Positions 1-35,355 of a DNA stretch of 35,355 bases are shown one piece after another. Position 1 is the stretch's first letter; every line of letters begins with the position of its first letter. Source of the stretch: Saprospiraceae bacterium (GTDB lineage: Bacteria; Bacteroidota; Bacteroidia; Chitinophagales; Saprospiraceae); assembly GCA_022448955.1 (NCBI GenBank), contig JAKVCU010000096.1, forward strand, positions 1-35,355, written 5' to 3'. Under the pieces are notes generated by a model. The model worked only from the letters and a program-made list of their open reading frames with translations, had not been told where the DNA came from and ran no database searches. A program made the position numbers and the translations under genes.

Positions 1-1326
1 TCCTCTGTAGATATCGAAGTGACGCCTTACACCCCGTATTATGTACAAATTGATGGATTTGGTGGAGCACAAGGTGATGGTACAGTATTAGTAACTGAAC
101 AAGAGTGTCCAGAAGAATGTGAAAACTTTGGATTGACACTTTCTATCACTTTAGATAATCTCCCTGCGGAGACTACATGGGAATTACGTACCGATGGTGG
201 TGATGTGGTGCAGACCGGTGGTCCTTATAGTACTGCTGGTGCTACTGTTGTAGAGCAGCTTTGCTCTGATGTAGATTGCTACGAGTTCGAAATCTTTGAT
301 TCATCTGGCGACGGTATCTGTTGTGGATTTGGTAATGGTTCTTACTCCTTGACTGATGTAGGCGGAAATATACTAGCATCTGGAGGTGCTTTTGGCGCTT
401 CTGAAACTACTTCTTTCTGTACGTCTTGTGAAGTGTCTATCGGAGCTCCTTGGGCATCTACTGATATTGGTTCGGCAAATGGCGATAGCTATTTTGATTC
501 GTGTGAAGGCACTTATATGGTAGAATCTTCTGGGTTTAGTACTCCCTTTGTAGATAAACAGCATTTCGTTTACCAAGAACTTTGTGGAAACGCTTCCATA
601 ACTGCAAGAGTTGCAGATTTTATTGGTATTGGTGGATATGCAGGAATCCAAATGCGTGAAACTTTAGTGCCAGGGGCTAAGAAAGTAGGTCTTGAAACAC
701 AATTACTGAATCTCATTCGTCGTGAAATTCGTATACAATCGAACTTCCCAGCACAATCACTGCAATTCCCGGCTTTCAGTAATAATATGTGGTTACGTAT
801 CACACGTACAAACTTTGGCTTTGGTGACTCAGATTACTTTGTAGCAGAATTCTCTGCTGATGGCTCCAGCTGGACACCAATTCTTCAATCGTATATATTG
901 ATGAGTAATTGTATTTATGTAGGTATGTACTCTGAAGGTACAAATATAAACGCTACAAGTGTAGGCGTTTTCTCTGATGTAAGTGTAACGGGGAGTGCGC
1001 CAGGACCGCTTTCAACACCAGAAGTTACTGGTGCTAATGCGGTGGCAGGCCATACAGATCAAATCACTGAATTATCTGTATTCCCTAATCCAGCAACAGA
1101 GGAGATCAATATTAAAATGGGTAAATTCCTTGGGCAAGAAGTTAAAATTAATGTACTGAATAAGGTGGGTCAATCCATTTACTCTCGTCAAATTGATAGC
1201 GTAGAAGAAACTTTAGAAACAATTGATGTAAGTGCATTACCAAGCGGAATGTATTACTTAAATGTAATTACGAACGATCGATTAATTAATTCTAAAAAGT
1301 TTATAGTAAAATCTTCTAAACCATAA
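1..1326 (+). CDS. Secreted multidomain protein, 3' part, with T9SS type A sorting domain (partial)
   Basis: The reading frame is open from base 1, so the gene starts upstream of the window; the GTG at 19 is not a convincing start. The first visible residues (YYVQIDGFGGAQGDGT) look like the end of a PPC-type or related beta-sandwich domain. A Cys-rich module follows (about residues 45-140, with DSSGDGICCGFGNGSY), a type seen in large secreted proteins of marine Bacteroidota. Residues about 148-335 look like a jelly-roll, DUF1349/concanavalin-like domain. The last ~85 residues (SVFPNPATEEINI ... LPSGMYYLNV ... KKFIVK) are a typical T9SS type A sorting domain, so the product should cross the outer membrane by T9SS and be released or anchored at the surface. 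Its catalytic or binding function must be decided by the missing N-terminal part. A strong terminator follows. Confidence 0.85.
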   Translation, partial: SSVDIEVTPYTPYYVQIDGFGGAQGDGTVLVTEQECPEECENFGLTLSITLDNLPAETTWELRTDGGDVVQTGGPYSTAGATVVEQLCSDVDCYEFEIFDSSGDGICCGFGNGSYSLTDVGGNILASGGAFGASETTSFCTSCEVSIGAPWASTDIGSANGDSYFDSCEGTYMVESSGFSTPFVDKQHFVYQELCGNASITARVADFIGIGGYAGIQMRETLVPGAKKVGLETQLLNLIRREIRIQSNFPAQSLQFPAFSNNMWLRITRTNFGFGDSDYFVAEFSADGSSWTPILQSYILMSNCIYVGMYSEGTNINATSVGVFSDVSVTGSAPGPLSTPEVTGANAVAGHTDQITELSVFPNPATEEINIKMGKFLGQEVKINVLNKVGQSIYSRQIDSVEETLETIDVSALPSGMYYLNVITNDRLINSKKFIVKSSKP

Positions 1327-1362
1327 GGATTAATGATTTTTCGTTAATCATTAACGAATAGA

Positions 1363-1396
1363 AGGGGCGATGCTAAAGAGCATTGCCCCTTTTTTT
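1363..1396 (+). terminator. Rho-independent terminator
   Basis: A 12-bp stem (AGGGGCGATGCT at 1363-1374 pairing with AGCATTGCCCCT at 1379-1390, one G-T pair) has an AAAG loop and is followed by a T tract. It ends transcription of the T9SS cargo gene that stops at 1326. Confidence 0.9.
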
Positions 1397-1462
1397 GTTA
1401 TCCTTTGGATATTTTATAACATCTTAAGTAGGAAAGGCGTTAGAGTACTGTTTAAAAAATCA

Positions 1463-1470
1463 TAACTTTG
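1463..1470 (+). promoter_or_regulatory. Probable Bacteroidota -7 promoter box
   Basis: TAACTTTG matches the Bacteroidota -7 consensus TAnnTTTG and lies about 50 bases before the next gene, just after the upstream terminator. The -33 element is weak (GTTAG near 1439-1443). The position between a terminator and a gene start supports a real promoter. Confidence 0.5.
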
Positions 1471-1520
1471 CGTTCGTTTGGAAACAGTTAGACTCATTGG
1501 AGTCTTAAAAAAGAATTATA

Positions 1521-2351
1521 GTGAAAAAAATATTTATTTTGTTTGGTTGCCTGTGTACTGCTTTCGTTTTGAATGCCCAAAATGGTTGGGAAGCAGGTGG
1601 ATGGTTAGGTACAACTAACTATTTTGGTGACTTGAATACGAGTTACGATTTAAGTCGCCCAGGCCTTTCTGGAGGTATCATCGCTCGTTATAACTTCAAT
1701 AACCGAATTGCCATTAAATTCTCTGGGAGCTATGGCTCTGTTAGTGCTGATGATGCTGAATCAAGTAATACTTTTGAACGCGCCCGTAATCTAAGGTTTG
1801 AATCTCCGATTTTTGATGCAACGGCACAGTTCGAATTTAACTTTCTACCTTATATACATGGTAGTAAAGATTATTTCTTTACGCCTTATCTATTTGCAGG
1901 GTTTACAGGTTTTTATTTTAACCCAAAAGCAGAATTAGATGGTGTATTATATGAACTCCGTGAATTGGGAACAGAGGGGCAGTTTAAAGGGGAAGAGTAT
2001 TATACTATACAGGGTGGTTTTGCCTATGGCGGCGGTATTAAGTTGGATTTGAGTTATGAGTGGAGTATTAATATAGAGATTGGGGCAAGATATCTGTACA
2101 CCGATTACTTAGATGATGTAAGTACCACTTATCCAGATAGAGAAGATTTATTGAGAGATCGTGGAGAAATTGCTGTTGCACTATCTGATCGTTCTGTTGA
2201 AATTGATGGATTTGACGGAAGTACGATCGGTGAGCCAGGGACCCAAAGAGGAAACAGCAATATTAATGATTCTTATATTATGCTTGGTGTAGGTATTTTG
2301 TATTACTTCGGTGATTTAAAATGTCCAACACCTTCTAATCGTCCTTTCTAA
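1521..2351 (+). CDS. PorG-like (DUF6089) outer-membrane beta-barrel protein
   Basis: The protein has 276 residues and starts with GTG. An N-terminal signal peptide (MKKIFILFGCLCTAFVLNAQ) is followed by an all-beta sequence with alternating aromatic strands. The motifs fit the DUF6089 family: YFGDLN near the N-terminus, a conserved RNLRFESPIF segment, YFFTPYLFAGFTGFYFNPKA in the middle, then a GARYLYTDYLDDVSTTYPD block and a final strand YIMLGVGILYYFGDLKCP. PorG of the type IX secretion system belongs to this family and sits in the outer membrane near the PorK/PorN ring. The family has several paralogues per genome, so a direct T9SS role here is inferred, not proven. It is monocistronic between two terminators. 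The T9SS cargo gene just upstream is suggestive but may be coincidence. Confidence 0.75.
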   Translation: MKKIFILFGCLCTAFVLNAQNGWEAGGWLGTTNYFGDLNTSYDLSRPGLSGGIIARYNFNNRIAIKFSGSYGSVSADDAESSNTFERARNLRFESPIFDATAQFEFNFLPYIHGSKDYFFTPYLFAGFTGFYFNPKAELDGVLYELRELGTEGQFKGEEYYTIQGGFAYGGGIKLDLSYEWSINIEIGARYLYTDYLDDVSTTYPDREDLLRDRGEIAVALSDRSVEIDGFDGSTIGEPGTQRGNSNINDSYIMLGVGILYYFGDLKCPTPSNRPF

Positions 2352-2380
2352 AATAATACAAGCGTCTTCTTAGGCCTTCA

Positions 2381-2417
2381 AAACGCATAGCAGACTAATA
2401 TTTTGCTATGCGTTTTT
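2381..2417. terminator. Hairpin terminator between convergent genes
   Basis: AAACGCATAGCA (2381-2392) pairs perfectly with TGCTATGCGTTT (2404-2415) and continues into a T tract on the plus strand. On the minus strand it has a shorter T run (TTTT). It lies between the convergent barrel gene and the VWA lipoprotein gene, so it probably serves both. Confidence 0.85.
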
Positions 2418-2440
2418 GTTATATAAAGACCACTCTTTTG

Positions 2441-4132
2441 TTATTTGGCTTTTGTGAGATGTAAACTTTGAGCCGTTTCAGCTAGACGGATAAACTCTGC
2501 TCGTTCTCCATTGTTGTCCTCTCCTTTTGCATTTTTTGCCCATTCTATGATATCCTTGAAATTAGACTGGCCAGCATATTGGGATTCTCGCAGCAACATG
2601 GCAAAGCTAGATACAGCTGCTGAAAATCGTAAATTCTGTGAAGCAGATACAAATGGTATTCCTAAATCTTTTCCTGTATAGGAAAGCAACTTACTTTCTT
2701 TCCCTTTTGGTTCTTTATATCTCAGCTTGATGGTCATCCACTCTGTTTTTTTACTGCCTTGTGTAAGCATTTTCTGTTGATATTTTAGTGGATCAACATT
2801 ATCGTTTTGCTTTTTCTTCATGCCTTGAGGTACGATCTCATAAAGTGCTGTTACATTATGACCCGCACCAATTTCTCCAGCATCTATTCTATCATTGTTG
2901 AAATCTTCTTTATTCAAGATTCTGTTTTCATAACCCAACAACCTGTAGGATTGAACATGAGCAGGATTAAATTCAATTTGAATTTTCACATCCTTGGCAA
3001 TAGTATATAAAGTTCCTGCAAATTCATTTACTAAGACCTTTTTTGCTTCTAGGACATTATCTATGTAAGCATAATTACCATTGCCATGATCTGCTAGTTG
3101 TTCCATTTTGCTATCCTGATAATTGCCCATTCCAAAACCTAATACAGAAAGGAAAATATCGTTATCACGTTTTTGTTCTATCAGTCGAATGAGTGCATCT
3201 TCAGAACTAGGGCCCACATTAAAATCACCGTCTGTTGCCAGAATGATGCGATTATTCCCCTTTTTCAGGAAATGCTTTTCTGCAATCTGATAAGCAAGTT
3301 CAATGCCTTCTGCCCCCGCCGTTGATCCACCTGCTTCTAAGTGATTTAATACACCTAGAATTTTTTCTTTTTTATGTCCAGGTGTCGATTCAAGCACTAT
3401 GCCAGAAGCACCTGCATAAACTACGATAGCCACACGATCATCTGGGCGAAGTTGATGGACAAGCAAACGGAATGCTTTTTTTAGCAAATCTAATTTATTG
3501 TAATCAGACATGGAACCAGAAACATCAATCAGAAACACCAAATTACTAGGAGGAACCTTATCAATAGGAAGATTTTTGCCCTGCATTCCTACCATCAATA
3601 GTTTATGATCTTTTTCCCACGGGCAATTCGTCATTTCATTATAAACAGCCAACGGTACTTTCCCTTCTGGTTGTGGGTAGTCGTATTTAAAGTAATTGAT
3701 ACATTCTTCAAGCCGAACCGCATATTGAGGAGGAAGCTGGCCGCTATTAAGGTATCGTCTGATTATACTGTAGGAAGCCCTATCTACATCAATAGAAAAA
3801 GTAGAGAGTGGTTGGTTTAGGGTGGTTTGAAATTGGTTTTCAGGTAGAGGTTGAATTTCTATATGTTGGGGAAGTACTTCTTTTTCAGGCACTTCTTCGA
3901 TTGTAGGTGGTGGTGCTGCCGTTCGCGGTACTTCGATAACTATTTCTTCTTCGATGCTTTGATCTTCAAGCATCAGTTTTTCTTCAGGTAGAACCAATTT
4001 GTCTTCCATGACTACAACCTTTTCATTTTGAGTAATGACTTGATTGTAATTTTTCCGACCATCATTGCCACACGAATAAAGGGTAAGGGCAATGCAGCAG
4101 CAGAGCCAGAAATGCATGTTTGTCCTTTCCAT
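2441..4132 (-). CDS. VWA-domain lipoprotein (YfbK-like, with DUF3520)
   Basis: The protein has 563 residues. A lipoprotein signal ends in a lipobox (LTLYSC, Cys21), followed by a Pro/Glu-rich linker to about residue 95. Residues ~97-190 match the N-terminal domain that precedes VWA in YfbK-type proteins (STFSIDVDRASYSIIRRYL). The VWA domain follows with a complete MIDAS: DVSGSMS (~203-209), the Thr in GGSTAG, and TDGDFN. The rest resembles DUF3520. It is expected to be anchored in the periplasm or at the surface and to bind a partner through a metal ion; the partner is unknown. An alternative ATG five codons downstream (start at 4117) has an AAAGGA seven bases upstream, but the longer form gives a more usual charged n-region. 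No neighbour suggests a pathway. Confidence 0.85.
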   Translation of the reverse strand: MERTNMHFWLCCCIALTLYSCGNDGRKNYNQVITQNEKVVVMEDKLVLPEEKLMLEDQSIEEEIVIEVPRTAAPPPTIEEVPEKEVLPQHIEIQPLPENQFQTTLNQPLSTFSIDVDRASYSIIRRYLNSGQLPPQYAVRLEECINYFKYDYPQPEGKVPLAVYNEMTNCPWEKDHKLLMVGMQGKNLPIDKVPPSNLVFLIDVSGSMSDYNKLDLLKKAFRLLVHQLRPDDRVAIVVYAGASGIVLESTPGHKKEKILGVLNHLEAGGSTAGAEGIELAYQIAEKHFLKKGNNRIILATDGDFNVGPSSEDALIRLIEQKRDNDIFLSVLGFGMGNYQDSKMEQLADHGNGNYAYIDNVLEAKKVLVNEFAGTLYTIAKDVKIQIEFNPAHVQSYRLLGYENRILNKEDFNNDRIDAGEIGAGHNVTALYEIVPQGMKKKQNDNVDPLKYQQKMLTQGSKKTEWMTIKLRYKEPKGKESKLLSYTGKDLGIPFVSASQNLRFSAAVSSFAMLLRESQYAGQSNFKDIIEWAKNAKGEDNNGERAEFIRLAETAQSLHLTKAK

Positions 4133-4241
4133 ACTTAAATTTTGTTAGTGAAGGCTGGTCTGAATTCCGTATATTTTTAAGATGCAAAGGAGCTGAAAAT
4201 TGGTGTGAGAATATATTATTTTACACAAAAATTAGAGAACT

Positions 4242-4652
4242 ATGCTTCAACAAGTAGAATTTTCTTTACCCGCCTTTCAGCGTGGATACCATTTAGTAAC
4301 AAGGATGATCGAACAACAATTACCTGATTTACCTAAGGTTGGGGTCCTCCATCTTTTTATCAAACATACTTCTGCTGGTCTGACAATTAATGAAAATGCA
4401 GATCCTTCTGTGAGAGTGGATTTTGAAAGTATTTTTAATAAAATAGTACCTGAAAATATGCCTTTTTTAACGCACACCATGGAAGGCCCTGATGATATGC
4501 CAGCGCATATCAAAGCAAGTTTAGTAGGTAGTAGTATTAGTATCCCAATATCAAATGGCCAATTGAATTTGGGAACATGGCAAGGGATTTATTTGTGTGA
4601 GTTTAGAAACTATGGAGGTGCTCGCAAACTAGTGGCTACAGTAATGAGTTAA
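4242..4652 (+). CDS. YjbQ / UPF0047 family protein (secondary thiamine-phosphate synthase type)
   Basis: The 136-residue product covers the whole small YjbQ fold. Characteristic motifs are present: FIKHTSAGLTINENADPSV near residues 43-60, THTMEGPDDMPAHIK at ~78-93, then LGTWQGIYLCEFR and a basic C-terminal strand. The conserved His, Glu and Asn residues of the proposed active site are there. Members have weak thiamine-phosphate synthase activity when tested in E. coli, but the true physiological role of the family is not settled. The gene stands alone, 109 bases from the divergent lipoprotein gene and 137 bases before the GH3 gene. Family assignment is firm; biochemical function is only what is known for the family. 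Confidence 0.9.
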   Translation: MLQQVEFSLPAFQRGYHLVTRMIEQQLPDLPKVGVLHLFIKHTSAGLTINENADPSVRVDFESIFNKIVPENMPFLTHTMEGPDDMPAHIKASLVGSSISIPISNGQLNLGTWQGIYLCEFRNYGGARKLVATVMS

Positions 4653-4789
4653 CATCAAGAGTGATTCATCTGAAAGTAGCGCCTTTTCATCCATAAGTTT
4701 CTATAAACGCCAGCTTTGCTATTATCTTTAAGTAGGCGAAATTAGCTTAAAATTTGAATGATATTTGAACCAATCGAAAACTCTCACTT

Positions 4790-6337
4790 ATGCCATTTGT
4801 TGGAAATCTAATCAAACGAGGACTTGCTTTAGGTGCAAAGCTAGAACAAAGACAAGGATCTCCTCAGCCTATTCAATATCAACATAAAACATTAAAAGGG
4901 CTTCTTAAAAAATCAGCGACAACGGCTTTTGGACAATATTATGGTTTTAAGGATATACTTAGATCAGATGATTTTGTCAAAGCTTTTCAGATGAACATTC
5001 CTATTCATGACTATAATAAAATGTACGATAAATGGTGGAATATGACGCTTAAGCGAGTAGATAACGTAAGTTGGAAAGGGAAAATTAAATATTTTGCCTT
5101 GAGCTCTGGTACTTCTGGTGCCCCTAGCAAGCATATACCAGTGACAGAGGACATGTTCAAGGCTATGCGTAGGGCAAGTTTACGTACTTTTTTTGCATTG
5201 ACTAGATTTGATATTGCACCAGATTTCTTTACAAAAGGGATGATGTTCTTGGGAGGTTCCTCAGATTTGCAACAAGGAGGAGGTTACTACATGGGGGATT
5301 TGAGCGGAATTAATGCGAGCAAAGTTCCAATGTGGCTCAGGCCATACTATAAACCAGGTGTAGAAATATCCAAAATTAATGATTGGAATAAACGTATTGA
5401 AGAAATTGCTAAACAGGCTGTGGACTGGGATATAGGTGCAATTGTTGGTATTCCAGCTTGGCTTCAACTGATGATGGAAAGGATCATTGAATATCACAAT
5501 TTAGATCATATCCATCAAATTTGGCCAAACCTACAGGTATGTGTTCATGGTGGCGTAGCCTTTGAACCATACAGAAAAGGTTTTGAAAAAATATTAGGTA
5601 AACCATTGATGTATATGGATACCTATTTGGCATCAGAGGGTTTTATCGCTTATCAGAGTCGTCCGCAAAGCAATAGTATGAAGCTATTACTAGACAATGG
5701 GATTTTCTTTGAATTTGTACCTTTTGATGAGGAAAACTTTGACAGTAGTAATCAAATTAGAGCCAATGCTAAAGTACTGACTGTGGAAGAAGTGGAAGAA
5801 AATATAGACTATGCTTTGTTAATAAGTACCTGTTCTGGTACTTGGCGATATCTGATTGGCGATACGGTGCGTTTCACGAATAAAGAAGAGATGGAAATTG
5901 TCATTACAGGGCGAACAAAACACTTCTTAAGTATCTGTGGAGAGCATTTATCTATTGAAAATATGAATGCTGGGATTAGAGCAGTGGAAGAGCAATTAGA
6001 TATCAATATTCGAGAGTTTACAGTAGCTGCTGTGGAAAATGGTAACTTCTTTGCTCATCAATGGTATATCGGTTGCGAGCCACAAGTGGATGCGACTGCC
6101 GTCAAGAAAATACTGGACGATCAATTAAAATCAATTAATGCAGACTATAGTACAGAACGTAGTGAAGTACTAGGAATGGAAGTTGAAATTTTACCTATCC
6201 ATATGTTTTATGATTGGCAAGGCCAAAGGGGAAAGATGGGAGGCCAAAATAAGTTTCCAAGAGTGATGAAACCTGAATTATTGAAAGAGTGGCAAGCGTT
6301 TGTTCATAGTTATATTCCTTCTGAAAAACATCGTTAG
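4790..6337 (+). CDS. GH3-family acyl-adenylating amidosynthetase-like protein
   Basis: This 515-residue protein has the length of the GH3 (auxin-responsive) superfamily, a branch of the ANL adenylating enzymes. The ATP-binding motif YFALSSGTSGAPSKHIP lies at ~101-117, followed by a typical middle region (VCVHGGVAFEPYRKGFEKIL, then MYMDTYLASEGFIAYQ). The late motifs YLIGDTVRF and GRTKHFLSICGEHLS close the large domain before a small C-terminal domain. Plant GH3 enzymes activate acyl acids and join them to amino acids; the substrates of the bacterial members are largely unknown. The stop codon is followed immediately by the ATG of a LysE-type exporter, so the two are almost certainly co-transcribed. 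No signal peptide is present, so it is cytosolic. Confidence 0.88.
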   Translation: MPFVGNLIKRGLALGAKLEQRQGSPQPIQYQHKTLKGLLKKSATTAFGQYYGFKDILRSDDFVKAFQMNIPIHDYNKMYDKWWNMTLKRVDNVSWKGKIKYFALSSGTSGAPSKHIPVTEDMFKAMRRASLRTFFALTRFDIAPDFFTKGMMFLGGSSDLQQGGGYYMGDLSGINASKVPMWLRPYYKPGVEISKINDWNKRIEEIAKQAVDWDIGAIVGIPAWLQLMMERIIEYHNLDHIHQIWPNLQVCVHGGVAFEPYRKGFEKILGKPLMYMDTYLASEGFIAYQSRPQSNSMKLLLDNGIFFEFVPFDEENFDSSNQIRANAKVLTVEEVEENIDYALLISTCSGTWRYLIGDTVRFTNKEEMEIVITGRTKHFLSICGEHLSIENMNAGIRAVEEQLDINIREFTVAAVENGNFFAHQWYIGCEPQVDATAVKKILDDQLKSINADYSTERSEVLGMEVEILPIHMFYDWQGQRGKMGGQNKFPRVMKPELLKEWQAFVHSYIPSEKHR

Positions 6338-6973
6338 ATGGAATATTTTTGGAAAGGCATTCAGTTTGGATTATGGTTAGCTATATTGGTTGGGCCACTG
6401 GTTTTTGCATTGGTACAAGCCAGCCTAGAACAGGGTGTGAGAGCTGGTACGGCAGTAGGTTTAGGGATTTGGGTTAGTGATTTTTTATTCATTGTTGGCG
6501 TTTATTGGGGTTTATCTTATATTCAGCAAGTTGTATCATGGGAGTATTTTGAATTGAGTATAGGGGGAGGCGGAAGTATTATTCTGACCATTTTTGGACT
6601 AGGCATGTTGTTGAGTAAAGTAGACCCATTAGATTTTGAGGATAATAGCTCTAGAAAAGCCTACTGGAAATTATGGCTAAAGGGTTTTCTCATTAATACG
6701 ATCAATCCATTCACTGTTGTTTTTTGGCTTGGCCTGATCAGCACGACGCTTATTCAAGAAGGAGCTGGTGCGAATGAGATGTTTTTATTTCTAGGCGGTA
6801 TCCTAGGTACTATTATAGTGACGGATTTCACGAAAGTGATATTGGCAAAGCAAATCCGTCAGTTTTTAAAGCCTGTTCATGTGCTTTGGTTACGCAGGGT
6901 ATCGGGTAGTGTTCTTCTAATTTTTGGTATTAGTATTTTGCTCCAAGTATTTTTTGATTTTTCCTTATTTTAA
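6338..6973 (+). CDS. LysE/RhtB-family amino-acid exporter
   Basis: A 211-residue integral membrane protein with about six hydrophobic segments, as usual for the LysE superfamily. Typical features are the N-terminal GLWLAILVGPLVFALVQASL (the GP motif in helix 1), the LGIWVSDFLFIVGVYWGL helix, and the conserved NTINPFTVVFWLGLI segment before the C-terminal half. Family members export amino acids or derivatives by proton exchange. The ATG directly follows the GH3 stop codon with no gap, which points to translational coupling. It may export the product of the GH3 enzyme or one of its amino-acid substrates (inference). No terminator is obvious after it. Confidence 0.85.
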   Translation: MEYFWKGIQFGLWLAILVGPLVFALVQASLEQGVRAGTAVGLGIWVSDFLFIVGVYWGLSYIQQVVSWEYFELSIGGGGSIILTIFGLGMLLSKVDPLDFEDNSSRKAYWKLWLKGFLINTINPFTVVFWLGLISTTLIQEGAGANEMFLFLGGILGTIIVTDFTKVILAKQIRQFLKPVHVLWLRRVSGSVLLIFGISILLQVFFDFSLF

Positions 6974-7155
6974 CTCCCTTTTAGTAGGTATTTGATGATT
7001 TACTCAATGTTATAGCTCACTATAAGATATTATTTTTTGATTTGAGGATTGTAAAAGGATAACATTTCAACTTTATTATAATGTCAAAACAAAGACAGCC
7101 TTAGCCATGAAATAGTAATAAATTAGGTGCAAACATTATACCCACTCTTATCATC

Positions 7156-7163
7156 TAGATTTG
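7156..7163 (+). promoter_or_regulatory. Candidate -7 promoter box upstream of the arsenosugar pair
   Basis: TAGATTTG fits TAnnTTTG and would give a transcript start near 7170, about 60 bases before the ATG at 7233. No good -33 element was found, so this is tentative. The rest of the 259-base gap (6974-7232) shows no gene. Confidence 0.35.
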
Positions 7164-7232
7164 GTGACTTCGAATAGAATGTCGAACTTAAAGCCTTTAA
7201 TACTGTTCGATTAATCATAAGTAAACAAGAAT

Positions 7233-7571
7233 ATGGAAAAGAAGTATTTTGATCCAAAGGATTTAAAGAAATTTGGTAATATAACGGACTTGCAAGAGGA
7301 GATGGGTAAGAAGTTTTTCGATTGGTACGGGACGGTCTTCAAGGGAGATACCGCCCTCACTGCACGCGAAAAGTCACTAATTGCATTAGCTGTTGCTCAT
7401 GCTATCCAATGTCCTTATTGTATCGATGCTTATTCTTCTTCTTGTTTGGAGAAAGGTGCTGATGAAGAGCAAATGATGGAAGCGGTGCATGTTGCTGCTG
7501 CTATTAAAAGTGGGACAACTTTGGTGTACGGGGTTCAAATGATGAATCACATCGATAAATTGTCAATGTAA
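7233..7571 (+). CDS. Arsenosugar biosynthesis-associated CMD (AhpD-like) peroxidase-like protein
   Basis: The 112-residue protein has the carboxymuconolactone decarboxylase/AhpD fold. The segment LTAREKSLIALAVAHAIQ leads to a CPYC motif (Cys60, Cys63), and another Cys lies at 71. The residue that is often His after the CxxC of AhpD is Tyr here (CPYCIDAYSS). It is 14 bases upstream of the ArsS gene, and this pairing is the hallmark of the arsenosugar-associated subfamily. A redox or peroxidase role in arsenosugar synthesis has been suggested for the subfamily but not, to my knowledge, proven. The same operon as ArsS is nearly certain from the spacing. Confidence 0.85.
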   Translation: MEKKYFDPKDLKKFGNITDLQEEMGKKFFDWYGTVFKGDTALTAREKSLIALAVAHAIQCPYCIDAYSSSCLEKGADEEQMMEAVHVAAAIKSGTTLVYGVQMMNHIDKLSM

Positions 7572-7585
7572 AAGTATAATTTATA

Positions 7586-8647
7586 ATGGGTGTTAAACAA
7601 AAGAGCAAATCGCTCAAATCAAGAGGTACTAATCTTTCGGATACGTTTTTTCAGCTGCAAGTTCTGAATGGTAAAGAGGTAGTAGATGAACAGTTTCCGA
7701 AATTCGTAGATAAGATTGGTACTGCTGCTTTGAAGCCATCAGAAATAGAAATATTCCAGCTTAACATTGGTAAACTTTGTAATCAGACTTGTGCACACTG
7801 CCACGTAGATGCAGGACCTGATCGCAAAGAGGAAAATATGGACCGTGCTACTTTAGAAGATTGTCTAGAGATCATAGCTAGCGTACCTACTATCCATACG
7901 GTAGATATTACAGGTGGTGCACCAGAGATGAATCCACATTTTAAATGGTTTGTAGAGGAGGTCACTAAATTGGGTAAGAAAGTGATGGATCGTTGTAATT
8001 TGACGATCATTATGGCCAATAAACGATATCATGCTTTGCCGGCTTTCTTTGCGCAGCATAAAGTACATGTGGTTTCTTCACTGCCTTATTTTTCAAAGAA
8101 AAGAACGGATAGCCAACGTGGTGATGGTGTTTTTGAAGATTCAATCGCGGCTTTGAAAAAGCTCAATGAGGTAGGCTATGGTAAAGAGGGGAGTGGTTTA
8201 CTTTTAGACTTGGTTTACAACCCATCTGGGGCTTTCTTGCCTGCTGATCAAGAAACATTACAAGCAGAATTTAAGCGACAGCTAAAGCGTAAGTATGATA
8301 TTGACTTTAATATGCTTTATGCTATTACCAATTTGCCTATTGCACGTTTCTTAGATTACCTTTTAGAAACAGGTAACTATGCAGAGTATATGGAAAAGCT
8401 GATAGATGCCTTTAACCCTGCAACAGTAAATGGTTTGATGTGTCGAAATACTGTTTCTGTAAGTTGGGATGGTTATATCTATGACTGTGATTTTAATCAA
8501 ATGTTGGATTTAAAAGTGGCCAATCCAATCCAGCATATTAATGATTTTGATGCCAAAGCATTAAATGATAGAAATATTGTTCTGAATCAACATTGCTATG
8601 GTTGTACTGCGGGAGCAGGATCGAGCTGTGGTGGTGAGATTGTATAA
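7586..8647 (+). CDS. arsS: Arsenosugar biosynthesis radical SAM protein ArsS
   Basis: The 353-residue protein carries the radical SAM cluster motif CNQTCAHC (Cys65, Cys69, Cys72; CX3CX2C), then DITGGAPEMNPHF, which includes the SAM-binding GGxP region. The C-terminal part corresponds to DUF3641, with CRNTVSVSWDGYIYDCDFNQ and a final Cys cluster CYGCTAGAGSSCGGE that may hold auxiliary iron-sulfur clusters. ArsS-type enzymes join a 5'-deoxyadenosyl group to methylated arsenic on the way to arsenosugars. The preceding CMD gene belongs to the same operon. No arsenite methyltransferase (arsM), which usually accompanies arsS, is present in the window. A strong terminator follows directly. Confidence 0.9.
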   Translation: MGVKQKSKSLKSRGTNLSDTFFQLQVLNGKEVVDEQFPKFVDKIGTAALKPSEIEIFQLNIGKLCNQTCAHCHVDAGPDRKEENMDRATLEDCLEIIASVPTIHTVDITGGAPEMNPHFKWFVEEVTKLGKKVMDRCNLTIIMANKRYHALPAFFAQHKVHVVSSLPYFSKKRTDSQRGDGVFEDSIAALKKLNEVGYGKEGSGLLLDLVYNPSGAFLPADQETLQAEFKRQLKRKYDIDFNMLYAITNLPIARFLDYLLETGNYAEYMEKLIDAFNPATVNGLMCRNTVSVSWDGYIYDCDFNQMLDLKVANPIQHINDFDAKALNDRNIVLNQHCYGCTAGAGSSCGGEIV

Positions 8648-8654
8648 AAATAAA

Positions 8655-8692
8655 AAGCTGTAAAGCACTTAGGCTTTACAGCTTCCTTTTTT
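8655..8692. terminator. Bidirectional terminator after arsS
   Basis: AAGCTGTAAAGC (8655-8666) pairs with GCTTTACAGCTT (8673-8684); T tracts follow on both strands (CCTTTTTT on plus, TTTTATTTTTAT on minus). It terminates arsS and would also have ended the decayed minus-strand gene next to it. Confidence 0.9.
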
Positions 8693-8983
8693 AGCGTAAG
8701 AGCCAGTATGGTTGAGCAATCGCGTCATTCCTTTTGAGCGCTCTTAAACCAAAGTTAACCTCAATCGAACGAAGTAAATTGTAGTGGTTAACACCTTCCG
8801 ATATCGTTGTTCCTGCTTCTAGGAAATCTCCAATCAATAGCGTATAAATTCCATAATCAAAGTCTCTGGTGGAAACTTTGAAGTAGGATCATCACCCAGA
8901 AAACCATGTAAAAACTTTGCGATATTGTCAACATTAGGCGTATCTGTACCTAAATCGACATCTAATGGTATCAATCCTAAGAA
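8691..8983 (-). pseudogene. Frameshifted remnant of an unrecognised gene
   Basis: Two minus-strand reading frames join into one protein-like sequence. The upstream part (8983 down to a stop at 8834-8836) reads LIPLDVDLGTDTPNV ... AKFLHGFLGDDP. Near 8880 the sense passes to another frame, reading FKVSTRDFDYGIYTLL ... GDFLEAGTTISEGVNHYN ... AIAQPYWLLR, with a stop at 8691-8693. The change needs a single-base indel in the GATGATCC region. There is no start, and a stop codon (8984-8986) lies immediately upstream, so only the C-terminal ~95 residues of a former protein remain. I do not recognise the family. A sequencing error is possible but would not explain the missing N-terminus. Confidence 0.55.
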
Positions 8984-9016
8984 CTATTGATCAGAATGGA
9001 ACTTTTTCCATTCTGA

Positions 9017-9112
9017 ATAGCATTCTGCAAAAATGAAGCAGCAAAAGATTTTGCAGAAGTTTATCATCGCCATATTGGTATGATGCGAGTTTTGGAGAAA
9101 GCTGGTTTCTGA
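9017..9112 (+). pseudogene. Short C-terminal coding relic, possibly acetyltransferase-like
   Basis: About 31 codons read AKDFAEVYHRHIGMMRVLEK then AGF and a stop. The ending RVLEKAGF resembles the common end of a motif in GNAT acetyltransferases, but this is too short to assign. An in-frame stop lies just upstream (9014-9016). It is either a remnant or chance. Confidence 0.25.
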
Positions 9113-9188
9113 AAGGGAGTAGTCCTAAAAAGATAAGCTTTTAAGAACGACTGCATAGCTGACGTGCACCGCTGATTCGCATTAAAAA

Positions 9189-9611
9189 CTAGCGGAAATA
9201 TACAGTAATAGCGTCCATGAAAGACTGCTTTCTTCCTGAAGATACGCTGATATTCATTCCGCCTTCTAGGATGACGTAGCCTCCTTTTCCTTTGATGTAC
9301 TTTTGTAAATAGTCAAGATTCACGGTGTGTGAGCGGTGAATTCTTGCGAATCTCCGGTCGTTATACAACATATCTTCCATGTCCCTTAAGGTCCTGCAAA
9401 CGAGTTGTTTTCTTCCACCTTTGAAGTGGATAAGGGTATAATTACCTTTTGCCTCTAGGCAAATGATTTCTTTAATCCTTTCAAAGGATAATCCTTCCAT
9501 GGTTGGTAAAGCAATTTTTCTATTGGGATTATAGGTTCTGATCGATCCTATTTCTTGATTCTTTAGATTGGGGAGTTTACTTTTCTCTACTGGAATGCTT
9601 AATACTTTCAT
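9189..9611 (-). CDS. Stand-alone LytTR-family DNA-binding regulator
   Basis: The 140-residue protein has a LytTR domain over about residues 35-138: IKEIICLEAKGNYTLIHF, a central RFARIHRSHTVNLDYLQKYI segment (the conserved R-x-H-R-S and N-L), and a last strand GMNISVSSGRKQ. The usual N-terminal receiver domain is missing; only ~35 residues of basic, low-complexity sequence precede the domain. So its activity is not set by phosphorelay in the usual way, unless a partner protein supplies it. It is divergent from the helical-repeat gene (ATG at 9878), and a 12-bp palindrome lies between them. LytTR regulators often control peptide, bacteriocin or surface-structure genes, which makes the double-glycine peptide gene nearby notable. 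Confidence 0.9.
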   Translation of the reverse strand: MKVLSIPVEKSKLPNLKNQEIGSIRTYNPNRKIALPTMEGLSFERIKEIICLEAKGNYTLIHFKGGRKQLVCRTLRDMEDMLYNDRRFARIHRSHTVNLDYLQKYIKGKGGYVILEGGMNISVSSGRKQSFMDAITVYFR

Positions 9612-9644
9612 AGTCTATATAATTAGGTTGTTACTTTGAAATAA

Positions 9645-9656
9645 TAGATTAATCTA
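9645..9656. promoter_or_regulatory. 12-bp palindrome between divergent genes (candidate operator)
   Basis: TAGATTAATCTA is a perfect palindrome 34 bases upstream of the LytTR gene start and upstream of the helical-repeat gene's promoter. CCTATTA occurs twice nearby (9661-9667 and 9706-9712). LytTR proteins usually bind direct repeats, so which element matters is open. Confidence 0.3.
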
Positions 9657-9736
9657 ATAACCTATTAAGACCATAATATTAGAGGCTTTTCGAAGTATGA
9701 ACAATCCTATTAGTCAGAATATGTCAGGTTTCTGAT

Positions 9737-9744
9737 TACCTTTG
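9737..9744 (+). promoter_or_regulatory. Probable -7 promoter box of the helical-repeat gene
   Basis: TACCTTTG fits TAnnTTTG exactly. It predicts transcription from about 9751, that is after the first in-frame ATG at 9749, and so supports the downstream start at 9878. No clear -33 element. Confidence 0.45.
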
Positions 9745-9877
9745 TGTAATGAGATGTAAGGGATATATAGTTGAGATTTTTCCGTTTTTATTAGAAATTA
9801 AGGTGCAAATGGAAGCTATGAAAATATCTCATCGATGGTTCCTTCCTTTATTAATGAATATTCAAAGAAGTAAAAAT

Positions 9878-11449
9878 ATGCCCAAGACGCCTTCAATAAA
9901 GTTATTTCATTTAATCAAATCTTTGACGGGTTCGGAGAAAAGATACTTTAAGCTTTTTGTAAAGGATACAGGAGGAAAGACGAGTAAGTACATACAATTA
10001 TTCGAAGCTATTGAGAAGCAAGAAACGTTTGATGATGAAGCTTTAAGAGCTTTGGTTTATCCTTTAGAAAATATACAAAGCCGCAAGTATTCTGAATTAA
10101 AAGCATACTTATATGAGCTCATTTTGAAAAGCCTTCAGTCTTATGATGAAAAAACATCTATCGATTACAAATTACAGCATATATTAAGTAGTATAAAGGT
10201 TTTGTTTAAGCGAGCCTTGTTTGAAGATTGTAAGGAACTACTTACCAAGGGTACTAAGCTAGCAAAAAAATATGAGCAGTTTAATGCCTTATTAAAAATA
10301 ATGGATTGGGAAAAGCAGATCGCTTATGCGGAAACGGATATTCAATATTTAGATAAATATCTAAGCAAGATTCAAGCGCAAGAGACACAAGCATTAAGTC
10401 AGATTGAGAATAGGGCTATTTATGAAAATATATTTTATCAGTTATTAATAGGCTTGCGAAAAGACTCATCCCTGCGTCGCCCGGAGCAGCGTGATCGACT
10501 GCTAAAGCTTTTAGATCATCCACAGCTTAATGGGGTGGATCAAGCACTTTCCCATCAGGCAAAGGTGCTTTATTATCGTATCTATACCTTCTATTATTAT
10601 ACGATAGGTGATTTTGATTCTTTTTATAAGACTGGGGTATTGTTGCTAGATATCATGGAGGCTGCGCCACATTTCTTAAAAGAAAGCGTGACGAATTATA
10701 TTTCTGCACTGAGTAATTTATTGGTAGGGTGTATCCTTTCGTTTGACTATGATCAGGCAGAGGTATATTTGAAGAAACTTAAGGCGATTAAGCCTATTTC
10801 AGCAGATGATAAATTAAAAATTCATAGACAATATTATACAGTAAAGTTTCGACTTTGTATTAATACTGGAGCTTTTGAAGAAGGACTTAAGGCGCTAGAA
10901 GAGCACTTGACTTTGTTGGCTAGTGGTAATGTCAATAGTAAGATATTCGAAACGGAAAGTTTCTACTTCCAATATATCTGTATTTATTTTGGAACAGGTG
11001 TTTATGATAAGGCGCTAGACTATTTGAATCGATGGTTAAATTCTCCAAAGAGTATTGAGCGGCAGGATTTACAAAGTTTTGCGCGGATGATTAATCTAAT
11101 CATTCACTATGAGATGGGGAATCACTTACTCTTGGATTCACTACTTAGATCTACCTACCGATTTTTGAATAATCGTAATTCATTATATCAGATGGAGGCA
11201 AGGATGATTACTTTTATTAGAGATGTTAATCATGCACAAGATCGAAAAACAAGGGAAACTGTACTCTATGGTTTTAAAAGGGAACTTATCAACCAAATGG
11301 AAGATAAAAAAGTAAAAGCCATGCTTCAACTATTTGATCTTGAGGCATGGCTTGACAGCAAAATCCTAAATATGTCCTTTGCTGAAGTAGTCGAGCGGAA
11401 GTTCTTACAAGAGAAGCAAAAGGTGAAATTCACCAATGACACAAATTGA
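9878..11449 (+). CDS. TPR-like helical-repeat protein of unknown function
   Basis: I chose the ATG at 9878 (MPKTPSIKLFHLIKSLTGSE), giving 523 residues; the frame is open back to 9749, but that stretch looks non-coding and overlaps the promoter. The protein is soluble, without signal peptide or membrane segment. It is almost entirely alpha-helical, with many ~35-40-residue helix pairs rich in Leu, Tyr and Lys, as in degenerate TPR or SEL1-like solenoids (for example YEQFNALLKIMDWEKQIAYA and YDKALDYLNRWLN). The N-terminal block SLTGSEKRYFKLFVKD is striking and may define a Bacteroidota-specific family. No catalytic motif is visible. It is divergent from a LytTR regulator and converges on a double-glycine peptide gene six bases away. 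A peptide-sensing or scaffold role is possible but unsupported by direct evidence. Confidence 0.8.
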   Translation: MPKTPSIKLFHLIKSLTGSEKRYFKLFVKDTGGKTSKYIQLFEAIEKQETFDDEALRALVYPLENIQSRKYSELKAYLYELILKSLQSYDEKTSIDYKLQHILSSIKVLFKRALFEDCKELLTKGTKLAKKYEQFNALLKIMDWEKQIAYAETDIQYLDKYLSKIQAQETQALSQIENRAIYENIFYQLLIGLRKDSSLRRPEQRDRLLKLLDHPQLNGVDQALSHQAKVLYYRIYTFYYYTIGDFDSFYKTGVLLLDIMEAAPHFLKESVTNYISALSNLLVGCILSFDYDQAEVYLKKLKAIKPISADDKLKIHRQYYTVKFRLCINTGAFEEGLKALEEHLTLLASGNVNSKIFETESFYFQYICIYFGTGVYDKALDYLNRWLNSPKSIERQDLQSFARMINLIIHYEMGNHLLLDSLLRSTYRFLNNRNSLYQMEARMITFIRDVNHAQDRKTRETVLYGFKRELINQMEDKKVKAMLQLFDLEAWLDSKILNMSFAEVVERKFLQEKQKVKFTNDTN

Positions 11450-11455
11450 AATGGC

Positions 11456-11659
11456 CTACACACGCTTTGGCGTAAATGAAAAGCGACTACTTTGTTTGGG
11501 CGAAGTTAATCTTAAATCAATATCCGTCCAATTGCCCGCTTTAAGCTCTTTTCCAGGTAGTGTAATAATGGATAAACCACCTTTGATGTTTTTTAATTGA
11601 TCGTCAGTGAGTGGTTTTAGGTGTTGTATCGCTTTGGGTGTATTCTTATGATCATTCAT
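11456..11659 (-). CDS. Double-glycine leader peptide (bacteriocin-like or natural-product precursor)
   Basis: A 67-residue peptide. Residues 1-28 end in LTDDQLKNIKGG, which fits the double-glycine leader consensus (LSxxELxxIxGG) recognised by peptidase-containing ABC transporters. Cleavage after Gly28 would release a 39-residue basic core beginning LSIITLPGKE and ending RFSFTPKRV. The core has no Cys, so lanthionine or disulfide chemistry is excluded; it is rich in Ser, Thr, Lys and Arg. No C39 peptidase transporter, modification enzyme or immunity gene is visible in the window, so the exporter must be elsewhere if the peptide is secreted. It converges on the helical-repeat gene (6 bases apart), with LytTR further upstream. 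Short length lowers confidence, but the leader match is strong. Confidence 0.7.
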   Translation of the reverse strand: MNDHKNTPKAIQHLKPLTDDQLKNIKGGLSIITLPGKELKAGNWTDIDLRLTSPKQSSRFSFTPKRV

Positions 11660-11834
11660 AACTGAGAATTTTGAGTTTTAAAATGAGATATAGTCTTAAA
11701 TTTAGCAATTTGTTTGAAGAGAGGTTTTACAAAAAAAATACTAAAGTCAGTTTTCTGATAAATAACTTGGAGGGCATTAAAGTTTGAAAATTGTAATTTA
11801 CACTTCTTTTTTTGCTTCTACAATCTTGGAATAG

Positions 11835-12320
11835 TTAAAGTTCAAATTCGTTTCTTTTTAAAATTTCCCAGACTAAATAGCTTTCAAAGCCCCTCTGAAT
11901 GACATATTTAGCAACTTTTGCTTTATGTTGGAATGCATCTTTAACAGGCTTGCTGTACCACTTTTTTTGGATAATTTCTTCCAGTGCTTGTTGATAATCT
12001 TCTTCTTCTATTTCCGAAAGTCCTTTTTTGATGCAATAAGCGGAAACTTGCTTTTTCTTTAACTCTTGCTCAATTCTTACTTTTCCCCATCTTTTGATTC
12101 TGAATTTGCCTCTAGCAAAAGATCGAGCAAAACGTTCCTCATTTAGAAACTTCTCTGTAATCAATTCAGAAATGACTTCTTCCAAATCATCTCCATAAAT
12201 TCCCAAATCTAATAGCTTTGATCTCACTTCTTGGTGGCAGCGATCTTGGTAGGCGCAATACTTTTGCAGTTTGGCCAAAGCTTCAGATTTGGAAGTATAT
12301 TTTGGTGAAGATTTTTTCAA
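11835..12320 (-). CDS. recX: RecX family regulator
   Basis: The 161-residue protein is all-helical with the three-helix repeats of RecX: LQKYCAYQDRCHQEVRSKLL, then LITEKFLNEERFARSFARGK, then RWGKVRIEQELKKKQVSAYC. RecX binds RecA filaments and modulates recombination and the SOS response. It is not next to recA here, which is common in Bacteroidota. The start is an ATG giving a Lys/Ser-rich N-terminus. The 175-base gap to the peptide gene holds no other gene. Confidence 0.9.
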   Translation of the reverse strand: MKKSSPKYTSKSEALAKLQKYCAYQDRCHQEVRSKLLDLGIYGDDLEEVISELITEKFLNEERFARSFARGKFRIKRWGKVRIEQELKKKQVSAYCIKKGLSEIEEEDYQQALEEIIQKKWYSKPVKDAFQHKAKVAKYVIQRGFESYLVWEILKRNEFEL

Positions 12321-12448
12321 AATGAAAAATATTAAATAAGAATTAGATTATTGTAAGTAACATCACGTGTCCTTTTTAGTATTTTAACGTCCTACTTGAG
12401 AAGAAAGTTAAATTAAAAATTCTATTAACCAAAACTAAGGAATTGATC

Positions 12449-13264
12449 ATGATAGAAAATTTCGATCTAAACACCATTATGGATCAAATACTAATTTTTG
12501 CTCCGATGCTTTTGTGGGCGATTATTGTATTATTTGTTGGATTAAGAGGTGCCACTTGGGTAACTAAAATACTACGTAAAAGTCTTGAAAAAAGTGGATT
12601 GGAGGTAGATTTAGTTTCGTTTCTTACTTCGGCTGTAGGTATTTTATTGAAAGTTCTAGTATTTTTTAGTGCTGCCGGTATTGTAGGTATTGAAACGGCT
12701 TCTTTCGTTGCTATTTTAGCTGCTGTTGGCTTCGCTATTGGCTTGGCATTACAAGGCAGCTTAGGCAACTTAGCGGCAGGTATACTGATTCTTTTCTTTA
12801 AACCCTATCGTAGTGGTGATTATATTGTCGCACAAGGCTATGAAGGCACGGTAAAGGAAATTCAGTTATTTACAACTGTTTTAACCTCACTAGATAACCG
12901 TATTATTTATGTTCCAAATGGTGCTATTTCAAGTGGGCCTATTGAAAATTTAACAGCTCCTGGTGAGCGTAAAGTCCCCATGGTATTTGGAATTGGCTAC
13001 GGTGATGATATTGATCAGGCACGTCAGATTATACAGAAAGTAGCAGATGAGTGCCCTCAAATTAATCATGACAAGCCTGTTGATATTTATATCTTAGAAC
13101 TGGCAGACAGCTCTGTGAATTTTGCTGTTCGTCCATGGTGTAAAACAGAGCACTACTGGGATGTACACTTCTACATGCATGAAAATGTGAAGAAGGCATT
13201 TGATAAAGAGGGGGTTAGTATTCCATTTCCACAAATGGACGTACACCTTGATCAGCCCTCCTAG
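12449..13264 (+). CDS. Small-conductance mechanosensitive channel, MscS family
   Basis: I take the ATG at 12449 (an AAGGA lies eight bases upstream) rather than the TTG two codons earlier; the product then has 271 residues, the length of short MscS proteins. Three membrane segments are visible: ~12-32, ~58-78 and ~80-113. The third is the pore helix, with AAVGFAIGLALQGSLGNLAA, the Gly/Ala packing pattern typical of MscS, followed by KPYRSGDYI. The beta domain (VKEIQLFTTVLTSLDNRIIYVPNGAI) and the C-terminal alpha-beta cage complete the fold. It releases solutes on sudden drop in osmolarity. It is followed by a terminator shared with the convergent gene. Confidence 0.92.
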   Translation: MIENFDLNTIMDQILIFAPMLLWAIIVLFVGLRGATWVTKILRKSLEKSGLEVDLVSFLTSAVGILLKVLVFFSAAGIVGIETASFVAILAAVGFAIGLALQGSLGNLAAGILILFFKPYRSGDYIVAQGYEGTVKEIQLFTTVLTSLDNRIIYVPNGAISSGPIENLTAPGERKVPMVFGIGYGDDIDQARQIIQKVADECPQINHDKPVDIYILELADSSVNFAVRPWCKTEHYWDVHFYMHENVKKAFDKEGVSIPFPQMDVHLDQPS

Positions 13265-13291
13265 AATTTGATCAATGAAGAGTGATATAAT

Positions 13292-13329
13292 AAAAAAGCC
13301 TCTAGCAAATTTTGCTAGAGGCTTTTTTT
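13292..13329. terminator. Bidirectional terminator, mscS versus DUF3857 cluster
   Basis: A near-perfect stem (AAAAAAGCCTCTAGCAAA with TTTGCTAGAGGCTTTTTT) serves both strands. It overlaps the TAA stop of the minus-strand gene at 13328-13330, so the stop codon lies inside the T/A tract. Confidence 0.92.
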
Positions 13330-15232
13330 AGGTTCGTTTTTTCGCTAAGACGATTTTCATTTTTTCCGTCTTTGTAATCTGCTTCAGAAAATCTCTAAAC
13401 GCATTGTATTCCTCAGGAGGTAATACCTCTCTTTTCATTTCCAACACCCTCACATATCTTAATCGATTACCCACTTGCTCGATTTTCATATCATAGGTGG
13501 CAAAACCTGCATCTAGTTTTAATTTCTTTTTGGGGATGCCCTCGACACTATAAGTTGCTGGAATTTCAATGGTGATAGTGTCTTGCCATAATTTAGGATT
13601 ATCGTAGTGGATAGGGTAAATACGACTGTCATTTTCAGGTGGTATATATTGATAGGGATTCACCAAGTTGACCGGTAGAAATAGTCTGCGACCTGCTTTA
13701 GAAGCATATTTAGGGACTTCTAAGTGATAGTACATACTTGCCTCCGCTGCTTCATTAGAGGAGGTCATTGTCAAATGATGGATAAATGGAGAGGGGAAGT
13801 CATTATTCTCTAGGAAGTATTCTTCCAATTCTCTGCGAGAAAAAGATTTCTCCATTCCTCTGAAAGATTCATGCTGTAGACCTGAGGCATGAATCTTTGC
13901 TTTGATAATAGCAGAACCCTTCTCATCTAGTATGATACTGACAGAACTTGTCTTTTTATTTTCGTGTGCCTTCCACTCTTTTGTTTCAGAAAGCTCGCCT
14001 CCTTCTGGTTTGATAAGTAGTACTTTTTTCCCCTCTGTTCCTGATCCAATATAGTTGACAGGAGATGAACTACTTGTACATTCTAGCCAAGTTTCACTAT
14101 CAGGAATGTATAAGATTACATGATTAAAAGCAGGGTTCACAAAATCTTCTTCAATTTTGAAATAGGGATCTCCTGAAAATATAAGCGAAGGATATGAGGT
14201 AATTCCTACTTCTTTCAGCATTCCTTTCATGAAATTGGTAAGAGCTTTACAATCACCGTACTTATTTTTCCAGACATATTTGGCGTCAAAGGGTTGGTAT
14301 CCACCAATGCCAAGTTGGATACTTACATATCTCATCTGAGATTGTAAATATTGATACAAAACTGTAATTTTTTCCCGATCTGTTGCTAATCCTTTTGTAA
14401 GTTCCTGAACTGTAGCTTTGGCTTCTTTAGGTAGTACATCCCTGCCTTCCCAAAGATCTGCTATAAAACGCCCATATTGTTGCCAATCTTTCATACCACC
14501 TTGATAATCATCATACTTAAAAAAGTGTGGCGAAATGAGTAGTAATGGGATTTTATCAGAAATAGAACCACTAAATTCCTCGTTTTTCACAGGTGGTATA
14601 TTATGAACCTCCCACGTATATCTCTTCTCATCATCTTCTTCAACAATGGTTGGATCTACACTTAGATTATACATTTTATAATAAAAAGGAAGCTTTTTAG
14701 GCGTCTCAATGGTGAAAGAAGATTGCATGTAACCCGAGTTGATTCGATCAATAAACCATTCTGGATAATCATGGAACTGTCTGCCTACAAGTTCTCTTTT
14801 ATAAGAATATACAATTGTGTATGGATAATTTGTATGTTGAGCATTTATGAATCGATAACGAGTATCAACATATAAAGAAGAAGACTCCGATGCACTTTGA
14901 TCTTGAATTTCATCTTTATCAATTTTTCTTACAAAATTACCTAGTTTATCATAAATTTTTGCCTCCAGATGTTTGACTTTAGTTTCACTATCATATAATA
15001 CACTAACATAATGGGCATTACTATTATCGTTCAATATAGTGACGATTCCATCCACTTCTTCAGTTCCTGATTTCAGCGATTTTACTTTAAATCGCTTATT
15101 ATATTGAAGATATACATCATTTGCATTTTTGCGAATACTATCAGGAATTAAAAAAGCTGCATACTCTGGATGATCTTGAGCATACAGCTCAAGACCGATC
15201 AGTGTTAGAAGGGAAAATAAGAAATATCGCAT
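13328..15232 (-). CDS. Secreted DUF3857 / transglutaminase-like protein with intact catalytic Cys
   Basis: The 634-residue protein has a signal peptide (MRYFLFSLLTLIGLELYAQD), an N-terminal DUF3857 beta domain (~40-230) and a transglutaminase-like core (~280-400), then a C-terminal beta-rich DUF3858-like part. The core motif YGDCKALTNFMKGML places the nucleophile at Cys328, with FNHVILY (His371) and WLECTSSS (Glu384 at the usual Asp position). It is the most distant member of a four-gene array and the last in the direction of transcription, only 21 bases after its neighbour, so co-transcribed. Substrates of these periplasmic or surface proteins are unknown; in Bacteroidota they often occur in tandem. 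Its stop codon lies in the terminator. Confidence 0.88.
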   Translation of the reverse strand: MRYFLFSLLTLIGLELYAQDHPEYAAFLIPDSIRKNANDVYLQYNKRFKVKSLKSGTEEVDGIVTILNDNSNAHYVSVLYDSETKVKHLEAKIYDKLGNFVRKIDKDEIQDQSASESSSLYVDTRYRFINAQHTNYPYTIVYSYKRELVGRQFHDYPEWFIDRINSGYMQSSFTIETPKKLPFYYKMYNLSVDPTIVEEDDEKRYTWEVHNIPPVKNEEFSGSISDKIPLLLISPHFFKYDDYQGGMKDWQQYGRFIADLWEGRDVLPKEAKATVQELTKGLATDREKITVLYQYLQSQMRYVSIQLGIGGYQPFDAKYVWKNKYGDCKALTNFMKGMLKEVGITSYPSLIFSGDPYFKIEEDFVNPAFNHVILYIPDSETWLECTSSSSPVNYIGSGTEGKKVLLIKPEGGELSETKEWKAHENKKTSSVSIILDEKGSAIIKAKIHASGLQHESFRGMEKSFSRRELEEYFLENNDFPSPFIHHLTMTSSNEAAEASMYYHLEVPKYASKAGRRLFLPVNLVNPYQYIPPENDSRIYPIHYDNPKLWQDTITIEIPATYSVEGIPKKKLKLDAGFATYDMKIEQVGNRLRYVRVLEMKREVLPPEEYNAFRDFLKQITKTEKMKIVLAKKRT

Positions 15233-15253
15233 ATTAAATTATTTCACTATGAT

Positions 15254-17263
15254 TTAAGATTTCTTTCTTAAGACAACTTGCTCTGCTTGTTTTTCAACAA
15301 CTAGATCAAAAAAGCCTTTAAGCATCGGATATTCTTCTGGACTAAATTTGAGTTGGTTAATGCTTAACTTACTAATGATTTGGATCATTCGATCGTTAAT
15401 TTTATTGACACTATATTTAAAAGATGCTCCTCTCTCTTCCAAACTCATCTTTGTAGGTTCTGGTAATTCCTCAATTACATAGCCTTCCGGAATTTCGATG
15501 TTCATAATAATTTGATTACTGTTTGGATAAGGAATATCTACAGGATAAGATCGTTCTTGAAGTTTAAATGGATTCTCTTCATAATCAGGCTCAATAGTTG
15601 GTGTAAGGTAAATCATATCATCAATAACCTGTGCTACAAATGGAATTTCACAATTTGATTTTGCTTTGATACTAGCACCATCACTCTCTTCAAATTTCAC
15701 ATCTGCATATTTCATATCAGGATACATTTCTTTTAAGTTTTCTTGAAGAAAATGTCCCTTTTTATCCTCTTTCATTTTGCTGATAACTGAAATAGCAGGA
15801 TAACCTTCAAATTTGTACTGCATAGTTCCGCTCATGCTGCCTTCTGTATCTAGTTTTAAATTCCCAGAGCTTACTATCTTTCCTCCAGGACTTGGCATTT
15901 TAATCCACTGTGGATTATTAACATCAGCTAACCATCCGAAACTATTCAGTGAATTGATACGAGGATAACCTAATGGACGATTAGGGTTATCAACATCAAT
16001 TGCAATGTATTGCTCGCCAAACTTGGCTAGTGTTACAACGTGGTCAAACTGATCTAGAATAGCATATAATTGAATTGCTTGGCCATGATCTCTCGTACTT
16101 ACTAGTACAGGATAAGATTCTACCCCATAATGTTTGAGTAGAGCAAGTAACATAAGATTTAAATCTGCACTAGAACCTGTTTTTTTCTCGAAGGCAGTTT
16201 CTAAATCATCCGTGATAAATTTTCGCTCTTTTCCATTCCATTCCATATTTGTAGCAACAAATTGATAGAGTGCTGCTACTTTTTCCTCATTAGACTCTAT
16301 CCCTTTCATGATGGGATCTGTTTCCTTTAAAATATCTTTGATATATTTTTTCTTGGTGTATTGCAAGCCAAAGTAATCTGCTTCGGATAGATTTTTAGCC
16401 ACCTTTGCCCAAGAGGGTAGAATCTGGCGAATACCTTCAGAGGGATAAGCAATGAAGTTAAGTTGAAATTCAATATAGGCCAAATAGTCATTCATAGTAG
16501 TGATGAATGGTTCTTGCTTTAGAGCAGGAACATCCTTTTGGATATATTGTGTTTTATTAATTTTTGTTTCCACCCTCTGGAAACCTCTCTGCTCCACTCT
16601 TGATCCTGCTCCAAATGCCTTTTCTGTATAACCGGGTATCATCATGGTTCCGTTAGTCTGATCGGTAATCACTTCGTCCATAGCTCTACCTCTATTGATA
16701 GGTACATAATTATACCAATCGGGGATGCTCAACCGATATTCGCTCCAAAGCGTAGGTACCGAAGCCTGAAAAAACCATGGCTGTAGAGAACGGACATAAG
16801 TGGATTCTAATTGATACTTATATTCGATAATAGCTCCTTCTACTAAGTTTGGAAAAGAGAATTTAAATTTAGTTAGACCATCTCTCACTTTTTCTTTGTA
16901 AACATCTTTTTTCTTTAGTTTTATTTCGTCGCCATTTGGCAAAATCACCTGTGCTCTAATACCCGCAACTTCGTCATCACCCCACTGATAAATCGTGACC
17001 TCTCCGAAGTCTTGAATTCCTTGTTTTTCTAATATTTTGATTCTTTTGTGATGCTCAAATAAATATTCTATTGTTCCAGATGGTGCGCTGAATTTTAATT
17101 TCCCAAAATCACAAAGTACCACTGCAGTTGCAGAAGAGTCTGCCTCATACACTTGCATTTCAAGATGTTCGGAAGGTATTTTTCCCCACTTCATGGGTGG
17201 TTTTTGTGCAAGTAATGGCCATGTTAAGCCTAGTAAACAGGCTAATAAAAAAGTCTTTTTCAT
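15254..17263 (-). CDS. Secreted DUF3857 / transglutaminase-like protein, Cys replaced by Ser
   Basis: The 669-residue protein has a signal peptide (MKKTFLLACLLGLTWPLLAQ), DUF3857 (~40-260), a transglutaminase-like core (~315-440) and a DUF3858-like C-terminus. The core reads KKTGSSADLNLMLLALLKHY: where its sister gene has GDC, this one has GSS, so the nucleophile position is Ser365. His408 (FDHVV) and an Asp (AIDVDNP, ~423) are kept. It is very similar along its whole length to the next gene upstream (17405), for example IPSEHLEM and YEADSSA, so the two are a recent duplication. Probably a binding protein or an altered enzyme. The 141-base gap upstream may hold its own promoter. Confidence 0.88.
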   Translation of the reverse strand: MKKTFLLACLLGLTWPLLAQKPPMKWGKIPSEHLEMQVYEADSSATAVVLCDFGKLKFSAPSGTIEYLFEHHKRIKILEKQGIQDFGEVTIYQWGDDEVAGIRAQVILPNGDEIKLKKKDVYKEKVRDGLTKFKFSFPNLVEGAIIEYKYQLESTYVRSLQPWFFQASVPTLWSEYRLSIPDWYNYVPINRGRAMDEVITDQTNGTMMIPGYTEKAFGAGSRVEQRGFQRVETKINKTQYIQKDVPALKQEPFITTMNDYLAYIEFQLNFIAYPSEGIRQILPSWAKVAKNLSEADYFGLQYTKKKYIKDILKETDPIMKGIESNEEKVAALYQFVATNMEWNGKERKFITDDLETAFEKKTGSSADLNLMLLALLKHYGVESYPVLVSTRDHGQAIQLYAILDQFDHVVTLAKFGEQYIAIDVDNPNRPLGYPRINSLNSFGWLADVNNPQWIKMPSPGGKIVSSGNLKLDTEGSMSGTMQYKFEGYPAISVISKMKEDKKGHFLQENLKEMYPDMKYADVKFEESDGASIKAKSNCEIPFVAQVIDDMIYLTPTIEPDYEENPFKLQERSYPVDIPYPNSNQIIMNIEIPEGYVIEELPEPTKMSLEERGASFKYSVNKINDRMIQIISKLSINQLKFSPEEYPMLKGFFDLVVEKQAEQVVLRKKS

Positions 17264-17404
17264 TTTTCAGATTCGTTAAGTTGATGTACTTGAGGCTATT
17301 TGAAAAAAGAGCTGAAGGTTTAGATGTTAATAGTTTTATGTTAACCTTAGTTTTCAATAGCTCATAAATTCAAATTGCTGCTTTCTGTACATAAAAATTA
17401 GTAA

Positions 17405-19423
17405 TTAATCCTTATTGGTATCTTTTCTTAATACAACCTGCTCCCCTTGTTTTTCAACGACTAAGTCGAAAAAGTTTTTTAGGGCTTCATATTCTACAGG
17501 GGCAAATCGTATTTGCTGAATATTTAATTTGCTAACTAACTGGATTTTTTCATGATTGATCTTAACAACTTTGTATTGAAAAGATGCTCCTCTATTCTTT
17601 AATCCTATGTTTATAGGGCTAGGTAATTCTTCGATGACATAACCGACAGGAATATCAATATTTATGATCTTTTCTTTAGCAATGGGATAGGTCATATCAA
17701 CTGGATAGGAACGGTTCTGAAGTTTGAACGGATTTTCTGTGAAATCAGCTTCAATAATAGGTGAAAAATAGATTAAATCATCGATCAATTGTGCGCCAAA
17801 TGGTATATGGCAATGAGCTCTTGCTTTAATTACTTTTGATTGATCCTGTTGAAAATCTACTTTTTGATATTCTATATCAGGGTAAATATCTTTGAGCCCA
17901 TTTTGCAAAAAATATCCTGCCGAGTCCTCCGTCATTTGTTGTTGAATACCAATAGCTGCATAGCCTTCAAACTTGTAGCTAAGGTTTCCAATCATATGAC
18001 CTTCTAGATCAATTTTTATATTACCAGAACTAATGGTTTTTCCACTAGGATTCGGAATTTCGATCCATTGTAAATCTTCTACATCAGCTATCCATCCATG
18101 AAGATTGAGCGAATTGGTTCTTGGGTAACCTAATGGACGATTAGGATCATCAACATCAATAGCTATAAATTCATTTTCAAATTTGGCTAAAGTAATTACG
18201 TGGTTAAATTGGTCTAAAATTGCATGTGGTTGTATAGGTTGGCCATGATCTCGTGTGCTAACTAAAAGAGGGTAAGACTCTATTTCATAATGCTTTAATA
18301 GCGCTAACAACATCAAGTTTAGATCAGCGCTATTGCCATAGCCTTTTTTGAATGTTGATAGCAAGTCATTGCTCAATAGCTTACTTTCTATGCCATTCCA
18401 TTCTAACTTAGTCGCCACGAAATTATACAACATTTCTACCTTTTCTTCATTAGATTCTGCATTACTCAGGATAGCATCCGTCTCATTGATAATAGTTTGA
18501 ATTGTTTGTGAATTGCTATATGCCTTTCCAAATCTGTCAGCATTGGTTAAGTTCTTAGCTGCTTTTTCCCAAGTCGGAATAATTTGTTTTTTACGCTTGG
18601 AATAAGAAATATAATCAAGTTTTAACTCTAAATAAGAAAGGTAATCATCCATTCTGGTAATGAATGGCTCTTCTTTTAGAGCAGGTACTTCTTTTTGAAT
18701 GAATTGTGTTCTTTTAACACTAGCTGTCGCTAAACGGACTCCTCTTTTTGACCGCTTTTTGTGCCCTAGAAGTGTTGTATATCTTCTGTAATGTGGCACC
18801 AGCATCCCATCTTGCCCTTCAAATTGAACAACTTCGTCCATTGGTCTTCCTCTACTAATTTGAACATAGTGATATGATTTTGGGATGCTAGTTCTATACT
18901 CACTCCAAAGGGTTGGGATGTTAGATTGAAATACCCATCGCTTAATTTGATTAACGTATTTTGAGTTGAGTTTATATTTATACTCTAAGATGGAGCCAGT
19001 TACTATATTAGGGAAAGTAAACTTGTACCTGACTAATTGTTCATTGACTTGTTCTTTAAAAATGGAGCTTTTTTTGACTTTGATTTTTTTGCCATCAGGT
19101 AAAATGACCTGTGCTTTAATTTCGTAAACTTCATCATCAATCCACTGATCAATAGAAACATGTCCTAGTTGATCTATCGCATTCTTGTTCAGTATCTTTA
19201 TTCGCTTGTGACGTTTAAATGTATACTCATCATAACCTCTAGGTGCCTGGAATTTAAGCTCTCCAAAATCGCATAATATAACGGCATGTGCTGAAGAATC
19301 TGCTTCATAGATCTTCATTTCTAAATGCTCCGAAGGAATGTCTCCCCATTTTATGGGAGAGCTTTGAGCCCAACTGAATAGTACTGTAGAAATAAAATAA
19401 ATTGTACTAAAAGTTCTTTTCAT
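17405..19423 (-). CDS. Secreted DUF3857 / transglutaminase-like protein, Cys replaced by Ser (close paralogue)
   Basis: The 672-residue protein has the same layout as its neighbour at 15254: signal peptide (MKRTFSTIYFISTVLFSWAQ), DUF3857, core, DUF3858-like end. The core reads KKGYGNSADLNLMLLALLKH with Ser365 at the Cys position, His408 (FNHVI) and Asp in AIDVDDPNRPLG. Its sequence is more Lys- and Asn-rich than the 15254 copy, with more conservative drift, as expected for one duplicate evolving faster. Only 10 bases separate it from the next gene upstream, so it is in the same transcript. Between it and 15254 the 141-base gap is the only break in the array. Confidence 0.87.
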   Translation of the reverse strand: MKRTFSTIYFISTVLFSWAQSSPIKWGDIPSEHLEMKIYEADSSAHAVILCDFGELKFQAPRGYDEYTFKRHKRIKILNKNAIDQLGHVSIDQWIDDEVYEIKAQVILPDGKKIKVKKSSIFKEQVNEQLVRYKFTFPNIVTGSILEYKYKLNSKYVNQIKRWVFQSNIPTLWSEYRTSIPKSYHYVQISRGRPMDEVVQFEGQDGMLVPHYRRYTTLLGHKKRSKRGVRLATASVKRTQFIQKEVPALKEEPFITRMDDYLSYLELKLDYISYSKRKKQIIPTWEKAAKNLTNADRFGKAYSNSQTIQTIINETDAILSNAESNEEKVEMLYNFVATKLEWNGIESKLLSNDLLSTFKKGYGNSADLNLMLLALLKHYEIESYPLLVSTRDHGQPIQPHAILDQFNHVITLAKFENEFIAIDVDDPNRPLGYPRTNSLNLHGWIADVEDLQWIEIPNPSGKTISSGNIKIDLEGHMIGNLSYKFEGYAAIGIQQQMTEDSAGYFLQNGLKDIYPDIEYQKVDFQQDQSKVIKARAHCHIPFGAQLIDDLIYFSPIIEADFTENPFKLQNRSYPVDMTYPIAKEKIINIDIPVGYVIEELPSPINIGLKNRGASFQYKVVKINHEKIQLVSKLNIQQIRFAPVEYEALKNFFDLVVEKQGEQVVLRKDTNKD

Positions 19424-19433
19424 CTTTCTTTTG

Positions 19434-21413
19434 CTAATTACCTTTTTTCAATACAATTTGCTCACCCAGTTTTTCTGCAATTTGCTCAAACATTTGTTTG
19501 ATAGCGGGATATTGTTCAGGGTAATAAACCACTTGATTTATTTGAATATCGCAGCTGATTTGTATATAATTGCTTTGTTGGATAATGTTGTAAGTAAAAT
19601 TACCTGCCTCTTCTGAGAGTTTGACTTGTGCTTTCTCCGGGAGTTCTTCAACTTTATAAGATGTAGGTATTTCAATTTTAGTGATAAGTTTTTGGCGAAA
19701 TGGATAAGGGAAGTCTACAGGGAATTGTCTCTCATGTACCTTGAATGGATTTTCGCCAAAGTATGTATATAACATGGGTGATAAGTAGATGAAATCATCA
19801 ACTTGAATAGCTGCTTCAGAGGTGTTTATTTTCATTTTAGTTACAAAAGGACGATCTGATTGATCTAAGCCCGTTTCTTTTATTTCGGAGAGCTGAAAAT
19901 CTTCAACTTGCCATCCAACTCTTTCCGCCCAAAAGTTTCCACTAGTATCAGATGTAGAATAATTTCTTTCCATTACAGCATCATATCCCATGAAACGGAA
20001 AACCATTTTGGCTTCCAGGCCTCCTTCTTCATGAATTTTGATATCTGTGCCTATAATCTCCGTACTCATGGTAGGAAGCATATCGATCCAAATAGGATTA
20101 TCTATTTGTGCCAACCACGCCATTTTGTTATTGGCTTCTGAACGAACAAATCCCATGGGTAAGGTCTCTTGGGCAATATCTACAAAAATGTCACTGCCAT
20201 CTAAATTCACAATGACAAAAAGGTGATTGAATTGATTAATAATTGGGTAGTTGGGCAGTACTTTGCCATGGCCGCGAGTAGAGCATAAAATGGGATCCGC
20301 CTTAATACCTAGGCTTCGTAAAGCCGTTAAAAAAGCCATATTGGCATAAGCAGAATTTCCTTCTTTATTCGTCAAAAAATCATTTGGCTTCAAAGCCGAA
20401 TCGATACTGTAAGTTCCATTCCACTTATAATTCTTAACTAAATAGTTAAAAATAACTTTTGCTTTGTCTCTTTCACTAGTCGCTGTTTCTAGTAAAGGTT
20501 TTATAACGGCCATAAGCTCATCCGCCGCCTCTGCATGTGGAAGGAGATAGTATTTTTCATAATCCTTTGCTGCATCTTCCCAGGTAGTTAATACTTTTTC
20601 TACTCCTTTCCCCGGAATGGTATATTCACTAAGTTGAAATCGTACATTTGCTCTATAATCGTCCATGGTAGTGATGAATGCCTCTTCTTTCATCGCTGGG
20701 CCATTTCTCATGGTGTAGATATTAGGACTCAAAGTAAATACCATATCATTCAGTCTAATCTCTGTAATATCATCACCAACTTTTTTGGTTTGCATTCCTT
20801 TCAAACCTGCAAAAATCATAGCATAAGTAAAGAAAGAGGGGTTTTTAATCCGAAATTCAGAATAGCGAACAGGTAAAGAGTGTTGAAAATACCAAGGACG
20901 AAGAGAAAAGTAATTCTCAGAGTATAATTCATACTGATATTCGATAACGGATCCTTGAGTTAAATTGGGAATTGAAAAGGAGATTTTTGATAGCTCTTCA
21001 TCCACCTTTTCTTGATAGATATTTTTCTTTTTCACTTTAACTTTTTCTCCACTAGGCGTTATAACATGGGCTTTTACATCTTTTATAATATGATAATCAT
21101 CAGCATGACGATAAAATATAGCAATATCACCAAGTGAAAAGGCTTTACGGTCGAAAATTTTAATCCTTCTTTGATGCGTAAACTTATAGCCCAATCCTTC
21201 ACCCCAAGATGGGTCAGCTACTTCCATTAAACCATAATCTACAAGAATGACAGCACTTGTACTAGTATCTTTTGGATATGAAGTCATCTGCAAGTCTTCC
21301 GAAGGGACTTTTCCAAACTTTAGAGGCTCCTTTTGGCTAAAGAGTGAAAGTGTGCTAAATAAAATTACCAGAAAGGTATAATTGGAGTTGTGGATCAATA
21401 GTTTCATTTTCAT
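19434..21413 (-). CDS. Secreted DUF3857 / transglutaminase-like protein, divergent member, Cys replaced by Ser
   Basis: The frame is open to 21482, but the ATG at 21413 (MKMKLLIHNSNYTFLVILFS, with a signal peptide ending near FSQ) is the most plausible start and gives 659 residues; an ATG two codons later is equally possible. Same domain order as the other array members, but clearly more divergent. The core reads LTNKEGNSAYANMAFLTALR, with Ser354 at the nucleophile position, His397 (FNHLFV) and an Asp in IFVDIAQ. This is the first gene of the array in transcription direction. An upstream GGTTGTTTTTATAT / TATATTAC stretch (minus strand, ~21500-21525) could be its promoter, without a good consensus match. 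Confidence 0.85.
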   Translation of the reverse strand: MKMKLLIHNSNYTFLVILFSTLSLFSQKEPLKFGKVPSEDLQMTSYPKDTSTSAVILVDYGLMEVADPSWGEGLGYKFTHQRRIKIFDRKAFSLGDIAIFYRHADDYHIIKDVKAHVITPSGEKVKVKKKNIYQEKVDEELSKISFSIPNLTQGSVIEYQYELYSENYFSLRPWYFQHSLPVRYSEFRIKNPSFFTYAMIFAGLKGMQTKKVGDDITEIRLNDMVFTLSPNIYTMRNGPAMKEEAFITTMDDYRANVRFQLSEYTIPGKGVEKVLTTWEDAAKDYEKYYLLPHAEAADELMAVIKPLLETATSERDKAKVIFNYLVKNYKWNGTYSIDSALKPNDFLTNKEGNSAYANMAFLTALRSLGIKADPILCSTRGHGKVLPNYPIINQFNHLFVIVNLDGSDIFVDIAQETLPMGFVRSEANNKMAWLAQIDNPIWIDMLPTMSTEIIGTDIKIHEEGGLEAKMVFRFMGYDAVMERNYSTSDTSGNFWAERVGWQVEDFQLSEIKETGLDQSDRPFVTKMKINTSEAAIQVDDFIYLSPMLYTYFGENPFKVHERQFPVDFPYPFRQKLITKIEIPTSYKVEELPEKAQVKLSEEAGNFTYNIIQQSNYIQISCDIQINQVVYYPEQYPAIKQMFEQIAEKLGEQIVLKKGN

Positions 21414-21657
21414 TTGCTTTAAGCTGAAATAAGCGTCTGTTGGGGCTTTGTTAATTAGCTTCATAAACAAACTCCTCAACAAACGCTAATTCTTAACTGT
21501 AATATACACATCAATATAAAAACAACCTACTTTCTAAATACTGCTTTTGTAAAAAATAATGAAAATAGATAGCACTACGATATCTTATAGATTAAATGAA
21601 TATTTTATTTGATGAGTTCCTTTATTGCAAACTTTCTCTTCATCTTTTTATTTACTG

Positions 21658-23295
21658 CTATCTATTTCCAAGCAGTTGATTATATCTGCTGGAGTCATTG
21701 ATAACTTTCACGGCCTCTTCAATCTCTATATCGTTACGAAGGCCCATTTTGATTTTTCCTTTTTGATAGAAATAGCGACTTGCGATTTCTTTTTCAATCA
21801 GCTTCGTGATCTCCTCTTTGTAGCGAAGGATTTCATCCTTCTTAGCTGCTTTTACTTTCTGTGAAAGCGATTTTAAAGACGTATCCAAATCATAGCCCTC
21901 TTTGCTAGTCATTTTTTCTAATTGACTGATCAGTTTTTCACTTTCTGTTTGGTATTGGAAGTTTTTAGACTCTAAGAAAGAAAGGAATTCATTTATTTCA
22001 GTGAATCGGAATGCTTCGATATTTTTAATACTATCTCTTTTTAGACAATAGTCAGTAACATAATCAAAAATTAAGGCTTGATCTACTAAGCTTTTAATTA
22101 CGCCAACATCCGTTACTTTATTGACAAAAATATCTGGTTTGACACCACCCCCATCAAGAACGGTTCTTCCATTTCTAGTTTTGAAAGGAGTGCGTTTTTC
22201 GTCTGCAATATCAACGGGTTCGCCATCCTTATATTCTACGCTTTGGATACAGCGCTCACTTGGGATATAGTATTTTGCTGTTGTTAGTTTCAGCTTTGCA
22301 TTGTAGCCGATATCTTTAGTATTTTGCACCAAGCCTTTTCCATAAGAACGTTGCCCTAGCAGAACACCTCTATCATAATCTTGAATTACACCACTTACAA
22401 TTTCGGATGCCGAAGCAGAGCGACCATTGATAAGGATAACTAATGGGATTTCTGTATCTAATGGGGTAGTTGTTGTGCGGAAGCTCATATCCCAATCTTT
22501 GACTTTTCCTTTCGTTTTTACCACCAATTCTCCTTTTGGGATAAAGATATTTGAAATATTGACCGCCTCGTTTAACAATCCACCGCCGTTGTCTCGCAAA
22601 TCAAAAATGACCCCTTTTATACTGGGGTTTTCTTTCTTCAATTTTTGAATAGCATTTTTGACATTCATCCCAGCGTTGCGAGTGAAAGTGGTCAAGGACA
22701 CATAGCCAATATCATCACGGACCATACCAGAGTAGGGTACATTCGGAACCTGTACCTCTCCACGTGTTAAGGTTAAGTTGATAAGCTCCTTAGTGCCCGG
22801 GCGTCGTACAGCAATTTGTACTGTCGTATTCGGAAAGCCTCTTAGCAGCGCATTGATGGCATCACCAGATTTTCCTTTGGTATCATTGCCATCGATAGCT
22901 ACAATTTGATCACCTGGTCTGAGTCCTGCTCTATCTGCTGGTTGATCTTTATATAACTCCGTAATGGTGACATAGTCACCCATTTTTTTACTGCGAGCAC
23001 CAATACCATTATACTTACCATCAGTAAGAAAGCGATAACCCTCAATATCTGATTCTGAGATGTAATTAGTATATGGGTCCAATGACTCCATCATCGCGTC
23101 TAGGCCAGTGCGCATCAATTTGCCAGGATCGACTTCATCTACGTAATAGGTGTTAATTTCTTTATAGAGATTAGTGAAAATCTCTATATTTTTAATCATT
23201 TCGAAGTACTTATCATTGGGTTGATTGCCAATGGTTGTAGCCATTCCCATAAAGCCAATAACAAGTAATGCTGTGATTTTAAAATATTTCTTCAT
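21658..23295 (-). CDS. C-terminal processing protease, S41 family (CtpA type)
   Basis: The 545-residue protein begins with a signal or anchor segment (MKKYFKITALLVIGFMGMAT). The PDZ domain lies at ~90-180 (GIGARSKKMGDYVTI, DRAGLRPGDQIVAIDG), inserted before the S41 core. The catalytic region is complete: GRSASASEIVSG places the nucleophile at Ser295, with Asp306 in QDYDRG and Lys320 in QRSYGKGLVQ. The spacings (11 and 14) equal those of Tsp. A helical C-terminal tail of ~150 residues follows, longer than in the minimal enzymes. It acts in the periplasm on C-termini of envelope proteins. It lies 175 bases upstream of the DUF3857 array on the same strand. Confidence 0.93.
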   Translation of the reverse strand: MKKYFKITALLVIGFMGMATTIGNQPNDKYFEMIKNIEIFTNLYKEINTYYVDEVDPGKLMRTGLDAMMESLDPYTNYISESDIEGYRFLTDGKYNGIGARSKKMGDYVTITELYKDQPADRAGLRPGDQIVAIDGNDTKGKSGDAINALLRGFPNTTVQIAVRRPGTKELINLTLTRGEVQVPNVPYSGMVRDDIGYVSLTTFTRNAGMNVKNAIQKLKKENPSIKGVIFDLRDNGGGLLNEAVNISNIFIPKGELVVKTKGKVKDWDMSFRTTTTPLDTEIPLVILINGRSASASEIVSGVIQDYDRGVLLGQRSYGKGLVQNTKDIGYNAKLKLTTAKYYIPSERCIQSVEYKDGEPVDIADEKRTPFKTRNGRTVLDGGGVKPDIFVNKVTDVGVIKSLVDQALIFDYVTDYCLKRDSIKNIEAFRFTEINEFLSFLESKNFQYQTESEKLISQLEKMTSKEGYDLDTSLKSLSQKVKAAKKDEILRYKEEITKLIEKEIASRYFYQKGKIKMGLRNDIEIEEAVKVINDSSRYNQLLGNR

Positions 23296-23364
23296 TCCTG
23301 AATCTTTTTATTCCTCCAATTATTGTGGTTGTATACGTCTGATAGCGGCTGGTCATATTTGATT

Positions 23365-23970
23365 TTAATTGGCCACTCCTTTTATAATAATCGTATTCGC
23401 TTTTTCTATATTACTTTTTGTTCTTGTTATTACTTTGATGATATTCATATCTAACTGCTCTTTACTGTTTTTTATAGCTTGAGTTTCAATTTTTAGAATG
23501 TATTTTTCATCTACTATAAACGAATCATAATCCATATCGATGATTTCCTCGTTCAACATAAAGAGCGTAGATGCATTGTCTGATAGATTTAAGTATTTTT
23601 CTTTCAGCTCATTTAAGGAGATAAATTTAGGCGTATAATTTTCCTTTATTCGGATATAGACGATGCCATCATATTTGACTTCATTGAACTGGATGGACTC
23701 TTTTTCTATTTTTACCTCTTTAATTTGATTTGGGTTGATCGCATTAATGATTTGTTCATCAACAATCTCTTCATTTAGGTAGAATAAGACATTGGTTCCT
23801 TCATCTCCTTCCTTCAAATTTACCACAACTGGAACGGTATCATTTTCTGAATAAATAACTCGGACTCCAGTTTTTAACCCACTTAGTTTTCCTACTAGAG
23901 TATCTACAGGAATTTGACTAATCAAATTAAAGGAGGAAAGTATAAGTATTAGCAATAGTATTTTTTTCAT
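23365..23970 (-). CDS. Small secreted protein with two plug-like repeats, function unknown
   Basis: The 201-residue protein has a clear signal peptide (MKKILLLILILSSFNLISQ). Two related modules are visible: FYLNEEIVDEQIINAINPNQ followed by IKEVKIEK and a YDGIVYIRIK strand, and later FMLNEEIID ... KYILKIET ... IIKVITRTK. This pattern (a displayed name or value, then I..INPN.I..V.I.K, then GI.I.TK) recalls the plug domain of TonB-dependent receptors and the short plug-only domains of Bacteroidota periplasmic proteins. It is probably a periplasmic or outer-membrane-associated beta protein. I do not recognise a named family. It lies 69 bases upstream of the S41 gene on the same strand, possibly one unit. 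Confidence 0.7.
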   Translation of the reverse strand: MKKILLLILILSSFNLISQIPVDTLVGKLSGLKTGVRVIYSENDTVPVVVNLKEGDEGTNVLFYLNEEIVDEQIINAINPNQIKEVKIEKESIQFNEVKYDGIVYIRIKENYTPKFISLNELKEKYLNLSDNASTLFMLNEEIIDMDYDSFIVDEKYILKIETQAIKNSKEQLDMNIIKVITRTKSNIEKANTIIIKGVAN

Positions 23971-24085
23971 TTTCCTTTTTTAATGGCCACCAACTAAACG
24001 GATATGCCCTAAACATTCTGAATTTACTACTTAAATAAATCCGATGAAGACGATTTTTTGCTTTTAAGAAAAGAATAACAAACTT

Positions 24086-24847
24086 TTAACCAAAATGAGC
24101 ATAGACCATACTCATCAATTCTTCAGGTGCTTGAGCATGGACCCAGTGCCCTGCATCTAATACCGTATCTACTATAGCTACAGGGAAGAGTTCTGTAATG
24201 GTATCTAGATCATCAGCCTGGATGTAATCGGATTGTCCTCCGCGAATAAATAGGGTAGGCTTTTCGAAAGGTTCTTCCGATTGAATAGGGGCTAAAATGT
24301 CTTGGTAGTGATCATAAATCACTGCTAAGTTCATTTTCCAACGATAGCCACCTTCTTTATTACGGCTAAGGTTTTTGAGTAAGAATTGGCGTACGCCAAA
24401 ATCTTTTATTCTTTCTTTTAAGAAATTGTCAGCTTCATTTCTTCCTTCGACTTTCGTCAAATCTAATGCAAAAAGGGCATCAAAGATTTCATAATGTCCT
24501 CCAGGGTACTGCTTAGGTGCAATATCTACTACAATCAGATTTTTTACTAAATCTGGGTAGCTCAAGGCTAATTGCATAGCTACTTTACCACCCATCGAGT
24601 GGCCAATGATATTAGCTTCGTAAATCCAGTTGTTTTCTAGGAATTGTTGGATATCTTCTGCCATTTGCGGATAGGTCATTGGTGCCGCATGCGGCGATTT
24701 GCCGTGATTGCGCAGATCGATAATATATACCATATAATCCTCTGCTAATTGCTTAGCAATGGTTTGCCAATTGTCCAATGTGCCGAATAGGCCATGTAAT
24801 ATGATGATAGGGTCACCTTGCCCAAAAGATTTATAGTTTAATTCCAT
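24086..24847 (-). CDS. Alpha/beta-fold hydrolase (YbfF-like esterase)
   Basis: The 253-residue protein is a full-length alpha/beta hydrolase. The oxyanion loop is HGLFGTLDNW (~18-27), the nucleophile elbow GHSMGGKVA (Ser84), and the His lies in DAGHWVHAQAP (~234). RNHGKSPH and the cap region resemble the YbfF/esterase group and related lipase-like proteins. There is no signal peptide, so it is cytosolic and probably acts on small acyl esters; the true substrate cannot be told. A near-consensus -7 box on the minus strand (TTACTTTG, ~24936-24943) may drive it. Confidence 0.9.
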   Translation of the reverse strand: MELNYKSFGQGDPIIILHGLFGTLDNWQTIAKQLAEDYMVYIIDLRNHGKSPHAAPMTYPQMAEDIQQFLENNWIYEANIIGHSMGGKVAMQLALSYPDLVKNLIVVDIAPKQYPGGHYEIFDALFALDLTKVEGRNEADNFLKERIKDFGVRQFLLKNLSRNKEGGYRWKMNLAVIYDHYQDILAPIQSEEPFEKPTLFIRGGQSDYIQADDLDTITELFPVAIVDTVLDAGHWVHAQAPEELMSMVYAHFG

Positions 24848-25272
24848 TTATTTTTATTTCAAAGTCCGTTATGGAAAGGCTATCCAACTTTGACAGCTAG
24901 TTAGTTTGACCATATAACGATAATGTTTTTTGCAAAGTAAATGTTTTACCTGAATATGATTCTTTTGTTGAAGAAAATAAGTGAACATATTCTTCGTTGG
25001 ATATGTAACTATTTTAACAATATGTATTATGTAAAGGGTAGTGCTCAAGTATTGCCTTAGCCCTATAATCATATTAAAAGAGCGGAATTTTTAATATATA
25101 TGCGAATATTCATGGGATGTGCCCTATTTATTGGCTAAATTTGGTAAGTAGATCTAATTGGCCAATTAAACATCCATAGGTAAAGCCTCTATTTAGTTAA
25201 ACCTAAAAATCTGGCTGAACTCGAATAAATACATTATATTAATACATTGATTTGGACAAATCCTTACCTAAG
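24848..25272. other. 425-base divergent intergenic region
   Basis: This region lies between the divergent hydrolase and adenylate cyclase genes. It contains the possible hydrolase promoter, a 14-bp perfect palindrome (25155-25168) and no convincing gene; a 67-codon minus-strand frame in it has no coding character. Confidence 0.6.
25155..25168. promoter_or_regulatory. 14-bp palindrome upstream of adenylate cyclase (candidate operator)
   Basis: TAATTGGCCAATTA is a perfect palindrome about 105 bases before the cyclase ATG. Its size and position suit a dimeric regulator's site. No related copy was recognised elsewhere in the window, so the regulator is unknown. Confidence 0.3.
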
Positions 25273-26982
25273 ATGAGATATTTATTGTTGTTGTTGTTTC
25301 TTCTAGGCGTCAGCTTTCTGTCAGCTCAATCTATTGAGCAGTTGAAGAAGGATTTAGCGAAAGCGAAGACGAGTAAAGAAAAAATGCTTTTAAATTACCA
25401 GTTAGCGGATACCTACTTCAAAGCGAGTAGTATGCGTAAAAAAGAACGCTTCGAGAATGCAGAAACCTATGCAAAAGAAGCGCATAGATTAGCAGGGCAA
25501 ACTGGAAACAATGGCATGACTGCCCAGTCAGCATACCTATTAGCAAAAACCTACAATAACCTAAAAACAGTAGGAGAAAAATCAAAAAGAAGTCGGTATT
25601 CAAAGAACGTAGATGTTTGGCTGAAAAATGCTGCCGCATCAGCAGAGTTAGTTGGAGATTATGATTTGATTCTGAATGTGTATCAAGAAAGAGCTAATCT
25701 TTATACTTCCGGAAAAGATAAAAACTATCGAAAAGCCTTCCAGGTCATGGAAGAAGGCTTAGGAGTGCTTACCAAAAATGGAAAAAGTATCAGCCAACTT
25801 CAGAATAACTATGATAGAACAGAAGTAAAGTTATCTGGAAACCTTCAAGAGCTTCGGGATGAAATCAGAAAGCTCGAATCCGAGAAGGGGCAGTTAGAAA
25901 AGAGAAACGTGAATCTTACGGAATCTAATAAGGAAGCAAAAAGGGAAATTTCTCAAAAAGAAACGGTCATTCGTAAAAAGGATGAAGTCATTCTAGCCAA
26001 AGAAGATTCTCTGGAATTAGCTGAACAAAAGGCAGAGGAAATTGAAGAACGTGCAGAAGAAATCAGGGAAAAGCTAGGTAATGTTTCTGAAGAAAATATT
26101 TACCTAAAAGCTGCCGAAGAAGAAGCGAGAGCAGATGTCGAGCAAGCTAGGGCAGATGCTGCCGAGAAAGAGCTCAAAGTACAGGCAGTTGAACAGCAGC
26201 GCACTTACTTAGGCATTGGTACAGGTATAATCTTATTGTTAGCTATTGTTTTTTATGCTCGCTATATTTCTAAAAAACGAGCCAATCACACCTTACAAGA
26301 GGAGCAAGAGCGCTCAGAAAAACTACTGCTGAATATCTTGCCAAAGAATATAGCAGAGGAATTAAAACACAAGGGCCGTACAACGGCTAAAAAACTGGAG
26401 AATGTAACCGTATTCTTCTCTGACTTTAAAAACTTTACCAAAATTGCAGAGCAATTAACGCCAGAACAATTGGTAGAAGAATTAGATAAATGCTTTAAGA
26501 AGTTTGATTTTATCATTCAGAAATATCCTGATATTGAGAAAATCAAAACCATCGGTGATGCCTATATGTGTGCAAGTGGATTGAATGGGCAAAGTCGTTA
26601 TCCATTTAATTTGATTCGCGCTTCCATGGAAATGCAGCAGGCATTAGAAGAATTGAAACAAGAAAATATTCGCCAAGGAAAACCATATTTTGAAGCACGA
26701 ATTGGTATTCATACAGGGCCTGTAGTAGCAGGTGTAGTAGGAACTACAAAATTTGCTTACGATATTTGGGGCGATACGGTAAACGTGGCTGCTAGAATGG
26801 AATCAAAAGGCGAAATCGGAAGAGTAAATATTTCAGAATCTACTTACCGATTAGTAAAATACAAATTTGAATGCGAATACAGAGGAAAGGTCGATGCCAA
26901 AAATAAAGGCTTGATCGACATGTACTTCGTCAATAAAGAATTAGCAGGAACACGGCTTCCCAAAGAGGCTGCAACAGTTTAG
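25273..26982 (+). CDS. Membrane adenylate cyclase with periplasmic TPR and coiled-coil region
   Basis: The ATG at 25273 (MRYLLLLLFLLGVSFLSAQS, signal peptide) is preferred to a TTG seven codons earlier; the product has 569 residues. Residues ~20-175 are TPR-like helices, ~185-310 a long charged coiled coil, ~311-330 a membrane helix, and ~345-555 a class III nucleotide cyclase domain. Metal ligands are Asp384 (FFSDFKNFT) and Asp429 (IGDAYM). The base-selecting residues are Lys425 and Asp497 (AYDIWGD), the adenylate pattern. The transition-state Asn504 and Arg508 (VNVAARM) are present, so it should be active as a homodimer. The topology suggests an extracytoplasmic signal read by the TPR part and passed through the coiled coil. 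A terminator follows. Confidence 0.92.
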   Translation: MRYLLLLLFLLGVSFLSAQSIEQLKKDLAKAKTSKEKMLLNYQLADTYFKASSMRKKERFENAETYAKEAHRLAGQTGNNGMTAQSAYLLAKTYNNLKTVGEKSKRSRYSKNVDVWLKNAAASAELVGDYDLILNVYQERANLYTSGKDKNYRKAFQVMEEGLGVLTKNGKSISQLQNNYDRTEVKLSGNLQELRDEIRKLESEKGQLEKRNVNLTESNKEAKREISQKETVIRKKDEVILAKEDSLELAEQKAEEIEERAEEIREKLGNVSEENIYLKAAEEEARADVEQARADAAEKELKVQAVEQQRTYLGIGTGIILLLAIVFYARYISKKRANHTLQEEQERSEKLLLNILPKNIAEELKHKGRTTAKKLENVTVFFSDFKNFTKIAEQLTPEQLVEELDKCFKKFDFIIQKYPDIEKIKTIGDAYMCASGLNGQSRYPFNLIRASMEMQQALEELKQENIRQGKPYFEARIGIHTGPVVAGVVGTTKFAYDIWGDTVNVAARMESKGEIGRVNISESTYRLVKYKFECEYRGKVDAKNKGLIDMYFVNKELAGTRLPKEAATV

Positions 26983-26988
26983 CAACTG

Positions 26989-27030
26989 GAGCGATAAAGG
27001 AGTCATTTTGCTCCTTTATCGCTCTTTTTT
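26989..27030 (+). terminator. Rho-independent terminator after adenylate cyclase
   Basis: GAGCGATAAAGGAG (26989-27002) pairs perfectly with CTCCTTTATCGCTC (27011-27024), followed by TTTTTT. The convergent minus-strand gene stops two bases later. Confidence 0.92.
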
Positions 27031-27031
27031 C

Positions 27032-28501
27032 CTATCTAATCAGACTTATATCTCCTTTCAATACCACCTTTTCCCCTCTTCCAGATAGATAAGCTATGAA
27101 ATAGGTAAATACATCAGGCTGTAGTGGCCTTCCCTTCATAGTCCCATCCCAAGCAACCGCCTCGGCTTCAAAGTTGTCTAAACTATAGACTAAAGAACCC
27201 CATCGATTAAAGATACGAATGGAAGAGAACTGTCCTCTAAAGCTAGGGTGTGGGTAAATCTGAAATAGATCGTTGAAACCATCATCATTTGGAGAAAATA
27301 CATTTGGAATATAAATGTTACAATCATTTTGATCGATACTAATTTGAATATCCAATTGACAATTAGACTCATCCTGAATCCGTATCTCGTATTCTCCACT
27401 AGGCAAATCATAAAATGAAAAGTTTGAGCTAAATGCTTCACCATTGATGGAAAATAGAAATAGATCATTAGGCTCTTCCATCTCAAGTATGATACTGCCA
27501 TTATTTTCGCCACAATCTGTAGGGCTTATCATGATATTTGAAACAACAATTTCTGTGAGATTATTGATTTGAATTATATTGCTGACTAAGCAATCATCTT
27601 CATCGATTACCGAAACAACATAGCTGCCTATGGCTAAGTCTTCAAAACTATTATTCATTTGGAAATTAACTCCATCGATTGAATACTCTAAGGCTCCTGT
27701 ACCACCACTTGCGTTAATGTTGAGCGCACCATTATTCAAACCGCATTCAGGAGGAGTAATGTCAATCCCCTCTATCAGTGGTGGGTCAGAAGTAATAAAG
27801 TCGAAGTTACTAGCACCTCCAAATACAATAATGTCAAGTTTGCAGACAAAATTAAGGGAATTTGTATTGAAGTCAATTTCATAAATTTCAGAAGGATCAT
27901 CACTAGAAGACAGCGCATAATTTGTCTTTTCGGTACAATCTTCCGCAAACGAAATAAGACCAAAAATTAGTTGTGAAATATCTTGATCAATAATCACTAC
28001 ACTATTAGGGGGATCATCTAAATTGATTTGTACAATTTTATTTGTACGAGTCGCTAAATACAGATTGTCTTTATAAAAAATCAAATCACCTGATGGGGTA
28101 TAACCAAAACTTCCAATGTAAACTTGAGTGTCATTGATTAGATCATAAGAATATAAATTCCCACCGGTGTTGGCTACATATACTAGTCCTTCTTTGTCGA
28201 TAGTCAATGAGTTGTATTCTGCGCTTCCGTTGTAATCAAAGAGGTGGACTATATTTGTTTCACCCGTTATCGAATCAATTGTATATAAAGAGCCGGAATA
28301 GTCTATTCCATAAAGAGTACCATCAGGGTGAAAGGAGATATCTGTGGTAGTTTCGGATTGAATTTCGGTTAGTAATAAAACGCTACAGGCGTTTAAGTCT
28401 AATTGATAAAGCTTATTATCGTCTGAGCTAATGTAAATGTCTTGACTATGTATTTGAAAGAACAAAAAAACTAGCATGAGAATAATAAAGTATTTCTTCA
28501 T
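27032..28501 (-). CDS. T9SS type B cargo protein with propeller-like and SprB-type repeats
   Basis: The 489-residue protein has a signal peptide (MKKYFIILMLVFLFFQIHSQ). Residues ~21-240 form a beta-propeller-like region of repeated blades (ISFHPDGTLYGID, LTIDKEGLVYVANTGGNLYS). Two SprB-type repeats follow: ITPPECGLNNGALNINASGG (~248-315) and ISPTDCGENNGSIILEM (~322-390). The end is the gliding-motility-associated C-terminal domain (type B sorting): IYIPNVFSPNDDGFNDLFQI, FNRWGSLVYS, WDGTMKGRPLQPDVFTYFIA. The product should be secreted by T9SS and attached to the surface. It is short for a type B protein, most of which are large adhesins. No partner gene is adjacent. Confidence 0.9.
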   Translation of the reverse strand: MKKYFIILMLVFLFFQIHSQDIYISSDDNKLYQLDLNACSVLLLTEIQSETTTDISFHPDGTLYGIDYSGSLYTIDSITGETNIVHLFDYNGSAEYNSLTIDKEGLVYVANTGGNLYSYDLINDTQVYIGSFGYTPSGDLIFYKDNLYLATRTNKIVQINLDDPPNSVVIIDQDISQLIFGLISFAEDCTEKTNYALSSSDDPSEIYEIDFNTNSLNFVCKLDIIVFGGASNFDFITSDPPLIEGIDITPPECGLNNGALNINASGGTGALEYSIDGVNFQMNNSFEDLAIGSYVVSVIDEDDCLVSNIIQINNLTEIVVSNIMISPTDCGENNGSIILEMEEPNDLFLFSINGEAFSSNFSFYDLPSGEYEIRIQDESNCQLDIQISIDQNDCNIYIPNVFSPNDDGFNDLFQIYPHPSFRGQFSSIRIFNRWGSLVYSLDNFEAEAVAWDGTMKGRPLQPDVFTYFIAYLSGRGEKVVLKGDISLIR

Positions 28502-28808
28502 AGCAAATTAGAAATTTGACTTGATTTAAAATGGTTTGGATAGAAACTTGCTATTATTCGATTTACAAAAAAGAAATAATAACCATGTACATACTGATGA
28601 GATACTTGCAACAATAGTCGTCGGGATAACAGCAAATCACAAAATGGTCGTTCGATTTTATGTATGAGCTATCTGATTTAGTATCTTCAATCCGAGGGTA
28701 GCTCACTCAGGATTCAGCTTGCAGAATTTATTGAACAGTCTCTACATGAATATTGAAGGGACGCTAGAACCTGTCTGCCTATGGCTGAATTTTATTATAC
28801 CAATTCCT

Positions 28809-28826
28809 ACCTGCCGGCCGGCAGGT
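28809..28826. repeat. GC-rich palindromic element, copy 1
   Basis: ACCTGCCGGCCGGCAGGT is a perfect 18-bp palindrome, strongly GC-rich in an AT-rich genome. A second imperfect copy lies at 35303-35318, also preceded by AATTCCT. Two copies in intergenic DNA suggest a REP-like dispersed element; such palindromes are, from recall, common in Bacteroidota. Confidence 0.6.
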
Positions 28827-28850
28827 TCTAATCTAACTACATAAATATTT

Positions 28851-28887
28851 TAAAAAATAAAAGGTATCCTGATGTAGAATACCTTTT
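28851..28887 (-). terminator. Minus-strand terminator of the orphan gene
   Basis: On the minus strand AAAAGGTATTC pairs with GGATACCTTTT, followed by ATTTTTTA. It lies 45 bases after the stop of the gene at 28933. Confidence 0.75.
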
Positions 28888-28932
28888 ACTTTGATGGTTT
28901 AATAAGGGAATAAACTTCCTATTCATCTAGGC

Positions 28933-29496
28933 TTAAATAATTTCTTTACCAGATTCATCAATGATATATTTTTTATCATTTCCATCAATTAATTCAATGA
29001 CACTGTCACTAATTTTTAATTTTCCATTACCCGGGATGAAAATTCCATTTTCCCCTTTATAATGCCATATTTCCTCTCCTGCTTCATTTATTCGTACTAA
29101 GCCGATTTCTCCAAAGACGAGATAATCTTCTTTAAAGCTATTGATTAAATAGTTTGTCCCAAGTGGTAAACTTTTAAACCAGTTAATCTGAAGATTTGGA
29201 ATTTTTAGGCAATAAATCTTATCTCCAATGCAGATTAATAAATCATCTTCGATAATTTTGAAGAGATCAAGGCTTATTTTTGTTCTTCCACCATTTTCAC
29301 ATAAAAGGATACTAGAAAATACAGATTCATTATTCAGTTCTTTGATGATTATTCCTCTTTTATTAATGGCATAGCTTCTTCCGTTAACTTTATGTCCACC
29401 GGAATATTTGGATTGGTAGTTATGCTTTGATGTATTGTCAACATAAAAATTATCATCCACTATCTCTATTTCATAATTTTCATATTCTATTTTCAT
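28933..29496 (-). CDS. Orphan 187-residue beta-rich protein, function unknown
   Basis: The protein has no signal peptide or membrane segment. It is almost all beta-strand with short blades that each carry an internal-state phrase: KISLDLFKIIEDDLLICIGD, KIYCLKIPNLQINWFKSLPL, YLVFGEIGLVRINEAGEEIW and SDSVIELIDGNDKKYIIDES. This resembles half of a PQQ-like or WD-like propeller. Small orphan proteins of this kind are frequent in variable regions of Bacteroidota genomes and some are immunity proteins of polymorphic toxins; that is a guess here, since no toxin gene is adjacent. Codon use is very AT-rich. Between two gene-poor gaps and with its own terminator, it is probably a single-gene unit. Confidence 0.65.
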   Translation of the reverse strand: MKIEYENYEIEIVDDNFYVDNTSKHNYQSKYSGGHKVNGRSYAINKRGIIIKELNNESVFSSILLCENGGRTKISLDLFKIIEDDLLICIGDKIYCLKIPNLQINWFKSLPLGTNYLINSFKEDYLVFGEIGLVRINEAGEEIWHYKGENGIFIPGNGKLKISDSVIELIDGNDKKYIIDESGKEII

Positions 29497-29888
29497 TAGT
29501 AGTGTTTTTGTTTTTTAGTTGACCAAATATTTATAGTAGGTGTAGATGTTCTTTAAAGGAAGAATCAACGATTTGAGCCTACCTCCCAGCAAAGATAGGG
29601 TTTTGGGTAAGGATTTGTGATATAGCTTAGCAAGCTGGGGCAATGATCCAATCGGACGTCGTAGTTCACAAAGCTTTTAAATGACAATTGGTCAAATGAC
29701 TTTTTCAGGATGCGTTGCTGAATTTCTAAGGACAGAGAATTTTTTGAATTTTAAAATATTATTCATTTCTCAAGAGGTACTTAAAACTATCTAGGATCTT
29801 ATTCGTTTTTTTGATGGACAACAGGACTTTCAATAAATACTATTGAAAGTCCTGTTGTATTTTGTGGGTTCAAGAAATATAGAACAGT
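29497..29888. other. 392-base intergenic region upstream of uvrB
   Basis: It contains a perfect 18-bp hairpin just before uvrB (29818-29858). No coding sequence and no convincing promoter box were recognised. No SOS-type operator was recognised either. Confidence 0.55.
29818..29858. promoter_or_regulatory. Long perfect hairpin 30 bases before uvrB
   Basis: ACAACAGGACTTTCAATA (29818-29835) pairs perfectly with TATTGAAAGTCCTGTTGT (29841-29858) around a 5-base loop. No T tract follows on the plus strand (ATTTTGTG), so it is a poor terminator there. It could be a 5'-leader structure of uvrB or a remnant. Confidence 0.45.
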
Positions 29889-31913
29889 ATGGCTTTTGAA
29901 TTAGAATCTCCATTTAAACCAACAGGCGATCAGCCGAATGCCATCAAGCAACTGGTGGCAGGGGTGGAAACTGGCGAGAAATCTCAAGTACTTCTTGGGG
30001 TGACTGGTTCTGGTAAAACTTTTACAATTGCAAATACGATTGCGAAGCTGAATCGGCCAACCTTAGTATTAACCCATAATAAAACACTTACTGCTCAATT
30101 GTATGGAGAGTTTAAGTCGTTTTTTCCTAATAATGCGGTAGAGTACTTCGTTTCTTATTATGACTACTATCAACCAGAAGCCTACCTATCGGTTTCAGAT
30201 ACCTATATTGAAAAGGACCTCTCCATCAATGAAGAAGTGGATAAACTTCGTTTAAGGGCAACCTCAAATTTACTCTCTGGGCGCAGAGATATTATCATTG
30301 TAGCATCCGTCTCCTGCATTTATGGTATGGGTAATCCAGAGGATTACAAACAAGGAATTATTCGGATAGAAAGAGGACAAACTATTTCTAGAAATTCTTT
30401 TTTATATGATCTAGTAGGAAGCTTATATGCTCGTACAGAAACAGATTTTAAGAGAGCCACTTTTCGTGTAAAAGGAGATACTGTCGACATCAATTTACCT
30501 TATGTTGATTATGGTTACCGAGTGATTTTCTTTGGCGATGAAATCGAAGAGATTGAACGCATCGAAATAGAAACTGGCAAACGAATCGAAAGCATGGAAA
30601 ATGCAGCGATCTTTCCTGCTAACTTATATATCGCACCAAAAGATAGAATCCATGGTATCATCAACCAGATTCAAGATGAGTTGCATGAACAAGAAAAGTA
30701 CTTCGAAAGAGAAAGGCGATTAATAGAGGCTCAAAGAATTAAAGAACGTACTACCTTTGATATCGAAATGATGAAAGAACTAGGCTACTGTAATGGAGTC
30801 GAAAACTACTCTCGCTTCTTTGATGGTCGAAAACCTGGTACCCGCCCATTCTGTTTATTAGACTATTTTCCGGATGATTATTTAATGGTAATTGATGAAA
30901 GCCATGTAACGATCCCTCAGGTAAGAGGTATGTATGGCGGAGATAGAGCAAGGAAAACAAATTTGGTTAGTTATGGATTCCGCTTGCCTTCAGCAATGGA
31001 TAACCGGCCGTTAAATTTTACAGAGTTTGAAGGTCTGGTCAATCAAGTCGTTCATGTAAGTGCAACTCCTGGTGATTATGAATTGGAGCAAACAGGGGGG
31101 GTGTTTGTAGAGCAGTTGATTCGACCTACGGGTTTGTTAGATCCACCAATTGAGGTACGCCCAAGCCTGAACCAAATTGATGATTTATTAGAAGAAATTG
31201 ATGAACGTATTAAACGCGAGGAGCGCGTTTTGGTAACTACGCTTACCAAACGTATGGCAGAGGAATTGACTAAATATTTAACAAAACTTCAAATTAAAGT
31301 CCGATATATCCACTCAGAAGTAGATACTATGGAACGGGTAGAAATTATTCGTGATCTGCGCTTGGGTGAATTTGATGTGCTGGTCGGAGTCAACTTGCTG
31401 AGAGAGGGTCTGGATTTACCAGAAGTATCTTTGGTAGCCATTTTGGATGCCGACAAAGAAGGCTTTTTAAGAAATACGCGTTCGCTTACGCAAACGGCGG
31501 GTCGTGCAGCACGGAATTCCAATGGACTGGTATTATTTTATGCAGATAAAATTACAGATTCCATGCAAATGACCATTGATGAAACAAATCGGCGCCGTAC
31601 TGTCCAGATGGAATATAATGAAAGGCATGGTATCACACCAAAGACAGTGAGAAAATCAAAAGAAGAGATCCTCGCACAAAAGTCTATTTTAGATATTAGA
31701 GGCGTTCAGAAGGATGCTTATATCGAGCCAGAACAAGCAAGCTTGGCAGCCGATCCAGTACTCGACTATATGAATAAAGATCAGATAGAGAAGATGATCG
31801 CAAATACAGAAAAGAAAATGAGGAAGGCTGCAAAAGATTTGGATTTTATTTCAGCAGCTCAGTATAGAGACGAGATGATGGCACTAAGGGATCGATTGAA
31901 AAAAGTATTATGA
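29889..31913 (+). CDS. uvrB: Excinuclease ABC subunit B
   Basis: The 674-residue product is full length for UvrB. The Walker A motif is [10 protein letters not shown] (Lys43); the Tyr-rich damage-verifying hairpin [20 protein letters not shown] follows near residue 91. Helicase motifs [20 protein letters not shown] and the C-terminal helicase domain ([40 protein letters not shown]) are complete. The UVR tail [20 protein letters not shown] at ~632-670 contacts UvrC and UvrA. It loads the damage-recognition complex in nucleotide excision repair. It stands alone, with no uvrA or uvrC nearby, as usual. Confidence 0.98.
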
Positions 31914-31920
31914 TATAGAA

Positions 31921-31949
31921 CAAAAAAAAAGTTGGCATCTAGCCAACTT
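31921..31949 (-). terminator. Hairpin with T tract on the minus strand
   Basis: AAGTTGGC (31929-31936) pairs with GCCAACTT (31942-31949). The A9 run at 31922-31930 makes this a strong terminator for minus-strand transcripts, but no minus-strand gene lies to its right. On the plus strand it is followed only by CTC, yet probably still ends uvrB. Confidence 0.6.
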
Positions 31950-32083
31950 CTCAATAATCATGACCTAAACTTAACCACTTGTAAAATCTATGTTAATTCA
32001 CCCTTGTTGAATATTTTCTTTTGTGTTTATTTGTTTGACTTTTTAAAGATATTCGAAAAGCTGCAACTAGCTTTTAATTTTCG

Positions 32084-32134
32084 TTTTTTGGTATGATTTA
32101 CCCTTTTTTTGGTATGAATATCTCTTTTTTTGGG
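32084..32134 (+). repeat. Phased T-tract repeats
   Basis: Three T6-T7 tracts, each followed by GG, recur every 21 bases (two units read TTTTTTGGTATGA). Two helical turns of spacing would give curved DNA about 130-175 bases before the start at 32260. Confidence 0.45.
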
Positions 32135-32259
32135 AAAAACTACTTTCCAAGTATAGATGTATAAAAATAAATCCCACTCGTCTATAAATCTTCCTAATTT
32201 GTAAGAGAAATCGTTTCTTCTTTTCCGTTATCAAATCATTAAAAAGTTTAAATATAATA

Positions 32260-33060
32260 ATGAACGCACACGAAATCGATTACGAGATTTTTGGTGAAGA
32301 AATGCAATTCGTTGAAATTGAATTAGATCCTTATGAAACGGTTATTGCCGAATCCGGTAGTTTCATGATGATGGATCAAGATATTGAGTTGAAGACTATT
32401 TTTGGCGATGGCAGCCAACAGTCGTCAAAAGGTATTTGGGGGAAAGTCATGTCGGCAGGTAAACGCCTACTGACAGGCGAGAGTTTGTTTATGACGGCCT
32501 TTACACATGGAGGTCAGGGAAAGCGGAAAGTATCTTTTGCATCTCCTTACCCTGGAAGAATTATCCCAATTGACTTGCAGGAGATGGAAAACAAGATTAT
32601 TTGTCAGAAAGATGCTTTTCTTTGTGCGGCAAAAGGAGTCTCTGTTGGTATTGAATTTTCTAAACGCCTTGGGCGAGGATTCTTTGGTGGCGAAGGTTTC
32701 ATCATGCAAAAAATCGAAGGCGATGGTTTGGCCTTTTTGCATGCTGGAGGAACTATTATTAAAAAGGAACTTCAAATAGGAGAAGTACTTCGAGTAGATA
32801 CCGGTTGTTTAGTCGGTTTCACAAGAGATGTTGATTATGATATCGAAATGATAAAGGGTGTCAAAAATATGTTGTTTGGTGGCGAAGGTTTATTTTATGC
32901 ACGTTTAGAAGGCCCAGGTACTGTCTGGATTCAATCTTTACCGTTTAGTCGGTTGGCGGATCGCGTCGTGGCTGCTTCACGTGCATATGGTAACAATAAT
33001 AAAGGTGAAGGAAGTATTCTTGGTGGACTTGGTGATTTGATTGATGGCGATAATTGGTAG
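32260..33060 (+). CDS. AIM24 / TIGR00266 family protein
   Basis: The 266-residue protein covers the double beta-barrel AIM24 fold. Typical segments are [20 protein letters not shown], a Gly-rich [12 protein letters not shown] turn, [20 protein letters not shown], and the late block [20 protein letters not shown], then [13 protein letters not shown] and a Gly-rich C-terminus ([12 protein letters not shown]). Bacterial members have no settled function; the mitochondrial relative AIM24 supports inner-membrane organisation. No signal peptide. A large inverted repeat lies directly downstream. Confidence 0.92.
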
Positions 33061-33088
33061 GAGTTTTGTATTTTTCGTTTAGTAAAGC

Positions 33089-33195
33089 AAAAAAATTAAC
33101 TTTTCGATTTCGTCTTTTCTTAGTAGTGCCAAACGGTACATTTAAAGTAGGCGATACTAAGAAAAGACCTTATAGAAATTGAAAAGTAATTTTTT
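33089..33195. repeat. Long imperfect inverted repeat
   Basis: The left arm (33089-33125) and right arm (33155-33195) pair over about 36 bases with a few mismatches and a 6-base insertion: CTTTTCTTAGTA pairs with TACTAAGAAAAG, and AATTAACTTTTC with GAAAAGTAATT. The loop is 29 bases. The right arm ends in a T tract, so it may act as a large terminator; arm length and loop are more like a MITE-type or structured-RNA element. Confidence 0.65.
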
Positions 33196-33241
33196 GCGGA
33201 ATACATAAGCACAGTAATGTACTTAAACGAAAAATATACTT

Positions 33242-34006
33242 ATGCAAAACACAAACCGACGAAATTTTCTGCGCTTTGCTAGTCTAAGTGCTTTAACAGG
33301 TATTTCTTTGCCTTCCTTTGCGGAAAAATCTGCTCCTTCTTTCTCTTCCGAGGAAGATAGTTTTACTATACTTTTTCAAGGTGATTCGATTACCGATGCG
33401 TGGCGAAGAAGAGAATTTTATTATCCAAATGATGCCCCAGGCATGGGTTTAGGTTATGTTCATCAGGCAGTAAGTGAATTGCTTGGTCAATACCCAAATC
33501 GAAATATTCGTTGTTATAATCGTGGTGTCGGAGGCGATAAAGTCCATCAGCTGGCTAAACGTTGGCAGGACGATTGCCTACAGTTACAGCCAGATGTGCT
33601 CAGTATTCTGATCGGGGTAAATGACTTTTGGCATACTTTAAGTCATAATTATAAAGGTACTGTATCAACCTACGAAGGCGATTTTAGGAAACTACTTGAT
33701 CGTACAAAGGAAAATCTTCCAAATGTTCAACTCATTATTGCAGAGCCTTTTGTCGTAAAAGGTGGTACAGCTATTACAGAAAAAGATTGGTTCCCTGCTT
33801 TCGCTGCTTATCAAGAGGCGGCTAAGAAAGTGGCTTCCGATTACCAAGCACATTTTATTCCATTACAATCCATTTTTGATCAAGCTTTATTAGAAGCCGA
33901 TGTAGAATATTGGTGCTCTGATGGGGTACATCCATCTTTGGCAGGAAATTACCTCATGGCACAAGCATGGTTGAAAGTTATGCATCCTATTATATTAAAA
34001 TCTTAA
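33242..34006 (+). CDS. Tat-exported SGNH/GDSL hydrolase
   Basis: The 254-residue protein begins with a twin-arginine signal (NRRNFLRFASLSALTGISL, Arg6-Arg7). The SGNH blocks are complete: FQGDSITD (Ser49), NRGVGGDK (Gly), IGVNDFW (Asn127), and DGVHPS with Asp227 and His230. Such enzymes remove acyl or acetyl groups from carbohydrates or other esters, in the periplasm or outside. Export by Tat, folded, is unusual among small SGNH proteins but common in Bacteroidota carbohydrate loci. It is 53 bases upstream of a CBM9-like protein gene, so the two may act together on a polysaccharide or glycan. Confidence 0.92.
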   Translation: MQNTNRRNFLRFASLSALTGISLPSFAEKSAPSFSSEEDSFTILFQGDSITDAWRRREFYYPNDAPGMGLGYVHQAVSELLGQYPNRNIRCYNRGVGGDKVHQLAKRWQDDCLQLQPDVLSILIGVNDFWHTLSHNYKGTVSTYEGDFRKLLDRTKENLPNVQLIIAEPFVVKGGTAITEKDWFPAFAAYQEAAKKVASDYQAHFIPLQSIFDQALLEADVEYWCSDGVHPSLAGNYLMAQAWLKVMHPIILKS

Positions 34007-34059
34007 ATAGGCCTCAAGATTGATATTTACTCATTTTTATTTAGCCCAATAATGTAAGT

Positions 34060-35163
34060 ATGATCAGATTATCTATTTCTTTCTTCTTATTCCTTCCTCT
34101 TTTTTGCTTGGCGCAAAATATAGACTATCAGCATCCGATTCCTTTTGAAACTAAAGAATATGTAGCGTATAAAACCAATCAATCCATTAAGATTGATGGT
34201 AAACTGGATGAGTCGGATTGGGCGAAAGCCAAATGGACAAGCGATTTTGTAGATATCGAAGGTGATTTAAAACCAAGCCCCGCTCATCGCACCCGCGCAA
34301 AAATGCTTTGGGATGAAGAGTATTTTTACTTCGCAGCAGTCTTAGAAGAACCTCATATATGGGCTACATTAACCGAACGAGATGCTATCATGTATCACAA
34401 TGATGATTTTGAAATCTTTATTGATCCTGATGCAGATGGAGAGTATTATTACGAGTTTGAGATGAATGCACACAATGCAATTTGGGATCTCTTCATGTTG
34501 CGACCATATCGAGTAGATGAGCGGCATAAATATATCATGGAATGGGATATTAAAGGCATTCAGTCAGGGGTTTATGTGGAAGGCACTTTAAATGACCCTT
34601 CTGATACTGATCAGTTTTGGTCCGTAGAAGTGGCCATGCCTTGGGAAGTACTGCGCTGGTTTGCAAAAGAAGGCAGAATGCCGCTTGCAGGCGAACAATG
34701 GCGAGTCAATTTCTCAAGAGTAGATTGGTGGATGGATATAAAAGACGGGGAATATGTAAAAAAGCCAAACGCAGAAACGGGCGAAGAACAAAAATGGCCA
34801 CAAGAAAATTGGGTATGGTCACCTTCTGGCAGAGTAGATATGCATCAAACAGAAACTTGGGGTTATGTTCAATTTTCTGACAAAAAAGTAGGAAAAGGAG
34901 AAGATACCTTTATGCCAAATCCGGAAGAAGCCATTAAATGGGCATTGTGGCAACTCTATTTTCAACAAAGAAAACACAAAGAAGAGTACGGGCATTATGC
35001 CAATGGTACGCAGCCTTTTCGGATTCCAAAAGTAGAAATTAAGGGATACTACCTTCAGCCAACAATAGAATGTACCACCCATTTATTTGAAATTTCAGCT
35101 GCTAGTTTAGATCCAGCTAAACGCTGGTATATCAATCATGAAGGTAGAATCTGGAAGGAGTGA
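34060..35163 (+). CDS. Secreted CBM9-like carbohydrate-binding protein
   Basis: The 367-residue protein has a signal peptide (MIRLSISFFLFLPLFCLAQ). Residues ~40-270 match the family 9-like carbohydrate-binding domain: IKIDGKLDESDWAKAKWTSD, AKMLWDEEYFYFAAVLEEPH, a HNDDFEIFIDPDADGEYYYE calcium-like acidic segment, and WSVEVAMPWEVLRW, then WRVNFSRVDWWM. The end (about 100 residues) is Trp- and Tyr-rich with YINHEGRIWKE. It may bind sugars or be part of a degradation system; no catalytic residues can be pointed to. Probably transcribed with the SGNH gene. The stop codon sits in an 8-bp hairpin (35159-35182) without a T tract. Confidence 0.88.
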   Translation: MIRLSISFFLFLPLFCLAQNIDYQHPIPFETKEYVAYKTNQSIKIDGKLDESDWAKAKWTSDFVDIEGDLKPSPAHRTRAKMLWDEEYFYFAAVLEEPHIWATLTERDAIMYHNDDFEIFIDPDADGEYYYEFEMNAHNAIWDLFMLRPYRVDERHKYIMEWDIKGIQSGVYVEGTLNDPSDTDQFWSVEVAMPWEVLRWFAKEGRMPLAGEQWRVNFSRVDWWMDIKDGEYVKKPNAETGEEQKWPQENWVWSPSGRVDMHQTETWGYVQFSDKKVGKGEDTFMPNPEEAIKWALWQLYFQQRKHKEEYGHYANGTQPFRIPKVEIKGYYLQPTIECTTHLFEISAASLDPAKRWYINHEGRIWKE

Positions 35164-35182
35164 TCACCTAGCGCTGATCACT
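35159..35182. other. Hairpin over the stop codon of the CBM9-like gene
   Basis: AGTGATCA (35159-35166) pairs with TGATCACT (35175-35182); the TGA stop at 35161 is in the stem. No T tract follows, so termination is uncertain. Confidence 0.45.
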
Positions 35183-35302
35183 ACAGTTGGTTTGCCCAAA
35201 AGGGAGCAGCATAAATACTTTGAATCAGCTCAAATGCTATGCTCAACTTCTCTTTCGAGTAGTTACTGAAGCGGCTAGTCAAAATTGCTTGTATAATAAA
35301 TT

Positions 35303-35318
35303 CCTGCCAGCCGGCAGG
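35303..35318. repeat. GC-rich palindromic element, copy 2
   Basis: CCTGCCAGCCGGCAGG is one mismatch from the core of the perfect palindrome at 28809-28826, and is likewise preceded by AATTCCT. It lies in non-coding DNA near the window end; nothing else was recognised in 35183-35355. Confidence 0.55.
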
Positions 35319-35355
35319 CACGGCGTCAGCTCAAAAATCGTAAGTAACTGACGAT

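What the first reader, a model, noticed from the sequence alone, without database searches (positions are those of the whole stretch)
9189..11659. Possible peptide-secretion or signalling locus: LytTR regulator, helical-repeat protein, double-glycine peptide
Seen: a LytTR regulator without receiver domain, a divergent soluble helical-repeat protein, and a 67-residue peptide with a canonical double-glycine leader, packed within 2.5 kb and flanked on one side by decayed genes. Known: in Firmicutes, LytTR regulators control double-glycine peptide pheromones and bacteriocins, and TPR-type proteins can bind signalling peptides. Inference: the three may form one regulatory unit in a phylum where such systems are little described. 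The lack of an exporter gene nearby is a weakness.
Basis: partly seen in the sequence, partly recalled or inferred. Interest (0 to 1): 0.62.

Follow-up and report, generated by a model that had tools for sequence, protein, structure and literature searches.

The report
Peptide-linked gene switch in Saprospiraceae bacteria
A gene for a small export-type peptide sits tail to tail with a gene for a protein shaped like known peptide receptors across one family of bacteria, and the same DNA switch lies in front of both genes and of an outer-membrane importer, which suggests an undescribed way for these bacteria to sense a peptide, perhaps from each other.

Summary
The window lies in a Saprospiraceae genome.

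Helical protein (true start 9878) and double-glycine (GG) peptide form a conserved convergent pair. Of 71 named orthologue loci, 65 carry the peptide directly at the gene's 3' end, 3 after a tandem second copy, and 3 are cut by contig ends; 0 of 9 non-orthologous family members have it. The peptide is under purifying selection.

A conserved operator (AAAAGTCAGGTTTCTGA) precedes the helical/LytTR genes and the peptide. It also precedes a TonB-dependent receptor gene elsewhere: 16 of 18 genomes with the helical orthologue, 0 of 12 without. A -7-like element sits at a fixed distance from it at the LytTR, peptide and receptor promoters.

Stand-alone LytTR was seen in only 22 of 38 genomes with the pair; 8 of the other 16 keep the exact operator. 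C39 exporters occur in 38 of 38. The modelled helical protein aligns best with Rap/NprR pheromone receptors.

Best reading: a peptide-responsive circuit working like Firmicute RRNPP quorum sensing, but GG-exported. Peptide binding and operator binding are inferred.

The parts
9878..11449 (+). Helical-repeat (TPR-like) protein, 523 aa; predicted intracellular receptor/regulator
   Evidence: Start set by orthologues; BT_2802_fam 186.9 bits below cut-off; AF2 model pLDDT 87.8, all helical; best VIA-align rows are Rap/NprR, Z 18.7-17.6
11456..11659 (-). GG-leader peptide precursor, 67 aa, convergent with the helical gene (stop codons 6 bp apart)
   Evidence: Conserved in 65 of 71 orthologue loci; pN/pS 0.11-0.35 in the 7 closest pairs; leader matches TIGR01847
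9189..9611 (-). Stand-alone LytTR DNA-binding protein, divergent from the helical gene
   Evidence: PF04397 E 6.8e-14; adjacent in 22 of 38 genomes with the helical orthologue
9718..9741 (+). Operator 1 (core GTCAGGTTTCTGA, 9723-9735) between LytTR and helical gene
   Evidence: PWM score 29.3; exact search of the genome; present above threshold in 61 of 70 assessable orthologue loci, 22 training sites included
11741..11764 (+). Operator 2 (core GTCAGTTTTCTGA, 11746-11758) upstream of the peptide, reverse to the peptide gene
   Evidence: PWM score 26.4; above threshold in 51 of 63 assessable loci against 0 of 315 shuffled regions
9673..9681 (-). -7-like element (TAATATTAT on - strand) of the LytTR promoter
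   Evidence: TAnn(n)TT at fixed spacing from the operator in 28 of 36 loci with LytTR, 1 of 26 without; window position read
9737..9744 (+). TAnnTTTG (TACCTTTG), possible -7 element of the helical gene, just right of operator 1
   Evidence: Read from the sequence and in the same-genus relative; not conserved across all loci
11696..11705 (-). -7-like element (CTAAATTTAA on - strand) of the peptide promoter
   Evidence: TAnn(n)TT at fixed spacing in 50 of 53 peptide promoters with an operator, control offset 7 of 53; window position read

Best explanation
The locus is the core of a peptide-responsive gene circuit. Inferred sequence of events: the GG precursor is cleaved after KGG and exported by one of the genome's C39-peptidase ABC transporters; the mature core accumulates outside, re-enters (the operator-controlled TonB-dependent receptor is the candidate outer-membrane importer), and binds the TPR-like C-terminal part of the helical protein, which changes the activity of that protein, or of a DNA-binding partner such as LytTR, at the shared operator. 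The operator sits upstream of a fixed -33/-7 promoter at the peptide, LytTR and receptor genes (activator-like position) and directly in front of the helical gene (autoregulation). Shown by sequence: the conserved gene pair, purifying selection on the peptide, the operator, its placement at three kinds of promoter, its restriction to genomes with the helical gene, and C39 exporters in all those genomes. Suggested only: the Rap/NprR-like fold and covariation of peptide core with the receptor's C-terminal part. Inferred without direct test: export, re-import, binding of peptide, binding of operator, sign of regulation, density dependence.
For: Pair: 65 of 71 orthologue loci direct, 3 after a tandem second copy, 3 cut by contig ends, 0 of 9 non-orthologues. 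In 120 genomes of the family the peptide profile hits at E<1e-6 in 36 of 38 genomes with the orthologue and 0 of 82 without; of 9 such genomes not used to build the profile, 7 hit. Purifying selection. C39: 38 of 38 against 37 of 82, in both size classes. Operator: peptide side 51 of 63, shuffles 0 of 315; exact 14-mer in 20 of 38 genomes with the orthologue against 3 of 82 without; TonB receptor 16 of 18 against 0 of 12; fixed -7 spacing. Fold: VIA-align ranks 1-8 are Rap or NprR. Covariation of peptide core with receptor residues 113-523 beyond residues 1-112, partial 0.29, permutation p 0.002, and beyond RecX, partial 0.42.
Against: No biochemistry. TPR folds are common and LGN rows follow at Z 17.4, near tied; Foldseek alone gives no match below E 1e-3. 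The N-terminal 112 residues match no known DNA-binding fold convincingly (best Z 5.3). The leader covaries with the receptor almost as much as the core (partial 0.25). The C39 exporter genes of this genome carry no operator. 12 of 63 peptide regions and 9 of 70 helical-gene regions are below threshold. Two genomes break the pattern: G010 has the helical gene without a peptide hit, and in G012 the peptide lies on another contig. The comparisons ignore relatedness of the genomes.
Confidence: 0.45

Rival explanations
1. LytTR is the operator-binding regulator (as ComE/BlpR-type LytTR proteins control GG peptides in Firmicutes); the helical protein only modulates it, and where stand-alone LytTR is absent a full-length LytTR response regulator does the job.
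For: LytTR sits beside the operator with a conserved promoter toward it (28 of 36). Many full-length LytTR frames exist in these genomes. The core TCAGTTTTC loosely resembles published LytTR half-sites (recalled).
Against: The exact operator occurs in 8 of 16 genomes where no stand-alone LytTR was seen, against 12 of 22 with it; at the helical gene it passes threshold in 26 of 32 loci without adjacent LytTR and 35 of 38 with it. It is one half-palindromic site, not two direct repeats.
Confidence: 0.25
2. The peptide is an antimicrobial or modified peptide (RiPP) and the helical protein regulates or neutralises it; the TonB receptor is a target or uptake system for a competitor's product, not part of signalling.
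For: 9 of 29 precursors match the pinensin leader model and 6 of 29 TIGR04149; GG peptides of Bacteroidota are often RiPPs (recalled).
Against: No modification gene is conserved beside the pair among the genes I tested (LytTR, RecX, MscS, ArsS), and only 3 of 65 cores hold a cysteine. The peptide is a single-copy, vertically conserved partner of one regulator-like protein, under purifying selection.
Confidence: 0.2
3. Peptide and helical gene are co-conserved neighbours without a direct link, both controlled by an unrelated regulator of cell-surface genes that happens to occur in the same clade.
For: The operator also precedes genes for GWxTD and T9SS-secreted proteins; phylogeny was not controlled.
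Against: Tight convergent linkage survives across many genera while RecX, MscS and LytTR neighbours come and go; the operator is nearly absent where the helical gene is absent although the TonB receptor gene remains.
Confidence: 0.2

Closest known systems
RRNPP peptide quorum-sensing systems (Rap-Phr, NprR-NprX, PlcR-PapR, Rgg-SHP; Firmicutes)
   Same: Adjacent genes for a small propeptide and a TPR-type intracellular receptor; the model's best structural rows are Rap and NprR
   Different: Precursor has a GG leader, not a Sec signal or SHP type; receptor is 523 aa with no recognisable HTH; Bacteroidota; operator also precedes a TonB-dependent receptor
BT_2802 family / RusR of Bacteroides thetaiotaomicron (ribose PUL regulator; RusR = BT2802 is recalled)
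   Same: Full-length sequence relationship, 186.9 bits; RusR is treated as regulator of the Rus PUL BT2803-2809 (PMC12596196, passages)
   Different: Score below the family cut-off; 0 of 9 non-orthologous relatives have the peptide
LytTR-controlled GG-peptide pheromone systems (ComCDE, Blp; Firmicutes; recalled)
   Same: LytTR gene plus GG-leader peptide
   Different: LytTR lacks a receiver, no histidine kinase was found beside it, and LytTR is absent from many loci that keep peptide and operator

Membership tests
RRNPP quorum sensing (criteria from PMC10075063, passages) | Propeptide of 10-100 aa | tested here: met
   67 aa here; aligned relatives about 62-85 aa
RRNPP quorum sensing (criteria from PMC10075063, passages) | Propeptide exported by Sec (PptAB for Rgg/PrgX peptides) | tested here: not met
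   N-terminus is a GG leader matching TIGR01847/pinensin/TIGR04149 models; SignalP was not available
RRNPP quorum sensing (criteria from PMC10075063, passages) | Receptor of 250-500 aa | tested here: not met
   523 aa; orthologues 506-519 aa apart from this one
RRNPP quorum sensing (criteria from PMC10075063, passages) | Receptor carries TPRs | tested here: inconclusive
   No Pfam family for this protein; TPR_14 in 14 and TPR_2 in 13 of 70 members; fold rows Rap/NprR then LGN
RRNPP quorum sensing (criteria from PMC10075063, passages) | Receptor and propeptide genes directly adjacent | tested here: met
   65 of 71 direct, 3 after a second receptor copy
RRNPP quorum sensing (criteria from PMC10075063, passages) | Mature peptide binds the receptor | not testable with these tools
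   Covariation only
BT_2802 family (NCBIfam NF058569) | Score above the curated cut-off (550 bits) | tested here: not met
   186.9 bits over the full profile: a distant relative
Pinensin-type class I lanthipeptide | Leader matches the family model | tested here: inconclusive
   9 of 29 precursors at E<=0.1, not the one in the window
Pinensin-type class I lanthipeptide | Lanthionine-forming enzymes in the cluster | not tested
   No search for LanB/LanC was made; none stood out among the window ORFs that I scanned
Double-glycine peptide exported by a C39 PCAT | C39-peptidase ABC transporter in the genome | tested here: met
   Two in this genome, one with an HlyD gene beside it; 38 of 38 genomes with the pair

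The most novel reading that the evidence does not exclude
A peptide quorum-sensing system of RRNPP-like logic in Bacteroidota: a GG-leader pheromone exported by an unlinked C39 transporter, re-imported through a dedicated, operator-controlled TonB-dependent receptor, and read by a Rap/NprR-shaped regulator with an N-terminal DNA-binding domain of a new kind that controls its own gene, the pheromone gene and a set of surface and T9SS-secreted proteins.
Probability: 0.3. Interest if true: 0.92.

Novelty: new variant of a known kind. Interest (0 to 1): 0.8.

Why it matters
Bacteroidota are little known for dedicated peptide signalling. If right, this is a complete candidate circuit (signal, exporter class, importer, receptor, operator, targets) in a family common in activated sludge and the sea, conserved in cultured strains, and it gives a possible function to the BT_2802/RusR-like helical proteins, which occur in 100 of 120 genomes of the family. 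It also shows that GG peptides annotated as bacteriocins or pinensins may be signals.

Tried and rejected
Rejected or left open: (1) LytTR as sole operator binder, see rivals. (2) The helical ORF start at 9749: orthologues start at 9878. (3) The third exact GTCAGNTTTCTGA in this genome (G000:C204) lies inside a coding frame, so it is taken as chance. (4) A known DNA-binding fold for residues 1-112: only weak rows, Z at most 5.3, among them ToxR/TcpP winged helix (Z 4.8) and sigma-28; absence of a match proves nothing. (5) Sequence search of solved structures: kinesin light chain TPRs only, nothing for the N-terminus. (6) A second helical family (query from L016): a GG peptide was found by a regular expression in 2 of 30 loci (L272, which is the query locus, and L282), so not a general rule. 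(7) An operator at the C39 exporter genes of this genome: none above threshold. (8) Literature: ten searches. I read passages of PMC12596196 and PMC10075063 and only listings of the rest; none of the listings I saw describes this system, but the library lacks most subscription papers, and the original RusR paper is not held. The name RusR for BT2802 is recalled.

Limits of the counts: the G-handle genomes and the named GTDB loci overlap (L089 and G001:C87 are contigs of the same length with the same genes), so the two sets are not independent. The cut of E<1e-80 for 'orthologue' is mine, in the gap between 5.2e-81 and 1.8e-68. The PWM was trained on 22 sites upstream of the helical gene, so that count is partly circular; the peptide and TonB counts are not training data, but the TonB gene was chosen because exact motif hits pointed to it: among 7 of its 18 genomes where no earlier hit pointed there, 6 are positive. 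Only the 30 best-scoring of 112 genome matches of the TonB gene were examined; one of the two negatives, G125, has a site (26.3) further upstream. An earlier, cruder version (22 of 30 loci parsed) gave 12 of 14 against 1 of 8. For 3 of the 16 genomes without adjacent LytTR (G043, G076, G112) the best LytTR row is not in the capped list. Rows dropped: 6 of 75 usable loci were left out of the structure alignment, and L093, L126, L155, L156 and L160 for stops or truncation.

Full report
1. What is there. The window belongs to a genome (G000, 6.4 Mb) whose closest held relatives, and the named orthologues of this locus, are Saprospiraceae, Bacteroidota. The three genes exist as described, except that the helical protein starts at 9878 rather than 9749. 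Helical gene and peptide gene are convergent with 6 bp between their stop codons.

2. The pair is conserved. A protein search of 120 genomes of the family found BT_2802-type helical proteins in 100; 38 carry a close orthologue of the window protein (E<1e-80). At the 3' end of the gene, 29 of 30 fetched orthologue loci have a convergent small ORF with a KGG-type leader; the thirtieth, L036, has a second receptor copy there, and the peptide follows that copy. A profile of these 29 peptides hits at E<1e-6 in 36 of the 38 genomes, beside the gene in 35 and on another contig in one (G012), and in 0 of 82 genomes without the orthologue; G123 has a weak hit (E 0.004) beside it and G010 none. In a separate named set of 80 loci, 71 are orthologues: 65 with the peptide directly downstream, 3 (L111, L116, L147) after a tandem second receptor, 3 cut by contig ends; the 9 non-orthologues have none. 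The frame is under purifying selection: pN/pS 0.11-0.35 in the 7 closest pairs, and changes at the three codon positions over all 94 compared pairs are 1869, 1452 and 3380. Leaders end in KGG in 59 of 65, and 55 of 65 cores hold [DE][IVLT]R, usually after a W.

3. LytTR is a frequent but not obligatory third member. A stand-alone LytTR lies divergently beside the helical gene in 22 of 38 genomes. In 13 of the other 16 genomes the best LytTR hit shown is a 246-318 aa frame, that is, a full response regulator size; for three the row is not shown; in one (G111) the side is cut off. RecX and MscS genes are common but not constant downstream neighbours.

4. A shared operator. Comparison with the same-genus locus showed a conserved TCAG-N4-CTGA between LytTR and helical gene, and the same motif upstream of the peptide. 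A matrix built from 22 sites upstream of the helical gene, with a threshold of 15.4 (the maximum of 800 control windows), passes in 61 of 70 assessable regions upstream of the helical gene and 51 of 63 upstream of the peptide; shuffled peptide regions pass in 0 of 315 and the opposite orientation in 4 of 63. Background in unrelated loci is 5 hits in 579 kb, both strands. In motif-plus peptide promoters a TAnn(n)TT element stands at the same distance in 50 of 53; toward LytTR in 28 of 36; at the TonB gene in 16 of 16; where LytTR is absent only 1 of 26 has it on that side, although the operator stays (control offset 7, 0, 1 and 3). So the operator looks like an activator site upstream of a Bacteroidota-type promoter at peptide, LytTR and TonB gene, and it is kept in front of the helical gene in its own right.

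5. A small regulon. The exact 14-mer AGTCAGGTTTCTGA occurs 33 times in 20 of 38 genomes with the orthologue, and 3 times, in 3 of 82, without; those three lie inside coding frames. Many other sites precede genes of exported proteins: a TonB-dependent receptor (CarboxypepD_reg + Plug) in 9 genomes by exact sites (G001, G002, G021, G043, G045, G066, G077, G087, G113), small CarboxypepD_reg-like proteins in 3, and a GWxTD-type protein in 3, one of them by a one-mismatch site. The TonB gene itself is present in 112 of 120 genomes, which gives a natural control: the operator is upstream in 16 of 18 genomes with the helical orthologue and 0 of 12 without (Fisher 1e-6, relatedness not corrected). In the window's own genome it scores 21.9 there, and 25.9 and 21.5 upstream of two homologous proteins with T9SS sorting domains.

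6. The helical protein. The AF2 model is confident (pLDDT 87.8). VIA-align ranks Rap and NprR structures 1-8 (Z 18.7-17.6, about 300 residues, rmsd 4.7-5.7), then LGN (17.4); Foldseek alone is weak. Residues 1-112 are the more conserved part (mean entropy 1.27 against 1.78), with net charge about +6 in residues 1-40, but their own model matches nothing well. NCBIfam relates the protein to BT_2802; in B. thetaiotaomicron RusR regulates the ribose locus BT2803-2809 (PMC12596196, passages; that RusR is BT2802 is recalled). Peptide-core distances follow receptor residues 113-523 (0.33) more than residues 1-112 (0.17); partial 0.29, p 0.002; with RecX as control (26 loci) partial 0.42; the leader does nearly as well (0.25).

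7. Export. C39-peptidase domains occur in 38 of 38 genomes with the pair and 37 of 82 without; for genomes of 5 Mb and more 31 of 31 against 17 of 28, below that 7 of 7 against 20 of 54. In this genome one is beside an HlyD-type gene and one stands alone; neither carries the operator.

8. Mechanism and comparison. The best reading is a peptide-responsive circuit. It works like RRNPP, but is not filed as a member: the Sec criterion and the length limit are not met, and peptide binding is untested. Who binds the operator is open; the helical protein is favoured because the operator follows it rather than LytTR.

Noticed in passing
L272 (G001:C307) 1271-1510 and L282 (G015:C101) 2652-2876: A second family of helical proteins (no NCBIfam or Pfam match) has, in these two of 30 loci, a convergent GG peptide with a very acidic core.
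   Followed up: partly
L111, L116, L147: Tandem second copies of the helical gene, the peptide following the second copy; receptor duplication beside a single signal gene.
   Followed up: partly
window 8650-9190: Only short ORFs on the minus strand between the ArsS gene and LytTR; possibly remains of a larger gene.
   Followed up: no
window 7586-8647: Arsenosugar radical SAM protein ArsS (TIGR04167, 445.5 bits, cut-off 300); not linked to the peptide.
   Followed up: no
L332 (G001:C162) 4985-5701: A predicted exported protein without family match lies directly downstream of the operator-controlled TonB-dependent receptor and may share its transcript.
   Followed up: no
L333 (G000:C166) 686-1378: A small lipoprotein-like gene lies divergent from the TonB receptor, with relatives at several of the operator sites; no family match.
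   Followed up: no
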